Source of the DNA: Povalibacter uvarum
GTDB taxonomy: Bacteria; Pseudomonadota; Gammaproteobacteria; Steroidobacterales; Steroidobacteraceae
Reading direction: 5' to 3'
NCBI RefSeq assembly: GCF_014202975.1
Contig: NZ_JACHHZ010000006.1
Location: forward strand, 124,001-188,000
Length of the DNA: 64,000 nucleotides
The position numbers and the translations under genes are program-made. Shown piece by piece: positions 1-64,000 of this stretch. Position 1 is the stretch's first letter. The number at the start of each line of letters is the position of its first letter. The notes under the pieces were generated by a model. It was not told the DNA's origin. It saw only the letters and a list, made by a program, of their open reading frames with translations, and made no database searches.

Positions 1-1903
1 GCACTTCGACGACGAACTCGAGGAACTGGGGATCGCCGAGCGTCTGGCCTGAAAGGTTGATCGCGATGCTGCGATCCGGTGGAACTCTGATCGCACCGCG
101 CGCAAGCGCTGTCAACGCGGCTTGCACGACCCAGCGATCCACATCCGTCATGAGCCGATAGCGTTCAGCGGCACGCAGGAACTCCACCGGAGAGATACCG
201 CCGGGGATCGACTCGTCCTGCAATCGCAGCAGCACTTCCAGCGCCGGGCCCCGCGTAACGCCGGGTGTCGCAATGATCGGCTGCGCCATCAGCTCGAAAC
301 GGTTGTCCTTGAGCGCAGTCTGCAGGCGCTGCAGCCACTGGATCTCGCCGCGGTGACGGGCGACGGACTCATCGCGAGCGGAGTACACGTGAACGTGATT
401 GCCCTGCTTCTTGGCGACGTAGCACGCGGAGTCGGCGGCGCTCATGATCTCATCGACCACCCCGCTCTCGCGCGAGACTTCGACGAGGCCGACGCTGACG
501 CCGATGTTGAAGATCTTGTCCTTCCAGACGAAGCGGTACTCGCTCACCTTGCGGACGACGTCGTCGGCAATCTGGCGCGCCTTCTCGAGCGGACAGCCGG
601 TGAGCAGCAGGCCGAACTCGTCGCCGCCCAGCCGACCGGCGGTATCCGAATCGCGCACCGCTGCTTTCACGAGTGCAGCGACCTCGCGCAGCATCGTGTC
701 ACCAGCCATGTGACCGCAGCTGTCGTTCACGACTTTGAAACGATCCAGGTCGAGATAGCACAGGACATGCCGCGCGGCACTCGCATGCGTCGACTCGAGC
801 GCTTCCTCCATGCGGCGTTCGAACTCGCGTCGATTCACGAGGCCAGTCAGTGGATCGTGGCTCGCCTGGTACGACATCTGGCGCGTGATGCCGCGCAGTT
901 CGCTCACGTCGCGAACCGCGATCACCGTGCCCGCCAGATCACCGCGCTGACCCTTCAGGGGCGTGACCGTGAGCTCGACAGACCGTTCTTCGCCGCCATC
1001 GCGCGAGATCATCAATCCGCGGCGACCTACGGTGACTTTCGCTTGCGTGGTCAGGCACTGGCGAACCGGATCACCGAGCGACCGGCGGTCGCTTTCATCC
1101 ACCAGCGTGATGATGTCGGTGATGGTCTTGCCCATCGCATCCGCGCCGGACACGCCCACCAGCTGCTCGGCAGCACGATTGAGATAGTCGATGCGACCGC
1201 TGACGTCCGTCGTGACGATGCCCTCGCCGAGCGAATCGAGCGTATCCCAGGCGGTCGAACGACCCTTCGATCCCTGCGACGGCGCGGTGGCGGCTCTGGG
1301 GCCCATCTCCAGCATCGTCAGCAACAGCGCCGGCCCGCCCTGGTAGTCGATGCGAACGGCTGAAAGCTCGACCCGCAATGTCTGATCGCGGTTCGGCTGC
1401 AGCTCGATCTCGAGCCGATCCATCGCCGGTTCCGCGCCCAGCACGCGGCGCAGCTGTTCGCCGACGAGATCGCGATAGTCGGGATGCACCAGGTCGGACA
1501 TGGCCTGCCCGATCAGGTTCTTTTCATTCTGGCCGCTGAGGACGGCGAAGCGATGGTTTGCGAAGACGATGCCTTCGCGATGCACGGCAACTGCCTCGTG
1601 GAGTCCGCCGAGCAGCCCGACGAGAGCGCGTTCGCGTTCGGCGATCAGGAGATCCTTGACGGCGATCTGTTCGAGCAGCTGATTGGCGCTCGATGCGAGC
1701 GGTTGTGCCGGCTGGCCGCCGCTTCGCACGCGCTCGGCGAATCTGCCTTCGCGCACGATGCCGTCGAGCTGATTCGCGGCGCGCGACAGCACCGCGGCAC
1801 GACGCTCGCGCCACACGAGCACGCCGATGAGGGCAAACAGCGCAATGCCCAGCAGCAAAGTGCCGACAGGAATGTTCAGTGTCCCTAACATGTCGCCCAA
1901 CAT
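1..1903 (-). CDS. Membrane-anchored PAS-GGDEF-EAL cyclic-di-GMP protein (3' end outside window)
   Basis: The frame reads leftward off the window edge, so the C-terminus is missing. An N-terminal hydrophobic helix (about residues 8-27) is followed by two PAS-like segments (about 90-150 and 215-330), a GGDEF domain with an intact GGDEF motif near residue 426, and the start of an EAL domain. An RxxD inhibitory site (RDSD) sits five residues before GGDEF, as expected for a feedback-inhibited diguanylate cyclase. The EAL signature reads EVL near residue 555, a variant common in active phosphodiesterases. It probably makes and/or degrades c-di-GMP in response to a signal sensed by the PAS domains. 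ATG at 1903 is used; a second in-frame ATG lies at 1891, and neither has a clear Shine-Dalgarno. An in-frame stop lies upstream. The domain call is secure; the direction of catalysis is not. Confidence 0.9.
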   Translation of the reverse strand, partial: MLGDMLGTLNIPVGTLLLGIALFALIGVLVWRERRAAVLSRAANQLDGIVREGRFAERVRSGGQPAQPLASSANQLLEQIAVKDLLIAERERALVGLLGGLHEAVAVHREGIVFANHRFAVLSGQNEKNLIGQAMSDLVHPDYRDLVGEQLRRVLGAEPAMDRLEIELQPNRDQTLRVELSAVRIDYQGGPALLLTMLEMGPRAATAPSQGSKGRSTAWDTLDSLGEGIVTTDVSGRIDYLNRAAEQLVGVSGADAMGKTITDIITLVDESDRRSLGDPVRQCLTTQAKVTVGRRGLMISRDGGEERSVELTVTPLKGQRGDLAGTVIAVRDVSELRGITRQMSYQASHDPLTGLVNRREFERRMEEALESTHASAARHVLCYLDLDRFKVVNDSCGHMAGDTMLREVAALVKAAVRDSDTAGRLGGDEFGLLLTGCPLEKARQIADDVVRKVSEYRFVWKDKIFNIGVSVGLVEVSRESGVVDEIMSAADSACYVAKKQGNHVHVYSARDESVARHRGEIQWLQRLQTALKDNRFELMAQPIIATPGVTRGPALEVLLRLQDESIPGGISPVEFLRAAERYRLMTDVDRWVVQAALTALARGAIRVPPDRSIAINLSGQTLGDPQFLEFVVEV

Positions 1904-2491
1904 GTCGGACGGGCACCAGCGAACGTACCGCCCATGATCTCCTTCAAGCCCCTACTCGCGCATTCATGCCGCCCGCACGGCCGATGCGCTTTGTCGATGA
2001 TCCACGCATCGCGATCGCCTGAAGCTCCCCGCTTGCGAGCGACCTGATGACACCGATGCAGATGTTCACGCAAGCAATTGTGTGAACGCGATCGCAGCAT
2101 ATCGGACCGAGAAATTTCTGCTGCGGAGATTGACCATATTGCAGCGGCGATTCATGCGTTCGCCAGCGCTTTGCACGAAGGCGCATTGCGATTGTCGATC
2201 TTTTTTCCAGATCGCCCGCGAAGCTTCAGGGAATCGCTTCATGCGTACTGTCGCGGACGAGCGCTGCATCGCGTGCTCGACTCGCGACGCGAGTGAAACG
2301 CCCTGGGCCGAACCTGCCGCCGGGACGCTGCCGGAGGCACCCGCCGGCGTGTCACATAACCTTGTCTTGGGGCGGTCAAAGCCCTTACCCTTTGCGCCCG
2401 TTTTCCTCAGGTCCGGCCCCGCCCGGACCGCGGCCGTGGGGCCGCTCCCAAGTGATTGATCCTGGTCCCTGATCCTGAGCGTTTAGACGAC
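1904..2491. other. Intergenic region, no gene supported
   Basis: This 588-base gap separates two divergently transcribed genes. Short open frames exist on both strands, but none has a family-like sequence or a good ribosome binding site. The part nearest pcm is very GC-rich and holds two adjacent hairpins, listed separately. Promoters for both flanking genes should lie here, but I could not assign them. Confidence 0.6.
2410..2445 (+). promoter_or_regulatory. Two adjacent GC hairpins in the pcm leader
   Basis: GGTCCGG (2410-2416) pairs with CCGGACC (2423-2429). Immediately after it, GCGGCC (2430-2435) pairs with GGCCGC (2440-2445). They end 46 bases before the pcm start. No U-run follows, so this is not a standard terminator. 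It may only reflect high GC content. Confidence 0.3.
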
Positions 2492-3142
2492 ATGAATATC
2501 GAACTGGCCCGCGAGCAGATGATCGGACAGCAGGTCAACACCTGGGAGGTGCTGGACGATCGCATCCTCGATGTGATGCGCGAGGTCCGCCGCGAAGCCT
2601 TCGTCCCCCAGGGTTGGCAGGGCGTGGCGTTCGCGGACAGCCCGATTCCGCTCCCCCATGGCCAGATGATGCTGCCGCCCAAGGTGCATGGCCGGATCCT
2701 GCAGGCCCTGGGCCTGCAGCCGGCCGACCTGGCGCTCGAAATCGGCACCGGCACCGGCTTCCTGGCGGCCTGCATGGGTAAGCTCGCCGGCCGTGTGCGT
2801 TCGCTGGAAATCGTTCCGGAGCTCGCCGACATGGCTCGCGCCAATCTCCTGACGGCCGCCGTGAACAACGTCGCCGTCGAAGCGGCTGACGGCATGCGGC
2901 TCGAAGACACCCTCGCTTTCGACGCCATTGCCGTGACAGGCTCGCTGCCGTTGTACGACGAACGCTTCCAGCGTGCGTTAAAGATCGGTGGACGCCTTTT
3001 CGTCGTGGTCGGCCAGGCACCCGTCATGGAAGCCTGGAAGATCACTCGGGTAGGCGAGCGTGAATGGCAGCGCGAAGGCCTGTTCGAAACCGTGCTGCAG
3101 CCGCTGATCAACGCGCCGAAACCACCGGAATTCGTGTTCTGA
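2492..3142 (+). CDS. pcm: Protein-L-isoaspartate O-methyltransferase family protein
   Basis: SAM-dependent methyltransferase of the PIMT family, expected to methylate isoaspartyl residues in damaged cytosolic proteins. At 216 residues it has the usual length. The N-terminus (MNIELAREQMIGQQVNTWEV) is typical of the proteobacterial subgroup found beside rhodanese and tolC genes. The SAM-binding glycine-rich loop EIGTGTGFLA lies near residue 83, and the family motif around LPHGQMMLPP precedes it. The ATG at 2492 is preferred over an in-frame TTG at 2456 because it matches the family N-terminus. It is the first gene of a same-strand group with the rhodanese gene (76 bases on) and tolC. Members of this subgroup are not always catalytically tested, so the substrate is inferred. 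Confidence 0.85.
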   Translation: MNIELAREQMIGQQVNTWEVLDDRILDVMREVRREAFVPQGWQGVAFADSPIPLPHGQMMLPPKVHGRILQALGLQPADLALEIGTGTGFLAACMGKLAGRVRSLEIVPELADMARANLLTAAVNNVAVEAADGMRLEDTLAFDAIAVTGSLPLYDERFQRALKIGGRLFVVVGQAPVMEAWKITRVGEREWQREGLFETVLQPLINAPKPPEFVF

Positions 3143-3218
3143 AAGTGTCCGCGGCCGGACACTCGCCGCCATTCACCGATCTTCACCCGCGATTCGCCGC
3201 AACTCGCTTCTCTTAACG

Positions 3219-3539
3219 ATGAACATCCCGGAAATTACCCCCGCCGAATTCGTAGCCCGACGTGATCGCGGCGACGCCCTGACGTTGCTCGATGTCCGGG
3301 AGGGCTGGGAACTCGGGGTGGCAAGCGTGCCCGGAGTCGTCCACATCCCCATGGGGGAAGTCGCCGGACGTGCCGGCGAGCTGGATGCCTCGAGGGAGGT
3401 CGTAGTGTTGTGCCGGTCGGGCCGGCGCAGTCTCGAGGTGGCGAAGTACCTGCAACAAAACGGTTTCCGGGCGGTCAACCTCGCGGGCGGCATCCTCGCC
3501 TGGTCGCGCGACCTGGATGCAACCATTCCGACCTACTGA
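3219..3539 (+). CDS. Single-domain rhodanese (sulfurtransferase)
   Basis: This 106-residue cytosolic protein is one rhodanese domain, the usual size for the single-domain type. The conserved LLDVRE segment is near residue 23, and the active-site loop CRSGRRS near residue 65 contains the catalytic cysteine that would carry persulfide sulfur. There is no signal peptide. The gene lies between pcm and tolC, an order seen in related gammaproteobacteria; the functional reason for the linkage is not known to me. The real sulfur donor and acceptor cannot be read from the sequence. Confidence 0.9.
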   Translation: MNIPEITPAEFVARRDRGDALTLLDVREGWELGVASVPGVVHIPMGEVAGRAGELDASREVVVLCRSGRRSLEVAKYLQQNGFRAVNLAGGILAWSRDLDATIPTY

Positions 3540-3676
3540 CGCGTCCAAGGGAAGCTTCGTGGCGGTGAGGCCACCGGTCATGACATCAATCGTCAATAAC
3601 AGGCGGGATGACCGGGTCCGATCGAAGTTGCAACTACTGGCCGGCTGCTGTGTTCTCGAACATGGGAAATGAATCA

Positions 3677-5125
3677 ATGAAATTGCGCTCGTATATCCAA
3701 GCGTGCCTGAAGAAACACGCGCTGGCCTCGGCTGCTGCCATGATGGGCGGGCTGTCCCTGCTCGCGATCGCGCCGACGGCCTCCGCCGCGGACATCGTGG
3801 AGGTCTATCAGAAAGCGCTCCAGAACGATCCGCAGATTCGCGAAGCAGACGCCAACCGTCTGGCGAGCCGCGAATCGAAGCCGCAGGCGCTGGCTGCCTT
3901 GCTGCCGCAGATCAACGCAAGCGGCTCCTACGAGAAGACCGAGTCCGAAGGCGCCAGCCTGTTCGCTGACCCGACGACCAATCCGATCCAGTTCCGGCCG
4001 GCCCAGCGCGAGCAGGAGCTCGATACCACGGTCTACCAGTTCCAGTTGCGCCAGACGCTCTTCCGCTGGGATCAATGGTCGACGCTGAAGCGCGCCGATT
4101 CCCAGGTCGCCCAGGCCGAAGCCGACTACCAGGCGGCTCAGCAGGAGCTCATCCAGCGCACCGCACAGCGCTATTTCGATGTACTCGCTGCCCAGGACAC
4201 CGTCGACGCCGCGGTCGCCACCCTCGAAGCTTTCAGTCGCCAGCTCGAGCAGGCGGACAAGCGTTTCGAAGTGGGCCTGATCGCCATCACGGACGTCCAG
4301 GAAGCACGCGCTGCCCACGATCAGGCAGCGGCAGGCGTGATCCTTGCCAAACGGCAACTTGCCACGGCGCTCGAACTGCTCCGAGAACTGACGGGTGAAT
4401 CGTTCTCCTCCCTCGCCGCGCCGATCGATGACTTGCCGCTGCGCTCGCCCGATCCCGAGAACGAGGAGACCTGGGTCGCGACCGCCCTGGAACAGAACCT
4501 CCGCATCATCTCCGCGCGACTTGCAACGGACATCGCCAAGCAGGATGTGAGCGTCGCAAGATCGGGCCATCTCCCGACCATCGACCTGGTCGCTGGCCGC
4601 TCGGGCAATGACATCTCCGGCGATACGACGACGCAGACGGGCAACGGCCCCCGCTCCACTTCGCCGGCTGACAGCGACGGCACCGAAGACGCGATCGGCG
4701 TGCAGGTGACGGTCCCGATCTATTCCGGCGGCGGCACCTCGTCCCGCGTCCGCCAACGCGTTTATCTGCATCGTGCGGCTCGCGAGCGTCTGGAGCGCAC
4801 CAACCGCGAGACCGAACGTGCCACCCGTGACGCCTACCTCGGCGTGCTCAGCGAAATGTCACGCGTGAAGGCACTCAAGCAGGCGCTCGATTCGAGCAAG
4901 ACGGCGCTGCAGGCGACGGAAGCCGGATTCGAAGTCGGCACGCGCACGACGGTCGACGTGCTGGACGCACGCCGCCGGCTGTTCGAAGCGCAGACGAACT
5001 ACTCGCGCAGCCGCTACGACTACATCCTGAATGCGTTCAACCTGCGGCTCGCGACCGGCACGCTGCGGCAGGAAGATCTCCAGAGGATCAATCAGTACCT
5101 GGAAGAAAGGGTCATTACGAAGTGA
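3677..5125 (+). CDS. tolC: TolC family outer-membrane efflux channel
   Basis: Outer-membrane component of type I secretion and tripartite efflux systems. The protein is 482 residues with a signal peptide ending near ASA (about residue 37), then two OEP repeats rich in coiled-coil heptads. The mature N-terminus (DIVEVYQKALQNDPQIREAD) is characteristic of TolC, and a second LxxAExxxxVGxxTxxDVLxA-type segment lies near residue 430. ATG at 3677 is chosen because it starts directly at the basic signal-peptide head; an earlier in-frame ATG at 3662 is possible. It is probably cotranscribed with pcm and the rhodanese gene and ends at a strong terminator at 5183. No adaptor or pump gene is adjacent; the RND pump at 50-54 kb is a possible partner. 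Confidence 0.93.
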   Translation: MKLRSYIQACLKKHALASAAAMMGGLSLLAIAPTASAADIVEVYQKALQNDPQIREADANRLASRESKPQALAALLPQINASGSYEKTESEGASLFADPTTNPIQFRPAQREQELDTTVYQFQLRQTLFRWDQWSTLKRADSQVAQAEADYQAAQQELIQRTAQRYFDVLAAQDTVDAAVATLEAFSRQLEQADKRFEVGLIAITDVQEARAAHDQAAAGVILAKRQLATALELLRELTGESFSSLAAPIDDLPLRSPDPENEETWVATALEQNLRIISARLATDIAKQDVSVARSGHLPTIDLVAGRSGNDISGDTTTQTGNGPRSTSPADSDGTEDAIGVQVTVPIYSGGGTSSRVRQRVYLHRAARERLERTNRETERATRDAYLGVLSEMSRVKALKQALDSSKTALQATEAGFEVGTRTTVDVLDARRRLFEAQTNYSRSRYDYILNAFNLRLATGTLRQEDLQRINQYLEERVITK

Positions 5126-5143
5126 CGACGCCGAGGCGGCGTC

Positions 5144-5167
5144 AGCTGTGAGCTGTGAGCTGTGAGC
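5144..5167. repeat. 7-base tandem repeat (AGCTGTG) x3.4
   Basis: Three exact AGCTGTG units plus AGC follow the tolC stop codon. A related period-7 tract in the opposite orientation lies across the terminator at 5222-5249, so the terminator is flanked by inverted heptamer arrays. Confidence 0.85.
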
Positions 5168-5182
5168 CAGAGACAGAGACAG

Positions 5183-5209
5183 AAGGCCGGCATTAGCCGG
5201 CCTTTTCTT
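5183..5209 (+). terminator. Intrinsic terminator after tolC (bidirectional)
   Basis: AAGGCCGGC (5183-5191) pairs perfectly with GCCGGCCTT (5196-5204) around an ATTA loop, followed by TTCTTT. On the other strand the A-rich start of the stem also gives a short U-run, so it may also stop waaA transcription from the right. Confidence 0.85.
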
Positions 5210-5221
5210 TTCTCCTGTCCG

Positions 5222-5249
5222 GCTCGCCGCTCATCGCTCGCGGCTCACA
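5222..5249. repeat. Period-7 array covering the waaA stop codon
   Basis: The tract reads GCTCGCC GCTCATC GCTCGCG GCTCACA, four degenerate 7-base units. On the minus strand the second unit provides the waaA stop codon (TGA, 5233-5231). The units resemble the inverted copy of the AGCTGTG array at 5144. Confidence 0.75.
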
Positions 5250-6511
5250 GCCTCTGCTTTCTCGATCATCTCCATCACCCTCGCCACGGCCCCCCGATTC
5301 ATCTCCAGAATCCCCAGCGCCGCTTGTCCCAGCTCCGCGCGCTTTTCCGGATTCGCGCTCAGCATCGCCAGCGTCGCTGCGAGTTCATCCGCTGAGTTCA
5401 CTTGCAGCGCGCCTCCACTCTCGAAGAGCATCTTCGCAATATCGGGGGCGTTGAAGTTGCGAGGGCCGGTCAGGATCGGTCGCGCGAGGGCCGCGGGTTC
5501 GAGCAGATTGTGGCCGCCGATCGGTACCAGGCTGCCTGCGACGAAGGCGACATCTCCCGCTGCGTACAGCATCAACAGCTCGCCGAGCGTATCGGCCAGG
5601 ACGACCCGCGTGTCTTCTTTCGCGCTCTCGCCACGAGAGCGGCAAACGAATGCCATTCCCTGCTGGCCGAGCCACTGACGCACGCGGTCGAAGCGATTCG
5701 GATGTCGCGGCACCAGGACGAGCAATGCGTCGGATCGCTTCGCGATGAGTTGTCGATGCGCGGCCAGCACGATGTCCTCTTCGCCTTCGTGGGTGCTGCC
5801 CGCGATCCAGACGAACCGGCCGAAGAACTCTGCTGTCCGCAGCGCCTCTCCAGTTGCGCGCACGTTCGGCGCGACCTCGATATCGAACTTGATGTTTCCC
5901 GTCACGTGCACGCGCGAGGCCGGTGCGCCGACTTCGATGAATCGATCGGCGTCCGCGCGTGTTTGCGCACCGATCGTGAGGTCCTGGTTCAGCGCCTCCC
6001 GGAACAGCGACGAGATGCGACGGAATCGGCGCACGGACTTCTCCGACAGCCGTGCGCTCGCAAGCACGATGGGAATCTGGCGTCGGCCGCACTCTCGATA
6101 GAGGTTCGGCCACACTTCCGTTTCCATCATGACCGCGATCCGCGGCTGGATGCGGTCGAGAAAGCGGCGAACGGCGCCCGGCAGGTCATACGGCAGATAG
6201 ACATGCCGGACGGCATCGCCAAACAGCGCGTTCACCCGCTGCGCCCCGGTCGGCGTGGCCGTCGTCACGATCAGCGGCGGATCCGGATATCGCTTGCGCA
6301 GTTCCCGGATCAACGCGGCAGCAGCCTGCACTTCTCCAACCGAGACGGCATGGACCCAGATCGTCGGCACCTGTGTCCTGGTGCGCGAGAATCCGAAGCG
6401 CTCGCCCCAGCGCTCCCGGTAGAGCGGATCGCGCACGCCGCGCCACATCGTCGCCGCAAGCGCAATCGGTGCGGCTACATACAGGAGCAGCGTGTAAAGC
6501 AGACGAAGCAT
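5231..6511 (-). CDS. waaA: 3-deoxy-D-manno-octulosonic acid (KDO) transferase
   Basis: WaaA (KdtA) transfers KDO from CMP-KDO to lipid IVA at the inner face of the cytoplasmic membrane, the first step of LPS core synthesis. The 426-residue protein has the usual length, with an N-terminal membrane anchor (about 1-20), a GT30-type N-terminal domain with WVHAVSVGEV (acceptor side), the METEVWPN motif and a C-terminal nucleotide-sugar domain containing VAGSLVPIGGHNLLEPAAL. ATG at 6511 (MLRLLYTLLLYV) is taken; a frame opening further upstream lacks the family-like start. The last residues are encoded by a period-7 repeat. It is divergent from the acyltransferase genes to its right, with 89 bases between the starts. 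Confidence 0.95.
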   Translation of the reverse strand: MLRLLYTLLLYVAAPIALAATMWRGVRDPLYRERWGERFGFSRTRTQVPTIWVHAVSVGEVQAAAALIRELRKRYPDPPLIVTTATPTGAQRVNALFGDAVRHVYLPYDLPGAVRRFLDRIQPRIAVMMETEVWPNLYRECGRRQIPIVLASARLSEKSVRRFRRISSLFREALNQDLTIGAQTRADADRFIEVGAPASRVHVTGNIKFDIEVAPNVRATGEALRTAEFFGRFVWIAGSTHEGEEDIVLAAHRQLIAKRSDALLVLVPRHPNRFDRVRQWLGQQGMAFVCRSRGESAKEDTRVVLADTLGELLMLYAAGDVAFVAGSLVPIGGHNLLEPAALARPILTGPRNFNAPDIAKMLFESGGALQVNSADELAATLAMLSANPEKRAELGQAALGILEMNRGAVARVMEMIEKAEAVSRER

Positions 6512-6600
6512 CGGGCGGCGTTTTGCTCTTGACCGGCGACGGTGGTGGGAGGCTACAGGCTGTCGCCGCCTCGAATCCATACTACTATTCGCGCCCGATC

Positions 6601-7599
6601 ATGAGCACGCCCGACCAGAACGTCGCCACCGATCCGCCTGCCGCGGAACGTGCGGCCCGCGCAAAGATCCAGCGGGAGCCAGAGATCCCGCTGTATCGAT
6701 TCCTCGGGCCCCGGTTCTGGGGCGTCTGGCTCGGGATTGCGATCGTGCGGCTCGTCAACGTGCTGCCGCTGCGGATGCAGATGGCGATCGGCCGCACGAC
6801 GGGCCGCCTGGCGTTCCACCTGAGTCGTCGCGACCGGCGCGTGACGAAGATCAATATCGACATGTGCCTGCCGGAGCTCGACGAGCAGCAGCGGCATCGC
6901 CTCGTGCGCCGTCATTTCGAATCGCTGGGTTGCGCGCTCTATGAAACAGGCCTGGTGTGGTGGGCGAGCGATGCCCGCTTGCGTCGCCTGATCCAGTTCG
7001 ACGGCGAAGAGAATCTGCACAAGGCGCTCGAAGGCGGCCGCGGAGCGCTCATGCTGAGCGCCCATTTCACGACTCTCGAGATGGGAGCGCGCGGACTGAC
7101 CCTGCTCGGACCGACGAGCATCATGTATCTGACCCCGGGCAACGCGCTGATCGCAGAGTTCTCGCGCAGGGGTCGCATGCGCCATACCGTGCAGGCGATC
7201 ACCTCGGAACAGATCCGCGACCTCCTGCAGAATCTGAAGAACAACCTGCCCGTGTGGTACGCGCCGGACCAGCGCTTCACCGAAAAGAACAGTGAACTCG
7301 TGCCGTTCTTCGGCCAGCCGGCCGCCTCGAATGTCGCGACGTCGCGGTTGGCCCGCATTTCGCGCGCGCCTGTCCTGCCGTACTTTCCTGCGCGCCGCGC
7401 GGACAATCGCGGTTACGTGATCCGGATTCATCCCGCGCTCGACAACTTCCCGTCCGAAGACGCGATCGCCGATACGCGCCGGTTCCACGAACTGATCGAA
7501 GCACATGTACGTGCTCATCCCGAGCAGTACCTCTGGGCCTACAAGCGGTTCCGGCGCGAAGGCTTCGATCCATACCGCAAGCAGGCGGTTGACGGTTGA
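6601..7599 (+). CDS. LpxL/HtrB-type lipid A acyltransferase, first of two
   Basis: Member of the lysophospholipid acyltransferase superfamily that adds secondary acyl chains to KDO2-lipid A at the inner membrane. The 332-residue protein has a hydrophobic segment near residues 38-58 and the catalytic H(x4)E motif in SAHFTTLE near residue 153, followed by a VWYAPDQ segment that is conserved in HtrB/LpxL. ATG at 6601 begins a hydrophilic N-terminal tail before the membrane segment; no good Shine-Dalgarno is visible. A near paralogue follows directly. The last residues (AVDG) and the stop codon fall in a period-7 repeat. Which acyl position or chain length it uses cannot be told from sequence. 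Confidence 0.92.
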   Translation: MSTPDQNVATDPPAAERAARAKIQREPEIPLYRFLGPRFWGVWLGIAIVRLVNVLPLRMQMAIGRTTGRLAFHLSRRDRRVTKINIDMCLPELDEQQRHRLVRRHFESLGCALYETGLVWWASDARLRRLIQFDGEENLHKALEGGRGALMLSAHFTTLEMGARGLTLLGPTSIMYLTPGNALIAEFSRRGRMRHTVQAITSEQIRDLLQNLKNNLPVWYAPDQRFTEKNSELVPFFGQPAASNVATSRLARISRAPVLPYFPARRADNRGYVIRIHPALDNFPSEDAIADTRRFHELIEAHVRAHPEQYLWAYKRFRREGFDPYRKQAVDG

Positions 7600-7613
7600 C
7601 CGTGGACGGTCAC
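7586..7613. repeat. Period-7 array (CGGTTGA)n over an acyltransferase stop codon
   Basis: CGGTTGA CGGTTGA CCGTGGA CGGTCAC: two exact and two degenerate 7-base units. The second unit provides the TGA stop of the upstream gene (7597-7599). A short similar tract, CCAGCAG CCAACAG CCAACCC, follows at 7651-7671, inside the proposed start of the next gene. Confidence 0.8.
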
Positions 7614-7644
7614 AATCCTTTCGTTCTCTGCGGAGCCCGATCCT

Positions 7645-8598
7645 TTGCCGCCAGCAGCCAACAGCCAACCCTCGACCGCCCAGTTGCTTCACCCGCGCTA
7701 CTGGCCGACATGGCTTGCGCTGGGAATCCTGCGGCTTTTCGAACCGCTGCCGTTCCCCCTGCTGTTGTGGCTCGGCCGTCGCGCCGGCGATCTGCTATCC
7801 ATCCTGCCGCTGTCGTTCGTGCGGATCGCGCGACGCAATCTCGAACTGTGTTTTCCCGAGAAGTCGGCTGACGAACGCCAGCGAATACTGCGCGCGCACT
7901 TTCGCAGCGTCGGCATCGGACTCTTCGAGACCGCGATCTCCTGGTGGAGCTCCGACGATCGGATCCGCAAGCTGACGAAATTCGAGGGTGAGGAGCACTT
8001 GCAGGCGGCACTCGCGCGCGGCAAGGGCGCGATCCTGCTGAGCGCGCATTTCACGACGCTGGAAATCGGCGCACGCGCCCTGTGCGCACGCATCGCGGCC
8101 AGCATCATGTACCGGCCGACGAGCAACCTCGTCCTCGAAAACTTCCTGATGCGCAATCGCGGCCGCCGCGCAAAGCGCGCGATTCCGCGCGACGACATTC
8201 GCACCCTCGTCACCGCGCTCAAGAACAACGAACCGGTCTGGTACGCGCCCGACCAGAGCTATCGGAAGAAAGGCGCGGAAATGGTTCCCTTCTTCCGGAT
8301 TCCCGCTGCCACGAATACCGCGACGTCGCGCCTGGCGCGCATGACCGGCGCTGCCGTCCTGCCCTACTTCCCCGAGCGCCTGCCCGGCTCACAGGGCTAC
8401 CGGATGATCATCCAGCCCATGCTGGAAGGCTTCCCCAGCGACAGTCCGGTGGCCGATGCCGAGCGATTCAATGCCAGCATCGAAGCACAGGTCAGGCTCG
8501 TGCCCGAGCAGTACCTGTGGATTCATCGGCGGTTCAAGGGACTGAGTCCGGACTACCCCAACTACTACGGGAAGAAGCGGATAGCGGATAGCGGATAG
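7645..8598 (+). CDS. LpxL/HtrB-type lipid A acyltransferase, second of two
   Basis: A paralogue of the preceding gene, about 317 residues. It keeps the membrane segment near residues 21-43, the catalytic SAHFTTLE motif near residue 134 and the VWYAPDQ segment. It would transfer another acyl chain to lipid A or its precursor, in the way LpxL and LpxM act in sequence in other bacteria. The start is uncertain: TTG at 7645 has GGAG about 10 bases upstream, but the residues it adds (PPAANSQPSTAQ) come from a period-7 repeat, so a TTG at the next leucine (before LHPRYW) is an alternative. The C-terminal IADSG and the stop are encoded by the ATAGCGG array. Confidence 0.9.
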   Translation: MPPAANSQPSTAQLLHPRYWPTWLALGILRLFEPLPFPLLLWLGRRAGDLLSILPLSFVRIARRNLELCFPEKSADERQRILRAHFRSVGIGLFETAISWWSSDDRIRKLTKFEGEEHLQAALARGKGAILLSAHFTTLEIGARALCARIAASIMYRPTSNLVLENFLMRNRGRRAKRAIPRDDIRTLVTALKNNEPVWYAPDQSYRKKGAEMVPFFRIPAATNTATSRLARMTGAAVLPYFPERLPGSQGYRMIIQPMLEGFPSDSPVADAERFNASIEAQVRLVPEQYLWIHRRFKGLSPDYPNYYGKKRIADSG

Positions 8599-8602
8599 CG
8601 GA
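8577..8602. repeat. 7-base tandem repeat (ATAGCGG) x3.6
   Basis: GCGG followed by three exact ATAGCGG units and AT. The unit supplies the TAG stop of the acyltransferase gene. The same GATAGCGGATGG sequence recurs after uup (57113) and after the OprB-like porin (63031). Confidence 0.9.
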
Positions 8603-8624
8603 TGGTCAGAGCAAGAGACCGACC

Positions 8625-8694
8625 GTCATTCCCGCGAAAGCGGGAATCCATGCCTTTATCCGAAAAGATGGATTCCCGCTTTCGCGGGAATGAC
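8625..8694. repeat. REPIN-like palindrome with perfect 27-base arms (ATTCCCGC family)
   Basis: The left arm (8625-8651) and right arm (8668-8694) are perfect reverse complements over 27 bases, each beginning or ending in GTCATTCCCGCG. Each arm itself contains the smaller hairpin ATTCCCGC-GAAA-GCGGGAAT. It lies between convergent genes. The core resembles the widespread ATTCCC-N8-GGGAAT repeats of proteobacteria. Related copies are at 16300 and 42919. Confidence 0.9.
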
Positions 8695-8710
8695 AAGTCC
8701 CTGCCTCTGC

Positions 8711-8738
8711 CTATCCGCCATCCGCTATCCGCTATCCC
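8711..8738. repeat. Period-7 array (CTATCCG)n over the kdkA stop codon
   Basis: CTATCCG CCATCCG CTATCCG CTATCCC. This is the inverted relative of the ATAGCGG array at 8577, so the palindrome at 8625 is flanked by inverted heptamer arrays. On the minus strand it encodes the last residues and TAG stop of the kinase gene. Confidence 0.85.
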
Positions 8739-9468
8739 CTTCCCCTTCCCCTTCCCCTTCCCCATATCCTTCCATCAGAGCATCCCAATTCCTCTCGCTG
8801 AAGTGCGCGTCGCTGCGCTGGCGACTGACTTTTTCCAAGGAGCGTCGCAGCCGGGAGAGCACGGCGGCTTCCCAGGGTCCGCGCTCGCGGAAGCGGCCGC
8901 GGTCGAAGTCGAGGATGTAGATCGACTCGTCGGCGCCGATGAGAATGTTGTGTGCATTGAGATCGGCGTGATGAACGCCTTCGCGATGGAAGCGCGCGAT
9001 GGTTCGGCCCATTGCCCGCCATTGATCGGCGGTTCGCGTGGACAGCGACTGTGCGAGCGTGCGTGACGAGGGAAGCTCTTCGGTAATGAGGTCGGCTGTG
9101 TAAGTCAGCCCGCTGCGCAGATACCGGGCCGCGACGGGCGCGGGAACCGGCAGGTCCCGTCGGCGCAGTTCCGCCAGCAAGCGCCATTCCGCGAAGGAGC
9201 GTGTGCGATTCTCTCCGGTCCACAGGTAGCGATCCTGGGAGATGCGTGCGATGAGCCCGCCGCGCCGGTAGTGGCGCAATACCCAGCGGCCGTCGTCGGC
9301 CTGGATGAAAGAGACCGAACCGCGTCCGCCCGTCACTTGCGTCAACGCCTTCCGGTTCGACCAGTAGTCGCGGTCGAACCAATCCGGCTGCGCCTTACGC
9401 AATCGTGATGCGTCGTATAGGATGCCGCCGCCGGGAATCTCCAGGCGCTGCTCGACAGGGGCGCTCAT
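8725..9468 (-). CDS. kdkA: KdkA/WaaP-type 3-deoxy-D-manno-octulosonic acid kinase
   Basis: A 247-residue kinase-fold protein of the Kdo kinase / lipopolysaccharide kinase group, expected to phosphorylate KDO in the lipid A core using ATP at the cytosolic face of the membrane. It has the family N-terminus (YDASRLRKAQPDWFDRDYW), a nucleotide-loop region (TGGRGSVSF) and a clear catalytic loop GVHHADLNAHNIL (near residue 165) followed by the metal-binding ILDFDRGR. ATG at 9468 gives MSAPVEQRL; the frame opens much further upstream but lacks family similarity there. The tail (GEGEGEGEGDSG) is encoded by a hexamer microsatellite and a heptamer repeat and is probably not functional. It is convergent with the acyltransferase genes and divergent from the GT9 gene. 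Confidence 0.85.
   Translation of the reverse strand: MSAPVEQRLEIPGGGILYDASRLRKAQPDWFDRDYWSNRKALTQVTGGRGSVSFIQADDGRWVLRHYRRGGLIARISQDRYLWTGENRTRSFAEWRLLAELRRRDLPVPAPVAARYLRSGLTYTADLITEELPSSRTLAQSLSTRTADQWRAMGRTIARFHREGVHHADLNAHNILIGADESIYILDFDRGRFRERGPWEAAVLSRLRRSLEKVSRQRSDAHFSERNWDALMEGYGEGEGEGEGDSG
8735..8764. repeat. Hexamer microsatellite (TCCCCT) x5 inside the 3' end of the kinase gene
   Basis: Four exact TCCCCT units and one TCCCCA. Read on the minus strand it encodes Gly-Glu dipeptides, so changes in copy number would add or remove two residues without shifting the frame. Confidence 0.9.
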
Positions 9469-9575
9469 GCAGGATTCGATTCTGGCCTTGCCACAGTGAT
9501 GTGCGGAGAATAGCAAGCCTTCATGAACTGCGTGCCCGCCCGCGAACCGCTGCGCCGCCCGAGCCTGTAGAACGC

Positions 9576-10640
9576 ATGTCGTCACCGTTCGATCAGCGTC
9601 CCGAGTCCGTCTGCATCCTGCGTCTGTCCGCGATTGGCGATACGTGTCACGTGCTGCCCGTCGTTCGCACCCTGCAGCGCGCATGGCCGCAAACCCGCTT
9701 CACGTGGGTCATCGGCCGCGTCGAAGCGAAGCTGCTCGGCCACATTCCCGATATCGAGTTCGTCGTGGTCGACAAGGGCAGCACGTTCGGGGCCCGCAGC
9801 AAGCTTGGAGCCGCGATGCGCGGACGTCAGTTCGACGTGCTGATGCACATGCAGCTCTCGCTGCGCGCCAGCCTGATGTCGATGGTCATCCCCGCGAAGA
9901 TCAAGCTCGGTTTCGATCGCCGGCGCGCCCGGGAACTGCAATGGCTGTTCACCACCAATCGCATCCGGCCCGCGCAGCGCCAGCACGTGCTCGACTCGCT
10001 GTTCGGATTCGCGGAGAAATTCGGCGTCTATGAGAAGGTCCTGCGCTGGGACATCCCGATTCCGGACGCCGCCCGCGCATACGCGCGCCGGTTGATTCCC
10101 GATGACGTCCAGACGCTGGTCATCAGCCCCTGTTCGAGTCACGTGCTGCGCAACTGGCGCGCCGAGTACTACGCACAGGTCGCGGACTACGCCATCGGAT
10201 CGCTCGGGCTGAAGGTCGTCATCTGCGGCGGCCGCAGCGAGATCGAGCAACGGATGGGCCAGGAAATCCAGGCCCGGATGAAACATGCCTGCGAAAATGC
10301 CGTCGGCAAGGACACGCTCGTCGAACTGCTCGCGACCCTCGAACGCGCAACGGTACTCCTCTCGCCTGACTCCGGCCCCGCTCACATGGCCACGGCAGTC
10401 GGCACCCCCGTGGTCGGTCTCTATGCAGCGACCAACCCACAGCGCAGCGGCCCCTATCTGAGCCGGCAATGGTGTATCGACAAGTACGATCTCGCCGCGC
10501 AACGACTGATGGGCCGCTCCGCAGCCGAGCTCCCCTGGACCACCAAGATCGAGAAGCCCGGGGTGATGGACCTCATCACGCCGGACGAAGTGAACAAAAA
10601 GCTGCACAGCGTATTGATCGCCCTGGCGCGTCGGCGCTGA
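9576..10640 (+). CDS. Glycosyltransferase family 9 (heptosyltransferase-type) protein
   Basis: GT9 enzymes transfer L-glycero-D-manno-heptose from ADP-heptose to the LPS inner core in the cytosol. This 354-residue protein has the expected N-terminal Rossmann start (SVCILRLSAIGDTCHVLPVV), a second domain with VISPCSSHVLRNW, and the C-terminal nucleotide-sugar signature SPDSGPAHMATAVGTPVVGL near residue 265. ATG at 9576 places the start just before the first strand. It sits with waaA, the acyltransferases and a KDO kinase, which supports a core role. Whether it corresponds to heptosyltransferase I, II or another GT9 member is not decidable here. Confidence 0.9.
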   Translation: MSSPFDQRPESVCILRLSAIGDTCHVLPVVRTLQRAWPQTRFTWVIGRVEAKLLGHIPDIEFVVVDKGSTFGARSKLGAAMRGRQFDVLMHMQLSLRASLMSMVIPAKIKLGFDRRRARELQWLFTTNRIRPAQRQHVLDSLFGFAEKFGVYEKVLRWDIPIPDAARAYARRLIPDDVQTLVISPCSSHVLRNWRAEYYAQVADYAIGSLGLKVVICGGRSEIEQRMGQEIQARMKHACENAVGKDTLVELLATLERATVLLSPDSGPAHMATAVGTPVVGLYAATNPQRSGPYLSRQWCIDKYDLAAQRLMGRSAAELPWTTKIEKPGVMDLITPDEVNKKLHSVLIALARRR

Positions 10641-10700
10641 CGGCATACGGTCTTTGTGCGAACTTGCGGGCCGGCGGACGAGCCGGTACGGTCACCCGAA

Positions 10701-11741
10701 ATGAACCGATCCCCTGAACACTACCTGCTGTATGGATCGGAGCGGTATGCACTCGCGATCCTGCGTCCGCTTCAGGACGCGATCCGTGCCCGCGGTGCGA
10801 CGGCAGCCTGGTTCTTCGATGGACCTGGCGGAGAAGAGCTCCGCGCCGACGAAACCTGGCTGCGCACGACAACCGACGTACGGCGATTCGCCCCGCGCGC
10901 AGTCCTGACGTCGAGCAATGCCGTTCCTCACTTCTTCCCTGGCGTGAAGACCGAGGTTTTCCACGGATTCGATGCGGGCAAGCCGCGACACATCTACATC
11001 CGCGGATTCTTCGATCTTTATTGCACGACCGGTCCACGCGACACGCAGGCCTTCGAAGCCGAATCGCGGCGCGCCGGACACTTCGCCGTCCGCGAAACGG
11101 GCTGGCCCAAGCTCGATCCTTTCATGCGGGAGCATGCGACGCCGGAGGCGCCGCCCGTGCGTTCGACGCCCGTGATCCTCTATCACTCCACGTTCTCGCC
11201 CTCCTGGAGCGCGGCGAACATCCTTTACGACACCATCAAGCGGATGTCCCGGTCCGGGAAGTGGCGCTGGATCGTCACCCTGCACCCGAAGAGCGACGCC
11301 GAAACCGTGGCGAAATATCGCGGGCTCGAAAACGAGTACCTGCGCTTTGCGACCGAGGACAACATCCTCGACCTGTTCCCGCAGGTCGACATGATGATCT
11401 CGGACACCTCATCGGCGCTGAACGAGTTCCTGCTGACCTACAAGCCGGTGGTGACGTTCAAGAATCGGCGGCCCGGCCCGCAGCTCATCGACATCGACAC
11501 CCCGGAACAGCTGGAGCCATCGATCGAGCGCGCCCTGTCGCGACCAGCACCGTTGATGCAGGAGATCCGCAAGTACGCGGATTCGATTCATCCCTGGCGC
11601 GACGGCCGCTCGAGCGAACGCGTGCTCCAGGCAGTGGACGACTTCATCGCCGCCGGCGGACGCAATCCGAAACCCAAGCCGATGAATCTGTGGCGCAAGC
11701 TCAAGATCCGCCGGCGCATCGGCTACTGGGGCCCGGCGTGA
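10701..11741 (+). CDS. CDP-glycerol glycerophosphotransferase-like (TagB/TarF-type) protein
   Basis: A 346-residue protein with the GT-B-like fold of the glycerophosphotransferase family that builds polyol-phosphate polymers in Gram-positive bacteria. Visible features are a C-terminal region with TLHPKSD near residue 194, then LFPQVDMMISDTSSALNEF near residue 228 and a KPVVTF segment, which match the donor-binding half of that family. It has no signal peptide. The gene lies 60 bases after the GT9 gene, so a role in decorating LPS core or a surface glycan with a phospho-polyol is a reasonable guess, but the substrate is unknown. The C-terminal RKLKIRRRIGYWGP is strongly basic and may bind membrane. 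Confidence 0.75.
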   Translation: MNRSPEHYLLYGSERYALAILRPLQDAIRARGATAAWFFDGPGGEELRADETWLRTTTDVRRFAPRAVLTSSNAVPHFFPGVKTEVFHGFDAGKPRHIYIRGFFDLYCTTGPRDTQAFEAESRRAGHFAVRETGWPKLDPFMREHATPEAPPVRSTPVILYHSTFSPSWSAANILYDTIKRMSRSGKWRWIVTLHPKSDAETVAKYRGLENEYLRFATEDNILDLFPQVDMMISDTSSALNEFLLTYKPVVTFKNRRPGPQLIDIDTPEQLEPSIERALSRPAPLMQEIRKYADSIHPWRDGRSSERVLQAVDDFIAAGGRNPKPKPMNLWRKLKIRRRIGYWGPA

Positions 11742-11927
11742 GAATCGGATCTCCACGGGGTACACGGGGATCACGGGGGAGACAAACAATTCAGTCCGGG
11801 CTCCTGTTCACCCGGTGACCCCCGTGGAGACTCTTCGTCTTCCTCGGGTGTATTGAAGCCCGTATTGAGCCTTCGTCGCCAAGAGATCAAACTTCTTCGG
11901 CCTTCGTACCACCACCGAGTCACCCTC

Positions 11928-12323
11928 ATGGCCACCGACATCCACGTTCCCATTTCACCGGGCGAGCTCATCGACAAGATCACGATCCTGCAGATCAAGT
12001 CCGAACGGATGAGCGATGCGGCGAAGGTCGCCAACGTGCGCGTCGAGCTGGGGCTGCTGGAATCGACATGGCGCGATTCCGCCCACGGCAAGGCCGACAT
12101 CACCGCGGAGTGGTCGGCACTGAAGAGGATCAACGAGAAGCTCTGGGTCGTCGAGGACGACATCCGCGACAAGGAACGGGCGAAGGAATTCGATGCGAAG
12201 TTCATCGAGCTCGCCCGCTCGGTCTATGTGATCAACGATGAGCGCGCCGCCGTGAAGCGCCAGATCAATACGAAGCTCGGCTCACGGATCGTCGAAGAGA
12301 AGAGCTACAAAGACTACAAGTGA
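11928..12323 (+). CDS. Small conserved protein, DUF6165-like
   Basis: A 131-residue soluble, highly charged, mostly helical protein. The start (IHVPISPGELIDKITILQIK) and the VANVRVELGLLE segment match a family I recall as DUF6165, often found beside glycosyltransferase genes; no catalytic motif is evident and no function is assigned. ATG at 11928 is chosen because it begins exactly at the conserved start; the frame continues upstream without similarity. It lies 186 bases after the glycerophosphotransferase-like gene on the same strand, so it may belong to the envelope cluster. Confidence 0.75.
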   Translation: MATDIHVPISPGELIDKITILQIKSERMSDAAKVANVRVELGLLESTWRDSAHGKADITAEWSALKRINEKLWVVEDDIRDKERAKEFDAKFIELARSVYVINDERAAVKRQINTKLGSRIVEEKSYKDYK

Positions 12324-12327
12324 CGAC

Positions 12328-12528
12328 CTATCTCTGCAGCATGTACTCCGCGCTGCAGTAAGGGCACTTCGCCCAGCCCGTCTTCTCGATCGGCAGGAAG
12401 ACGCGCGGATGGGAATTCCACAGGTACATGCCGGGCATCGGGCAGGACAAAGGCAGATCGGACACGGTGACCGTGTACTGGTTCTGCGCGTTCGGCTGAA
12501 TGAGCTTGGGGGCGGCTTCGGTGGTCAT
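12328..12528 (-). CDS. Zinc-finger (CHCC-type) small protein
   Basis: A 66-residue protein with the pattern C-x8-H-x11-C-x2-C (LSCPMPG..., NSHPRVFL, KCPYC), the CHCC zinc-binding fold also seen in the NDUFS6 subunit of complex I. The bacterial members are uncharacterised and commonly lie beside ilvE, glnE or waa genes. It is convergent with the DUF6165-like gene, with only 4 bases between the two stops, and lies downstream of glnE in the same direction. It probably binds one zinc ion. Its partner is unknown. Confidence 0.85.
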   Translation of the reverse strand: MTTEAAPKLIQPNAQNQYTVTVSDLPLSCPMPGMYLWNSHPRVFLPIEKTGWAKCPYCSAEYMLQR

Positions 12529-12602
12529 AAGGCCAGGTCAGGCTGCGTGAGAGCGGCGCATTGTAGGCCGTAAGCGGTGCGACGCGTAAGGGTCGCGAGC
12601 CC

Positions 12603-15479
12603 CTACAGGTTCTCCCCCATCACCTCGGCCCAGATTTCGACGACCCCGCGTCGCTCCTCGACGAACTCGTTGTCGGCGATCACGTTTTTCGCCCCGTTGA
12701 GCGACAGGTGATGCAGTCGCTCGCGATAGCGGCGGTACGTGTTCACCAGGAAATCCACTCTTGACTGCGGCACGAGGTTGCCGGACGCCAGACTTTCGAG
12801 CTGGCGGATGTTGTCCGAGAAGATCACGATCTCGGGATACCGGTCGGCCCACTTGAGCATCCAGTACTGCACCAGGAACTCCAGATCCGCGACGCCGCCG
12901 GCGTCCTGCTTGAGATCGACCTGGCCCGGCCCCGCCTTCGACAGGTTCTCGCGCATGCGGGCGCGCATCTTTCGCACCTCATCGCGAAGGTCCGTACGCC
13001 GCACCGCGTTTCGCAGCACCTCGAGCCTCGCCTCCTCAAAAGCATCCCGCAGTCCCGCATTACCAGCGACCGCGCGCGCCCGCAGCAGTGATTGGTGCTC
13101 CCAGGTCCACGCTTCCTGAAACTCGTACTCGCGAAAGCTGCGCAGTGTCTGAGCGAGCAGGCCCCGGTTGCCTCCCGGTCGCAACCGCGTATCGACTTCG
13201 TACAGCCGGCCCGCTGCGGTGTGAACCGTCAGCAGGTGCACGAGTCTCTGTGCGAGCCGCTGGAAGAACACACTGTTGTCCAGCGTCTGCGCGCCGTCGG
13301 TACGCTGCACCTCGCCCACCGAATCGTGCAGGAACACGAGATCGAGGTCGGAGCTGTAGCCGAGCTCGAGACCGCCGAACTTTCCGTAGGCGACCACGAT
13401 CATGCTCGACGGTCGCAGCTCTTCCGGACGATCACCGCACATCGGCAGCCCGTGCTTGCCCGTCATCTGAGTCCACGCGAGCCCCAACGCTTCTTCGACG
13501 ATCAGCTCCGCGATATCGGTCAACCGATCGCTCACTTTCATCAGCGGCAGATGACCGGTCAGGTCGGCAACCGCGACTCTGAAGATGGCGGCACTCTGGA
13601 AATTGCGCAGCAACTCGACCTGCCGCTCCGCATCCTCGCCGTGCAGCGCGCCGCGGCGGGCTTCAAGGTCTTCTGCAAACTGCGCGCGGCTGGGCGGCTC
13701 GCCTATCAGTCGCTCGTCGATCAGCTCATCGAGCAGCAATGGATGGGCAGCGATCTGATCGGCGAGGAACTGGCTCTGCGAACACAGCTGCACGAGCCGC
13801 TGCAACGCTGTCGCGTTCTCGTTGAGTAGAGCGAGGTAGACGGTGCGCCCACCGATCATTTCGAGGATCCGCGCGATGCGCGCGAACGTCACTTCCGGTG
13901 CTTCCACCTTTGCGATGCTCTGCAGGACCGGGGAGAGCGCCGCGCGCAGCCGGCGTCGACCCGTGTCGTCGAGGCGCCGGTAGTAAGCGGATGTGCGAAG
14001 CTGGTCCAACGCCTGTGCGAGCGCTGGCGAGTTACCCAGACCGAAGTCGTTCAACGCTCGCTCGCGATCCTCTGCCGGCGCATCGAGATCGAATCCCGCG
14101 ACCGGCGCGGGCTGATCCGTGGCACTCCCCGCCGGGCCGAACACCGTCTGCGCGAAATATCTCGCGACTCGCTCGCGATGCATCGTCAGCTTCGTCGCGG
14201 CCGAGCTCCAATCCGCCATGCCCAGGGACAGCGCGAATCGCGTCTGCGCCGTGTCGTCGGTGGGCAGACGATGCGTCTGCTCGTCATTCCATTCCTGCAG
14301 GCGATTCTCTGCGAGCCGCAGAAATCGATACGCGGCGTCCAGGTCAGAGACTATCTCGCGGCCGAGCAGACGTTGATTCGCGAGCAGCGGCAGCACCGTG
14401 CGCAGCTCGCGATTCTGCAGGCGCCGGTCATTGCCGCCACGAATGAGCTGGAAAGCCTGGACGATGAACTCGATCTCGCGGATGCCGCCGGGGCCGAGCT
14501 TGATGTTGTCGCGCAGCTCGCGACGCTCCACCTCGCGGGCAATCATGGCTTTCATGTCCCGCAACGACTCGAACACGCTGAAGTCGAGATAGCGCCGGAA
14601 GACGAATGGCCGCAGGACTTCGTCGTACAAGGACGCGAAGTGTTCCTGCGCGGTGATGGCCCGCGCCTTCACGTACGCGTAGCGCTCCCAGTCACGGCCG
14701 TGCTGCTGCAGGTAGTCCTCGAACGCGCCGAATCCCATCGCGACGCGGCCGCTGTCACCGAATGGCCGCAGGCGCAGATCCACACGATAGACGAAGCCGT
14801 CGACGGTCTGCGTCGAGAGCAGCTGGGTGACTTTCTGGCCGAGGCGCAGGAAGAACTCGGCGTTGTCCACGCTTCTCGCACCATCGGTCTGCCCTTCCTC
14901 CGGGTAGAGGAACACGAGATCGATATCGGACGAGTAGTTCAGCTCGTGCGCACCGAGCTTCCCCATGCCGAGGATGAGCATCGATTGAGGATCGTTGCTC
15001 GATTCTCCCCGCGGCGTGCCGTAGCGCGCAGTGAGCATCGCGTACATCCGGTCGTAGGCAAATTGAATGCAGACATCCGCGAGCGCGGAGAGGTCCCGCA
15101 GCGTTTCATCGAGATCGGCCCAGCCGGCAATGTCGCGCCATGCGATACGCACCATGTGCCTGCGCCGGAAATGCCGGAGCGCTTCCATCAGCTCCGCTTC
15201 GGATTGTCCCCGTTCGTGCGCGACGAGATCCTGCGCGATCCACTCGCTCGTCGCGCGATCGAGCAGGCGTCCGTTCTCGATCAGTGCGAGCAGCAGGCTT
15301 GGATTGCGGCTGCATGAGGTTGCAATGAACTCACTGCAGGCCCAAACGCGCGGCGCGGTTTCCGCCACCTGCGAATGCGCGAGAATTTGTGACCACACGG
15401 GTTCGCTTTGCTCGCGACTCTCGCCGATGCGGGCGCGCGCGGCGTCGAGCAGGCTCGTCAACGTTGCATCCGCTGTCAT
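12603..15479 (-). CDS. glnE: Bifunctional glutamine synthetase adenylyltransferase / adenylyl-removing enzyme
   Basis: GlnE adds and removes AMP on glutamine synthetase in response to PII proteins, tuning nitrogen assimilation. At 958 residues it is full length. Two nucleotidyltransferase domains are visible: the N-terminal removase site (GMGKLGAHELNYSSDIDLVF, near 170-190) and the C-terminal transferase site (YGKFGGLELGYSSDLDLVFL, near 690-710), each with the paired aspartates of the active site. The central regulatory linker and the C-terminal helical domain after each site are present. ATG at 15479 is the first start in the frame and matches the family N-terminus. It is divergent from the TonB-family gene. 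Confidence 0.97.
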   Translation of the reverse strand: MTADATLTSLLDAARARIGESREQSEPVWSQILAHSQVAETAPRVWACSEFIATSCSRNPSLLLALIENGRLLDRATSEWIAQDLVAHERGQSEAELMEALRHFRRRHMVRIAWRDIAGWADLDETLRDLSALADVCIQFAYDRMYAMLTARYGTPRGESSNDPQSMLILGMGKLGAHELNYSSDIDLVFLYPEEGQTDGARSVDNAEFFLRLGQKVTQLLSTQTVDGFVYRVDLRLRPFGDSGRVAMGFGAFEDYLQQHGRDWERYAYVKARAITAQEHFASLYDEVLRPFVFRRYLDFSVFESLRDMKAMIAREVERRELRDNIKLGPGGIREIEFIVQAFQLIRGGNDRRLQNRELRTVLPLLANQRLLGREIVSDLDAAYRFLRLAENRLQEWNDEQTHRLPTDDTAQTRFALSLGMADWSSAATKLTMHRERVARYFAQTVFGPAGSATDQPAPVAGFDLDAPAEDRERALNDFGLGNSPALAQALDQLRTSAYYRRLDDTGRRRLRAALSPVLQSIAKVEAPEVTFARIARILEMIGGRTVYLALLNENATALQRLVQLCSQSQFLADQIAAHPLLLDELIDERLIGEPPSRAQFAEDLEARRGALHGEDAERQVELLRNFQSAAIFRVAVADLTGHLPLMKVSDRLTDIAELIVEEALGLAWTQMTGKHGLPMCGDRPEELRPSSMIVVAYGKFGGLELGYSSDLDLVFLHDSVGEVQRTDGAQTLDNSVFFQRLAQRLVHLLTVHTAAGRLYEVDTRLRPGGNRGLLAQTLRSFREYEFQEAWTWEHQSLLRARAVAGNAGLRDAFEEARLEVLRNAVRRTDLRDEVRKMRARMRENLSKAGPGQVDLKQDAGGVADLEFLVQYWMLKWADRYPEIVIFSDNIRQLESLASGNLVPQSRVDFLVNTYRRYRERLHHLSLNGAKNVIADNEFVEERRGVVEIWAEVMGENL

Positions 15480-15672
15480 CTCGCTACTTCATTGCCATTG
15501 AAAGTCGACCCGACGCATTGTCGCCGATTGCCTACGATCATGCGATTTTTTGTCGACGCCGAAGGAACTTTTTCCAACCCTTTTCGGCAACGAAGATTGT
15601 TTGAACCCTTTTGTCGTTCCGCATCGTTAACACACCAGGAAGCGCAAGCTTCGTTCAATGCGGAGGCAATGC

Positions 15673-16293
15673 ATGTACGTCGAACGTCGCTCTAGTCTAA
15701 TGGCACGCCCTGGCCTGCTCGCCGCGGTGATCGGTGTGCATCTGGTCATTGGCTATGTTCTGTCAGTCAGCATGGGCGTGATCAAGATGCCGGAGTTCAT
15801 CCAGCCGGCACAGGTCGTCTTCATTCCCGAGCAGCAGGAAGTGATCGAGGAGCCGGAGATCGAGATCAAGCCCGACATCGAGCAGACGCAGGTCGATAAT
15901 CTCGAGCCGAGTGTGATTCCTCCGGACGAAATCATCGTCCCGCCGGCTGAAACGCCGATGCCGCCTTCGGAGAACGCAATCGCCGCGACCGAAGCCGTGG
16001 CACCTCCTGGCCCGCCTTCGCAGGAGCTGAAGACGAAGTCGCGCGTCGAGCCCATCTATCCGCCAGCGGCACGTCGGGCGGGTGAGGAAGGTACGGTGAG
16101 GCTCCGTATCCTGGTGGATGAACGCGGTGCACCGCGCGAGGTTCAGGTCGCCAAGGGCAGCGGCTTTGCGCGACTCGACCAGGCAGCGATCGAGGCTGTG
16201 CGCAAGTGGCGCTTTGCCGCGGCCACCAATGGCTCGACCGCCATTACTGCATGGACGCAGGTGTCGATCACGTTCAAATTGACGAACGCGTGA
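15673..16293 (+). CDS. TonB family energy-transducing protein
   Basis: A 206-residue inner-membrane protein: one transmembrane anchor (about residues 11-33), a Pro/Glu-rich periplasmic linker with EEPEIEIKPDIE, and a C-terminal TonB domain containing PIYPPAARRAGEEGTVRLRI and a final beta strand VSITFKL. It would couple the proton-motive force (with ExbB/ExbD, not in this window) to outer-membrane TonB-dependent receptors. ATG at 15673 is preferred over 15658 because GGAGG lies 6 bases before it. The gene stands alone, followed by a palindromic repeat and a strong terminator. Confidence 0.92.
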   Translation: MYVERRSSLMARPGLLAAVIGVHLVIGYVLSVSMGVIKMPEFIQPAQVVFIPEQQEVIEEPEIEIKPDIEQTQVDNLEPSVIPPDEIIVPPAETPMPPSENAIAATEAVAPPGPPSQELKTKSRVEPIYPPAARRAGEEGTVRLRILVDERGAPREVQVAKGSGFARLDQAAIEAVRKWRFAAATNGSTAITAWTQVSITFKLTNA

Positions 16294-16299
16294 GCGATC

Positions 16300-16325
16300 G
16301 TCATCCCCGCGTACGCGGGGGTGAC
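16300..16325. repeat. Single-arm ATCCCCGC palindrome
   Basis: An imperfect 26-base palindrome beginning GTCATCCCCGCG and ending GGGGTGAC, directly after the TonB-family stop codon. It belongs to the same family as 8625-8694. It lies in the 331-base gap 16294-16624, which otherwise holds only a terminator and no recognisable gene. Confidence 0.7.
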
Positions 16326-16339
16326 GGAAAGTTGCCCTA

Positions 16340-16368
16340 AAGGCCGGAGCCCCGCTCCGGCCTTTTTA
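16340..16368 (+). terminator. Intrinsic terminator after the TonB-family gene
   Basis: AAGGCCGGAGC (16340-16350) pairs perfectly with GCTCCGGCCTT (16354-16364) around a CCC loop, followed by a T-rich run (TTTTTATT). Confidence 0.9.
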
Positions 16369-16624
16369 TTTGCGTTCGCAGAAGAGTCCATTTCCTTGGG
16401 CTGCGTCTCAGAATCGCGCGAACGGCTCCTCGGAAATTTGAGCTTCATCACCGTTGTGCCGATCTGCTCGTCATAGGCTCAATTCACCTGCTGCGCTTCG
16501 CAGGCGCCCGCAGGAAGGTTCGAGGGCGTCGTCGGCTTGAAAAAATTTCCCTCGGGAGATGTCTTAGCCGCATTGCACGCCCCGTCGTATCGACCTCGGT
16601 ATCGCTGACGGGTAGTTCTAGCAC

Positions 16625-17572
16625 ATGCACCGCAATCGCCATCACGCTGCTGCTTCCGCTGCACGTCCGGACACTCGACGCATCATCCGGTTGGCAGGGT
16701 CCCTGCTCCTGCTCGCCGGACTCGCATGGCTCGCTGACGCGGATGCAGCTTCGGGTCTGTGCCAGGAAGGCCGCTGCGGCAGCACGACCTCCGACGCAAC
16801 CGCTGCGCCGGATCGCGGCACGCTCGATTTCGCAGCGACTCGCCGACTGTCCGCAACGGGCGCAACCGGCCGGCGCGGCGAGCTGTCGAGCCAGGAATTC
16901 TTTTCGTTCAGCGGTGTCGGCGCCATCGTCTGCACGGTGAACGGCGAACAGCGCATGGCGACGGCATTCCTCGTCGGCGCCTTCGACATCGGCGTGACCG
17001 TCGCACACACGTTCGAAGGACCCGACGGCACGGTCGCTCCCGAGAACTGCATTTACACCAGCACGGACTCACTCGGACAGATTCGTGAGCGCATCCCCGT
17101 CATCTCGATCAAGTCCCAGTGGGCAGCCGAAGCCGGTGCCGCCGGCCATGCCGCCAAGGACTTCGCGGTGATCCGACTCAGCGAACCTTCGAACTACGCG
17201 CAGCGCACGATGCCGATGGGCAAATTCTCAGGCGCCGCCGTGAGCGTGCTGATGATCGGCTTCCGCAGCGACATGGAATCCGATCCGATGAAGAGCAAGA
17301 GCCGCGGCACGGTCTATGAGCGCAAGGTCAACGGCCTCTCGCTCGCCAGCCTCGAAGGTTTCACGCACGACATCGACGCCCGCGGCATCGCCGCCGGATC
17401 TCCCGTCATCGACGAACGCACCGGCGTCATCATCGGTATCCACACCGTCCCCTCGCGCCCGTCAGCCGGCGTGGTACGCAACACGATGATCACGATGAAC
17501 GACTGGCTCGAGCAGACCCTGCGCACCGAAATGCAGGCCGGCGACGAGAAAGGCGCGAATTCGAATCTCTGA
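16625..17572 (+). CDS. Secreted trypsin-like serine protease (S1-type fold)
   Basis: A 315-residue protein with an N-terminal signal sequence or anchor (hydrophobic stretch about residues 21-38, ending near ADA). A chymotrypsin-fold catalytic triad can be placed: His in GVTVAHTF (near 126), Asp in KDFAVIRL (near 181) and Ser in GIAAGSPVID (near 261), where GNSGSP-type loops lie in relatives. Cysteines in CQEGRCG and the IVCTV/ENCIY pair suggest disulfides outside the cytoplasm. It most resembles the V8/glutamyl-endopeptidase-like branch. The substrate is unknown, and no neighbouring gene suggests one. The start at 16625 is the first ATG; a later start is possible. Confidence 0.8.
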   Translation: MHRNRHHAAASAARPDTRRIIRLAGSLLLLAGLAWLADADAASGLCQEGRCGSTTSDATAAPDRGTLDFAATRRLSATGATGRRGELSSQEFFSFSGVGAIVCTVNGEQRMATAFLVGAFDIGVTVAHTFEGPDGTVAPENCIYTSTDSLGQIRERIPVISIKSQWAAEAGAAGHAAKDFAVIRLSEPSNYAQRTMPMGKFSGAAVSVLMIGFRSDMESDPMKSKSRGTVYERKVNGLSLASLEGFTHDIDARGIAAGSPVIDERTGVIIGIHTVPSRPSAGVVRNTMITMNDWLEQTLRTEMQAGDEKGANSNL

Positions 17573-17682
17573 TCTCAGCAGCGGGTAGGCCCCACCGACC
17601 AAGAGGCGACCTGCGGCAGCATGAGCTGCCGCAGGGAAGCCCTTCCGCGGCATCCGTAAGTCAATTGCTGTCTGCCCCTTCC

Positions 17683-17753
17683 TGTGGGTCCGGCTTTAGC
17701 CGGACGTCATGCGAAGCATGCCTTTCGGCATAACGTCCGGCCCGGCCCCCACA
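17683..17753. repeat. REPIN-like GTGGGTCCGGC palindrome, copy A (degenerate)
   Basis: A 71-base copy of a four-member family in this window. The left hairpin TCCGGCTTTAGCCGGA is intact; the inner region (ATGCGAAGCAT, GCCTTTCGGC) and the right arm are altered. It lies between two same-strand genes in the gap 17573-17870. Confidence 0.8.
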
Positions 17754-17805
17754 ACGGAGCCCGCCGCGGCGGCATCCCCGGAACCTCCTTCTTCCTCATC
17801 AGTTA

Positions 17806-17819
17806 TAGGACCAGTCCTA
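17806..17819. promoter_or_regulatory. Perfect TAGGAC-CA-GTCCTA palindrome upstream of the glycine-zipper gene
   Basis: Six-base perfect inverted arms with a 2-base spacer, overlapping a TATAGG that could serve as a -10 element. It lies 51 bases before the start at 17871. It could be an operator for a dimeric regulator; which one is unknown. Confidence 0.4.
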
Positions 17820-17870
17820 CCGCGGATGGTACGTCGGCGGACAGCGACATCAGGTGAACCAGGAGAACGC

Positions 17871-18398
17871 ATGAACAAATCATTGGTGACTGGATTGGTG
17901 ATCGGCGCAGCCGTCGTGACAGCCGGTGCAGCCATCGGGGGATTGAACGTTTTCGATCGCAAGCCGAAGTATGCGGAAGTGATCGATGTCGATCCGGTGT
18001 CGGAGACGATCCGCACGCCTCGACAGGTCTGCAACGACGAAACGGTGACGCATCAGAAACCCGTGAAGGATGAGAAGCGCATTACGGGCAGCGTGATCGG
18101 CGCCGTGGTCGGCGGCGTGCTGGGCAGCCAGGTCGGCAGCGGCAGCGGTCGCGATGCTGCAACCGTCGCGGGTGCCGCCGCGGGCGGTTACGCCGGCAAC
18201 AAGGTGCAGAAGAAGGTGCAGGAGAACGGCACGTATCAGACCACGGAAACACACTGCGAAACAGTGTACGACAGCAGCGAGAAGGTCATCGGTTACGACG
18301 TCAAATACCGTCTCGGCGATGAGACGGGCACGATCCGCACGAAGGACAAGCCTGCCGACCGCATCCCGGTCGTCGACGGCGAACTGGTCGTGAACTGA
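17871..18398 (+). CDS. Glycine-zipper 2TM domain envelope protein
   Basis: A 175-residue protein with an N-terminal membrane segment (about residues 5-25) and a central glycine-zipper region (GSVIGAVVGGVLGSQVGSGS, near 67-86, then AAAGGYAGNKVQ) typical of the Rickettsia 17 kDa antigen / SlyB-like family that inserts in or stabilises membranes. The C-terminal half carries an ETHCETVYDSSEKVIGYDVKYR segment, often seen in this family. AGGAG lies 6 bases before ATG 17871. Two cysteines could pair. It is a single gene, with a palindrome upstream and a hairpin downstream. Confidence 0.85.
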   Translation: MNKSLVTGLVIGAAVVTAGAAIGGLNVFDRKPKYAEVIDVDPVSETIRTPRQVCNDETVTHQKPVKDEKRITGSVIGAVVGGVLGSQVGSGSGRDAATVAGAAAGGYAGNKVQKKVQENGTYQTTETHCETVYDSSEKVIGYDVKYRLGDETGTIRTKDKPADRIPVVDGELVVN

Positions 18399-18444
18399 CC
18401 GTTCCGCCGGGGCTTCCCCTTTGGCGAAATGACGGATCGCGATA

Positions 18445-18478
18445 GAGTGCAGCGCCGGCCTGGCCCGGCGCTGCACTC
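18445..18478 (+). promoter_or_regulatory. 14-bp perfect stem-loop ending 8 bases before the sirtuin start
   Basis: GAGTGCAGCGCCGG (18445-18458) pairs perfectly with CCGGCGCTGCACTC (18465-18478). No U-run follows. It may end the preceding transcript or control translation of the sirtuin gene, which has no obvious Shine-Dalgarno outside the stem. Confidence 0.6.
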
Positions 18479-18486
18479 ATCGCTGC

Positions 18487-19272
18487 ATGAACGATCACCG
18501 CAACGCCCCCGGCCGCTCATCCACCACGACTGACGCAACGCAGACGCTGCGCAGCCTGCTCGACGCGAGCCGCTACGTGGTCTTCTTCACGGGTGCGGGT
18601 ATCAGCACCGAATCCGGCATCCCCGACTTCCGCAGTCCCGGCGGCGTCTGGTCCAAGATGCAGCCCATCTACTTTCAGGAATTCGTCGCATCGGAGGACA
18701 AGCGCCGCGAAGCCTGGCGTCGTCGTTTCGACAATCGCGATGGCTGGGTCGGCGCACAGCCGAACGCGGGACACATGGCAGTCGCGCAACTGGTCGCCAC
18801 CGGAAAGGCGAAGTCGGTGATCACCCAGAACGTCGACAACCTGCATCAGGCCTCGGGTGTGCCCGAGAACCGCATCATCGAGCTCCACGGCAACGCGACG
18901 TACGCCACGTGCCTGTCGTGCCACACGCGCTACGAACTCGTCGACCTGGAGAAGGAATTCCACTCGACCGGCAACGTTGCTCCCTGCAAACGCTGCGGCG
19001 GCATCATCAAGTCAGCGACGATTTCTTTCGGTCAGCAGATGCCCGCGCTGCCGATGCAGCGCGCCCACGAGGAAACGATGCAGTGCGACCTGTTCATCGT
19101 CCTCGGCTCTTCGCTCTCAGTATTCCCCGCCGCCGATTTCCCTCTGCGCGCCCGGCAGAAAGGCGCCGCCCTCGTGATCATCAACCGCGATCCGACGCAG
19201 ATGGATGATGTCGCGGATGTAGTGATACACGCGGGGATCGGGGAGACGATGGGTCACTTGCTCTGCAGGTAG
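18487..19272 (+). CDS. Sir2 family NAD-dependent protein deacylase
   Basis: A 261-residue cytosolic sirtuin that removes acyl groups from lysines using NAD. The family motifs are all present: FFTGAGISTESGIPDFR (near 34-50), TQNVDNLHQ (near 117), catalytic His in IELHGN (near 136), a zinc site of four cysteines (CLSC near 143 and CKRC near 170), and GSSLSVFPAADFP near 213. Class III-type residues for desuccinylation (Y and R after the GAGIS motif) are not obvious. ATG at 18487 follows a long hairpin. Its 3' end overlaps the convergent amidohydrolase gene by 19 bases. Confidence 0.95.
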   Translation: MNDHRNAPGRSSTTTDATQTLRSLLDASRYVVFFTGAGISTESGIPDFRSPGGVWSKMQPIYFQEFVASEDKRREAWRRRFDNRDGWVGAQPNAGHMAVAQLVATGKAKSVITQNVDNLHQASGVPENRIIELHGNATYATCLSCHTRYELVDLEKEFHSTGNVAPCKRCGGIIKSATISFGQQMPALPMQRAHEETMQCDLFIVLGSSLSVFPAADFPLRARQKGAALVIINRDPTQMDDVADVVIHAGIGETMGHLLCR

Positions 19273-20555
19273 TCCACCGCCACCGCCGTCAACGCCCTCT
19301 GCGCCACCGCGATCGCCGGCTCATCGATATAGAACAACGGCGAATGATTGCTCGGCGCATTGACAACGTCGGTGTTCGTCGGCGTGACGCCGACGTAGAA
19401 GAAGAAGCTCGGCGCGTGCTGGCCGAAGAACGAAAAATCCTCGGCACCGGTCTGCAGCGGCGTGACCACTACTTTGTCGGCTCCTGCGATCCGGCGCAGC
19501 GAAGGCAGCGTGCGCTCGACGAGTTTCGGATCGTTGTTCACGACCGGGTAGCTGTGGTCGCTCACCGTGAGCTTCGCGGTCGCGCCGCTCGACGAGGCGA
19601 TGTTCTCGGCCGTGCGCCGCATGCGATCGATGATGTCCGCGCGAACTTTCGGATCGAACGTGCGAATCGTGCCGCGCATGCGTGCCGTGTCCGGGATGAT
19701 GTTCTGGCGCACACCGCTGTCGAACTGACCGACGGTGACGACAGCGGGCAGTTCAGTGATGTCGATCTGACGGCTCACGATGGTCTGCAGCCCGACGACG
19801 ATCTGCGAGGCGGCAACGATCGGGTCGACGCCCGACCACGGCCGCGAGCCGTGCGACTGGCGTCCCGTCACGTCGATCTGGAACGTGTCCGCGCCCGCCA
19901 TGAAGGGGCCTGAGCGGTAGCCGATCACGCCGCTCGGAATCGCCGCGGCGACGTGCAGACCAAACACCGCTTCGGGCTTCACTTTGTCGAAGAGCCCTTC
20001 CTTGATCATCGCAGGTGCGCCGCCCTCCTCGCCTTCCGGCGGACCTTCTTCCGCCGGCTGGAAGATGAACAGGATCGTGCCGGGCAGATCCGCACGCAGC
20101 GATGTCAGCGACTGCGCGACCCCCATGAGAATCGCGGTGTGCGCATCGTGACCGCACGCATGCATCACGCCGACCTTCTTGCCCATGAACTCGGAAGTCA
20201 CTGTCGACTTGAACGGCACATCCGTCTGCTCGATGACCGGCAGCGCGTCCATGTCCGCGCGCAACGCGATCGTCGGGCCCGGCTTTCCGCCGCGAAGCAC
20301 CGCCGTGACACCCGTCTTCGCGATACCGGTGCGGACATCGAGACCCAGCTTCTTGAGATGAGCAGCGACCAGCGCCGAAGTACGCGTCTCGCGATTGCTG
20401 AGCTCCGGATGCTGGTGAATGTCCCGGCGCCAGGCGATGACACTGGCATCGACCTTTGCAGTCGCAGCTTCGACCTGCTCCGGCGTCACCGCGCCGAAAG
20501 CGCTGAAGGCGGACAGCGAAAGGGCCGCGAGGATGGCTGTGCGGATCGCGCTCAT
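19254..20555 (-). CDS. Secreted M20 family amidohydrolase
   Basis: A 433-residue metallopeptidase-fold hydrolase of the M20D type (hippurate / N-acyl amino acid / IAA-conjugate hydrolases). It carries a signal peptide (cleavage near AFGA, residue 22). The metal ligands are visible: MHACGHDAHTA (near 131-141), QPAEEG (near 166), GLHV (near 199) and a late NHSP. It would remove acyl groups from amino acids or similar amides in the periplasm. It is convergent with the sirtuin gene. An 88-base gap separates its start from the end of the apbE gene, so it may be read from the cytochrome operon. Confidence 0.9.
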   Translation of the reverse strand: MSAIRTAILAALSLSAFSAFGAVTPEQVEAATAKVDASVIAWRRDIHQHPELSNRETRTSALVAAHLKKLGLDVRTGIAKTGVTAVLRGGKPGPTIALRADMDALPVIEQTDVPFKSTVTSEFMGKKVGVMHACGHDAHTAILMGVAQSLTSLRADLPGTILFIFQPAEEGPPEGEEGGAPAMIKEGLFDKVKPEAVFGLHVAAAIPSGVIGYRSGPFMAGADTFQIDVTGRQSHGSRPWSGVDPIVAASQIVVGLQTIVSRQIDITELPAVVTVGQFDSGVRQNIIPDTARMRGTIRTFDPKVRADIIDRMRRTAENIASSSGATAKLTVSDHSYPVVNNDPKLVERTLPSLRRIAGADKVVVTPLQTGAEDFSFFGQHAPSFFFYVGVTPTNTDVVNAPSNHSPLFYIDEPAIAVAQRALTAVAVDYLQSK

Positions 20556-20643
20556 CAGGGAATCCCCTATGGGTTGTTGTAGCGGCAGAGAACCGCGATG
20601 AACGGACTATAGCGCGCTCGGTCGCGACGGAGCGATGCGCGTA

Positions 20644-21660
20644 TCAGCGCAGAGGTTCGGCGAGATACTTCGCGAATGGCGTCGTCATCCGATGCTCGAG
20701 TCCATCGCCCTTCGCGACGATGAACAGCGCGGGGATCCGCAGCTTCTCCGCAAGTTCATAACCTTCATTCTCGCCCAGCACATTCAGCGCGGTGGCCCAG
20801 GCATCCGCTTCGAGCGCTGTCGGCTGCACGACCGCCACGGAAGCGAGTGCATGCTCGACCGGGCGGCCCGTACGCGGATCGATCGTGTGCGAGTAACGAT
20901 GGCCGTCGCGCATGACGTAGTGCCGATACTCGCCCGATGTGGTGATCGCCATATCGTCGATCTGCGCGATTGCGAACGGCTCAGGTTCGGCATCGACGGG
21001 ACGCTCGATCGCGATACGCCAGGCTGCGCCCTGTGCGTTGCGACCTCGTGCGCGGACTTCCCCGCCGATATCGATCATGAAGTTCGCGATGCCCAGAGCC
21101 TCGAACTTCGACGACAGCAAGTCGACGGCGTAGCCCGGTGTGACAGCGTTCAGGTCCACCGTCAGCTCCGGAATCCGCCTGCGAATCGCAAATGGCGTCT
21201 GCCGCACTTCGAGATTGCGATAGCCAACACGCGCTCTCGCCGCGGCGAGCGTCGGCTCATCGGGCAGTTCCTTCATCTCTCCCGCCGGCCCCATGCCCCA
21301 CAAAGTCACCAGCGGCGCCACAGTGATATCCAGCGCGCCACCGGATCGTTCACTCACGACCTGTGCCCCCGTAACGACCGCGACGAACTCACCCGACACG
21401 GCAAACCAGTCCGTCGTCCCACTCGCATTGAAGCGTGAAATCTCCGAATCGGGGCGGTACGCCGACATCTGTACGTCGATGGTCGCTAGAACGTCGTCGA
21501 TCGCAACACGCACGGCATGACTGTCGACTCCTTCCGGTGCACCCACGACCTTGACGGAATAGGTCGTGCCCATGGTGGGGCCGGAGAGATCGATGACGGG
21601 CGGCGGCTGATGGCAGGCGGTGACGAGGAATGCGAGCAGCGCAGCGAAGAGTCGGGGCAT
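20644..21660 (-). CDS. apbE: FAD:protein FMN transferase lipoprotein
   Basis: ApbE attaches FMN covalently to threonine or serine of target proteins outside the cytoplasm, or acts in flavin turnover. This 338-residue version has a lipobox (FLVTAC, Cys near residue 16) and the family motifs GPTMGTTYSV, GGALDITVAPLV...WG, and DIGGEVRARG, followed by a late YRHYVMRDGHRYSHTIDPRTG-type segment. ATG at 21660 places the lipobox correctly; an upstream in-frame ATG would not. It is the last gene of the cytochrome operon, 63 bases after the preceding stop. No clear flavinylation motif is seen in the operon's other products, so its target is unknown. Confidence 0.93.
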   Translation of the reverse strand: MPRLFAALLAFLVTACHQPPPVIDLSGPTMGTTYSVKVVGAPEGVDSHAVRVAIDDVLATIDVQMSAYRPDSEISRFNASGTTDWFAVSGEFVAVVTGAQVVSERSGGALDITVAPLVTLWGMGPAGEMKELPDEPTLAAARARVGYRNLEVRQTPFAIRRRIPELTVDLNAVTPGYAVDLLSSKFEALGIANFMIDIGGEVRARGRNAQGAAWRIAIERPVDAEPEPFAIAQIDDMAITTSGEYRHYVMRDGHRYSHTIDPRTGRPVEHALASVAVVQPTALEADAWATALNVLGENEGYELAEKLRIPALFIVAKGDGLEHRMTTPFAKYLAEPLR

Positions 21661-21723
21661 GGGAGCGTGACGAGGTGACGGACTGATCCCGTCAGTTCGC
21701 CACCCCATCGCGCCCCCTGTCAA

Positions 21724-23169
21724 TCACAACGTCTTCATGTACTCCAGCAACACTTCCTTGTCCGGCTCCGGCAACTGGGTCCCGAACAGATGCCCGCCAT
21801 TGCCGTTCGAGCGCTGGCTGACGTCGTGCTTCGTACCGGTCTCGCCAGCCTCGGCTTCGCTCGAGATGAAACCTACGTTCACGGGGTCGTAGACGTCATA
21901 GCCGCGCCAGAACACTGCCGGACGATCCGCGGGTGCCTTGAGCATGTCGCGCAATGTCGGCACTGAGCCGTTGTGGAGGTACGGAGCGCGCAGCCAGATG
22001 CCGTCGAGGAATGCGGGGTTGTAGCCGATGAGATCCTCCTCGAGGAGTCCCTTGCGGTCGATCCCGAACTCCTTGACCTTGTTGTTGGCCACGACGGCAT
22101 GCTCCTTCTTCCACGTCCAGAGCCGCTCCGGATCCGTATCGACGCCGCGCAACTCCATGCGCGTTCCTGTCAGCTCGCTCGCGTGGCAGCGGGCGCACTC
22201 GTGATCGAACACGGCTTTGCCCGCTGTTGCTTTCGCCTCGTCGATCGGCCACGGAAATTTTGGCGGCGCTTTCGCAGAGAGATAGTCCTGCAGCCATTTC
22301 ACCTCGGCGAGGAACTCCTCGTTGCTCTTCGGCCGCGCCCCGAGCAGGCCCAGCGCCGAATCGATGATCACCGAGTAGGTATCGTGGCTGTCGCCGGCCC
22401 AGTTCAGCGTGACCCGCTCGCTGTCGTACTTCTTCAGGTTCCAGATCGAAGGCATGTCGGTGGGGCCGATCGAATCGTCCATCGGCGTGTCCACCATGAA
22501 ATACTTGGTCAGGTTCATCGCATCATCGCGCCCCCGGCCCCACTCCGGGAAATCATGGCGGTAGATCCACTGGAACTGTTCTTCGCGCTCCAGCAGCCGC
22601 TTCTTCGTGATCGGGATCAGCACGAAGCGATAGATGGCGCTGTCGATCCAGGAGAGATCGGTCACCAGATCGATCTCGTGCATGAGATTGTCGGCGTTGA
22701 ACCGGGGATCCTTTGCGCAATCGACGAGGAACCGGAACATCGCTTCCAGGTTGAAAGTGTGCCCGGGTCCCGCGGTCACGAACGTCGGATTCTCATCGGC
22801 GATGCGCCGATAGCTGCCGGTATGACAGACAGCGCAGTTGTTGCCGATGCGCTCGAATCCGATCACCTTCTTCACGAAGCCGACCGGCAGCTCCTGTCCC
22901 TGCTCCCACGCAAATCCGAACGAAGCGAACCCGTTCGGCCCCGGAATCTTTTCCGGGAACATCCGCGGCAGTACGTAGAAGATCCAGTAGGGAATGCCCG
23001 CGTCACGCTCGCCGCCGATCGATCCGTACTTGAACCGCATCTCGGGATCGCCCGTTATCCACTCGGGCTGCGGCTCCTCGCGGAAGAATTTGTACCAGGT
23101 GAACAAACCACCGATGGCGATGAGCACCGTCAGTATGAGGCCGACGCGAAGCAGCTTCCGTTTGGTCAT
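21724..23169 (-). CDS. Diheme c-type cytochrome, peroxidase/RoxA-like (paralogue 1)
   Basis: A 481-residue periplasmic protein anchored by one N-terminal helix (about 7-26). It has two heme c sites, CAVCH (near 111) and CARCH (near 327). After the second comes the family block LRAPYLHNGSVPTLRD, typical of the bacterial diheme cytochrome c peroxidase / MauG / RoxA superfamily. A start block (FKYGSIGGERDAGIPYW) and an end block (GTQLPEPDKEVLLEYMKTL) are shared with the adjacent paralogue. ATG at 23169 has GAAGGAG upstream at good spacing. The reaction could be peroxide reduction or an oxygenase-type reaction; substrate not known. It lies 15 bases after the upstream gene in a tight operon. Confidence 0.88.
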   Translation of the reverse strand: MTKRKLLRVGLILTVLIAIGGLFTWYKFFREEPQPEWITGDPEMRFKYGSIGGERDAGIPYWIFYVLPRMFPEKIPGPNGFASFGFAWEQGQELPVGFVKKVIGFERIGNNCAVCHTGSYRRIADENPTFVTAGPGHTFNLEAMFRFLVDCAKDPRFNADNLMHEIDLVTDLSWIDSAIYRFVLIPITKKRLLEREEQFQWIYRHDFPEWGRGRDDAMNLTKYFMVDTPMDDSIGPTDMPSIWNLKKYDSERVTLNWAGDSHDTYSVIIDSALGLLGARPKSNEEFLAEVKWLQDYLSAKAPPKFPWPIDEAKATAGKAVFDHECARCHASELTGTRMELRGVDTDPERLWTWKKEHAVVANNKVKEFGIDRKGLLEEDLIGYNPAFLDGIWLRAPYLHNGSVPTLRDMLKAPADRPAVFWRGYDVYDPVNVGFISSEAEAGETGTKHDVSQRSNGNGGHLFGTQLPEPDKEVLLEYMKTL

Positions 23170-23184
23170 GATGACTCCTTCGGC

Positions 23185-24795
23185 CTAGAACGTCTTCAGA
23201 TACTCCACCAGCGCATCCTTTTCCTCGTCCGACAACTGCGTCCCGTACGCCGCGCCCTCATGACCGGCGTTCGAATTGCCGGGCTGCTTCGTGTCGTAGA
23301 GGAAGAAGTTCCGGCCGTACCGGCTCGCCTCCGTGTGGACGAAGCCCATGCGAACGGTGTCGTACACATCGTCGCCACGATAGAAAGTCGGCGGACGAGA
23401 GGCTGAGGGCTCGAGCAGATCGCGAAGCGTCGGCACCGAACCGTTGTGCAGGTACGGAGCGCGGAGCCAGACGCCATCGAGCGGCGCGTTCGCGTAGCCG
23501 AATGTCTTTCGATAGTGGCAGTAGCGATGCGGATAGCCGGCGTAGATCGTGCCGAGCTGCACGACGAGGTCGTAGCTGAACGAATCGAGACGATGCCGAT
23601 CGGTGCCGACGTCTTCGATCCGCGTGATCCGGCCGACGTAGGGACCATACAGCGCCGCGTCGTTCGGCTCACTCTTCAGGCAATCACGTGAAGTATCGCC
23701 GCCCGGCGGACTGAACTCGCGGCCATTCGTGCCGTGGCATCCTGCGCAGTAGTGCGCGTAGATCGGCTGGCCCTTCGCCGCGAGCGCCTGGTCGACGACC
23801 TCTGATTTGAGCTTCGGCGGCTCGGCCGTGAGCAGCCATTGTTCGATGCGGCCGATCGCCTTCAGGTCGATCGTCGGAGGCGTGGTGCCCGTACCGAACG
23901 CCGCATTCTTGTTCCGCTCCTCCGACATCACATTGTTCCCGTCCCAATGCAGCTGCATTCCTTGTCGCGGCTTCTGCAACCAGATGGATGGGAAATCGAC
24001 GGCCGCGTTGCGCTCTCGCGCGGCGATGCGATCGAGCGGGAAGTTGAACAGCACCTTGTTCGGGTTGAAGGTATCCGTGCGCCCCGGTCCCCACGGCGTG
24101 TCATTCAGCAGCGGACCGAAGCGCCCGCCCAGCATCGTGAGCCGCTCGCGCATCAGCCAGATCGCAACCGGGTAGACGAGGTGTCGATCGAGCACGCCAA
24201 GGTGCTCGCCGCGCTCCTCCATCGCTCTGGCGATCTCGGGAACGATCACGTCCTTGCGGAACGCGGGATCGGCGGAGCATTCGAACAGGAACTTCTGGAA
24301 GTCGAACAGGTTGAACGTATTCGCCGGCATGCCGAGCACGACGAGCGGCTTCTCCTCCGGCGTGTGGCGTACCGTGCTGACGTGACAGACCGCGCAGTTG
24401 ATGAATGTGCGGTCCATGCCGAGGTTGTGCCGCTTCGACATCCCGACCGGCAGGTCCCTGCCCTCTTCGTAGATGAAACCGAGCGACTCGTAACCCGCGC
24501 CCGGCACTGGCATGTGCTTCGAACAGACCCGGGGCATCACCTGGAAGACCCAGTACGGCAGCCCGGACTCCCGCTCGCCGCCCGTCGAGCCGTACTTGAA
24601 GTGTTCCCCGACGTCGGCGTATTCGACCGGACGATCGGCGGTGAAGCGCATCACGAGCAGCAGCGCCGTGATGACCGCGAACACGGTGATCATGATCAGC
24701 AGGATGAAGAGAATCCTCGCCCAGCGTCGCCTCAACAGCTGGGTCAGTGCGGAAGGCGCGAGGTCGCCGGACGTCGATGAGTATCGTTCGTTCAC
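23185..24795 (-). CDS. Diheme c-type cytochrome, peroxidase/RoxA-like (paralogue 2)
   Basis: A 536-residue paralogue of the next gene, with a transmembrane anchor (about residues 27-49), heme sites CAVCH and CAGCH, and the WLRAPYLHNGSVPTLRDLL block. Shared blocks with paralogue 1 run along the whole length, so the pair arose by duplication. I take GTG at 24795 as the start: a GGGAGGG ribosome site lies 5 bases before it, and it overlaps the upstream stop as GTGA, a classic translational-coupling arrangement. An earlier ATG at 24825 would overlap the previous gene by 34 bases and has no such site. A GREFSPPGGD insert after the second heme is not in paralogue 1. Confidence 0.88.
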   Translation of the reverse strand: MNERYSSTSGDLAPSALTQLLRRRWARILFILLIMITVFAVITALLLVMRFTADRPVEYADVGEHFKYGSTGGERESGLPYWVFQVMPRVCSKHMPVPGAGYESLGFIYEEGRDLPVGMSKRHNLGMDRTFINCAVCHVSTVRHTPEEKPLVVLGMPANTFNLFDFQKFLFECSADPAFRKDVIVPEIARAMEERGEHLGVLDRHLVYPVAIWLMRERLTMLGGRFGPLLNDTPWGPGRTDTFNPNKVLFNFPLDRIAARERNAAVDFPSIWLQKPRQGMQLHWDGNNVMSEERNKNAAFGTGTTPPTIDLKAIGRIEQWLLTAEPPKLKSEVVDQALAAKGQPIYAHYCAGCHGTNGREFSPPGGDTSRDCLKSEPNDAALYGPYVGRITRIEDVGTDRHRLDSFSYDLVVQLGTIYAGYPHRYCHYRKTFGYANAPLDGVWLRAPYLHNGSVPTLRDLLEPSASRPPTFYRGDDVYDTVRMGFVHTEASRYGRNFFLYDTKQPGNSNAGHEGAAYGTQLSDEEKDALVEYLKTF

Positions 24796-26840
24796 TGGAT
24801 CCCTCCCATCGATGCCGGCAGACACGTCGGCAGCGACTCGTAGCCTTTCGCGAGCAGACGATCGACAGAGGGCGGCTGCCCATCCCGCTTCTGCAGCAGT
24901 GCTTCGATTCGCGCCCGCAGTTCGACCAGCGCACGCTCATCGGCCGCGCCGCGATGCTTGTGATTGCGGCCGTCGAACACGAACTCCGGCGGCATCGGCG
25001 TCTTCACCCGTTCGCCGGCCATGAGGTCGCGCATCGCGAGCCGCACGAAAATTCTTGGAGCGCAGCTTTCGATCGCCAGCGCCGCGCGCTGCGATCCGCC
25101 GCTCAGAAAATTGGGCGGGGTCACCTCTTCTGTGTGGTGACAACTTCCGCACTGTGATTCGAGCGCGACGGTCAATGGATCCGCACTCGGGGCAACGGCG
25201 GAATAGCTGTCGACTCTGGCGTTCACAGGGAGCGCATCCCGGGCATCGGTCCTTGCAGTGACGACCTGGCTCAGCAAGTCGCTCCGGAGCGGCAACGGGT
25301 CGAAGGCATGAGCAGCCATCGACGCGGTGAAGTCGGAGAAATCCTCGCGCACGTCGAGATGAGCGACGCCGTCGCCCAGCGTCGTGCGCCGCAATTCGAT
25401 CCGTTCCAGCGAATCGCCATCGGGCAGTCGATCGTGCTGAGTGTCGCGAATCGTCAGTGTCATCGACGCCGCTGAGCGACTCACCGCGACGGGCAGGTGC
25501 CGCAAGGGCTGATGATTCCCGATCCGGATTTCATCGATCGTCCCGCGTGTACCGTCGAGCGTGCCTTTCAGACGGAGGGAAGCATCGCCGGAGCAATCGA
25601 ACTGCTCCTGTCTCACGGACCCCGAGATACGGCAACTTGCAGTAATGCGATGGCGCTTCGCCGGGATGCCTTCGAGCCGGGCTGTCAATATTGTCCGATC
25701 CCGCTCCGCCCAGAATTCATTCAGCCCTCGCACGAGCTCGTGCGCCATGCCACGACCATTCCCCACAGCAAGCGTCTCGAGCGGTGCACGCGGCACCAGC
25801 GGATCGAAACGGACATCGACGTTCGCAAGCGCGAGGCCTGTCATCTCGGCGGGAACGATCAGCGGATCGCGATTCGGAATATCGGGATCGGGCAGCGAGA
25901 GACCGGCGGGCCAGACCTCGGCCGCCCGCTGCGCGAGCCGCGCAACTACAGCAGCCTGGAAGTTCTCATCGCCATCGGCATAGCCGCGCTCGCCGGTGAG
26001 AGCAAACTGCAGCGAAGCAATGAACGCCGCGCGGCGACATCTCGTACCGGCGTCACCTTCGCCGCAGCCTTCAGCCCACAATCGCTGCGTGAGCATCAGC
26101 CGGTTGGCGCGATCCGTGGCGTCATCGATGCTCTGTGCGATATCCGTGTTGCCTCGGGCTTCGACGCTGGAGAACACCTTGCGCGCGGCACTCAGCCGGT
26201 CGGCGATCGCGGGATTCGCATTGGTCTCGAGCCAGACCTGCTGCGAGAAAATCGGTCCGTGATTCTGATGACAGGAAACGCAGACGGTCCGCCGCGCGTA
26301 GGTGGCTTGCGGTTGCTGGCCCGCCGCATAGTTGTCGACGATCTGGAATTCGAATCGTCCGAGCGTCTCGTTGTAGCTGATGACTTCCATGACGCTGGCG
26401 CGGTCCTGAAAGCCCAGGTACAGCCGGTCGCGCAGGAGCTTGCCGCCGCCGTCCTTCACCACCGCGGTCACGATGCGCGGATGAGCGAAGAAATCTGGTG
26501 AAGCCGCGACACGTTGCAGCGAACGTCCCAGCGGTACCAGCACTGAGCGAGTGCATGGCTGGGCGGCGCTGCATCCGGCCGCGGCCTCGATGCGCGCGAT
26601 CAGATGTTCGAAGGGAAACGGAATGTCCTGCCGGCCGTCCGGCCCGGTCGTGAGGCGATCGAACAGCGACATGCCCGCCGGCGGACGATCGGCTCCAGGA
26701 ATCATGGGATCGACCGTCCAGTCAGCTGCCCGCGTCGCCTGGCTGCCCAGACAGAGCAGCAGCGCCGCAAGGCATCCACTTGCGCTGAACGCCTGCCGTG
26801 CCGCGCGGCTCCGATGCGATGGCTTCGCAACATGCGGCAA
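24792..26840 (-). CDS. Secreted diheme c-type cytochrome of unknown family
   Basis: A 682-residue protein with a signal peptide (hydrophobic segment about residues 20-36, ending near TRA). It has two heme-binding CxxCH motifs: CVSCHQNHGPIF (near 190) and CGSCHH (near 567). Between them lies a long region with no motif I recognise. The C-terminal part (LAIESCAPRIF, RLAMRDLMAGERVKTPMPPE) resembles planctomycete/myxobacterial-type cytochrome segments that end in a PMPP loop. It lacks the YLHNGSVPTL block, so it is not a copy of its neighbours. Its stop codon overlaps the start of the next gene by 4 bases, and the preceding lipoprotein stop is 15 bases upstream. Function unknown; an electron-transfer partner is plausible. 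Confidence 0.8.
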   Translation of the reverse strand: MPHVAKPSHRSRAARQAFSASGCLAALLLCLGSQATRAADWTVDPMIPGADRPPAGMSLFDRLTTGPDGRQDIPFPFEHLIARIEAAAGCSAAQPCTRSVLVPLGRSLQRVAASPDFFAHPRIVTAVVKDGGGKLLRDRLYLGFQDRASVMEVISYNETLGRFEFQIVDNYAAGQQPQATYARRTVCVSCHQNHGPIFSQQVWLETNANPAIADRLSAARKVFSSVEARGNTDIAQSIDDATDRANRLMLTQRLWAEGCGEGDAGTRCRRAAFIASLQFALTGERGYADGDENFQAAVVARLAQRAAEVWPAGLSLPDPDIPNRDPLIVPAEMTGLALANVDVRFDPLVPRAPLETLAVGNGRGMAHELVRGLNEFWAERDRTILTARLEGIPAKRHRITASCRISGSVRQEQFDCSGDASLRLKGTLDGTRGTIDEIRIGNHQPLRHLPVAVSRSAASMTLTIRDTQHDRLPDGDSLERIELRRTTLGDGVAHLDVREDFSDFTASMAAHAFDPLPLRSDLLSQVVTARTDARDALPVNARVDSYSAVAPSADPLTVALESQCGSCHHTEEVTPPNFLSGGSQRAALAIESCAPRIFVRLAMRDLMAGERVKTPMPPEFVFDGRNHKHRGAADERALVELRARIEALLQKRDGQPPSVDRLLAKGYESLPTCLPASMGGIQ

Positions 26841-26855
26841 GCGGCGCCTCGTCAG

Positions 26856-27758
26856 TTATGAAGCCGACGCCATGAGCTTGCGTTCCTGCGTGCCGATCCA
26901 GCAATCCTCGGCGACCTTGCCGGTGTCCACGAAGGCGTCGCTCTGGCTGCCGGCGATCTCGTGGTTGTACAGCGTGAAATTCAGCAGGAACGCTTTGCCG
27001 GCGTAGGCGCGGCCCAGGTAGAAGCCCGGTCGGACCATCCGGATTTCGTCGCGGATCTGGAAACCATTGCGCCCGGCGAGATAGTCGGGTCGCTCGCGAT
27101 AGCCGGGCAGCTCATCGGTGAACGCGTAGTCGATGATGATCGACTCGCGACGCGAATCGATCAGGCTCTGCCCGCAATAGAGCTTCGCGGGAAACAGCAG
27201 CCACTGATCCTTGCCGCCGACGTTGATCTTCTCGATCGTCGAGAGGTCGTCATCGATGATGGGCTTGAGCGCGGCGAGATCCTCGATCCGGTTGCGCAGG
27301 ATTCGCGTATCGCGATCGAACACCTTGCCGCGCCAGAGTTGGGCGCCGAGTGTCTCGAGCTTCTGGGATTTCAGCTCGACGGCAAGCCCGGGAAGCCCGC
27401 CGACGATCTCCGAGATGCGCCGGTCGCGCTTCGAGTTCTTCGGAAAGAACAGCGCGCCGTCGAATGCCGCGTCCGGAATCGGGCCGGCCGTCAGTCGCGC
27501 GTAGATCTGATCGACCTGTTCCTGCGAGTAGTTCGCGATGTTCTCCGGCGTGAGCTTCATCAGGTCGGCCGGCGCCAGCGGGAATTCGTGCTCGATACGC
27601 GCGAAGTCCGGCTTCTGCAGGTATCGCTCGCCCGCTTCCGCGAACTGCAGCTTCGGCGGCGGGTGGAGCTTCGAGCGTATCCAGTCGCATCCCGTCAGCG
27701 GCAGCATCGCGACCAGCACGATCGCCAGCGTCCCTGAATGTTTCATCGGCGTCTTCAT
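26856..27758 (-). CDS. Lipoprotein of unknown function in the cytochrome operon
   Basis: A 300-residue protein with a lipoprotein signal (LPLTGC, Cys near residue 24), followed by a soluble domain containing repeated short charged segments (SKRDRRISEIVGGLPGLAVE, KDQWLLFPAKLYCG). There is no CxxCH motif and no recognised domain. It lies 18 bases after the large cytochrome gene and 15 bases before the next cytochrome gene, so it is very probably cotranscribed and works with them at the inner face of the outer membrane or in the periplasm. A second ATG at 27746 is an alternative start. Confidence 0.75.
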   Translation of the reverse strand: MKTPMKHSGTLAIVLVAMLPLTGCDWIRSKLHPPPKLQFAEAGERYLQKPDFARIEHEFPLAPADLMKLTPENIANYSQEQVDQIYARLTAGPIPDAAFDGALFFPKNSKRDRRISEIVGGLPGLAVELKSQKLETLGAQLWRGKVFDRDTRILRNRIEDLAALKPIIDDDLSTIEKINVGGKDQWLLFPAKLYCGQSLIDSRRESIIIDYAFTDELPGYRERPDYLAGRNGFQIRDEIRMVRPGFYLGRAYAGKAFLLNFTLYNHEIAGSQSDAFVDTGKVAEDCWIGTQERKLMASAS

Positions 27759-27776
27759 CGCTTGTGACCTCGCGCC

Positions 27777-30353
27777 TTACATCGTCGCCAGGAACGCCGT
27801 GAGCGCCTTCTTGTCCTGCGCGGACAAGCCTTCGCCGAACCGGTGCCCTTCGTTCTCGACTGTCGCGGTACAGGAGCTGTATGCCCCCAGCAGGAAGGGA
27901 CGCTTGCGGATTTCATCGATCATCGTCGAGGGATCGCGCATGATCTCGGTGCGCACTTCGTTCAGCGCCTTGAACACAGTGCCGCCATCCTTTTCCCCAA
28001 GCGACTTGTTCAACTGCGCGTGGAGCTCGTCGGGCCGCAGGGCCGACAGCACGAGATCGTCCGCGAAGCGCTTGTGCTGGAAGTTACCCAGCGCACCGGC
28101 GGTCGCTCCTGCGGGAATGGTTACGGAGAAGCCCACGACCTGACGCTCTTCCTTCCCATCCCACAGGCGCGGTCCGAATGCGATCGGCACGTCGTCACTG
28201 AAGCGCGTGATCTTCGGCACCCGCTGATCCGGATTCAGCAGATCGTTCATCGACGCCTTGTAGAGATCGAAGCGCCCCTTGACGCTCGGATCGAACTTCC
28301 AGCACGCGGGCACCGCATCGCCTGCGAGTGCTTTGCCCTGTGCGTCCGCAAACGGCGATCGATAGAAGTCGTTCGCGGCGTTTGCCGGCTTGCCGCACAG
28401 CTCGGGGCCGAGCGCGTTGTTGTGCAGGAAGGGCGCATGAGCCCACAGGCTGAGCAGCGAGATATTGCGGTAGTAGCCTCGGCCGCCATCGCTCGCTTCC
28501 TTGACGGCAGTATCCGCGGGCCGACTGCGCAGCGTCTCCGAGCCGTATTCCTGCCACACGTGATCCTTCATGTGATTCGTGTGCAGCGCGCGGCAGCGGA
28601 ATGTTCCGACGCCGGACACGGGTGTCGCCTGATCGTTGCCCAGCCAGTCAGCGCGCAGCCCCGTCTTCGCATCGATGGCCGCAAAGTCGCGGTTGGCGAA
28701 CGGCCCGCCATCCTTCTCCGCGATACTCGAGTGACACCGGGCACAGTTGCCTGCGAATACTTCGCGTCCGCGCGCCACCGAGCCCGCACCGAATTCACGT
28801 TCGAGATCGGCGATGAAGGACTGTCGCGTATAGGTCCCTCGCGGATTCGACTTCTTCAGCTCGTTCTCGCGCGCCACCTGCAGATCCGTCGCATGCGTCT
28901 CTGACGACGTCAGGAAGTTCATGATGTCCTGCAGCCGGTCCTCGATCGCGCGGAAGTTCGGGCAGTCGCGGCGGCACTGGCCGATGTCGAACGGCGTCTG
29001 GCCGAAGTTGCGCTGCTGAGGATCGATCTGCCGCAGATCGGTCAGATGATTGACCCAGCACTGCTCGGCGCACGAGCCGATATTGAAATACACGCGCTGG
29101 ATCGCCTCGAGCGCGCCGATCGAATCCTCACCGCCCTTCAGGATGTGATGGACGGTCTCAGTGCGGGTGCCGCGCTGCCAGCATTTCCCTTCGTGTTCGC
29201 ACCAGCACGCCTCGGTTCCTCCCTGCTTCGCCTGGCCCTCGCCCGCGGGACACGCCTCTACCTTGCGCCATTTGTCGACCACTTCGTCCTGGAACGTCGG
29301 CCGCTGGTGAATGTTGATGATCGCGTTGATCGTGCCGGGGTTGTTGATCTGATCCGTCGGCACCGCGGAGGTGTCCGATGTTCCCGGCCGGGCATGCGAG
29401 AACACCTGGAACTCGATATCCGAGGGCGTCATGCCGGAACTCAGGATCTCCGAAATGCGCGTGTACTGATTGCCGACCGCGCCTTTCAGATTGGCCCACT
29501 GCGGATGCGCGGGATCGGCCGGCGGATTGAGCGGATCGAATGCGATGTGGCAGGAGCCGCAGGAGATGCCGATCAGGAACGGCGGCTCCACGGAACCATC
29601 GGCGAGCCTGCTCACGTGCGAATCGCTGTTCGCCTTGTCGTTCGACAATTTGCCGTTGTAGCCGGACCAGTTCGCGGCGGTGCCGTTCAATGCGAGCCAT
29701 CGCTCACGATTGAAACGCGGATTCGGAAACTTGCGGATGCCCAGCGCGCCGGTCGATGTGCCGAAGGCGAGATCGCACGACGACTGCCGCTGATCCTTCG
29801 TCCGGTTGTGCACATCGTTCGTATCGGCCGGCGCGTCTTTGAAATCACACGCCGGATCGCGATAGCCCTCGCGGCCCACGAACTGCAGCAACTGTTCGTC
29901 GCCCGGGCACCAGTCGAAGCCGTAAGTGTCATCGGGCGACTTCGCGGGACAATCTTGCGAGCCCGGAACGCAGCAGCCCGGATCGTTGATGATGCCCCAC
30001 GCAGCGAAGCGATCGCTGCGCTCGTCGCTGCGAAGGACGCGATACCAGTCGATCAGCACGCCGACGCGCTGCTGAAACGTATAAGTGTGGAATCGGGAGT
30101 TGCCGGCGGTCGACTTGTACCAGATCTCGCGCCCCGCCCGTTCGGACGGGTTGAGCGTCGCTTCGCCAAGGTAGAAGCCGGGATTGTCGAGCACCGGCGA
30201 TTGTGCAGGTGCTGTCGCCTGTGTCGGCGGCGGCGCGGGCTGCGCGTCCGCTTCCGGCAACGGTCCTTTGTCGCCCGCGCAGTTGTTCAGAAGGACGGCG
30301 AACAAAAAGCTCGCCGAGATCAGCACTCCGCCGATGACCACGCCACGTTCCAT
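27777..30353 (-). CDS. Large cysteine-rich diheme c-type cytochrome, first gene of the operon
   Basis: An 858-residue protein starting at an ATG with GGAGGAG about 5 bases upstream. An N-terminal hydrophobic anchor (about 4-22) leads into a Pro/Ala-rich linker. Two heme sites are visible, CGSCH (near 255) and CARCH (near 540), then WAHAPFLHNNALGP, the counterpart of the APYLHNGSVPTL block of the smaller paralogues, and an end block LSAQDKKALTAFLATM. Between the hemes lies an insert of roughly 280 residues rich in cysteine (ACWCEHEGKCW, CAEQCW, QCRRDCP), likely held by disulfides. It belongs to the same broad superfamily as paralogues 1 and 2 but is much larger. Substrate unknown. Confidence 0.82.
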   Translation of the reverse strand: MERGVVIGGVLISASFLFAVLLNNCAGDKGPLPEADAQPAPPPTQATAPAQSPVLDNPGFYLGEATLNPSERAGREIWYKSTAGNSRFHTYTFQQRVGVLIDWYRVLRSDERSDRFAAWGIINDPGCCVPGSQDCPAKSPDDTYGFDWCPGDEQLLQFVGREGYRDPACDFKDAPADTNDVHNRTKDQRQSSCDLAFGTSTGALGIRKFPNPRFNRERWLALNGTAANWSGYNGKLSNDKANSDSHVSRLADGSVEPPFLIGISCGSCHIAFDPLNPPADPAHPQWANLKGAVGNQYTRISEILSSGMTPSDIEFQVFSHARPGTSDTSAVPTDQINNPGTINAIINIHQRPTFQDEVVDKWRKVEACPAGEGQAKQGGTEACWCEHEGKCWQRGTRTETVHHILKGGEDSIGALEAIQRVYFNIGSCAEQCWVNHLTDLRQIDPQQRNFGQTPFDIGQCRRDCPNFRAIEDRLQDIMNFLTSSETHATDLQVARENELKKSNPRGTYTRQSFIADLEREFGAGSVARGREVFAGNCARCHSSIAEKDGGPFANRDFAAIDAKTGLRADWLGNDQATPVSGVGTFRCRALHTNHMKDHVWQEYGSETLRSRPADTAVKEASDGGRGYYRNISLLSLWAHAPFLHNNALGPELCGKPANAANDFYRSPFADAQGKALAGDAVPACWKFDPSVKGRFDLYKASMNDLLNPDQRVPKITRFSDDVPIAFGPRLWDGKEERQVVGFSVTIPAGATAGALGNFQHKRFADDLVLSALRPDELHAQLNKSLGEKDGGTVFKALNEVRTEIMRDPSTMIDEIRKRPFLLGAYSSCTATVENEGHRFGEGLSAQDKKALTAFLATM

Positions 30354-30699
30354 GGTTCTCCTCCGGTCACGCTTCGAGTCACGCAGATCGCAATGACTGC
30401 GCTGCACCCGCGTCAGGTGGATGCGAGAGTAGTGACTCGCTTCGACGCTGTGATCTGTTCTTTCGGGCACGACTCCTCGACGAGCTTCTGGCCAGCCGCC
30501 AGTGGCCAGCAGCCAGCGGCTTCGATCGCCGCTTGCGAGAAAACAGCAGCGAGCCTCCGTTTGCGTGAACTGCATCACCGGCGAACGGCGATGCATCGCG
30601 CGTCTTGCGCCGCACAACCCATTCCTGTGAATCAGTGCTCACCCCTGCGGTGGCTGCGGACTTTGACGTGGCTGCGGAGGCCGCATACTGTGTCGCAAC
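30354..30699. other. Divergent intergenic region between cytochrome operon and histidine kinase
   Basis: A 346-base gap that should hold the promoters of both units. No convincing -35/-10 pair was found on either strand. A period-7 array of four degenerate GGCCAGC units occupies 30490-30517. Short open frames here show no family similarity. Confidence 0.6.
30490..30517. repeat. Period-7 array (GGCCAGC)n
   Basis: GGCCAGC CGCCAGT GGCCAGC AGCCAGC: four 7-base units. This is one of the few arrays here that does not overlap a stop codon. Confidence 0.7.
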
Positions 30700-32511
30700 A
30701 TGGCAAAGCAAGGCGCCGGATCGACCAGAAGGTCGGTCGAACACAAGACGCTGGCGGGGTTCGCGCTCGCGGGCGCAGTCCTGTTGATGGTCATCGGCGC
30801 AGCCTGGCTCGCCGCGGCAACCTTCGTCGGCACTGCCCGCCATGTCCGGGCTTCCATGGAGATCGTCACGGCGTACGAGCGATTTCGCTCCGCCGCGGCC
30901 GAAGTTGCCGCCAATCAATACGGCTGGCTGGGAAGCCAGGAACCCCAGTTCCTCATCGAACGCAACGCCGCGCTCAGTGCAGCAAGGCAACAGGTCGACC
31001 TGCTGCGCGTGCGCATTCCCCAGGGCGAGGTCGAGCGACAGCGCAACGTCGAAGTATTGAGCGCGGCGCTCGAGCAAACCGTCCTGGCGCCGGCACTCGA
31101 GGCCTCGGCAACGCCGCAATCCCAGGGCAGTCCGGTGTGGACACAGTTGCAGGGCCAGACCGTCGAGCTGCGTCGCGTCGTCGATGGGGCCATGGCTCCG
31201 GAGCGTGCGCTCTACCGATTGCAACTGATCAAAGCGCGCACCGCGATTCGCTGGCTCTACGCCACCGTCGCCATCGCCGCTGTAGTGATGTTGCTGGCGC
31301 TCGCATGGCTGCTGCTGCGCATCCGCCTCGACTTGCGCGAACGCGGGACCGTCGAACAGAACCTGCAGCAGGCCAACCGTCTGCTCGAATCGTTGCTCGA
31401 GAGCATCCCTGCAATGGTCTTCGCAAAGGACGCGCACGACCTGCGCTTCGTCCGCGTCAACCGCACGGGCGAGCAGCTGCTCGGATTGAATCGCGAGGAG
31501 CTGATCGGCAAGAACGATTACGATTTCTTCCCCGCCGACCAGGCCGATCACTTCATCGCGAAGGATCGCGAGACGCTGGCCTCGGGGAGCATCGTCGTCA
31601 TCCCGGAAGAGAAGATCGACACGCGTGATCACGGCAGACGCACGCTGCACACATTCAAAGTGCCCGTGCGCGGCGACGACGGCCAACCCATGCTGTTGCT
31701 GGGCATTTCTCTCGACATCACCGAACAGAAGGAAGCCGAGCGCCGCATCGTCGCGCTGAACGAAGAGCTGACGCGCCAGGCCCAGCTCCTGCAATCGAGC
31801 AACGAGGAGCTCGAAAGCTTCTGCTATTCGGTATCGCACGATCTGCGCGCGCCATTGCGCGCCATCAACGGCTACGCACGGTTGCTCGAGCAGGACTACG
31901 GCCCCCGCTTCGACACGGAAGGTGCGCGCTACCTGCGAACCATCTGCAACGCATGCGACCGCATGGCGCAGCTGATCGACGATCTGCTCGAATTCTCGCG
32001 CATCGGCCGACAGACACTGGAACTCGAACCCGTCGACATGGAAGCGATGGTCGGCAAGGTGATCAATGATGCCGTCGGCGGCCGGAACGAGCCTCCGCCA
32101 GTCATCGAAACGAGCGCGCTGCCTCCCGTCCGCGGCGATCGCAACATGCTGCAGCTCGTCTGGCTGAACCTGATCGACAATGCGGTGAAGTACACGACCG
32201 GTGTGAATGCACCGCGTATCAGCATCGAAGCCGAGCCCGGCGCCAACGAGATCGTCTACTCGGTGACGGACAACGGCATCGGCTTCGACATGCAGTACGC
32301 CGACAAGCTCTTCGGTGTCTTCCAGAGACTGCATTCCGACTCGCGCTTTCCGGGAACCGGCGTCGGCCTCGCGATCGCACAGCGCATCGTCGCCCGGCAT
32401 GGCGGCCGGATCTGGGCGAGCAGCGAACCCGGCCGCGGTTCCCGATTCAGTTTTGCAATGCCGACCGATCAGCGCCTGACCCAGGGCGAACCCCTGGCGG
32501 CCGCGGGCTGA
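30700..32511 (+). CDS. Orphan membrane histidine kinase with PAS domain
   Basis: A 603-residue sensor kinase. Two transmembrane helices (about 18-43 and 185-208) enclose a periplasmic helical domain of about 140 residues. A PAS domain follows (about 225-345; FVRVNRTGEQLLGLNREEL, ending in LLLGISLDITEQKEAE), then a HisKA domain with SVSHDLRAPLRAINGY (His near 380) and a HATPase domain (NLIDNAVKYT near 493, GTGVGLAIAQRIV near 565). It has the phytochrome-like kinase type of dimerisation helix. No response regulator is adjacent. It is divergent from the cytochrome operon, so it may sense a signal relevant to it; that is only a positional guess. Confidence 0.93.
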   Translation: MAKQGAGSTRRSVEHKTLAGFALAGAVLLMVIGAAWLAAATFVGTARHVRASMEIVTAYERFRSAAAEVAANQYGWLGSQEPQFLIERNAALSAARQQVDLLRVRIPQGEVERQRNVEVLSAALEQTVLAPALEASATPQSQGSPVWTQLQGQTVELRRVVDGAMAPERALYRLQLIKARTAIRWLYATVAIAAVVMLLALAWLLLRIRLDLRERGTVEQNLQQANRLLESLLESIPAMVFAKDAHDLRFVRVNRTGEQLLGLNREELIGKNDYDFFPADQADHFIAKDRETLASGSIVVIPEEKIDTRDHGRRTLHTFKVPVRGDDGQPMLLLGISLDITEQKEAERRIVALNEELTRQAQLLQSSNEELESFCYSVSHDLRAPLRAINGYARLLEQDYGPRFDTEGARYLRTICNACDRMAQLIDDLLEFSRIGRQTLELEPVDMEAMVGKVINDAVGGRNEPPPVIETSALPPVRGDRNMLQLVWLNLIDNAVKYTTGVNAPRISIEAEPGANEIVYSVTDNGIGFDMQYADKLFGVFQRLHSDSRFPGTGVGLAIAQRIVARHGGRIWASSEPGRGSRFSFAMPTDQRLTQGEPLAAAG

Positions 32512-32522
32512 TCCGAACGGCC

Positions 32523-32996
32523 ATGGCATCGCCGTTCCGCCACGAACACCTCGTCCGCATCAACGACCCCACGATCGAACGCTCGATGTGGCTCACGCGC
32601 CGCCAGCTCTGGAACGGCTTGCGTCACACGGTGCTGTCGCCGCAGGCGATGGATGAATCGATCGACGAAGCCAGCGTGATCGAGAACGCGGACGGCACGC
32701 TGCAGCGGGAGATCCGCCGCGGCCCAACAACCGCCACGGACGAGGTCAGGCTCGTGACGGGTCACTCGCTGACGATCTGCGCGGATTCGCGCGGCCAGTT
32801 CTGCGGCAGCACGCTGACGATCCGGATCGAAGAACCCGCACCCGAAATGCTGTTCGTCCGCTTTACGTACGAAGTCGTCGGCATCGACGACGAATGCACC
32901 GAGGAAGAAGACAACGCACGACGTTCGGCCTACCAGGCCTACGACATCGAGCGTGTGCGCGAAGCAAGACTTCACGCGCGCAGCCGGGGACACTGA
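32523..32996 (+). CDS. AtaL-like SRPBCC-fold protein (DUF1857)
   Basis: A 157-residue cytosolic protein. The start (HEHLVRINDPTIERSMWLTRRQLWNGL) and the late TLTIRIEEPAPEMLFVRFTYE segment match the AtaL-like / DUF1857 group of START-fold ligand-binding proteins. Its role is unknown; relatives may bind small hydrophobic ligands. It begins 12 bases after the histidine kinase stop on the same strand, so it is probably cotranscribed with it. No catalytic motif is visible. Confidence 0.8.
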   Translation: MASPFRHEHLVRINDPTIERSMWLTRRQLWNGLRHTVLSPQAMDESIDEASVIENADGTLQREIRRGPTTATDEVRLVTGHSLTICADSRGQFCGSTLTIRIEEPAPEMLFVRFTYEVVGIDDECTEEEDNARRSAYQAYDIERVREARLHARSRGH

Positions 32997-33022
32997 GCCG
33001 CCAGCCAGCACCGTCTGCCTCT

Positions 33023-33057
33023 GGCTAGCGGCGAATCGCTAACGGCTAGCCGGCTTC
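33023..33057. repeat. Period-7 array (GGCTAGC)n
   Basis: GGCTAGC GGCGAAT CGCTAAC GGCTAGC CGGCTTC: five degenerate 7-base units between convergent genes, ending 3 bases before the stop of the OmpA-domain gene. Confidence 0.6.
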
Positions 33058-33059
33058 CC

Positions 33060-34145
33060 TCACCTCATGTCGATGTCGACCCGCCGCGCCTCATCCTCGG
33101 TCCCATCGCCCGTTACATTCCGCGGCGGATCCATCACGATCCGTTCTACCTGGACTCCCTCGTCCACCAACGCCTCGCGGACAGCCATGGCGCGGTTCTT
33201 CGCCAATTCGGCGTTCTGCAGTTCATCACCCGTGCGATCGGTGTAACCGGTAATCGCGACGGATCGATCGGAGGATCTCGCCGATTGCGCCATGTCGGCA
33301 ATGCGCTGCCGGTCTTCCTGATCGATGCTGGCGTCGCCGAGCTCGAAGTACACCTTCGTCGTGTCGGCCTCGGCCACGCGCAACGGCGTCGAATCCTGCG
33401 GCACTTCCGCAATCTGAACCGCACCGCCCGGCGCCTCCTGGTACTCGGAAGTCCGGTTCACGAAGAACATCACGCCGAGCACGGCCACTCCGGCCGCAAC
33501 GGCCCATGGCAACCATGGCTTGTCGCGTGTCGGAGCCTTCGCGACGGCTGCACCCGCAACACCAGCGCCGGCGGCAGGCACCGAAGCAAGCAACTCGTTC
33601 AGGCTGCCGAAGCCCAGCGCCTGCGTGATCCGCGGGTCCAGACCTGCCCGCTCGAGCGACGGCCGCTGCCGAAGCACCAGCGATGCGAGCGCTGAGGGAT
33701 CGAGATCGTTGTGCGACACGAACTTCTTCAGCATGCCGAACAGCAGCGGTGCCGCCATCGACAGCAGCGTCATCGCTGAATTGGGCCGCGCCCCGCTGAC
33801 CTGCGAGATGGCGTTCGTGACGGGGCCCGTCCGTCCGCCGAACAACATGCCCGTGAGCGCTTCGCCGCTGCTCAGCAGCGATTCCATCGTGCCTCGATTC
33901 GCAAGCACCCCCGGCAGCTTGGCCGGGAGATGGCTGTCGATGTTGTCACTCGTCGTGGCGCGGAAGATTTCGCCGATGCCCTGCGGCGACGCGGCTCGTT
34001 GAATCAATGCAGCAAGCAGCGTCGGGCCGGCAGCGCGTGCGGCGGCGCGCGTGCTCTCTTCTGATTCGCCGAGAAGCCCGCTGGTCTGGCGGACCAGAGG
34101 TCCGCCGAGAGTGGAGTTGAAGATGTCCAGCAGATCGATATTCAT
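33060..34145 (-). CDS. DUF937-OmpA fusion protein
   Basis: A 361-residue protein with two parts. The N-terminal half (about 1-190) is a DUF937-like helical domain starting MNIDLLDIFNSTLGGPLV. A transmembrane segment (about 213-232) follows. The C-terminal half is an OmpA-family peptidoglycan-binding domain (VYFELGDASIDQEDRQRIAD, then ITGYTDRTGDELQNAELAKNRA, with Asp and Arg of the diaminopimelate-binding site). The OmpA part would sit in the periplasm and tether the protein to peptidoglycan. ATG at 34145 has GGGGGA upstream. The role of DUF937 is not established. Confidence 0.88.
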   Translation of the reverse strand: MNIDLLDIFNSTLGGPLVRQTSGLLGESEESTRAAARAAGPTLLAALIQRAASPQGIGEIFRATTSDNIDSHLPAKLPGVLANRGTMESLLSSGEALTGMLFGGRTGPVTNAISQVSGARPNSAMTLLSMAAPLLFGMLKKFVSHNDLDPSALASLVLRQRPSLERAGLDPRITQALGFGSLNELLASVPAAGAGVAGAAVAKAPTRDKPWLPWAVAAGVAVLGVMFFVNRTSEYQEAPGGAVQIAEVPQDSTPLRVAEADTTKVYFELGDASIDQEDRQRIADMAQSARSSDRSVAITGYTDRTGDELQNAELAKNRAMAVREALVDEGVQVERIVMDPPRNVTGDGTEDEARRVDIDMR

Positions 34146-34321
34146 GAGTCCCCCTTGCGTGCGCAAAAACCGACTCACGCGATGACCGGTGGTGACCGGA
34201 TGCAGAGGGGATTCTTCGAGCGCCCGGAGAGAGCGTCAACAGTGGAAAACGTCGATACCGCCGCCGTGAGGGAACCGACGGCCGTGTGCGAACGCACAAC
34301 GGCCGTCGTCAGACGATGCCG

Positions 34322-35032
34322 CTACCAGAAAATCTGGTTGACCACTGCGAGCACGACTCCTGTCGTGATGGCTGCGAGCACGACGTCGTTGTCGACCCGC
34401 ACCCAGTGATAGCCGTACGGCGGCGGATACAGGTGGTACGCGTGGTAGTCGTGGATGACATAGCGCGGAGCGTAGTAGCCGTAAGGCAGGCGTGCGCCGG
34501 CGTACCAGCGATACGGGCGGTAACCGTGCGGACGGTAATAGGCACCGGCGTGATAGCGGACGTGATGATCCGGTCGCCAGTGATGGCGCGGGTAGTAATT
34601 GTCGTAGCGACGAACCTGCCGGTAGTCGCGGTGCTCGTAGTGGCGGCGGTCATCATGGCGATAGCGCCGTGCATAGTCGTTGTCGCGGCGGCCGTGTGAG
34701 TCATTCCAGTCACGACGATCGCGATAGCGGTCGTTGCCATGCCACGCATCGTTGTTGCGCGCATTGCGTCGATCCCAATCGCGCTCGCTGCGGCCTCGAT
34801 GATCGCGATTGCCATCGTAACGATGATTCTGCGCGCGGCCATCCCGCTGGCGGTGATTCTGTTCGCGATGGCCCTGCTGGCGATTGCCTTGCTCGCGGTG
34901 ATTCTGATCCCGGTGGCGCTGCTCACTACGCCCGCGATCCTGGCGTCCGTGATCGCGGTTGTTATCCGCGTTGACGGCACCTGTTGCCGCAAGCGCGGCG
35001 ACGGCAATGAAAGTAGTCAGCTTGGTCGGCAT
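34322..35032 (-). CDS. RcnB-like periplasmic protein, strongly His/Arg/Asp-rich
   Basis: A 236-residue exported protein with a signal peptide ending near VNA (residue 21). Residues about 22-145 are almost entirely R, D, H, N, Q, E, Y and G. The C-terminal part (about 155-236) matches the RcnB family domain (WYAGARLPYGYY, YHLYPPPYGYHWVRVDNDVVLAAI and a final hydrophobic strand). RcnB in E. coli affects nickel and cobalt homeostasis; here a metal-binding or cell-surface role is inferred from composition. No metal transporter gene is adjacent. It is followed in the same direction by the OmpA-domain gene after 176 bases. Confidence 0.82.
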   Translation of the reverse strand: MPTKLTTFIAVAALAATGAVNADNNRDHGRQDRGRSEQRHRDQNHREQGNRQQGHREQNHRQRDGRAQNHRYDGNRDHRGRSERDWDRRNARNNDAWHGNDRYRDRRDWNDSHGRRDNDYARRYRHDDRRHYEHRDYRQVRRYDNYYPRHHWRPDHHVRYHAGAYYRPHGYRPYRWYAGARLPYGYYAPRYVIHDYHAYHLYPPPYGYHWVRVDNDVVLAAITTGVVLAVVNQIFW

Positions 35033-35111
35033 TCCGATCTCCTGCAGTCTTGCCTGCTGGAGACCACTATCGCCGGCGGATACTGATCGCTCGCTGAACG
35101 CCGTGAAGTCG

Positions 35112-35915
35112 CTACGCCGCGACAGCCGTGCGCGCCAATGACAGATATTGACGGAGCAACTGCTGGATTTTCGAGGCCGCCGGAGCTGCCCTTGCGACGC
35201 TCCATTCGCTTCGCGGCGTTTCGTTCATGTAGGTGCGCTGTGCAAGTTCCAGCTGAACGGCCCACACGCGATCCGCCGGGCGACCGTAGGCCATCGTGAT
35301 GTAGCCGCCCTTGAAGCGGCCATTCAGTACAGCAGAGTGTTTTCCATCCGATCGCACTGACTCGAGTAGCGCCTCGGCCACGGTTGCGGGACAGGAAGCA
35401 TGATCGCGGGTCCCGAAATTGAACTCCGGCAGTTCGCCATCGAACAACTCGGGGACACGACTGATGATCGAGTGTGCATCCCAGAGCAACGCGTAGCCAT
35501 GCTCGGAGCGGATTCGCCAGAGCTCTTCCGCAACGCATTGGTGGTACGGATGCCAGTAGTGTTCGATGCGATCCGCGATCTCGCCCTCCCCCGGCTCCGC
35601 GCCGGATTGATAGATCGTCCGGTTGTCGAATGTGCGGACCGGGCATACGGGAGACGTCGGATTGCTCGCGTACAGCGACACTGAATCCAGCCCCCGGTTG
35701 AGATCGACGACGTAGCGCGAGTACGTCGCACTGACGATCGATGCACCGAGATCGGCGGCGAATCCGTACAACTGATCGACGTACCAATCGGTGTCGATCA
35801 ACTCACGCCCCGCCGCGGTGAAGCGCCGTGCGATTTCGTCAGGCACTTGCGTTCCCGCATGCGGGACACTGATGAGGAGGGGTTGGGAGCCGCGGTGGAA
35901 GGCGTATGGGAGCAT
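35112..35915 (-). CDS. hutG: N-formylglutamate deformylase
   Basis: HutG hydrolyses N-formylglutamate to glutamate and formate, the final step of the formimidoylglutamate deiminase branch of histidine degradation. The protein is 267 residues. The start (MLPYAFHRGSQPLLISVPHAGTQVP) and VVDLNRGLDS (near 72), HSIISRVPELFDGELPEFNFGTRD (near 163) match the family. ATG at 35915 is chosen because it begins the conserved block and lies 8 bases after the hutU stop; an earlier in-frame ATG would overlap hutU. It is the last gene of the hutF-hutU-hutG unit. Confidence 0.93.
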   Translation of the reverse strand: MLPYAFHRGSQPLLISVPHAGTQVPDEIARRFTAAGRELIDTDWYVDQLYGFAADLGASIVSATYSRYVVDLNRGLDSVSLYASNPTSPVCPVRTFDNRTIYQSGAEPGEGEIADRIEHYWHPYHQCVAEELWRIRSEHGYALLWDAHSIISRVPELFDGELPEFNFGTRDHASCPATVAEALLESVRSDGKHSAVLNGRFKGGYITMAYGRPADRVWAVQLELAQRTYMNETPRSEWSVARAAPAASKIQQLLRQYLSLARTAVAA

Positions 35916-35923
35916 GGCTGCGA

Positions 35924-37624
35924 TTATCCGATCATCGGCCCGATCATCGGCAGATTCAGGCCATTCTCCTTCGCACACTCGATGGCCTCGCCGTAGCCGG
36001 CATCCGCATGCCGCGCGACACCGGTCGCCGGATCGTTCCAGAGCACGCGTTCGACGCGGCGAGCCGCGGCTTCCGTGCCGTCGCAGACGATGACGACACC
36101 GGCGTGCTGTGAGTAGCCCATGCCGACTCCGCCGCCGTGATGCAGGGAAACCCAGGTCGCGCCGCTCGCGGTGTTCAACAATGCATTGAGCAGCGGCCAG
36201 TCGGAGACGGCGTCGGATCCGTCCTTCATGCTTTCGGTTTCTCGATTGGGGCTCGCGACCGAACCCGAGTCGAGATGATCGCGGCCGATGACGATCGGCG
36301 CCTTCAGCTCGCCGGAGGCAACCATCTGGTTGAAAGCGAGGCCGAGTCGATGACGCTGACCGAGCCCGACCCAGCAGATGCGCGCGGGCAATCCCTGGAA
36401 CTGGATGCGTTCGCGCGCCATGTCGAGCCAGCGATGCAGGTGCGGATCATCGGGAATCAGCTCCTTCACCTTCGCGTCGGTGCGATAGATGTCTTCCGGG
36501 TCGCCTGAAAGCGCGACCCAGCGGAAGGGTCCGATACCACGGCAGAACAGCGGGCGAATGTACGCCGGCACGAATCCCGGGAAATCGAATGCGTTCGTGA
36601 CACCGGCATCGAACGCCACCTGCCGGATGTTGTTCCCGTAGTCGAATACGGGCACGCCGAGCTTGTGGTAACCCAGCATCGCCTTTACGTGCTCGGCCGC
36701 GGAGGCACGTGCCGCGGCGACGACAGCCTGCGGATCGCGTTCGCGCATGTCGTGCCACTTGTCGAGACTCCAGCCGAGCGGCAGGTAGCCATTCACCAGG
36801 TCATGCGCGGACGTCTGATCGGTGACCGCATGCGGCCGGACGTCACGACGCAGCAAGTCAGGAACGATCTGCGCCGCGTTGCCGAGGACACCGACGGACA
36901 CGGCCTTCCCTGTCGTCTCCGCGTTGGCCAGGATCCGCAGAGCCGAATCGATGTCGGGTGCCTGCACATCGAGATAGCGCGTATCGAGGCGCTTCTGGAT
37001 GCGACTGGGCTGACATTCGATACACAGCATGCTGGCGCCCGCCATCGTTGCCGCAAGCGGCTGTGCGCCGCCCATGCCGCCGAGACCCGCCGTCAGGACC
37101 CACTTGCCTTTGAGGTTGCCGTTGAAGTGACGGCGTCCCATCTCGACGAACGTTTCGTGCGTGCCCTGCACGATGCCCTGGCTGCCGATATAGATCCACG
37201 ATCCCGCCGTCATCTGCCCGAACATCATGAGACCGCGGCGATCGAGCTCGTTGAAATGCTCCCACGTCGACCACTTCGGCACGAGGTTGGAGTTCGCCAG
37301 CAGCACTCTCGGTGCGTCTTCATGCGTGCGAAATACGCCGACCGGCTTGCCCGATTGAATCAGCAGCGTTTCGTCGGTCTTGAGCGCGCGCAGTGCGTCG
37401 ACGATGCGATCGAAACATTCCCAGTTGCGTGCCGCGCGACCGATGCCGCCGTAGACGACGAGCTCATCGGGATTCTCGGCAACCTCGGGATCGAGATTGT
37501 TCATCAGCATGCGCAGCGGCGCCTCCGTCAGCCAGTGACGGGCGGACAACTGAGTGCCGCGCGGCGCGCGCACAGGCCTCGAGCCCTGGAAGCGATCAAT
37601 GGCAGGAATCGTGCGGGCATTCAT
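35924..37624 (-). CDS. hutU: Urocanate hydratase
   Basis: HutU converts urocanate to imidazolonepropionate with a tightly bound NAD. The 566-residue protein is full length. Family blocks are plain: [14 protein letters not shown] (near 54), [22 protein letters not shown] (near 143), [22 protein letters not shown] (near 170), and [22 protein letters not shown] (near 418) with the active-site Cys region ([16 protein letters not shown]). The start codon at 37624 overlaps the hutF stop as ATGA. It is cytosolic. Translational coupling to hutF is likely. Confidence 0.97.
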
Positions 37625-39045
37625 GGGGCGATCCTCGGGGGCGGTATCGACCGATATTCCGGCTGCGGGGGTTGTATGGCAACCCCGCCCTCCCGCCGAT
37701 AGCTTCCCGCAATCGCTGCTTCCGCAAAATGCCGGCCATCCTGCACCACCCAGCGGCCGCCGACCATCACGTCGCGGACCGGGTTGGGCTGGCCCGAAAA
37801 AATCAGGGTGTCGATGATCGCGTCGCCCGAGCGACCGACGAGCATCGGTGTATCCAGATCGAGGACGACGATGTCGGCGCGGCGACCGGTGTCGAGTGCG
37901 CCGATGTTTCGTCCGCAGGCGCGCGCGCCGCCATCGCATGCGAGGCGCCATAGTCGCGAACCGGTCGAGCCGCTGGCGGGATCCGCAAAGACATTGCGTT
38001 CCTGTCGGGCCAGCCGCGATTGGTACTCGAGCCAGCGCAACTCTTCGACCGGCGATATCGAGATGTGGCTGTCGGAACCGATGCCGATCGTGCCGCCCGC
38101 CTCCAGGAACCGCCCGAGGGGAAACAAGCCATCGCCGAGATTCGCTTCCGTGGTCGGACACAACCCGACGACGGCACGACTGCGCGCCATCGCATCGACT
38201 TCACTGTCGACAGCGTGAGTCGCGTGGATGAGGCACCAGCGATCGTCGACCGGCGCATGATCGAGCAGCCATTGGATCGGCCGTTGCTGCGTATGCCGCA
38301 GACACTCGGCAACTTCGCGTTGCTGTTCGGCCACGTGAATGTGCACGACACTGCAATCCCGGCTGCCGAGCGCACCCATCAATTCATTCAAGTGCGCAGG
38401 CGGCACGGCGCGCAGGCTGTGAATCGCGACGCCGAGGCTGTTCGGCGACGAGCCAACACGTCCCCTCAGGTCATCGAACAGCTCGAGAAACCGTGGCACG
38501 TCGTGGACGAACTGTCGCTGGCGCTGCGTCGGCGGCACCGCGCCGAAGTCGGACGTGCAGTACAGCGTCGGCAGCAGTGTCAAACCGATTCCCGCTGCCG
38601 ACGCGGCATCGAGGATGGCCTGCGCCATCACGCTGCGATCTGTATACGGAGCGCCATCCGGCTGGTGATGCAGATAATGAAACTCGCAGACCGACGTGTA
38701 GCCGGCTTTCAGCATTTCTACGTACAGTTGGGCGGCGATGACATTGAGCAGTCGCGGCGTCGTCCGGCGCGCCAGCTCATACATCGTTTCGCGCCAGGTC
38801 CAGAAGCTGTCGTTGCTGCCCGCGCGCCGCTCGGCAAGCCCGGCCATCGCCCGCTGGAATGCATGACTGTGTACATTGGGCATGCCCGCGATCGCAGCAC
38901 CGGCAACAGCAGCGGCCTTGGTTTCGCGATCGCCTGAACGGATGGACACGATGTCGCCGCCCGCATCGATGCCGATGACGACATCCTGCCGCCAGCCGTC
39001 GGCGAGCCACGCATTCGCAAATCGGAAATGGGCCGGTGGGGTCAT
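37621..39045 (-). CDS. hutF: Formimidoylglutamate deiminase
   Basis: HutF removes ammonia from N-formimidoyl-L-glutamate to give N-formylglutamate, which HutG then hydrolyses. The 474-residue amidohydrolase-superfamily protein has the N-terminal metal site [17 protein letters not shown] (near 50), a mid HIHVAEQQ (His near 231), [11 protein letters not shown] (near 266) and [20 protein letters not shown] (near 316). ATG at 39045 starts the conserved [12 protein letters not shown] block. Only 24 bases separate its start from that of the divergent hutI gene, so its promoter must overlap hutI or its start. Confidence 0.95.
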
Positions 39046-39069
39046 GGCGAAAGTATATGCTTGGCGCCC

Positions 39070-40308
39070 ATGTCCACCGACAACTCCTCTCACTGGGACC
39101 GTCTCTGGATCGGCGCCCGCCTCGCCACATTCGAGGCCGAGGGTGACAGCATCGGTCTGATCGAGGACGCCGCGCTGGCGATCCGCGACGGGCGGATCGC
39201 ATGGATCGGGACTCGCGCACAGCTCGATCAGCTTCGCTGGACGGCGAAGGTCACGACACCCGCCGAGGGCTTGTGCATCACCCCGGGGCTGATCGAATGC
39301 CACACGCATCTCGTGCACGCCGGCAATCGCGCACATGAATTCGAACTGAGGCTGCGGGGCGCGACGTACGAAGAGATCGCACGCGCGGGCGGCGGCATCG
39401 TATCGACGATGAAAGCCACTCGAGCCGCGACTGAAGAGCAGCTGCTGGAAGAGTCCCTGCCCCGCGCCCTCGCCTTCGTCGGTGAAGGTGTCACGACACT
39501 CGAGATCAAATCGGGCTACGGGCTCGATGTGGCAAGCGAACTGAAGATGCTGCGCGTCGGCCGGCGATTGCAGTCGAAGCTCGGTATCACAGTCGTGAAC
39601 ACGTTCCTCGGCGCGCATGCGCTGCCGCCGGAATACGCCGGAAGGCAGGACGACTACGTGCAGCTCATCGTCGATGAGATGTTGCCCGCAGTGGCCGCCG
39701 AGAAGCTCGCGGATTGCGTCGATGCCTACCATGAAGGCATCGCGTTCACGCGCGAACAGACAGCTCGCGTCTTCGAGCGTGCGCGGCAACTCGGCCTTCC
39801 GGTTCGACTGCACGCCGATCAGCTCAGCGATTGCGGCGGCGGTGCACTCGCCGCTCAGTTCCACGCGCTGTCAGCGGATCATCTCGAGTACACGTCGACT
39901 GAATCGCTGGAGCGGATGGCCAAAGCGGGTGTGGTTGCGGGCCTCTTGCCCGGCGCGTTCTACTTTCTGAGAGAGAAGCAATTGCCGCCGATCGCGCAGA
40001 TGCGTTCGCTCGGCATGGCGATGGCTGTATCGAGCGACTGCAATCCAGGGACTTCGCCGCTCGCGTCGCTGTTGCTGGCCATGAACATGGCGTGCGTGCT
40101 GTTCCGCCTCACGCCCACTGAGGTGCTTCGCGGCGTTACGATGCACGCCGCCAGAGCGCTGGGCCTGTCCGATCGCGGTGTACTGCGCGCCGGGGCGCGG
40201 GCCGATCTGTGTGTGTGGCGCCTGCGTCATCCGCAGCAGTTATGCGCCGAGTACGGCGTGCACAAGCCGGTGGAAACGCTCGCTGCCGGTCACGCGCTGC
40301 CGCAATGA
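39070..40308 (+). CDS. hutI: Imidazolonepropionase
   Basis: HutI hydrolyses 4-imidazolone-5-propionate to formimidoylglutamate, between HutU and HutF. The protein is 412 residues with metal-site ECHTHLVHAGNRAHEFE (near 77), IKSGYGLDVASELKML (near 147), HADQLSDCGG (near 251) and SSDCNPGTSP (near 322). ATG at 39070 follows the family start; the open frame runs further upstream but overlaps hutF. It is transcribed away from hutF. Regulator (HutC) and histidase (HutH) genes are not in the window. Confidence 0.96.
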   Translation: MSTDNSSHWDRLWIGARLATFEAEGDSIGLIEDAALAIRDGRIAWIGTRAQLDQLRWTAKVTTPAEGLCITPGLIECHTHLVHAGNRAHEFELRLRGATYEEIARAGGGIVSTMKATRAATEEQLLEESLPRALAFVGEGVTTLEIKSGYGLDVASELKMLRVGRRLQSKLGITVVNTFLGAHALPPEYAGRQDDYVQLIVDEMLPAVAAEKLADCVDAYHEGIAFTREQTARVFERARQLGLPVRLHADQLSDCGGGALAAQFHALSADHLEYTSTESLERMAKAGVVAGLLPGAFYFLREKQLPPIAQMRSLGMAMAVSSDCNPGTSPLASLLLAMNMACVLFRLTPTEVLRGVTMHAARALGLSDRGVLRAGARADLCVWRLRHPQQLCAEYGVHKPVETLAAGHALPQ

Positions 40309-40317
40309 CCGGTCGGA

Positions 40318-41031
40318 TCAGAAGGCGACGGTAAAGCCGAGACTCAGCATGTCCACGTCCGCCTCGCCCATTTGCACGTCGTAGTAGCCGATCCCGCCAT
40401 CGCCCGCGTCCAGATATCGCTGGTATTCGAGCCGCAGAGTATAGATCTCGGCGAAGGTGAAGCCTCCTCCTACTCCCACCACCCAGTCGGTATCCGATTC
40501 CGAGATGCTGTCGCTCGCGCTGTTCTGCCCATCGCTCACGCGCACTCCGAGCTCACGGGTGGAAAATACGATGCCGCCGCGGGCGTAGATTTCCGAGCGA
40601 TAGCTCAAGGGCAGGATCGCCAGCGCCGAAAGGGTGAGCCCCGTGATCTGACTCCTCGCCGACTGGTTCCAGTTGGCCGGAACCGCTGGCGTCACGCTTA
40701 CGTCCATGCCACTGCTGTCGTCGCGGAAGGAGACTTCACCCAGATCCACATAACCGCCTTCGATGGCGAAGTGGTCGAAGAGACGGTAGCCGCCGAGGAA
40801 TGAGAATCCGCTGTCTTCGGTGTCGAAGCTCGTGGCCGACTGCGTCTGCTGGAACCCGAAGTCGGTATAGATGCGCGACGCCTGCAGGTCGTACGGTGCC
40901 TGGGTGGCGTCGTTTTTCACCTTCCCGTAGGCCGCGCCGACATAGAAGCCGCGCTCTGCCGCGGAAACTCCGGTCGCCATCATCAGCGAGCCGCAGGCCA
41001 GGACTCCGAGACCGACCAGGCGTACGTTCAT
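40318..41031 (-). CDS. OmpA-like beta-barrel outer-membrane protein
   Basis: A 237-residue protein with a signal peptide (cleavage near VSA, residue 24), then an eight-strand barrel pattern: the first strand GFYVGAAYGKVK, middle strands such as FSFLGGYRLFDHFAIEGGYVDLG, and a final strand VDMLSLGFTVAF ending in phenylalanine as for BamA-inserted barrels. It belongs to the OmpA/OprF-type small barrel group, without a C-terminal peptidoglycan domain. Convergent with hutI, with 9 bases between the stop codons and no visible terminator. Function unknown. Confidence 0.85.
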   Translation of the reverse strand: MNVRLVGLGVLACGSLMMATGVSAAERGFYVGAAYGKVKNDATQAPYDLQASRIYTDFGFQQTQSATSFDTEDSGFSFLGGYRLFDHFAIEGGYVDLGEVSFRDDSSGMDVSVTPAVPANWNQSARSQITGLTLSALAILPLSYRSEIYARGGIVFSTRELGVRVSDGQNSASDSISESDTDWVVGVGGGFTFAEIYTLRLEYQRYLDAGDGGIGYYDVQMGEADVDMLSLGFTVAF

Positions 41032-41102
41032 GTTGAACCCTTCACAGCTTCGATGCGCGCCAATACTAACAAGGCAAGCTGAATGACAGCTTGAAAATCG
41101 CC

Positions 41103-42365
41103 TCAGGCGGGCCGCGGGCGCAGACTGAACGCGGCCAGCGTCAGGATCAGTGTCAGCAGCAGGGTCGCACTGAGGGCGAGCGACCAGTGAATGCCGATCA
41201 TCGCGCCGACCACCCCGATCGTCACGCCGCTGAACGTTCTCATGCCCAGCGCGGCCATGGAATAGACACCGATGACCCTGCCACGAACCTCCGGTGGCGC
41301 CCGCAACTGTACGAGGGTCTGTGCCATCGAGAAGAACGAGAGTTCAACGAACCCGGCGACGAACAGCAACGCCATCGACAAACCGTACACATTGGACATC
41401 GCGAAACCGGCCAGCGCGCAACACCAGACGATTGCCAGCAGGAATGCGGTCCGAGGATTGGGCTGCAGAAGACCGCGGCTCTCGAGTAACAGGCCTGCGG
41501 TCAGCGCACCGGCTGCGTCGGCGGACAACAGCAGGCTGTAGGACAGATCCGCGTCGCCATGCCCAAGGTCGTGCGCAAACCCCGGCATCTGCGCCTGATA
41601 GGCCGTGCCCACGAACAGCGATGCCCCGCCGGCCAGCAATGTCATCGACAGCAGCGTGCGATCGGCGGCCACGTTTCGTATTGCCGCAATGATGTCCGTC
41701 AGACCGCGGATTGCTCGCGGCGGCGGCCCCTGCTCCGTCCGGAACTTCGGCCCGTAGGGAGCTTTCCACAGCCAGAGAATCGTCGGGAGATACAACAGCG
41801 CGTTGAACAGGATTCCTTTCTCGGGCCCGAGCAGCAGCAGAATGCCTCCGCCCACCGCCGGACCGAAGAGCATTCCAAGATAGCGGGACGTTGCGTTGAG
41901 CCGCACCGCACTCTGCAGCTGGTCGCGCGGAACGATGTCGTGCAGCAGCACCTGCGAAGGCGGACTCCACAAGACACCGGCAATGCCGTGCGCGACGAGC
42001 AGAACTGCCGCATGCCACATCTGCAACGTATCCGTGAGGAACAGCACACCCCACGCGATCGACACGAGCATGAAGATCACCATGCCGATCTGGATCAGCC
42101 GCCGCGGATCGAAACGATCGGCCAGCGCGCCCGCATAGACGGAGAACAACAGGAACGGCAGCCAGTGCGACACGATCGCAAAGCCGTTGAGCGCCGGTGA
42201 ATTGAACTTCTCGAAGATGACCCAGTAGCTGATGACGTGCTCGATGCTGTCCGCCATCATCGCGCCGGCCATGCTGAAGAAAAAACCGCGATAGCCGCGG
42301 TGCCGGAGCGCAGCGAAGGAACGAGGCGGCGACGCAGCGGCCGCGGTCGGAGAATCGGCTGACAA
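41103..42365 (-). CDS. Major facilitator superfamily transporter (EntS/MFS_3-like)
   Basis: A 420-residue inner-membrane protein with about 12 hydrophobic helices. The first cytoplasmic loop contains GALADRFDPRRLIQIGM, the MFS signature region, and a late loop holds LRAPPEVRGRVIGVYSMAALG, typical of the MFS_3 group that includes the siderophore exporter EntS and macrolide-type pumps. Substrate cannot be deduced. No siderophore or antibiotic gene is near. ATG at 42365 is the first start. The following gene in the same direction (42425) begins on its upstream side after a 59-base gap. Confidence 0.9.
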   Translation of the reverse strand: MSADSPTAAAASPPRSFAALRHRGYRGFFFSMAGAMMADSIEHVISYWVIFEKFNSPALNGFAIVSHWLPFLLFSVYAGALADRFDPRRLIQIGMVIFMLVSIAWGVLFLTDTLQMWHAAVLLVAHGIAGVLWSPPSQVLLHDIVPRDQLQSAVRLNATSRYLGMLFGPAVGGGILLLLGPEKGILFNALLYLPTILWLWKAPYGPKFRTEQGPPPRAIRGLTDIIAAIRNVAADRTLLSMTLLAGGASLFVGTAYQAQMPGFAHDLGHGDADLSYSLLLSADAAGALTAGLLLESRGLLQPNPRTAFLLAIVWCCALAGFAMSNVYGLSMALLFVAGFVELSFFSMAQTLVQLRAPPEVRGRVIGVYSMAALGMRTFSGVTIGVVGAMIGIHWSLALSATLLLTLILTLAAFSLRPRPA

Positions 42366-42424
42366 TCGAAGTCCTTGGGATAGAGCGAGGCCGCCCGCAG
42401 TGAATCAGCAGACCGGCCGCAGCG

Positions 42425-42880
42425 TCAACCGATGAAGCCGATCCCCCGTGCCATCAACGCAGCGCACAGCATGATCACGACAAGCAGGGTCAGCTGGACG
42501 TGAATCGCCCGCCGGATCGAACGACGCCTGGCGTCCTCCAGCACCGGAATCTGCTGCTGACGTAGCGCGCTCCGCCAGGAAAGGTACTCGCGCGTCGGAC
42601 CGATCGACATGACGCCGACGACGGCGAACAGGACGATCTTGACCAGGAACGGACCGCTGCCGAAGTAATACGCAGCACCCTTCTCCGTGTAGAACACACG
42701 CAGAAACCCCACGATGAGCAGCACGACCGCAGCGGCACCGTAAACGCCATCCATGCGCGCGAGCGATCGCGCGGACACTAGATTCAGCTCTCCTCTGATG
42801 AGCACGAGCTCGGTCATGAGCGCGCCGACAAGGATGAAGGCCGCGGAGTGATGCAGGAAGGCCAGGAGGGCGGAGATCAT
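42425..42880 (-). CDS. DUF2214 family membrane protein
   Basis: A 151-residue protein with four hydrophobic segments (about 5-25, 46-65, 77-97 and 129-148). The early HHSAAFILVGALMTEL with paired histidines and the loop LVSARSLARMDGVYG match the DUF2214 group of predicted membrane proteins, some with heme-ligand-like histidines. Function unknown. It precedes the MFS gene on the minus strand by 59 bases and may share its transcript. Confidence 0.85.
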   Translation of the reverse strand: MISALLAFLHHSAAFILVGALMTELVLIRGELNLVSARSLARMDGVYGAAAVVLLIVGFLRVFYTEKGAAYYFGSGPFLVKIVLFAVVGVMSIGPTREYLSWRSALRQQQIPVLEDARRRSIRRAIHVQLTLLVVIMLCAALMARGIGFIG

Positions 42881-42918
42881 AGGGGGACGAGTGTGAAGCT
42901 CAGGGACGAGTGTGCTCC

Positions 42919-43056
42919 GTCATCCCCGCGAAAGCGGGGATCCATGCCTCTGTCTCGAATGGATTCCCGCGTTCGCGGGAATGACGAGGCGGGCTCTTCT
43001 CTGGCGGGCTGGCTAGCTGGCCGCCCCGGATGGATCCCCGCTCTCGCGGGGATGAC
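42919..43056. repeat. ATTCCCGC/ATCCCCGC palindrome cluster (three arms)
   Basis: Two arms at 42919-42985 face each other (GTCATCCCCGCG ... CGCGGGAATGAC) like the element at 8625. A third arm, 43030-43056, repeats the right arm. It lies in the gap between the SodC and DUF2214 genes. Confidence 0.85.
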
Positions 43057-43073
43057 CGCACGTGCCTCCGCGG

Positions 43074-43697
43074 TCATTTGATAATGGCGCAGCCAATCCT
43101 CTTCCCCGAATTCCCCGACGGCTGCGTCTGGTAGTCATCCGCCTTTTCGTGGATCACGATCGAACGGCCCACGATGTCGTTGGGCTGTCCGGTCCGCAGG
43201 CTCAGGCCACCGATGTTGGCCGTCAGTTGCGCTGCGCCCTGGTCGTCGGCCGTGATGTTGGGCATGTCACCCAGGTGCCGATTTACCGTCGCCGGGTCAC
43301 CGTGGGGCTGACCGGACGGGTTGTAGTGCTCGCCGGCGCTGCTTGCATCGGGGGCGCTGCAATCGCCGTTCTCATGAATGTGGAATCCATGGGTCGAACC
43401 GGGCGTCAGGCCGCTGATCGTGCCTGTGATCTGCACACCCGGCCCAGAGGGCTGGAGCATGAGGGTCCCGGACACCCCGTTGCCCTGAGTCGCTTTGAGC
43501 TCCGCCGTTGCCCCTAGCGGCTGGCCATCTCCCGCTGTCGGCCCCGTTGTCGGTGATCCATCGGCAACCGGCGGTGCCGGATCCGTGGCCGCGGGAGGCG
43601 GCGGAGTCGTCTCTGTCGGCGAATTGGGGGCAGCGGATCGATCGCCGCAGGCAGCGAGCAGAACGGCAAGGGACAGAACGGGAAATGCTCGATACAT
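43074..43697 (-). CDS. sodC: Periplasmic Cu/Zn superoxide dismutase lipoprotein
   Basis: A 207-residue lipoprotein (lipobox LLAAC, Cys near residue 17) with a Pro/Thr-rich linker (about 22-55) and a Cu/Zn-SOD domain. Metal ligands are visible: GFHIHENGDC (two Cu histidines), GEHYNP, QPHG and VIHEKADDY; the two cysteines (GDC and IGCA) would form the conserved disulfide. It would dismutate superoxide in the periplasm. ATG at 43697 with GGAG upstream places the lipobox properly; an upstream ATG (43730) is less likely. Confidence 0.93.
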   Translation of the reverse strand: MYRAFPVLSLAVLLAACGDRSAAPNSPTETTPPPPAATDPAPPVADGSPTTGPTAGDGQPLGATAELKATQGNGVSGTLMLQPSGPGVQITGTISGLTPGSTHGFHIHENGDCSAPDASSAGEHYNPSGQPHGDPATVNRHLGDMPNITADDQGAAQLTANIGGLSLRTGQPNDIVGRSIVIHEKADDYQTQPSGNSGKRIGCAIIK

Positions 43698-43759
43698 GGC
43701 TTGGAGCTCCTGGGTTGTACCCCGGTACAACCCGCGGAGCCGCTATCCGTTCCGCATAT

Positions 43760-44164
43760 TTACGCGGTCGCCGCAGTCGCCGAGCGGCGCAGGCCCACGA
43801 ACTCGAGCACGCTGATCGCAGCGACGAAGAGCGCCTGGCCGATCACGAACGCATGGCCGAACGCATTCGGCGCGATCGAGTCGAGTGCGAGCACTGCAAA
43901 GCTCTCCACCACCCACACTGCATTGATGGCGATGATCGCCCACACCGCGCCGCGACGAATCGATGACCGCGACGAGACGTAGCCCACGAAGGCTGCGAAC
44001 GGCAGCAACACCACGCCTGCCTCGAACAGCAGATCGGACGGCAGGCTCAGCAACGTTCCGAGAAATCCTGAGAACGCAACGAGCAGCACTCCCAACGCGA
44101 CACAGGAAGCGGCATCGGCGAGCAGGACGCGACGGAGAAAGAGCGACGATTGAATCTGCGACAT
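43760..44164 (-). CDS. Small four-helix membrane protein, unknown function
   Basis: A 134-residue protein with four hydrophobic helices (about 12-34, 44-62, 71-93 and 102-123), no soluble domain and no motif I recognise. ATG at 44164 is preceded by GAGGAAC at good spacing, which is better than an upstream ATG in the same frame. It is divergent from the XRE regulator gene (151 bases between starts), so it may be that regulator's target. Confidence 0.75.
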   Translation of the reverse strand: MSQIQSSLFLRRVLLADAASCVALGVLLVAFSGFLGTLLSLPSDLLFEAGVVLLPFAAFVGYVSSRSSIRRGAVWAIIAINAVWVVESFAVLALDSIAPNAFGHAFVIGQALFVAAISVLEFVGLRRSATAATA

Positions 44165-44315
44165 GACGAGTTCCTCTTTGTCATCGGCCTCACCGCGCGA
44201 GCCGATGCGATGACTGTTCGTTGCGGCGATGGGGTGATCATTGCCGGGCTCGCGTCGCACAAGCGATTACCCGGCAGGTAATGGCCCTCCTGCGAGCGCG
44301 TGATATCGTCAGCCC

Positions 44316-45125
44316 ATGATCAATCCGAAGAACGCCACCGCCCTGCGCCCGGTCGGCACACTGCTGCGCGAATGGCGCCAGCGTCGCCGGATGAGCCAGC
44401 TCGATTTCGCCACCGAAGCGGAGATCTCGACACGTCATCTCAGCTTCGTCGAAACGGGCCGCGCGCAACCGAGCCGCGAAATGCTGATGCGGCTCTCCGA
44501 ACTGCTCGATGTGCCATTGCGCGAACGCAATGAGCTGCTGGTCGCAGCGGGCTTCGCGCCGGTCTTCGCCGCGCGTTCACTCGATGACCCGGCGCTGCAG
44601 GCGGCACGACGGGCAGTCGACCTCGTTCTGAAGGGTCACGAGCCCTACCCCGCGCTCGCCGTCGATCGTCACTGGAATCTCGTCGCCGCGAACCGGATGG
44701 TCGGACTACTGATGTCGAGTGCGAGCCCGGAACTCCTGCAGCCGCCGATCAACGTCCTGCGACTCACGCTGCATCCGCAAGGCATCGCACCGATCATCGC
44801 GAACGCAGCCCAGTGGCGCGAACATCTGTTCGCGCGATTGCGGCGACAGATCGAAGTCTCCGCGGACGCAGTGCTGAACGATCTCTTGAAGGAACTGACG
44901 ACGTATCCGTCTGCTGCGCCTCCGAAGCGAAGCGATGTCACGGCGCATGGCAGCGACGTCATCGTGCCGCTCAGCCTCACGACGCCGCACGGCACGCTCA
45001 ACTTCATCAGCACGACGACCGTCTTCGGCACACCGATCGACGTGACGCTCGCCGAACTGGCGATCGAAGCGTTCTTCCCTGCAGATCAAGCCACTGCCGA
45101 CATCCTCCGGCAGATGGCCTCATAG
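44316..45125 (+). CDS. XRE-type transcriptional regulator with MmyB-like ligand domain
   Basis: A 269-residue cytosolic regulator. The N-terminal helix-turn-helix spans about 13-70 (LLREWRQRRRMSQLDFATEA, STRHLSFVETGRAQPSREML). The C-terminal half matches the MmyB-like ligand-binding domain (LALDRHWNLVAAN-type segment, here LAVDRHWNLVAANRM, near 113), a PAS-like pocket seen in many actinobacterial and proteobacterial regulators. It is divergent from the small membrane protein gene and is followed in the same direction by a thioesterase gene after 57 bases. Confidence 0.92.
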   Translation: MINPKNATALRPVGTLLREWRQRRRMSQLDFATEAEISTRHLSFVETGRAQPSREMLMRLSELLDVPLRERNELLVAAGFAPVFAARSLDDPALQAARRAVDLVLKGHEPYPALAVDRHWNLVAANRMVGLLMSSASPELLQPPINVLRLTLHPQGIAPIIANAAQWREHLFARLRRQIEVSADAVLNDLLKELTTYPSAAPPKRSDVTAHGSDVIVPLSLTTPHGTLNFISTTTVFGTPIDVTLAELAIEAFFPADQATADILRQMAS

Positions 45126-45182
45126 CGCACGGCGACGGTTCGCAGGCACACTGGATGCCTGTATCGGACTGGAGATCGCTGC

Positions 45183-45968
45183 ATGGACTACCTGTATCGC
45201 GTCGAGGGCAACATCGCACACACGCATAGTTGTGCGGCGGGTCCGTGGAGCGCGGATATGCAACACGGCGGCGCGCCCGCTTCGCTCGTGAGCTGGGCAG
45301 CGGAGAAGATTCCGACACGGGAGCCGATGCAGGTCGCAAGGATCACGATCGATCTTCTGCGGCCGGTGCCGATCGCACCGCTCGAGATCCGCAGTGAGGT
45401 CGTTCGCGAAGGCAAGAAGATCCAGTTGTGTTCGATCACGCTGCTTGCCAACGGCGTCGAGGTGACGCGTGCAAGCGTGCTGAAGATTCGCGCGTCCTCG
45501 CTGGAACTGCCCGATGACATCGAAGACGAACGCATCGAACTGCCAGGCCCCGGGGGCGGCGAAACGCCGACGCAGCTCATCGGATCAGCGTCCAACGCCT
45601 TCATCCATGGATTGTCGCTGCGGATCGTGCGGGGCGGCTTCCGCACGCTCGGTCCTGGCGCATGCTGGTTTCGCGCGGAACGTCCCGTGATCGAAGGTCA
45701 GCCGATCTCAGCGCTCATGCGAGCCGCGATGACCGCGGACTTCTGCAACGGCGTGTCTTCGGTGCTCAAGTTCGACGAATGGACGTTCCTCAACGCTGAC
45801 CTCACCGTCAGCCTGGCGAGAATGCCGCTCGGCGAATGGATCCTGCTCGATGCCCAGACCTGGCTCGGCGACAACGGCGCAGGTATCGCGTTCGCCCGCC
45901 TCGGCGACGAGCGCGGGTATTTCGGGCGGGCGGTGCAGAGTATGGTGATTGAGAAGAGGGAGGCTTGA
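45183..45968 (+). CDS. Acyl-CoA thioesterase-like double-hotdog protein
   Basis: A 261-residue protein of the TesB / thioesterase-like superfamily with two hotdog halves. The N-terminal half carries GPWSADMQHGGAPASLVSWA (near 21) and VARITIDLLRPVPIAPLEI; the C-terminal half carries MTADFCNGVSSVL (near 183) and WILLDAQTWLGDNGAGIAFARL. It probably hydrolyses acyl-CoA, with unknown chain preference. It may be cotranscribed with the XRE regulator. The stop codon falls in a short period-7 tract (GAGGCTT GAGGCCT GAGTAGG). Confidence 0.85.
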   Translation: MDYLYRVEGNIAHTHSCAAGPWSADMQHGGAPASLVSWAAEKIPTREPMQVARITIDLLRPVPIAPLEIRSEVVREGKKIQLCSITLLANGVEVTRASVLKIRASSLELPDDIEDERIELPGPGGGETPTQLIGSASNAFIHGLSLRIVRGGFRTLGPGACWFRAERPVIEGQPISALMRAAMTADFCNGVSSVLKFDEWTFLNADLTVSLARMPLGEWILLDAQTWLGDNGAGIAFARLGDERGYFGRAVQSMVIEKREA

Positions 45969-46004
45969 GGCCTGAGTAGGAGGATCTCTTGTCACGCGTC
46001 TTGC

Positions 46005-46089
46005 TGTGGGTCCGGCTTCAGCCGGACGTCATCGCCGAGGCGACAGAGCCGGCTCCGCCGGCTAACGTCCGGCTGAAGCCGGACCCACA
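46005..46089. repeat. REPIN-like GTGGGTCCGGC palindrome, copy B (inverted)
   Basis: An 85-base copy whose outer arms (TGTGGGTCCGGCTTCAGCCG and complement) match copies C and D but whose inner part (GTCATCGCCGAGGCGACAG ... CCGGCTAACGTC) is in the opposite orientation. It lies between convergent genes. Confidence 0.9.
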
Positions 46090-46111
46090 ACAAGACCAGA
46101 CCACTGCCTCA

Positions 46112-46324
46112 TCACTTCATCAGTTCATCCCTCTTCTTCGCCTCCTCATCCCTCTTCTTCTCCCTCCGGATCGTCATCACCACCGACGCCATCGCAACGC
46201 CCATCACAGCGATGAGGGCCGCCATGATGAAGACGAGGCCGCCAGCGAGGCGATGCGCCTCGTAGAGCCCGAAGGCAAGGCCGATAGGGGTCGTGATGAG
46301 GAGCAGAGGCTTGGCGATCTTCAT
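46112..46324 (-). CDS. Small two-helix membrane protein
   Basis: A 70-residue protein with two hydrophobic helices (about 5-22 and 27-50) and a highly charged C-terminal tail (REKKRDEEAKKRDELMK) with an internal repeat of KKRDE. No family recognised. It sits between a REPIN-like repeat and the terminator of the large lipoprotein gene, both on the same minus strand. Probably real, because the helices are well formed and the codon use fits neighbours, but there is no other support. Confidence 0.5.
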   Translation of the reverse strand: MKIAKPLLLITTPIGLAFGLYEAHRLAGGLVFIMAALIAVMGVAMASVVMTIRREKKRDEEAKKRDELMK

Positions 46325-46377
46325 GCGGGCAGGATGAACTTCCTGGCGGCGACGCTCAAGGCCGAAGGCATGGACTC

Positions 46378-46403
46378 AAAAAAAAGGGGCGCGAATGCGC
46401 CCC
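46378..46403 (-). terminator. Intrinsic terminator of the large lipoprotein gene
   Basis: On the minus strand GGGGCGC pairs with GCGCCCC around ATTC and is followed by a run of eight T. The stop codon of the gene lies 29 bases before the stem. Confidence 0.93.
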
Positions 46404-46431
46404 TCTTCCGACTCGGCTTTTGCCGATCTGA

Positions 46432-48546
46432 TCAGCGCTGCGCGGCACCGCGCAACGATGCACGCTGCTTGGTCGCCGGCTTGCTCACCGTGAGCTTCGA
46501 CGCCAGCCCGGCGGGCGCGGCGAACGGCTCATAGTCATAGAAGCGAACCAGCTGCGTCTGCGGGGTGTTCTCGTTCACCGCCCCCTGGGATGTGAACCGG
46601 CGCACTTCCATCCAGTACACGCGGGCGTCATCCGCAACGATCGGGATGATGCGGCGTTCGTCGAACACGATGCAGCTCGCGCTGCCGACTTCGCAGTTGT
46701 ACTGCTCGGTCTCCCAGTTGAACGTGCGGCTCACGACGACTTCCACACCGACCGGGCCTTCCGTGATGCTCCAGCGGAACGTTGCGGCTGCGTCGACGAC
46801 GACCGCATCGTTGTCGCCGATGAAGTCGACTTCCTGGGCGCCCGTGAAGTCGGCGTCGAACCGCAGGCGGAAGCCGCCGAGACGCGCATCGCCGGTGGTC
46901 TCATCGCCCTTGCCGAACTGATAGAAGCGGCCGACGACGTCCTCTGCCGTGAACTCGACTGCGTACTCAGGATCGGCAAACACAGAAGCGCCGGCGCCCA
47001 TGTACACGCCGCCCTCACCGTCTTCGCCCACGCGCACTTCCCAGAACAGATCGCTGGCGAGTGCATCGATGTCGCGGAATGACAGGTACTCGGCGCTCCA
47101 GCCCTCGAACTGCAGAGCGACGATCTTGCCGATCTCGTCATCACCGCCATCGGCATTCAGCTCCCAGGTGAAGTCCTGACCCGTGATGAGCGCGCGGCCC
47201 GTGCCGTCGGCATGGATTTCAGCCACGTCGGCAACGACCCTGTGCTGACGGCTGTCCCACACATAAATCGTCTGGGCGTTGTCCTTCAGCTCTTCGACGC
47301 CGATCACGTCGAAGTTGTCCATGGCCAGTACGGTACGTGCAACCGTCGCCGTCTGCTCCGTGTTGAGCGATTCGCAGGTCGGATAAGTGATCTCGCTGGT
47401 CGTCGTGATCGCAACGCTGCGCTCGTTGAGCAGCGTCAGCTCCACGCCATTGCTGACATAGACGGCCTGGATCTGGGCAACGTGTCCGTTGCAGCTGACG
47501 GTGTCGTAGCTGACCGTCTGCACCGGCTCGTCGTAGGTCACCTTGATCGTCGAACCATCCAGTTCCCAAGTGAACGACTGATCGTACGTTTCCGAGCTCT
47601 CGGAGCCCTTGCCGTCCGCCCACAGGTCGAAGTGAGAGACGCGACCGGTGTAGTTGAACGTGAACAGCGCATCCGTGGACAGCATCGCCGTCGTGAAGCC
47701 CTCGTTGTCGAGATAGCGCTGCAGCGCAGTGGCGTCCTGACCGAGCTCCGGATCGCGCGCAATCGCCACCTGGGCCGCCGCGAACGCAGCCGGATCGTTC
47801 TGATACACCTCGTTGACGAAGCTCTGGCGAGCCGTCGAATCGCTCACGAGCGCGAGGATCGACGTCGTTCCGTTGGGGAGCGGATTGTTCTCGGCGTCAT
47901 CCACCGCGAGCTTGATCGCCGCAGCGAGATCGAGAACGTCCTGCGCGTTGACCAGCGACGCCGCGCTCTGAAGCGCTGCGTTCGTCGTGATCGGCTCGCC
48001 ACCGTTGGCCTGCTGCAGGAACACAGCCTGTGCCGTGCTCACGTTGGTGATCTGCGTCGAGAAGTTCTCGGCGCTGTCGAGCACATCGTCGTTGCCCGCA
48101 GCCGTCAACAGCGATTCGAACGAACCGGCCAGCGATCTGAACTCGACGAACGACTGCTCGCCCACGCCGCGCGCGCTGAGCGTCACGAACTGGCCTACGT
48201 TGGCTTCTTCGATTTCGATCTCGAGGCTGTAGACGCCATCGGCATCGGCCGTGGCGGTGAACGTTTCCGATCCGACCGTCGCCGTCACTTCGGCGTTCGC
48301 GATCGGCTCGTCAGTGACCTTGCCGCTCAGCGTGAGCGAAACGGTCTCGGGCGGAGGCGGAGGCGGCGGGGGCGGCGGGGGCGGAGGTGGCGGGGGCGGA
48401 GTGACGTTGCCGCCGCCGCTCGAGGGAGGCGGAGTGGTGTCGTTGTTGTCGTCGCTGCCGCCGCATGCGGCGAGCTGCGTCGCGAGAATCAGTGAACACA
48501 GCGCAGCCAGCTTGCGGCTGCGGCTCTTCGATCCGGGCAGTGTCAT
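46432..48546 (-). CDS. Large lipoprotein with polyproline linker, unknown function
   Basis: A 704-residue protein with a lipoprotein signal (ATQLAAC, Cys near residue 28), an acidic DDNND spacer and a 17-proline tract near residues 50-67, encoded by a GGC/GGG-rich repeat. A carboxypeptidase-regulatory-like beta domain follows (VSLTLSGKVTDEPIANAEVTATV), then an extracellular beta-rich region of about 570 residues without motif I recognise. Start chosen at 48546 for its spacing to AGGAG; ATG 48552 is possible. It is an outer-membrane surface or periplasmic protein. A LuxR-type regulator gene lies upstream in the same direction. Confidence 0.8.
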   Translation of the reverse strand: MTLPGSKSRSRKLAALCSLILATQLAACGGSDDNNDTTPPPSSGGGNVTPPPPPPPPPPPPPPPPPETVSLTLSGKVTDEPIANAEVTATVGSETFTATADADGVYSLEIEIEEANVGQFVTLSARGVGEQSFVEFRSLAGSFESLLTAAGNDDVLDSAENFSTQITNVSTAQAVFLQQANGGEPITTNAALQSAASLVNAQDVLDLAAAIKLAVDDAENNPLPNGTTSILALVSDSTARQSFVNEVYQNDPAAFAAAQVAIARDPELGQDATALQRYLDNEGFTTAMLSTDALFTFNYTGRVSHFDLWADGKGSESSETYDQSFTWELDGSTIKVTYDEPVQTVSYDTVSCNGHVAQIQAVYVSNGVELTLLNERSVAITTTSEITYPTCESLNTEQTATVARTVLAMDNFDVIGVEELKDNAQTIYVWDSRQHRVVADVAEIHADGTGRALITGQDFTWELNADGGDDEIGKIVALQFEGWSAEYLSFRDIDALASDLFWEVRVGEDGEGGVYMGAGASVFADPEYAVEFTAEDVVGRFYQFGKGDETTGDARLGGFRLRFDADFTGAQEVDFIGDNDAVVVDAAATFRWSITEGPVGVEVVVSRTFNWETEQYNCEVGSASCIVFDERRIIPIVADDARVYWMEVRRFTSQGAVNENTPQTQLVRFYDYEPFAAPAGLASKLTVSKPATKQRASLRGAAQR

Positions 48547-48848
48547 CTCCATGTCTCCTGCAGATTGATTCGTTTCGTTGTAGGTCGTCGCGGGTGTCAC
48601 CGCGTTCGGTCGCGGAAACTAGTGAGCGGGGGTTCCAGTGGCATTCCCAAAATTGGATATGCGCTGCGCCGCGTTCGGAATTTGTGATCGCACGCTCACT
48701 GCAAGGCGTGCTGCGCGCGGTGCGCTGAATCAAGCGGGAAGTGAAGCGTGAACACGCACACAGATCGCGATCGAAGCGCATGTGAACCCAATCACGCACG
48801 CGACACGCGTGCGCGAGAAGCAGTTCACAACGAGTTCTTGAGCGCGCT
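48547..48848. other. Intergenic region upstream of the large lipoprotein gene
   Basis: A 302-base gap that should hold the lipoprotein promoter. It contains repeated short CGCAC/ACACGC stretches and no recognisable gene, promoter or hairpin that I can support. Confidence 0.5.
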
Positions 48849-49961
48849 TTAGAGCTGACCGAGCTTTGCGACGAGCTCGGCCTGTCGGTTGACACCGACC
48901 TTGGAGAGGAGCGCCTTGATCTGCAGGCGCACGGTGCCGACAGCCACACCGCGAGCAGCGGCAATCGCTGCTGCGTTCCTGCCTGCAATCAGATACGAGG
49001 CAACATCGGCTTCGGCAGCGGTGAGTCCATACACATTCTGAAGCAGTGCCGACTTCTGCTCGCCCTCGCCACGCGGGCCTCGGGCTGCGACAAGTACACG
49101 CGTTCCCAGAAGAGGATGCAGTCCACTCGAAGGCAGCGCAGCCACATCGAGCACGAGAGCGGGATCATCAGCTGCACCGCGCACCACGACTGTGCGTGTC
49201 GCAGGCGTTCGAATGTCCAGCGCCGAATGAGAGACCGCTCGGATGGCGGATTCGAGAGCCTGTGTATCTTCCGACACCTTCGCAGTCAGCCGGCCCTGAC
49301 GCAATTCCAGCCCGGATTCTCCGTCGACGAGCTTCTCCGCGGCCGCTGTCAGTTTTTTAACGACACCGGCGCTGTCGCAAACGAACGCAGGGATCGCCAG
49401 CGCATCCATCGCATCGGCCAGCACGGCCTCACCGTTGCCAGCCATCTGCATGTGCAGGCGTACCGCGGATCGCACGTGCGGCGCGAGAGCCTGGAACAAA
49501 TCGCGCTGTTCGCGGGTGATGTGTCCCTGCTCTTTCGACCGCAGCACGGCCAGGCCAACGAGCAGGTCGGCCGTTCGATCCAGGGTCGCGAGACAGATGT
49601 AAGGCACGTCCGCGGGAACCGCGAACTCCTGATAGTGCGGATTGCGGTCGTATTCGTCGCGAGTGATGAAATCCTCTTCGGCCAGCGCGCGGAGCACCGG
49701 CGCATCCATCCCGGCGCGCACACGCGGATTGACCGCGGGATCGCCACCGTTGCACTCGACGAACTGCCGCACCATCTCCTCCGGCACATCCGTCAGCAGA
49801 TTCAGCGGTACCGTGGCATCGGCACCGAGAGCGATCAGCTGTCCCGAACGCGAGCCCGTCGCACGGGCAAGCGCCTCCAGCGCGGGATACCAGTTCCCGT
49901 CGAGGGCGGCACGCTGAAAGGAATCGATGAGGGCAAGAAATCGATCGTCGTCACGGATCAT
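48849..49961 (-). CDS. LuxR-type transcriptional regulator with PAS-like sensor region
   Basis: A 370-residue regulator. The C-terminal helix-turn-helix (about 308-370; GLTAAEADVASYLIAGRNAAAIA, then GTVRLQIKALLSKVGVNRQAELV) is of the LuxR/NarL type. The N-terminal region (about 1-290) has a GAF-like start (LEALARATGSRSGQLIALGAD) and a short PAS-like segment (VCDSAGVVKKL) but no receiver domain or acyl-homoserine-lactone signature. It likely senses a small molecule directly. It is followed by the large lipoprotein gene after 302 bases. Confidence 0.88.
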   Translation of the reverse strand: MIRDDDRFLALIDSFQRAALDGNWYPALEALARATGSRSGQLIALGADATVPLNLLTDVPEEMVRQFVECNGGDPAVNPRVRAGMDAPVLRALAEEDFITRDEYDRNPHYQEFAVPADVPYICLATLDRTADLLVGLAVLRSKEQGHITREQRDLFQALAPHVRSAVRLHMQMAGNGEAVLADAMDALAIPAFVCDSAGVVKKLTAAAEKLVDGESGLELRQGRLTAKVSEDTQALESAIRAVSHSALDIRTPATRTVVVRGAADDPALVLDVAALPSSGLHPLLGTRVLVAARGPRGEGEQKSALLQNVYGLTAAEADVASYLIAGRNAAAIAAARGVAVGTVRLQIKALLSKVGVNRQAELVAKLGQL

Positions 49962-50348
49962 CGTCTGATGGAATCTTCTCGGTCACATCGTCGGAAGCGC
50001 CCATCCCAGCAGCGCTGCCGCTTGTCCGGTCTCGAGCCGGGCTGCGCGATCATTCCGTTGTCGCGCCGCGAGTTTGCTATGGCTGCGGCGAGACGCAAGA
50101 GTGCGACCATCACAAGCGCGGCCCTTGTGCGCCGGAACGAACTTGTCGCCGAACCTTGCCTAGCGACGTTTGAGTGAATGGATGAGGCCGCGTGCTGCAT
50201 TGTGCTGAACGGGGGATGCCCGCAAAGAAGTGTGGATCCTTCGTTACCAATGTCGTCAGCGGCCGGATTTCCAGCACTTGCCGCAACTGAAAACTCGTGT
50301 AGCGGCTGCTACACTAATTGTCCGTCGCCTTTTCCTGTCGAGTTGTCC
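49962..50348. other. Divergent region between LuxR-type gene and RND operon
   Basis: A 387-base gap with an in-frame upstream extension of the adaptor frame that has no family similarity. The last 60 bases hold a promoter and operator-like palindrome, listed separately. The remainder shows no gene. Confidence 0.6.
50287..50315 (+). promoter_or_regulatory. Candidate RND operon promoter with internal operator
   Basis: CTGAAA (50287-50292), a 17-base spacer and TACACT (50310-50315) form a plausible sigma-70 promoter. Within it lies the perfect inverted repeat GTGTAGC-GGCT-GCTACAC (50297-50314), a good operator for the TetR-type repressor encoded at the end of the operon. It ends 34 bases before the adaptor start. 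Confidence 0.6.
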
Positions 50349-51470
50349 GTGCGATACCTCTCCGCTCTGCGCGTATTTGCCGCGTTTTCCTGCGTCGGCC
50401 TTCTTTGCGCATGCAACAAAGCCCCGGATAACCAGGGCGGTGACCCGATCCCGGTCACCGTGAAGACGATCGAAGAACGTACGGTCCCCCTTTCCATTGA
50501 GGTCGTCGGCCGCACCGAGGGCGCAAAGGAAGTGGAGATCCGCGCCCGGGTCTCGGGCATCGTTGAAAAGCGCCTCTATAACGAAGGCGCATTCCTGCGG
50601 GCCGGCGCTCCGCTGTTCCAGATCGAACGCGCACCCTTCGAGATCGCGCTGGCGCAGGCACGCGCGGACGCTGACCAAGCGACCGCGAACGAAGAGCAGG
50701 CGCGCCGCGAGTCAGATCGCGTAGCTGGTCTCTACAAGAACTCCGCGGTCAGTCAGCGAGTCGCCGAAGAAGCCCAGACTTCCTACAAATCGGCCACGGC
50801 CGCTCGTGATGCCGCGCGAGCCCGTGTTCGCGAAGCCGAACTGAATCTGTCCTACACATCCGTCTCCGCCCCGATCTCAGGCGTCACGGGTCGTGCACTG
50901 CATTCCGAAGGCAGTCTCGTCACCGCCAACACGGACAGCAGCCTGCTGACCACGATGTCGCAGACCAATCCGGTGTGGGTGCGCTTTGCACTCTCCGAAC
51001 TGGAGCACGAAAGTGTGCGCCGCACGCCCGACGACAAGATCCGCGTGCAACTGGTGTTCGCGGACGGTCGTGTTTACGAAGCGCCGGGCCGCCTGAATTT
51101 CGCCGGATCGACCGTCGATCTGCAGCTCGGCACCGTCCAGGCGCGCGCCGAATTTCCGAACCCGCAATTGCAGGTTCTGCCGGGACAGTTCGCAACGGTT
51201 CGACTCGAAGCAGGCAGCCAGCAGATCGTCGCCGTGCCGCAGACCGCGGTACTGCAGGGAAGCCTCGGCCGTTTCGTCTGGGTCGTCGGACCCGATGGCA
51301 AGGCGACGCAGCGTGCAGTGGAGGTCGGCGCATGGACCGGCAGCGACTGGATCATTCGCAAGGGACTCGCCGTTGGCGACGCCATCATCGTCGACAACCT
51401 GATGAAGCTGCGCCCGGGCGTGGCCGTGCAGGCCGGCACCCCCGCCGCCGCGACCTCCGCGGGCGGTTGA
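50349..51470 (+). CDS. RND efflux membrane fusion protein (lipoprotein adaptor)
   Basis: The periplasmic adaptor of an AcrAB-type pump, 373 residues from the GTG at 50349. A lipobox (GLLCAC, Cys near residue 21) precedes the lipoyl/barrel-sandwich region (GRTEGAKEVEIRARVSGIVEKRL), a coiled-coil hairpin (about 100-165; AQARADADQATANEEQARRE) and a beta-barrel domain ending with VGDAIIVDNLMKLRPGV. TTG at 50343 is another possible start. One base separates its stop from the permease ATG, so the two are cotranscribed. It would link the permease to a TolC-type channel. Confidence 0.92.
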   Translation: MRYLSALRVFAAFSCVGLLCACNKAPDNQGGDPIPVTVKTIEERTVPLSIEVVGRTEGAKEVEIRARVSGIVEKRLYNEGAFLRAGAPLFQIERAPFEIALAQARADADQATANEEQARRESDRVAGLYKNSAVSQRVAEEAQTSYKSATAARDAARARVREAELNLSYTSVSAPISGVTGRALHSEGSLVTANTDSSLLTTMSQTNPVWVRFALSELEHESVRRTPDDKIRVQLVFADGRVYEAPGRLNFAGSTVDLQLGTVQARAEFPNPQLQVLPGQFATVRLEAGSQQIVAVPQTAVLQGSLGRFVWVVGPDGKATQRAVEVGAWTGSDWIIRKGLAVGDAIIVDNLMKLRPGVAVQAGTPAAATSAGG

Positions 51471-51471
51471 T

Positions 51472-54400
51472 ATGGTCTCGACGTACTTCATTCACCGGCC
51501 GGTGCTGACCGGCGTCACCGCGATCATCATCGTCATCGCGGGCCTGGTCGCCGCGTTCATTCTGCCGGTCGCGCAGTACCCGGACATCGCGCCGCCAACG
51601 GTCGTCATCAACACGAGCTATCCCGGCGCCAGCGCCGAGACGATCGCGCAAACCGTCGCGGCGCCCATCGAAGAACGCCTGTCGGGTGTCGAGAACCTCC
51701 TCTATTTCAATTCGACGTCTTCGTCGACGGGCGACATGTCGATCACCGCGACATTCGACGTCGGCACGAACATCGATACCGCCGTCTTCAACGTCAACAA
51801 CCGCGTGCAGCTCGCATTGCCGCGACTTCCCGACGAAGTCCGCCGCAACGGTGTGACGGTTCAGAAACGATCGCAGGACATCCTGCTGCTCGTTACGCTC
51901 GTTTCCCCGGACAACAGTCGCGACACCCTCTTCCTCTCGAATTACGCGACGATCTCGCTGCTCGATGAGCTCAAGCGCGTCCCGGGCATCGCCGACGTTT
52001 CGATCTTCGGCGCGCGCGACTACTCGATGCGCATCTGGCTGCGGCCGGATCGTCTCGCGCAGCTCGGCCTGACGGTCAGCGACATCGCGAACGCGCTGCG
52101 CAACCAGAACACCCAGTACGCCGCCGGCAAGATCGGAGCCGAACCCGCCGTCGACGGGCAGAGCATCGTTTACACGGTAACCGCGCGCGGACGCCTCGTG
52201 GCGCCGGAAGAATTCGGCGAGATCGTCATTCGCGCACAGCCCGGCGGCGGCGTGCTGCGCCTGAAGGACGTTGCGAGAATCGAGCTGGGCGCCCAGAGCT
52301 ATGACACGTACAACATGCTGAGCGGCAAGCCGTCGATCGGCATGGCGACGTTCATGCAGTCCGGCGGCAACGCGCTCGAAGTGGCCGAATCCCTGCGCGC
52401 AAAGATGGAGGAGCTCAAGAAGTCGTTCCCCCCGGGCGTCGACTACCTCACGCCGTTCGATCCGACACGCTACGTCTCCGAATCCATCAGCGAAGTCACG
52501 AAGACCATCATCGAGGCCGGCGTCCTGGTGCTGCTGGTCGTCTTCCTCTTCCTGCAATCGTGGCGCGCGACCCTGATCCCCATCGTCGCGGTGCCCGTCT
52601 CGCTCATCGGCACGTTCGCCGGACTCTGGCTGGCGGGGTTCTCCATCAACACGCTGACGCTGTTCGCGATGGTCTTGTCGATCGGCATCGTCGTCGACGA
52701 CGCCATCGTCGTGCTGGAAAACGTCGAGCGCCTGATGCGCGAAGAGAAGAAATCGCCGCTCGAGGCTTCCATCGAAGCCATGCGCGAGGTGTCCGGCGCA
52801 GTCATCGCGATCGTGCTCGTGCTGTGCGCCGTATTCGTGCCGGTCGCGTTCCTCGGCGGACTGGCCGGCCAGCTCTATCGACAGTTCGCGGTGACGGTTG
52901 CCATCGCCGTCGTCATCTCCGGCTTCACGGCACTGACGCTGACACCGACCCTGTGCGCCATCCTGCTGCGCGAAGCGCATCACGACTCGCCGCGGTTCCG
53001 CTGGTTCAACAACGCGTTCGCCGCGACGACGCGTCGATTCCTGCAGAGCGTGGACCAGGCCCTCTCCTATCGCGGCCGCTCGCTCGCCATCTTCGCTGGC
53101 GTCATCGCGATCGCGGGCTTCCTGCTGTGGCGCATTCCCACCAGCTTCGTACCGCCCGAAGATCAGGGTTACCTGATCGGCAATGTCCAGCTGCCTGACG
53201 GCGCGACGCTCACACGCACGGGTAAAGTGACGTCACAGTTCCAGCAGATGCTCGCGGGGATCGATGAGGTCGAGCACGTCAACGTCATCAACGGCAATGA
53301 CATCGTCGGCGGCGGTACGCGCAGCAGCGCGGGTACGCTCTTCATCATCCTCAAGCCCTGGGACGATCGCGACGTGCCTGCTGCGGAAGTCGCGCGCAAC
53401 GTCAACGCGAAAGCGCGACAGATCCGCGACGGCAATGCGCAGGCATTCAATCCGCCGGCCATTCGCGGCCTCGGCACAGCAGGCGGCTTCGAGATGTATC
53501 TGCAGTCGCGCACCGATTCCGACCCGACCCGACTGGCTGACGTCATGCGCTCTTTCCAGGAAGAGCTGGGGCAGCATCCGTCACTCACGAACGTGAACGC
53601 ATTCTTCCGCGCAGGCGTACCGCAGTTACGCGTCGAAGTAGATCGCGAGAAGGCGCTCGCACTCGGCGTCCCGGTGGAGGAAGTCTTCGAGGCACTGCAG
53701 AGCACGATGAGCGCGCTGTATGTGAACGACTTCAACGTCTACGGCCGCACCTTCCGTGTGCAGATGCAGGCTGAAGCCCCGTTCCGCAACGATCCCGAAG
53801 ATCTCGGCAACGTGTACGTCCGTTCGCGGACGAGCGGCGAGATGCTGCCGCTGAAGGCGCTGATCCGCGTCGGCGAGATCGTCGGCCCCGAACTGCTCGA
53901 ACGTTTCAACGGTTACGTCGCAGCGCGCATGAACGGTGCAGGCAAGCCGGGCGTGAGCTCGGGCCAGGCCATCGCCGCTGTCGAGGAAGTCGCCGCCCGA
54001 CTGCCGGAGGGCTATCAGATCGCTTGGACCGGGCAGGCGTATCAGGAAAAGCGCGCCGGCAGCGCTTCGATCTTCGCGTTCGGATTCGCGCTCGTCATGG
54101 TGTTCCTGATCCTTGCGGCGCTGTACGGCCGATGGTTGTTGCCGACGTCGGTGCTGCTCGCGGTACCGTTCGCCGTTCTCGGTGCGCTCGGCTTCGTCGC
54201 CCTGCGAGGTCTCGAGAACGACATCTACTTCCAGATCGGGCTCGTGGTGCTGATCGGCCTCGCGGCGAAGAACGCCATCCTGATCGTCGAGTTCGCCCAG
54301 CAGGGCTACCTGCAGGGAATGTCAGCCATCGAAGCCGCCAGGGAAGCGGCCCGACTGCGTTTCCGCCCCATCGTGATGACGTCGCTGGCATTCGTGCTGG

Positions 54401-54597
54401 GTGTCGTTCCGCTCGTAGTCGCCACTGGCGCCGGCGCGGCTGCGCGTCAATCGATGGGCACGGGTGTATTCGGCGGCATGATCCTCGCGACGTTCATCGC
54501 CACCGTCTTCGTGCCCCTGTTCTTCGTTCTCGTCGCACGCCGTCGCAAGGAATCGCCGGCGGCCGCACCGACGAAGGCCATCGAGGAACAGCCGTGA
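51472..54597 (+). CDS. RND multidrug efflux permease (AcrB/MexB-type)
   Basis: A 1041-residue proton-driven inner-membrane transporter of the hydrophobe/amphiphile efflux family. The start (MVSTYFIHRPVLTGVTAIII) is typical. The proton-relay residues are visible: the Asp-Asp pair in GIVVDDAIVVLENVERL (near 407) and the Lys in GLAAKNAILIVEFA (near 935). Two large periplasmic loops carry the porter and docking domains. Substrates cannot be deduced. The 3' end overlaps the TetR gene by 4 bases. A TolC is 46 kb upstream in the window. Confidence 0.96.
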   Translation: MVSTYFIHRPVLTGVTAIIIVIAGLVAAFILPVAQYPDIAPPTVVINTSYPGASAETIAQTVAAPIEERLSGVENLLYFNSTSSSTGDMSITATFDVGTNIDTAVFNVNNRVQLALPRLPDEVRRNGVTVQKRSQDILLLVTLVSPDNSRDTLFLSNYATISLLDELKRVPGIADVSIFGARDYSMRIWLRPDRLAQLGLTVSDIANALRNQNTQYAAGKIGAEPAVDGQSIVYTVTARGRLVAPEEFGEIVIRAQPGGGVLRLKDVARIELGAQSYDTYNMLSGKPSIGMATFMQSGGNALEVAESLRAKMEELKKSFPPGVDYLTPFDPTRYVSESISEVTKTIIEAGVLVLLVVFLFLQSWRATLIPIVAVPVSLIGTFAGLWLAGFSINTLTLFAMVLSIGIVVDDAIVVLENVERLMREEKKSPLEASIEAMREVSGAVIAIVLVLCAVFVPVAFLGGLAGQLYRQFAVTVAIAVVISGFTALTLTPTLCAILLREAHHDSPRFRWFNNAFAATTRRFLQSVDQALSYRGRSLAIFAGVIAIAGFLLWRIPTSFVPPEDQGYLIGNVQLPDGATLTRTGKVTSQFQQMLAGIDEVEHVNVINGNDIVGGGTRSSAGTLFIILKPWDDRDVPAAEVARNVNAKARQIRDGNAQAFNPPAIRGLGTAGGFEMYLQSRTDSDPTRLADVMRSFQEELGQHPSLTNVNAFFRAGVPQLRVEVDREKALALGVPVEEVFEALQSTMSALYVNDFNVYGRTFRVQMQAEAPFRNDPEDLGNVYVRSRTSGEMLPLKALIRVGEIVGPELLERFNGYVAARMNGAGKPGVSSGQAIAAVEEVAARLPEGYQIAWTGQAYQEKRAGSASIFAFGFALVMVFLILAALYGRWLLPTSVLLAVPFAVLGALGFVALRGLENDIYFQIGLVVLIGLAAKNAILIVEFAQQGYLQGMSAIEAAREAARLRFRPIVMTSLAFVLGVVPLVVATGAGAAARQSMGTGVFGGMILATFIATVFVPLFFVLVARRRKESPAAAPTKAIEEQP

Positions 54598-55247
54598 TCG
54601 CATCGGTGCGGAGCATCACCGTCGCCAACACGCGCGCCCGGCAGCTCGCCGCGCGTCGGGAACAGTTCATTGCGGCTGCCGAGCGCATGTTCCTGAAGCA
54701 GGGTTTTGCGAAGACGAGCGTCAACGCGATCGTGCGCGAAGCCGGCGGATCGCTGGCAACGCTGTACGCGGAGTTCGGCACGAAGGAGGCGTTGTTCGAG
54801 TCAGTCCTCTGCCAGCGCGCCAGAAGATTTTTCCCGGACGCGCGCCCTCGTCCACCCACGAGCGGCGGCGAACCCGAAGCGGACCTGCGGGCACTCGCGA
54901 CCCACATGCTGCGCCGGATGCTTTCCGAAGACGGCCTGTCGGTGTATCGCATCTGCGTGCATGAAGCCCCGCACTTTCCCGGCCTGCGCAAGGCAATGCT
55001 GGAAGCGGGCATGCCCGGGCTGCTCGAAGGCACGGCCCGCTACATCGCCGAGTTGGCGGAGCATCATTCAATGAAGATCGACGATTGCCCGCTCGCGGCA
55101 TCGCAGTTCATTGCCCTCGTCCAGGGTCAGCTCGTGTTCATGGCGGCCCTTGGCAGCAGGGTCGATGCGGGGATGCGCGACAGGCATGTGGAGCAGGCGG
55201 TGCAGGCGTTTCTGAAGATCCATCCGACCGGAAAACATGACGAGTGA
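54594..55247 (+). CDS. TetR/AcrR family repressor of the RND operon
   Basis: A 217-residue regulator starting with GTG that overlaps the permease stop (GTGA). The N-terminal TetR helix-turn-helix is clear (FIAAAERMFLKQGFAKTSVN, then IVREAGGSLATLYAEFGTKE, about 23-65). The C-terminal part (YRICVHEAPHFPGLRKAMLEAG, near 120) resembles the AefR-like TetR_C domain. As the third gene of the operon it is likely an autoregulated local repressor acting on the palindrome at 50297. The stop codon falls in a period-7 repeat. Confidence 0.93.
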   Translation: MIASVRSITVANTRARQLAARREQFIAAAERMFLKQGFAKTSVNAIVREAGGSLATLYAEFGTKEALFESVLCQRARRFFPDARPRPPTSGGEPEADLRALATHMLRRMLSEDGLSVYRICVHEAPHFPGLRKAMLEAGMPGLLEGTARYIAELAEHHSMKIDDCPLAASQFIALVQGQLVFMAALGSRVDAGMRDRHVEQAVQAFLKIHPTGKHDE

Positions 55248-55266
55248 CGGGTGAGCGGTGACGGGC
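55239..55266. repeat. Period-7 array (GACGGGT)n over the tetR stop codon
   Basis: GACGAGT GACGGGT GAGCGGT GACGGGC: four 7-base units; TGA at 55245-55247 spans the first junction. Confidence 0.8.
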
Positions 55267-55308
55267 CAGAATAGCCGCCCTCCGCCGCTCCGACCCAATC
55301 GTCACTGA

Positions 55309-57108
55309 ATGCCTCTACTCACGCTCCGCAACGCCGAGCTCGCCTACGGCCTGCATCCCCTCCTCGATCGCGCCAACCTCGCCATCCAGGATGGGGAGCG
55401 CATCGGCCTGATCGGACGCAATGGCACCGGCAAGTCCTCGCTTCTCAAGATCATCGCCCGGCAGGCGCCGCTCGATGACGGCGAGCTCGCGACCCAGGAC
55501 GGCCTGCGCGTCGTCATGGTCGAACAGGAACCCGAGCTGCCCGAGGCCGGCTCGCTTCGCGAAAGCCTGGTCATGCGCGGCGCATTCGACGCCGTGCATG
55601 ACGAACGCGAGCGCTGGCGAATCGAGGCGCGGCTCGATGAGTTTCTGCATCGTTTCGCAGTCATCCCCGATCGCGCACCGCGGACCACATCAGGCGGCGA
55701 ACGCAAGCGTGCGGCACTCGCCCTCGCACTCGCATTGCAGCCCGACCTGCTCCTGCTCGACGAACCGACCAACCATCTCGACATCGACGGCATCACCGCG
55801 CTCGAGGATCTGCTGATCAAGGGGCCGACAGCCGTGATCATCACGCACGACCGCGCATTCCTCGATCGCGTCGTGACGCGCATCGTGGAACTGGACCGTG
55901 GCCTGCTTCGCTCGTATCCCGGCAACTTCGCCGCATACGAGACGCGGAAGAGCGAGCAGCTTGCCGCCGAAGAAGTCGTCAATCGCAAGTTCGACAAGTT
56001 CTGGGCGCAGGAAGAAGTCTGGATCCGCAAAGGCATCGAGGCGCGCCGCACCCGCAATGAAGGTCGCGTGCGTCGACTCGAAGGGCTGCGCGAAGAGCGT
56101 GCTGCTCGTCGCGAACGACTCGGCGACGTGAAGCTGACGCTCGATTCAGGCGAGCGCTCCGGCAAGCTCGTCGCGGAGCTCGAAGGCGTGAACAAGCGCT
56201 TCGGCGACAGGGTCCTCGTACGCAATCTGTCGATGCGAATCATGCGCGGCGACCGGCTCGGGCTCATCGGCCCGAATGGCGCCGGCAAGTCCACGCTGAT
56301 CAAGCTGATCCTCGGCAGCCTGCAGCCCGACGCGGGGTCGATCCGGCTCGGCACCAACCTGCAGGTCGCGTACTTCGATCAGATGCGCGAACAGCTCGAT
56401 CCGGAGAAGTCCGTCGTCGAGACGATCAGCCCCGGCTCCGACTGGATCGAGATCGGCACCGAGCGCAAGCACGTGATCACCTATCTCGCCGACTTCCTCT
56501 TTCCATCGCAGCGCGCGAACTCACCGGTAAAGGCACTCTCCGGCGGCGAACGCAACCGGCTGCTGCTCGCGCGGCAGTTCGCTCGCCCCGCCAACATTCT
56601 CGTGATGGACGAGCCGACCAACGATCTCGACATCGACTCACTCGAACTGCTCGAAAGCACGCTGCAGACGTACCCAGGCACGCTGCTGCTCGTCAGCCAC
56701 GATCGTGCCTTCCTCGACAATGTCGTCACCCAGACGCTGGTCGCCGAAGGCGACGGCAAGTGGCAGGAGTACGTCGGCGGCTACACGGACTGGCTCGCCC
56801 AGCGACGAGCACCCGTCGTTGCCCCTGCCCCAAAGGCGAAAGCCGAGATCAAACCCGCACCCGCCGCTGCCTCCGCGGCCCCTGCAAAACTCAGCTACAA
56901 GGAAGCCCGCGAACTGGAACAGCTGCCCAAGGAAATCGAGCAGCTCGAGCAGGAACAGCAGGACCTCACGGCCCGCATGAGCAGCGCGGACTATCACCGC
57001 CAGGGCCCGGACCAGATCAAAGCCGACCGCAAGCGTTCGGAGGACATCGATGGGCTCCTCCAGCAGAAGTTCGACCGATGGGAGGCTTTGGAGGCACGCA
57101 AGGGATAG
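55309..57108 (+). CDS. uup: ABC-F family ATPase Uup
   Basis: A 599-residue soluble ABC-F protein with two ATPase domains. Domain 1: GRNGTGKSS (near 36), TSGGERKRAAL, LLLLDEPTNHLD (near 153). Domain 2: GPNGAGKST (near 320), LSGGERNRLLLARQ, ILVMDEPTNDLD (near 432). The Uup-specific C-terminal coiled coil follows (about 525-599; ELEQLPKEIEQLEQEQQDLT). It lacks membrane helices and acts on ribosomes or in DNA-repair-related processes. The stop codon lies at the start of a heptamer-like tract (GGATAGA AGCGGAT AGCGGAT). Confidence 0.95.
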   Translation: MPLLTLRNAELAYGLHPLLDRANLAIQDGERIGLIGRNGTGKSSLLKIIARQAPLDDGELATQDGLRVVMVEQEPELPEAGSLRESLVMRGAFDAVHDERERWRIEARLDEFLHRFAVIPDRAPRTTSGGERKRAALALALALQPDLLLLDEPTNHLDIDGITALEDLLIKGPTAVIITHDRAFLDRVVTRIVELDRGLLRSYPGNFAAYETRKSEQLAAEEVVNRKFDKFWAQEEVWIRKGIEARRTRNEGRVRRLEGLREERAARRERLGDVKLTLDSGERSGKLVAELEGVNKRFGDRVLVRNLSMRIMRGDRLGLIGPNGAGKSTLIKLILGSLQPDAGSIRLGTNLQVAYFDQMREQLDPEKSVVETISPGSDWIEIGTERKHVITYLADFLFPSQRANSPVKALSGGERNRLLLARQFARPANILVMDEPTNDLDIDSLELLESTLQTYPGTLLLVSHDRAFLDNVVTQTLVAEGDGKWQEYVGGYTDWLAQRRAPVVAPAPKAKAEIKPAPAAASAAPAKLSYKEARELEQLPKEIEQLEQEQQDLTARMSSADYHRQGPDQIKADRKRSEDIDGLLQQKFDRWEALEARKG

Positions 57109-57173
57109 AAGCGGATAGCGGATGGTGACTGGGCAGCACCCGGATGAGATCAGGCCGACGGATCGGCTCTTGT

Positions 57174-57259
57174 TGTGGGTCCGGCTTCAGCCGGACGTTA
57201 GCCGGCGGAGCCGGCTCTGTCGCCTTCGGCGATGACGTCCGGCTAAAGCCGGACCCACA
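57174..57259. repeat. REPIN-like GTGGGTCCGGC palindrome, copy C
   Basis: An 86-base element: outer arms TGTGGGTCCGGC..., inner hairpins GCCGGCGGAGCCGGC and TCGCCTTCGGCGA. Almost identical to copy D and the inverted copy B. It sits in the 321-base gap between uup and the response regulator gene. Confidence 0.9.
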
Positions 57260-57323
57260 GGCAGAAGGCTGCCTGCGCACTCCTCCGGACCGGCCTTCGC
57301 GCATCAAGCGCGGAGCGCCTCTG

Positions 57324-57351
57324 ACCAACCGCTAACGGCTAACCGCCAACC
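57324..57351. repeat. Period-7 array (GCTAACC)n
   Basis: ACCAACC GCTAACG GCTAACC GCCAACC: four degenerate 7-base units just upstream of the two-component promoter region. Confidence 0.7.
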
Positions 57352-57369
57352 GCTTCTCCCTAACACTTG

Positions 57370-57423
57370 GTTACAAATTGCGTAACTCCCTGAAAATCCC
57401 ACACCCCGGTCGTCTGCTATAAC
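57370..57423 (+). promoter_or_regulatory. Candidate promoter of the two-component operon
   Basis: GTTAC-AAATTGC-GTAAC (57370-57386) is a perfect 5-base inverted repeat suited to an OmpR-type regulator. A TATAAC -10 element at 57418-57423 lies 6 bases before the ATG at 57430; no good -35 is visible, as in activator-dependent promoters. A transcript starting at this distance would begin at or next to the start codon. Confidence 0.5.
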
Positions 57424-57429
57424 GCTGGC

Positions 57430-58149
57430 ATGACGGAGCGGCAGCACATCCTGGTCGTCGACGACGATCGCGAGATTCGCAGCCTGTTGTGCGACTACCT
57501 GGAAAAGAACGGGTTTCGCACGACGGCGGTGGCGGACGGGAAAGGGCTGCGCCGTTCGATCGAGCACACTCACATCGACCTGATCGTCCTCGATCTCATG
57601 CTGCCGGGAGACGACGGGCTCACGCTGTGCCGCGAGATCCGCACTCGCTCGCAGGTTCCGATCATCATGCTCACCGCACTCGGTGAAGACATCGATCGCA
57701 TCGTCGGCATGGAGGTGGGCGCGGACGACTACCTTGCAAAGCCGTTCAATCCGCGAGAGTTGCTTGTGCGCATTCGCGCGGTCCTGCGTCGTGCTGCTCA
57801 TGCGCCGCGCGATCCGCTGCCCAACGAAGTGCGCGCCTACCGGTTTGCCGGCTGGCGGCTCGACATCACGTCCCGGACGCTCACGAACGAGAGCGGCAAT
57901 GTCGTATCGCTGACGGGTGCTGAATTCCGGCTGCTTACGATTCTGCTGGCGCATCCGCATCGCGTCCTGAGCCGCGTCCAACTGGCCGAGCTCGCGAGCG
58001 GTCGCGACATCGATCCCTTCGATCGCAGCATCGACGTGCGCGTGAGCCGCCTGAGGCAAGTGCTCGGCGACGGCGGCCGATCGCCGCAGATCATCAAGAC
58101 CATCTACGGTGAGGGTTATCTCATCGGCGTCGAGGTCGAACAGGAATGA
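57430..58149 (+). CDS. OmpR-type response regulator
   Basis: A 239-residue regulator with a receiver domain (acid pair DDDRE near 11-13, phospho-acceptor Asp55 in LIVLDLMLPGDDG, Lys in DDYLAKPFNP near 106) and a winged-helix DNA-binding domain (VVSLTGAEFRLLTILLAHPH ... SIDVRVSRLRQVLGDGG, about 157-225). It is controlled by the kinase encoded next, with which it overlaps by 4 bases (ATGA). The upstream TTAC/GTAAC motif may be its own binding site. Confidence 0.95.
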   Translation: MTERQHILVVDDDREIRSLLCDYLEKNGFRTTAVADGKGLRRSIEHTHIDLIVLDLMLPGDDGLTLCREIRTRSQVPIIMLTALGEDIDRIVGMEVGADDYLAKPFNPRELLVRIRAVLRRAAHAPRDPLPNEVRAYRFAGWRLDITSRTLTNESGNVVSLTGAEFRLLTILLAHPHRVLSRVQLAELASGRDIDPFDRSIDVRVSRLRQVLGDGGRSPQIIKTIYGEGYLIGVEVEQE

Positions 58150-59564
58150 GCATCGGGCTGCCGCAATCGCTGTTCAGTCGATTGCTCGCGGGCCTGCTGG
58201 CGGCAGTCGGCGTCGCGCTGATCGTCATCGTCGTGCTGATCATCCATGAGCGTCGGGATCTCGCGCTGTGGAGAAGCGGCGCGTGGAGCGCCGCTGACAA
58301 TATCGCCGAAGCCAGCACCGAACTCATGAAGCTGGATGCCGAAGCGCGGCAGACGCAGGTAGAGGCTTATCGCACCCAGCGGCGGCTCGTGGAGAACAAG
58401 CGTCCACCGGGACCTCCGCATCCGCGCAAAGAAGCACAGCGAATTCAACAAGCCTTCGCGGAGAAGATTCGCACGCAGCTCGGGCCTCAGTACCAGGTCC
58501 AGATCTCGAACGCCCGCGGTCGCTGGCGCGATGTCATTCCCGTGTCCGGTAACTTCCAGATGCCGGAGGGCCGCCCACCTCCCGAAGGTGGACCGCCGAG
58601 CCCCAGGTCGCCGGACAGCTGGTATGACGTATCCGTGACGCTGCCCGATGGCGACAGCGTCGTGTTTCGCACGCTCGCACCGCAACCGGGCCCTCCGCTC
58701 CCGCGCCAGATATTCATCAATCTCGCATTGCTCACGGGCCTGCTCGCACTGGCGCTCTATGCGATGACGCGCACGATCACGCGACCCCTGTCGGACCTGG
58801 CGCGGGCCGCCGATGCAATCGGTCGCGGAGAAAGTCATCCGCCGTTGCCGGAGAAAGGGGCACGCGAACTGCGCGATGCCACGCACGCATTCAACACGAT
58901 GCAGGAACGCCTGCATCGCTATCTCGACAGCCGCACTCGCGTACTCGCCGCGATGTCGCACGATTTGCGCACACCTCTGACACGCCTGCGCCTGCGCGCC
59001 GAAGCGATGGACGACACGGACGCGCAAGCCCGGTTCGTTGCCGACATCGACGAGATGAGCCGGATGGTGACGGGTGCATTGAATCTGTTCAAAGGACTGA
59101 ACGACGAGGAACCGCAGCGGGCGATCGTCGTCGACGATCTGCTCGGCGAGATCCAGAAAGAGTTCGCGGAGCTGGGAGCAGCATTCGCCATCGAAGGTCA
59201 CTCGGATGCGCCGCTGCTTGCTAAAGCCCAGAGCCTGAAGCGGTGTTTCTCGAACCTGCTGCACAACGCAGTGAAATACGGGACACAGGTCGTCGTGACC
59301 ATCGCCGACGGCGACGAGCTCGTCGTTTCGATTCGCGACGATGGCCCGGGCATCCCCGCGGAAGAGCTCGAGCGCGTCTTCGAACCGTTCTATCGCGTCG
59401 AGGCTTCTCGCAATCGCGACACCGGCGGAACCGGCCTCGGCCTCAGCATCGCCCGCGACATCGTGCAGGCGCACGGTGGTTCGATCTCACTCACCAATCG
59501 AGCTGAAGGCGGACTCGAAGCGGTGGTGAAGCTGCCGCGCGGACGCAAGACCCAGGTCAGTTGA
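58146..59564 (+). CDS. Sensor histidine kinase partner of the OmpR-type regulator
   Basis: A 472-residue membrane kinase. Two transmembrane helices (about 12-36 and 196-218) enclose a periplasmic domain of about 160 residues with Pro-rich loops (KRPPGPPHPRKE, EGRPPPEGGPPSP). A HAMP domain (RTITRPLSDLARAADAIGRG), HisKA with MSHDLRTPLTRLRLR (His near 272) and HATPase motifs (NLLHNAVKYG, DDGPGIP, TGLGLSIARDIV) follow. Architecture resembles EnvZ/CpxA/RstB kinases. The following Spy-like gene fits an envelope-stress signal. Confidence 0.95.
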   Translation: MSIGLPQSLFSRLLAGLLAAVGVALIVIVVLIIHERRDLALWRSGAWSAADNIAEASTELMKLDAEARQTQVEAYRTQRRLVENKRPPGPPHPRKEAQRIQQAFAEKIRTQLGPQYQVQISNARGRWRDVIPVSGNFQMPEGRPPPEGGPPSPRSPDSWYDVSVTLPDGDSVVFRTLAPQPGPPLPRQIFINLALLTGLLALALYAMTRTITRPLSDLARAADAIGRGESHPPLPEKGARELRDATHAFNTMQERLHRYLDSRTRVLAAMSHDLRTPLTRLRLRAEAMDDTDAQARFVADIDEMSRMVTGALNLFKGLNDEEPQRAIVVDDLLGEIQKEFAELGAAFAIEGHSDAPLLAKAQSLKRCFSNLLHNAVKYGTQVVVTIADGDELVVSIRDDGPGIPAEELERVFEPFYRVEASRNRDTGGTGLGLSIARDIVQAHGGSISLTNRAEGGLEAVVKLPRGRKTQVS

Positions 59565-59595
59565 CCGGTTGTCTTTGGCCCGCCGTCAGCGGGTC

Positions 59596-59619
59596 TTACA
59601 AAAAGTAACTATTGCTTAC
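59596..59619. promoter_or_regulatory. TTAC/GTAAC motif upstream of the Spy-like gene
   Basis: TTAC-AAAAA-GTAAC followed by TATTGC-TTAC, resembling the GTTAC...GTAAC site in front of the response regulator gene. It lies 60 bases before the Spy-like start and is a candidate binding site for the same regulator. Confidence 0.5.
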
Positions 59620-59678
59620 CCGTGCGCCTCGCATCGATCGATACATTCATTACGCATCACCTCAACAGGAGATTCGTA

Positions 59679-60068
59679 ATGAAAACCCGCATCACCCTTG
59701 CAGCCATCGCGCTGCTCGCTGTCGGCAGCGCCGTTGCCGAACCGCCCGGCCCGCCTCCCGGTCACCGCGGCCCTGACATCGAACGCCTGGCTGTCCTGCT
59801 CGATCTCGATGAGGGCCAGAAGGTCGCCGTGAAGCAGGTCCTGGACGAGCAGTTCGCACAGCGGGCCGCGGCGAAGCAGCAGGCCCGCGACTCGCAGACC
59901 CGCCCTTCGCGCGAAGAATGGCAAGCGAAGCGCGAGGAGGCGCAGAAGGAAACGCTCGAAAAGCTCCGCGGCATCCTGAGCGATCAGCAGCTGACGAAGT
60001 TCCAGGCGCTGACTGAAGCTCGGCCGCGCGGTCCTCGGCCGGACAACTCAACGGGCGGCAACCAGTAG
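59679..60068 (+). CDS. Spy/CpxP-like periplasmic protein
   Basis: A 129-residue exported protein: signal peptide ending near AVA (residue 20), a Pro-rich start (EPPGPPPGHRGPD), then helices with LDLDEGQKVAVKQVLDEQF and LRGILSDQQLTKFQAL, matching the LTxxQ-type helical repeats of Spy and CpxP chaperones. AGGAG lies 8 bases before ATG 59679. It probably binds unfolded envelope proteins or metals and reports stress to the adjacent kinase. It has no cysteines. Confidence 0.85.
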   Translation: MKTRITLAAIALLAVGSAVAEPPGPPPGHRGPDIERLAVLLDLDEGQKVAVKQVLDEQFAQRAAAKQQARDSQTRPSREEWQAKREEAQKETLEKLRGILSDQQLTKFQALTEARPRGPRPDNSTGGNQ

Positions 60069-60085
60069 ACATCGCCCGGCGTCCA

Positions 60086-60112
60086 CGGGCTGCGGGAGAT
60101 ACCCGCAGCCCG
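60086..60112 (+). terminator. 11-bp perfect stem-loop after the Spy-like gene
   Basis: CGGGCTGCGGG pairs perfectly with CCCGCAGCCCG around AGATA. No U-run follows, so termination is possible but not certain. Confidence 0.5.
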
Positions 60113-60344
60113 GATTCAACCCGACCAGCAGGCCGAAAAACGCATACCTCGTTTTCCAATTCTTTGCTTCCCGGCTCCGCGCCGAGTAACTATGATCGGC
60201 CTCGACGGCGCAGGCCCCAGCAAGAGGGGCAAAGTCGACGCTTGATCGATCCGCGCCCGACGCTCGACAACAATCGCGACATCCTGTCGAAACGACCCTG
60301 TCGCAACGACCTGGAGTCGCTGCACACGTACAGGGGGCTTTCGA

Positions 60345-61715
60345 GTGACCGATCAGAATCAGGCAGCAGCGCCTGCCTCAAGCGCGATTCCGTATCCCAC
60401 CTCGGGCCAGTCCTGGTACCTGGTGTTCGTCCTGATGATCTTCTACGTGTTCTCGTTCATCGACCGGCAGATCATTTCGCTGCTGATCGGCCCCATCAAA
60501 CGAGACCTGGGAATCTCCGACACGCAGATCGGACTGCTGTCGGGATTCTCTTTCGCGCTGTTCTACTGCCTCCTCGGCATTCCCATCGGCTGGCTCGCGG
60601 ATCGCAAGAATCGCAAGGCGATCATCGCAGTCGGCGTCATCGTGTGGTCGCTGATGGCGAGCTTGTGCGGAATGGCCAAGACGTTCGGGCAACTGTTCCT
60701 GGCGCGTGTGGGCGTCGGCGTAGGTGAAGCCGCATTGTCGCCGCCGGCGTATTCGATGATCACTGACGCCTTCCCGCGCGAGAAGCTCGGTCGCGCCTTC
60801 AGCATCTACAATCTCGGAATCGCCATCGGCAGCGGCATTGCCCTGCTGGTCGGTGGACTGGTCGTCGGCGCCGTCACCGGGGAAGGCAAGACGTTCACGC
60901 TGCCGTTGATCGGCGAGATTCGCGCGTGGCAATTCGTGTTCATCGTCACGGGTGCACCGGGCCTGCTGCTGCCGCTCCTTCTCCTTACAGTGCGCGAACC
61001 CGCGCGGCGCGGTCTCATCAAAGCCGAGCCGAATGCGGACGCGCCCGCCGACATCCCGCTTCGCGAGGTCGTCCGGTTCATGATCAAGAGCGGGCACTTC
61101 TACAGCCTGCACTTCATCGCACTCGCGCTGTTTGCGATGCTCGGCTACGCCGTAGGCGCGTGGCTGCCCGAAGTGATCCACCGCACCTATGACGTCCCGC
61201 CTTCGGATGTCGGCAAGGTGCTGGGAATCTCCGTTCTGTCGGTCAACGTCGCGGGCATCCTCTTCTTCGGACGCCTTTGCGACAAGCTGACCGCAAAGGG
61301 CCACACCGATGCGCCGATCATCGTGTGCTTCATCGTTGCGATCCTCATCGTGATCACCAGCACCGTGCCGTCGTTCATGCCGAACGTGACCCTCGCGTAT
61401 GTCGCAATGTGTATCGCGGGCTTCCCCTTCCATGGCTACGTTGCGATGGGCCCGATGGCGGTCAACCAGGTGACGCCGAATCAGATGCGTGCGCAGGTGT
61501 CCGCGGTCTATCTCTTCGTCAACGCCTTCCTGGGGATCGGCGTCGGTCCGGCGCTCGTGCCCTTGATCAGCGATTACATCCTCAAAGATCCATCACAGAT
61601 TCGCTGGGCGCTGGCCATCGTGGTGTTCGGTGCGGGCACTCTCGCCGCCATCCTGCTGTGGTTCGAACGCAAGCCGTTCCGCGCACGGATGGCTGCTGCA
61701 GCGCAGTGGCAGTAG
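60345..61715 (+). CDS. Spinster-type MFS transporter
   Basis: A 456-residue inner-membrane protein with 12 hydrophobic helices. The start codon is GTG at 60345, with AGGGGG 8 bases before it. FSFIDRQIISLLIGPIKRDL in helix 1 and the loop GWLADRKNRKAIIAVGV are the signature of the bacterial spinster-like subgroup; VGVGEAALSPPAYSMI is also typical. Substrates in related bacteria are unclear, often lipids or aromatic/hydroxy acids. It is followed by an OprB-like porin gene in the same direction after 114 bases, which suggests an inner plus outer membrane uptake route. Confidence 0.9.
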   Translation: MTDQNQAAAPASSAIPYPTSGQSWYLVFVLMIFYVFSFIDRQIISLLIGPIKRDLGISDTQIGLLSGFSFALFYCLLGIPIGWLADRKNRKAIIAVGVIVWSLMASLCGMAKTFGQLFLARVGVGVGEAALSPPAYSMITDAFPREKLGRAFSIYNLGIAIGSGIALLVGGLVVGAVTGEGKTFTLPLIGEIRAWQFVFIVTGAPGLLLPLLLLTVREPARRGLIKAEPNADAPADIPLREVVRFMIKSGHFYSLHFIALALFAMLGYAVGAWLPEVIHRTYDVPPSDVGKVLGISVLSVNVAGILFFGRLCDKLTAKGHTDAPIIVCFIVAILIVITSTVPSFMPNVTLAYVAMCIAGFPFHGYVAMGPMAVNQVTPNQMRAQVSAVYLFVNAFLGIGVGPALVPLISDYILKDPSQIRWALAIVVFGAGTLAAILLWFERKPFRARMAAAAQWQ

Positions 61716-61829
61716 TCACAGGCATCTTTTTCAGGGAAACCCTGACGCGCTCCGCGTGACGCCGCTCACACGGAGCGCGGCCAGCCCTGCCGATACAGGA
61801 GGTATCCGCAACGTCCGCGAGATGCCTCC

Positions 61830-63020
61830 ATGCGCCCCTGGCTCGCCCTGCTCTTCAGTTGCGCCGCGACGCCGGCGCTCGCCGAATCCGAATGCACCGA
61901 TTGCACGGGCTCCGATGCCCTGTCGGTCGAGGCCATTTACACGGCGGAAACCTGGCGCAATTTTTCCGGCGGAGCCGCGCAAGGCAACCGCTATCTCGAC
62001 AATCTCGACCTGACGGTGAACCTCGACGGCGCTCGCTTCGGCGCGCCGGGCCTGCAGATCTTCGGTTACCTGCTCTACAACAACGGTCACAGCATCTCGG
62101 ACCTGACCAACGTCGCACAGGGCACGAGCAACATCGAATCGTCGCGAGCCGTGCGCCTGTACGAGCTCTGGACCCAGTGGCAGTTCGGCGAAGGCGACAA
62201 CTCGGTGAAGTTCGGTCTCTACGATCTGAACTCCGAGTTCGACAGCATCGAAACCTCGGGCCTGTTCATCAATCCCTCGCACGGCATCGGCGCCGATTTT
62301 GCGCAGACGGGTGAGAACGGCCCCTCGATCTTCCCGACGACCAGCCTTGGCGTTCGCGCACTCAAATCGTTCGATGCGTGGACCGTGCAGGCCGCCGTGC
62401 TCGACGGCGTGCCCGGCGACGTCGATCGTCCTGACCGCTCCGGCATTCACCTGTCGTCAGACGAAGGCGCCCTCGTCGTGGGCGAGCTCAACTATCGCAC
62501 CGAATCGGGTGCGCGCTTCGGTGGCGGCTACTGGCGCTACACCGCGCAGTTCGACGATCTGACGGCGACGGATGTTGCTGGTGAGCCGGCGCAGCGCAAC
62601 GACAACGCGGGTCACTACCTGATCGCCGAGTCGCCACTGTTGTTCTCCGAGGGCGAAGACCTCGGCACGCGACTGTTCGCGCGCACTGGCGTCGCGAACG
62701 ATCACATCAATGCAATCCGTCGTTACTACGGCGCGGGCATCGCTCGCACGGGTGTCGGTTCGCGCGCCGCCGATCAAGTCGGCTTCGCCATCGCCGTCGC
62801 CGAACTCGGCGATCCGTTCCGTCAGGCCGAGGCTCTCGCCGGCACGGAAACGACGCGACGCGAGTACAACTACGAACTCACCTATCGCTCAGAGATCACG
62901 GACTGGCTGGCCTTGCAGATGGATCTGCAGTACGTCGACAACCCCGGCATGACGCCGTTTGTGGAGTCGGATTGGGCGGTCGGACTGCGGCTCGAGGTGG
63001 GCAGCAGCTGGGCGTGGTGA
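61830..63020 (+). CDS. OprB-like carbohydrate-selective porin
   Basis: A 396-residue outer-membrane protein with a signal peptide (cleavage near ALA, residue 18) and the OprB-type pattern: AIYTAETWRNFSGGAAQGNRY start, YELWTQWQFGEGDNSVKFGLYDLNSEFD in the middle (near 111-139), and paired strands to the end, with a final aromatic residue (WAW). It would allow passive uptake of sugars or similar molecules. It may act with the preceding transporter. Convergent with the omega-amidase gene, with a REPIN-like repeat between. Confidence 0.88.
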   Translation: MRPWLALLFSCAATPALAESECTDCTGSDALSVEAIYTAETWRNFSGGAAQGNRYLDNLDLTVNLDGARFGAPGLQIFGYLLYNNGHSISDLTNVAQGTSNIESSRAVRLYELWTQWQFGEGDNSVKFGLYDLNSEFDSIETSGLFINPSHGIGADFAQTGENGPSIFPTTSLGVRALKSFDAWTVQAAVLDGVPGDVDRPDRSGIHLSSDEGALVVGELNYRTESGARFGGGYWRYTAQFDDLTATDVAGEPAQRNDNAGHYLIAESPLLFSEGEDLGTRLFARTGVANDHINAIRRYYGAGIARTGVGSRAADQVGFAIAVAELGDPFRQAEALAGTETTRREYNYELTYRSEITDWLALQMDLQYVDNPGMTPFVESDWAVGLRLEVGSSWAW

Positions 63021-63078
63021 AGAAGAAGCAGATAGCGGATGGGGACTAGGCATAGCCGTTCAACAAGCTGCCTCTGGT

Positions 63079-63164
63079 TGTGGGTCCGGCTTTAGCCGGA
63101 CGTTGGCCGGCGGAGCCGGCTCTGTCGCCTTCGGCGATGACGTCCGACTAAAGTCGGACCCACA
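63079..63164. repeat. REPIN-like GTGGGTCCGGC palindrome, copy D (compensatory change)
   Basis: An 86-base element almost identical to copy C. In its right hairpin CCGACTAAAGTCGG replaces CCGGCTAAAGCCGG: both bases of one stem pair have changed, so pairing is kept. It lies between convergent genes. Confidence 0.92.
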
Positions 63165-63190
63165 GCAAGAGCGCTCTGCCCAGTCGCCAT

Positions 63191-63976
63191 CTATTTCAGC
63201 CCAAACTCATCCGCATCCATGTGCGCCGGAAACTTTGCCCTGAACGCTTTCAGCGCCGTGTAGTCGAGCGTCACCGTCTGCACTGCCTCGCCTGCCAGGT
63301 CCGGAATCAACGGCTGGCCCATGAAATCGAGCGCAGCGCTGTCGCCCGTGTAGCTGACATCGAGACCGTCGGTGCCGACGCGATTCACGCCGATGCAGTA
63401 GCTGAGATTCTCGATCGCTCGCGCCTTCAGCAACGTTTGCCATGCATAGCGGCGGCGCTCCGGCCAGTTCGCTACGTACAGCAGCACATCATAAGCATGC
63501 GTCGCGCTGTGACGGCTCCACACGGGGAAACGCAGGTCGTAGCAGACGAGCGGACAGATCCGCCAGCCATTCAGATCGACCAGCAGTTGCTTCGAGCCAG
63601 ACGCGTAGTGCTTGTGCTCCAGCGCCATGCGAAACAGATGCCGCTTATCGTAAGTCGCATGGCTACCGTCGGGGCGCATCCAGATCAGGCGATTGAAATA
63701 GTGGTCACCATCCTGCGTCACGATGCTCCCGGTGACCACGGCATCGAGGCCTTTCGACAACGTCCGCATCCACTGCGTCGTCGGGCCTTCGACGGGCTCC
63801 GCCACCTGGGCGGCCGCCATCGTGAATCCGGTGCTGAACATCTCCGGGAGCACGACCAGATCAGTCTGACCCGCAAGCGGCGCCAGGAGATGATCGAAAC
63901 GGTCACGATTCGCCGCGGCGTCATGCCACGCAAGATCGGTCTGGATCAAGGAGACTTTGAGTGCAGCAGGCGTCAT
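63191..63976 (-). CDS. YafV-type omega-amidase (nitrilase superfamily)
   Basis: A 261-residue C-N hydrolase. The catalytic triad can be placed: Glu in VVLPEMFSTGF (near 45), Lys in YDKRHLF (near 112) and Cys in PLVCYDLRFPVWSR (near 145). The MFSTGFTM segment is typical of the YafV group, which hydrolyses alpha-ketoglutaramate or alpha-ketosuccinamate as part of transaminase-linked salvage. It starts at 63976; its ATG overlaps a likely stop codon of an upstream gene. Confidence 0.92.
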   Translation of the reverse strand: MTPAALKVSLIQTDLAWHDAAANRDRFDHLLAPLAGQTDLVVLPEMFSTGFTMAAAQVAEPVEGPTTQWMRTLSKGLDAVVTGSIVTQDGDHYFNRLIWMRPDGSHATYDKRHLFRMALEHKHYASGSKQLLVDLNGWRICPLVCYDLRFPVWSRHSATHAYDVLLYVANWPERRRYAWQTLLKARAIENLSYCIGVNRVGTDGLDVSYTGDSAALDFMGQPLIPDLAGEAVQTVTLDYTALKAFRAKFPAHMDADEFGLK

Positions 63977-64000
63977 GACGCGACGCGCTCGAGCTGCCGC
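63973..64000 (-). CDS. Possible 3' end of an upstream gene (aminotransferase?)
   Basis: A frame entering from the right edge reads RQLERVAS followed by TGA at 63975-63973, which overlaps the omega-amidase start as ATGA. In relatives an aminotransferase often precedes the omega-amidase gene, which is the only reason for the guess. Just 28 bases are visible. Confidence 0.35.

Follow-up and report, generated by a model that had tools for sequence, protein, structure and literature searches.

A conserved five-gene block of diheme cytochromes and a lipoprotein in Povalibacter uvarum, tentatively assigned to RoxA-type oxidation in the cell envelope

In a window of 64,000 nucleotides from Povalibacter uvarum (contig NZ_JACHHZ010000006.1, positions 124,001 to 188,000), four diheme cytochrome genes and a lipoprotein gene lie side by side, and sequence comparison identifies BigCyt–Lipo–Cyt682–CytB–CytA as the conserved unit, which recurs in distant bacteria. 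We tentatively propose that this block encodes a self-contained enzyme set of the cell envelope, moves horizontally, and may serve to oxidise a hydrophobic substrate that probably resembles a lipid or terpenoid. The initial annotation had suggested a surface or periplasmic oxidative pathway of RoxA/peroxidase-superfamily cytochromes, and this idea fits the evidence below, with five genes instead of six. A described system with this gene set was not found in the literature searched.

Organisation and conservation of the block

The gaps between the six same-strand genes (Table 1), recalculated from their coordinates, are 18, 15, −4, 15, and 63 bases, and the GTG start of CytB overlaps the Cyt682 stop by 4 bases; the layout first annotated is therefore correct. 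Two CXXCH motifs were found in each of BigCyt, Cyt682, CytB, and CytA and none in Lipo and ApbE, which confirms the four diheme cytochromes. No terminator-like sites were located in the intergenic gaps of the block (8 matches overall against a shuffled mean of 5.6, sd 2.4), the promoter scan gave no consensus sites, and no RNA families were detected within the window at gathering thresholds. Searches against PHROGs and PADLOC returned zero matches at E ≤ 0.01 for the proteins searched (3 and 5, respectively). Since the G+C content of the block (0.632) equals that of its flanks (0.632 and 0.641), a recent genomic island was rejected on composition.

Table 1 Genes of the block and its two neighbours in the window.
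Gene	Coordinates	Strand	Features
BigCyt	27777..30353	-	858 aa; first gene of block; ATG preceded by GGAGGAG
Lipo	26856..27758	-	300 aa lipoprotein; lipobox LTGC
Cyt682	24792..26840	-	682 aa; two CXXCH (187, 564)
CytB	23185..24795	-	About 536 aa; N-terminal hydrophobic anchor; RoxA-type diheme; GTG start
CytA	21724..23169	-	481 aa; N-terminal hydrophobic anchor; RoxA-type diheme
apbE	20644..21660	-	FAD:protein FMN transferase family; directly downstream; resident neighbour, outside conserved block
PAS/histidine-kinase gene	30700..32511	+	Divergent; borders block on other side

All five genes occurred together in 54 of the 61 outside loci with enough sequence, which is far beyond chance, and the order BigCyt–Lipo–Cyt682–CytB–CytA was kept in 52 of the 61. 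Two Acidobacteriota loci carry all five in a different order, with CytB–CytA upstream, and Nitrosomonadaceae and one Nitrospira keep only the first three (BigCyt, Lipo, and Cyt682). Lipo accompanied the diheme genes in every locus with room for it (76/76). Isolates that carry the five-gene unit include members of Thauera, Zoogloea, Aromatoleum, and Pseudomonas, and at least one Nitrosospira isolate has the three-gene core; judged by record title, about 50 of the 80 loci are from Rhodocyclales. Horizontal movement of the block is suggested by the tree and by patchy presence, the only two arguments used here; a plasmid search with Lipo gave no match.

An apparent BigCyt–Lipo gene fusion in locus L104 was rejected because it is a run of N. 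Cyt682 seemed to be missing from L117, but its position there is filled by an open frame of 790 aa that contains two CXXCH, a candidate homologue. Genes around L164, L167, L157, L158, L160, L023, and L025 were chosen by a simple composition rule rather than a gene finder. A LysR gene is found upstream of BigCyt, about 133–189 bases away, in 16 of 78 loci, which by title come from Zoogloea and near relatives; because these 16 genes are all closely homologous to a single gene (73–100% identity), this neighbour is read as lineage-specific.

The block is thus conserved, as five genes and not six: ApbE, counted as the sixth member by the initial annotation, appeared in 1 of 80 block loci, that of the other Steroidobacter. 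Of the 14 genus genomes, 13 encode a close ApbE (47–100% identity) and 2 encode CytB. Eight block-free genus loci keep the glnE-side neighbours of apbE, four of them in the full glnE-tonB-...-sir2-M20-apbE order and the others in part, with only glnE in G009. In the relative G004, a homologue of the bordering kinase adjoins apbE with no block between them; the block can thus be present or absent between a sensor kinase and apbE. This genus-wide synteny rejects ApbE as a sixth member; it is a resident gene of the genus and not part of the conserved block.

CytA and CytB as a RoxA-type pair

CytA and CytB share with RoxA, RoxB, and RoxC the RoxA-like domain (Pfam PF21419), two CXXCH, a PYLHNGSVP-type MauG motif, and the equivalents of the RoxA axial ligands H195, H394, and H641. 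These ligands were conserved in 65/65, 65/65, and 64/65 CytB and in 62/62, 62/62, and 61/62 CytA sequences, and the His of the MauG motif in 65/65 and 61/62, the missing cases being gaps. In contrast, both proteins have N-terminal anchors predicted by hydropathy, the distal F301 is replaced, and the scores against the NCBIfam models of RoxA, RoxB, and RoxC (42, 57, and 66 bits for CytA; 54, 50, and 79 bits for CytB) fall far below the cut-offs of 1000, 900, and 900. The genuine RoxA and RoxB encoded elsewhere in this genome, used as positive controls, passed their models with 1282 and 1084 bits. CytA (160.7 bits) and CytB (188.2 bits) passed the NCBIfam model NF040606, "di-heme-cytochrome C peroxidase" (cut-off 150 bits), but only just, whereas full-length members score about 400–610 bits, and six of these form a separate clade in the tree. 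In this tree, which also covered RoxA and RoxB, CytA and CytB are set apart on long branches of their own. The tree indicates that these two RoxA-type proteins form a pair that goes back to an old duplication; their first description as duplicated peroxidase/RoxA-like cytochromes holds.

The heme-pocket residues are nearly fixed within each paralogue and differ between the two. At the position of RoxA F301, replaced in every ungapped row, CytB has His (65/65) and CytA has Asn (59/62). At that of the inter-heme W302, Trp is found in 65/65 CytB, while CytA has Tyr in 39 of 62 sequences, Phe in 10, Trp in 8, Leu in 4, and a gap in 1. The other distal Phe of RoxA, F317, is kept in 61/65 CytB but in 0/62 CytA, which have Leu (60/62) or Ile (2); neither protein therefore combines F301, F317, and W302. 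Position 316 is Ala in 63/65 CytB and 62/62 CytA. In the window, positions 301/302/317 read His/Trp/Phe in CytB and Asn/Trp/Leu in CytA. The rhizobial pair breaks this rule, with Leu at 317 in CytB and His/Trp/Ile in CytA. RoxA F317 variants, including F317L, lose bound O2 according to PMC6797691.

The closest functional precedent is the oleate diol-synthase pair (FadCcp) of Pseudomonas aeruginosa, in which, according to PMC4496055, PA2077 is the 10S-dioxygenase and PA2078 the 7,10-diol synthase. In both systems, two RoxA-related diheme c-type proteins are encoded in tandem; those of FadCcp act in the periplasm. One member keeps the RoxA inter-heme Trp (PA2077, a fatty-acid dioxygenase; CytB), and the other usually does not (PA2078, with Ser; CytA), a likeness limited by the 8 of 62 CytA sequences, including that of the window, that still have Trp. 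Compared with the residues published in that paper, the equivalent of RoxA 301 is Gln in PA2077 and PA2078 but His in CytB (65/65) and Asn in CytA (59/62), and that of 316 is Lys in PA2077 but Ala in CytB (63/65) and CytA (62/62); the FadCcp combination of F301Q in both proteins with A316K is thus absent. The block also differs in the anchors of CytA and CytB and in its three extra conserved genes.

BigCyt, Cyt682, and Lipo

BigCyt contains two CXXCH (265 and 537) and 23 Cys, and its C-terminal heme domain aligned with the CytA/CytB/RoxA profile at an hhalign probability of 98.9 (E 1.2e-17). This profile match marks it as a distant member of the RoxA/CCP superfamily, in line with its first description as a much larger, cysteine-rich relative. 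The His of the C-terminal GHxFG (H837) is kept in 27/27 aligned sequences, and the MauG motif is present as a PFLHNN variant. Its NF040606 score was 30.7 bits, below 150; the N-terminal heme domain gave no reliable alignment to RoxA, and two readings of the distal pocket, L405/R420 and W433/F450, compete. The RoxA, RoxB, and RoxC models gave no match at E ≤ 0.1 for BigCyt, Cyt682, or Lipo.

Cyt682 has no Pfam family above the cut-off and no detectable kinship with the CytA/CytB/RoxA group or BigCyt (hhalign probabilities of 8 and 24), which agrees with its earlier designation as a different diheme type. Its AlphaFold2 model (pLDDT 85) had no PDB match at E ≤ 0.001. It contains a beta-rich insert that none of the four aligned distant homologues has.

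Lipo, annotated as lacking a known domain, indeed has no Pfam family, and its sequence had no PDB match at E ≤ 0.1. The best PDB match of its AlphaFold2 model (pLDDT 82) was 4mve, a weak one (E 6e-4, TM-score 0.28/0.51, rmsd 10.3 Å), followed mostly by retinoid-, fatty-acid-, and bile-acid-binding proteins at E values of 0.03 and above. Members of the lipocalin/calycin superfamily form an eight-stranded up-and-down barrel with a ligand cavity, and the modelled fold of Lipo is tentatively considered lipocalin/calycin-like. Y86, W142, Y211, Y220, Y247, and Y252 were invariant among 31 aligned sequences. Cyt682 and Lipo match no family and, if the block is a five-component pathway as we tentatively suppose, may represent two new protein families.

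Proposed function and alternatives

In Rhizobium and Sinorhizobium, CytB–CytA–BigCyt are followed by genes for a GMC oxidoreductase and a patatin-like phospholipase, and BigCyt relatives have GMC genes as neighbours in L025, in L028, and in three loci of Nitrosomonadaceae. Among the 78 loci tested, no patatin or flavin oxidoreductase match was found, and GMC matches near the block were limited to the three Nitrosomonadaceae loci; the lipid context therefore comes from distant relatives. No Lipo match was obtained by tblastn in the distant BigCyt loci L023–L029 or the rhizobial loci. Rubber degradation is an unlikely role, since genuine RoxA and RoxB are encoded elsewhere in the genome and most loci are from Rhodocyclales, for which we know of no rubber link. 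Substrates of characterised RoxA-type diheme oxygenases are, in PMC4496055 and PMC10837239, rubber and monounsaturated fatty acids; PMC10837239, a RoxC review, calls the function of RoxC unknown and suggests in its section 7 that RoxC may act on unsaturated fatty acids.

In the proposed pathway, the lipocalin-like Lipo would hold or present the substrate, and CytB would activate O2 or peroxide and oxygenate the substrate at an open N-terminal heme with His and Phe at its sides and the invariant Trp as its link to the second heme. CytA, whose pocket is without the O2-stabilising Phe and usually has Tyr for Trp, would perform a second step, e.g., isomerising or reducing the oxygenated product, so that tandem CytB/CytA would parallel PA2077/PA2078. 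BigCyt and Cyt682 may carry electrons or do further oxidation. The nearly fixed, paralogue-specific pocket residues count toward an oxidation pathway. On the other hand, the distal His of CytB, unlike the Phe of RoxA and the published Gln of FadCcp, counts against oxygenation and would also suit a peroxidase.

Peroxide or lipid-hydroperoxide defence, in which membrane-anchored CytB and CytA would reduce H2O2 or organic hydroperoxides with electrons arriving via BigCyt/Cyt682, is fairly unlikely. The invariant His of CytB is a residue type suited to peroxide cleavage, and both proteins pass a model named for peroxidases; however, that family name is not a tested function, and Pfam CCP_MauG had no match in the block proteins at E ≤ 0.1. 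In CcpA-type peroxidases, Met is the sixth ligand of the second heme, whereas every ungapped CytA and CytB row has the RoxA-type His at the H641 equivalent, and all 27 aligned BigCyt sequences have H837. A five-gene set would moreover be superfluous for a simple peroxidase.

It is quite unlikely that the block is an electron-transfer or respiratory module whose cytochrome chain, fed by a periplasmic dehydrogenase (of the GMC type in relatives), would oxygenate nothing. The GMC neighbours of BigCyt relatives in several lineages and the diheme Cyt682 with no PDB fold match would suit such a module, but only 3 of the 78 loci tested gave a GMC match near the block, and the open-site pockets of CytA and CytB look catalytic.

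Little credence is given to MauG/MbnH-type maturation, in which the diheme enzymes would oxidise conserved Trp/Tyr of Lipo to yield a cofactor or metal site. As in MbnH–MbnP and MauG–methylamine dehydrogenase, a diheme enzyme is encoded beside a non-heme partner; the constant company of Lipo, its invariant aromatics, and the inter-heme Trp of CytB are compatible with this role. However, CytB and CytA scored only 14.6 and 12.0 bits with TIGR04039 (MbnH; cut-off 362.85), the MauG model was not among the listed matches of either, the block has anchors and paired enzymes, and the rhizobial and other distant gene sets had no Lipo match.

A six-gene operon with ApbE flavinylating a block component is highly improbable and already largely refuted by the synteny above. 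Co-transcription of apbE, which is on the same strand, is conceivable in this genome and in G002, where the gene likewise follows CytA, but the flavinylation-type motif searched for is absent from all five block proteins.

Our preferred reading, which we regard as possible rather than established, is a horizontally transferred five-component envelope pathway in Pseudomonadota and Acidobacteriota, present in Nitrospirota as a core of three genes. Its lipoprotein would carry the substrate and feed it to a cascade of two RoxA-type enzymes, to which two further cytochrome families would be coupled. If true, this reading would add a third lineage of RoxA-type oxygenation chemistry to those of rubber cleavage and oleate diol synthesis. 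As a defined conserved unit in isolates, the block makes the question of RoxA-type substrates approachable and places the family-less Cyt682 and Lipo in a testable context.

Composition and conservation of the block

The window, part of a 6.32-Mb genome, contains a run of six minus-strand genes that starts at 30353 and ends at 20644.

Genes of the run, with CXXCH counts and Pfam results
Gene	Coordinates	Strand	Length	CXXCH	Pfam
BigCyt (first gene)	27777–30353	-	858 aa	two	cytochrome c match
Lipo	26856–27758	-	300 aa	zero	no family
Cyt682	24792–26840	-	682 aa	two	cytochrome matches sub-threshold only
CytB	23185–24795	-	about 536 aa	two	RoxA-like domain
CytA	21724–23169	-	481 aa	two	RoxA-like domain
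ApbE (last gene)	20644–21660	-		zero	ApbE

A BigCyt-alignment search of a one-genome-per-species collection gave 136 related stretches. The best 80 of the 136, among them L043 (from the genus relative G002) and L057 (from G277), were kept, and the six window proteins were run against them by tblastn. In these best 80 loci, all 76 whose downstream sequence reached 1.2 kb or more had Lipo, and 67 of the 68 reaching 3.2 kb or more had Cyt682; at the corresponding place, the one locus without a Cyt682 match (L117) carries an open frame of 790 aa with two CXXCH. Downstream sequence of 6.5 kb or more was available for 61 loci; 54 of them had all five genes other than apbE, and 52 of these 54 had the window's gene order on a single strand. 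The seven incomplete loci were L054, L058, and L060 (Nitrosomonadaceae), L057, L120, L117, and L108 (Nitrospira), in which the CytA match was a fragment only. In the Acidobacteriota loci L113 and L114, the CytB–CytA pair lies upstream of BigCyt–Lipo–Cyt682. Given this rearranged order and the incomplete loci, the block therefore comprises two submodules, BigCyt–Lipo–Cyt682 and CytB–CytA.

The initial annotation had proposed an operon of four diheme cytochromes, a lipoprotein, and ApbE. Its description of the genes held and five of the six were conserved together, whereas the role given to ApbE was not borne out. ApbE was matched in only one of the best 80 of 136 loci (L043). Within the genus, an ApbE match occurred in all 14 genomes (47–100% identity in 13; just 29–30% in G007, which is 75% complete), versus CytB in two; Lipo was found in two of 148 relatives, the window's genome and G002. 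In the eight block-free genus loci fetched (L199–L205 and L207), apbE still had neighbours from the glnE side, glnE alone being retained in G009. In G004, a homologue of the kinase gene bordering the block (30700–32511, + strand) lies about 500 bases or less from apbE with no intervening block. This junction is an empty site, seen in one genome; the kinase homologue was present in only three of the 14 genus genomes. The flavinylation-type motif searched for was absent from all five block proteins. These results indicate that ApbE is a resident neighbour of the block and that the unit consists of five genes.

The CytA/CytB pair and its companion proteins

CytA and CytB belong to a known superfamily. 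The RoxA, RoxB, and RoxC models all failed on both, while the genome's own RoxA and RoxB scored 1282 and 1084 bits (NCBIfam). NF040606, the NCBIfam 'di-heme-cytochrome C peroxidase' subfamily, is widespread, matching in 83 of 274 class genomes at E ≤ 0.001 and exceeding its cut-off in 14. Published RoxA residues (PMC10837239, section 7 and Table 1; PMC6797691) were mapped by aligning CytA and CytB to the RoxA and RoxB encoded in the same genome. In this alignment (A6), RoxB has Val at W302, as published; a larger alignment, in which RoxB is shifted, failed to recover this substitution. The CytA and CytB columns read alike in the two alignments. All CytA and CytB rows without a gap at these positions kept H641, the sixth ligand, and the proximal His of each heme. 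The initial annotation had called for a search for the distal-heme phenylalanine of RoxA. In CytB it was found at F317 (61/65) but was His at F301 (65/65), with W302 retained throughout (65/65); CytA lacked it, with Asn at F301 (59/62) and Leu at F317 (60/62). At W302, CytA had Tyr in 39, Phe in 10, Trp in 8, and Leu in 4 of 62 rows, the window's own CytA having Trp. Two rhizobial pairs and two pair-alone loci (L164 and L167) are among these rows; the rhizobial pair shown is an exception, with Leu at 317 in CytB and His/Trp/Ile in CytA.

In a 40-row tree (16 CytB, 16 CytA, RoxA, RoxB, and six full-length NF040606 members), long branches set CytA and CytB apart from RoxA/RoxB and the NF040606 members, and the join uniting all CytA and CytB rows had support of 83/76. 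Rhizobial CytA grouped with CytA (86/92), and rhizobial CytB was placed without resolution. A topology uniting non-rhizobial CytA and CytB without the rhizobial rows was rejected (p-AU 0.0014). This rejection and the grouping of rhizobial CytA indicate that the duplicated cytochromes noticed initially are an old duplication kept in tandem; the long branches limit deeper claims.

The C-terminal heme domain of BigCyt aligns with the CytA/CytB/RoxA profile, including the GHxFG His and a MauG motif of the form APFLHNN. The N-terminal domain of BigCyt has diverged too far for this, and its distal pocket has two competing readings. Cyt682 matched neither the CytA/CytB/RoxA nor the BigCyt profile, and its confident model (pLDDT 84.9) matched nothing in the PDB at E ≤ 0.001. 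A beta-rich insert in Cyt682 (residues ~395–500) has no counterpart in the four distant homologues that were aligned and shows a weak resemblance to small barrels (2q03, bile-acid-binding protein). By a loose pattern, Lipo has a lipobox-like motif at 71 of the 76 loci. The Lipo model (pLDDT 82) was nearest to 4mve (E 6e-4, rmsd 10.3 Å); the next matches, at E 0.03 and above, were mostly proteins that bind retinoids or fatty acids, and Lipo is tentatively regarded as lipocalin-like. At L164 (7525–11007), an open frame of 165 aa that matches part of Lipo (29%) lies before the CytB–CytA pair, which suggests that Lipo is one branch of a larger family.

Distribution and gene neighbourhoods

By title, about 50 of the best 80 of 136 loci come from Rhodocyclales (Thauera, Zoogloea, Accumulibacter, Dechloromonas, Aromatoleum, and others); other hosts include Pseudomonas, Rivibacter, and a Moraxellaceae. 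In a class-wide sample of 274 genomes, nine had BigCyt matches, mostly distant forms; the system is not common. The five-gene unit did not appear among the papers listed in searches of the open-access literature.

In a maximum-likelihood BigCyt tree of 37 rows (the window, 32 selected from 78 usable loci, and four distant rows), the window and G002 grouped with two Nitrosomonadaceae (99/95), nested in a 24-row clade (98/93) whose other named members are beta-proteobacterial, Pseudomonas, and a Moraxellaceae. Gammaproteobacterial L053, L057, and L120 and beta-proteobacterial L044 and L055 fell outside this clade, where some forks are weak. This placement and the patchy presence in the genus argue for horizontal transfer of the block. 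Its G+C equals that of its flanks; therefore, the transfer was not very recent, or the donor genome had a similar composition.

On Rhizobium johnstonii pRL11 and Sinorhizobium fredii pSF45436e (L155 and L156), seven genes occur in the order NADH:flavin oxidoreductase (OYE), CytB, a 143/144-aa protein, CytA, BigCyt, GMC oxidoreductase, and patatin-like protein (Pfam was applied to the pRL11 proteins); several are annotated as hypothetical proteins. This set is possibly a sister pathway. A GMC gene also adjoins the BigCyt relative at L025 and L028; L025 additionally has a divergent patatin gene, and at L157 a full-length NF040606 gene has a patatin gene as its neighbour. Among the 78 BigCyt loci tested, patatin had no match and GMC matched only three, the Nitrosomonadaceae loci L054, L058, and L060, in which a second BigCyt-like stretch and the GMC gene are convergent to the adjoining block. 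At L024, L026, L027, and L029, BigCyt is accompanied by a shorter Cyt682 homologue, followed in the last three by two more conserved genes, one of which has a weak Temptin_C match in L026.

Rubber oxygenases of the strain and proposed function of the block

Judged by its sequence matches, the strain carries both rubber oxygenases, RoxA and RoxB. The genuine roxA (L123, 5517–7535) has a nitronate-monooxygenase-family gene just downstream. At L124 (2886–7697), two genes lie directly upstream of the genuine roxB. One encodes a 738-aa molybdopterin-cofactor dehydrogenase large subunit with a Tat-like N-terminus, the other a protein of 179 aa whose cysteine patterns are of the [2Fe-2S] type, both features seen by eye. 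These two are candidates for extracellular oxidation of the rubber-cleavage aldehyde, described as a needed step in PMC5979037. Elsewhere in the genome (L125, 4888–8222), a MauG/MbnH-like diheme protein below model cut-offs (TIGR04039, 52 bits vs 362.85) adjoins a vanadium-chloroperoxidase-domain protein.

FadCcp of Pseudomonas aeruginosa, the tandem RoxA-related diheme proteins PA2077 and PA2078, parallels CytB/CytA; its published residues are absent from both. According to PMC4496055, PA2077 retains the inter-heme Trp and forms a fatty-acid hydroperoxide, and PA2078, with Ser at that position, converts it into a diol; the diol-synthase activity is placed in the periplasm in PMC5155153. The distal His of CytB would be fitting for a peroxidase too, which makes reduction of peroxide or hydroperoxide the main rival explanation for the block. 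We favor a pathway that oxidizes a hydrophobic substrate at the periplasmic face, in which Lipo would present the substrate, CytB would oxygenate it, CytA would process the product of CytB, and BigCyt and Cyt682 would handle electrons or a further step.
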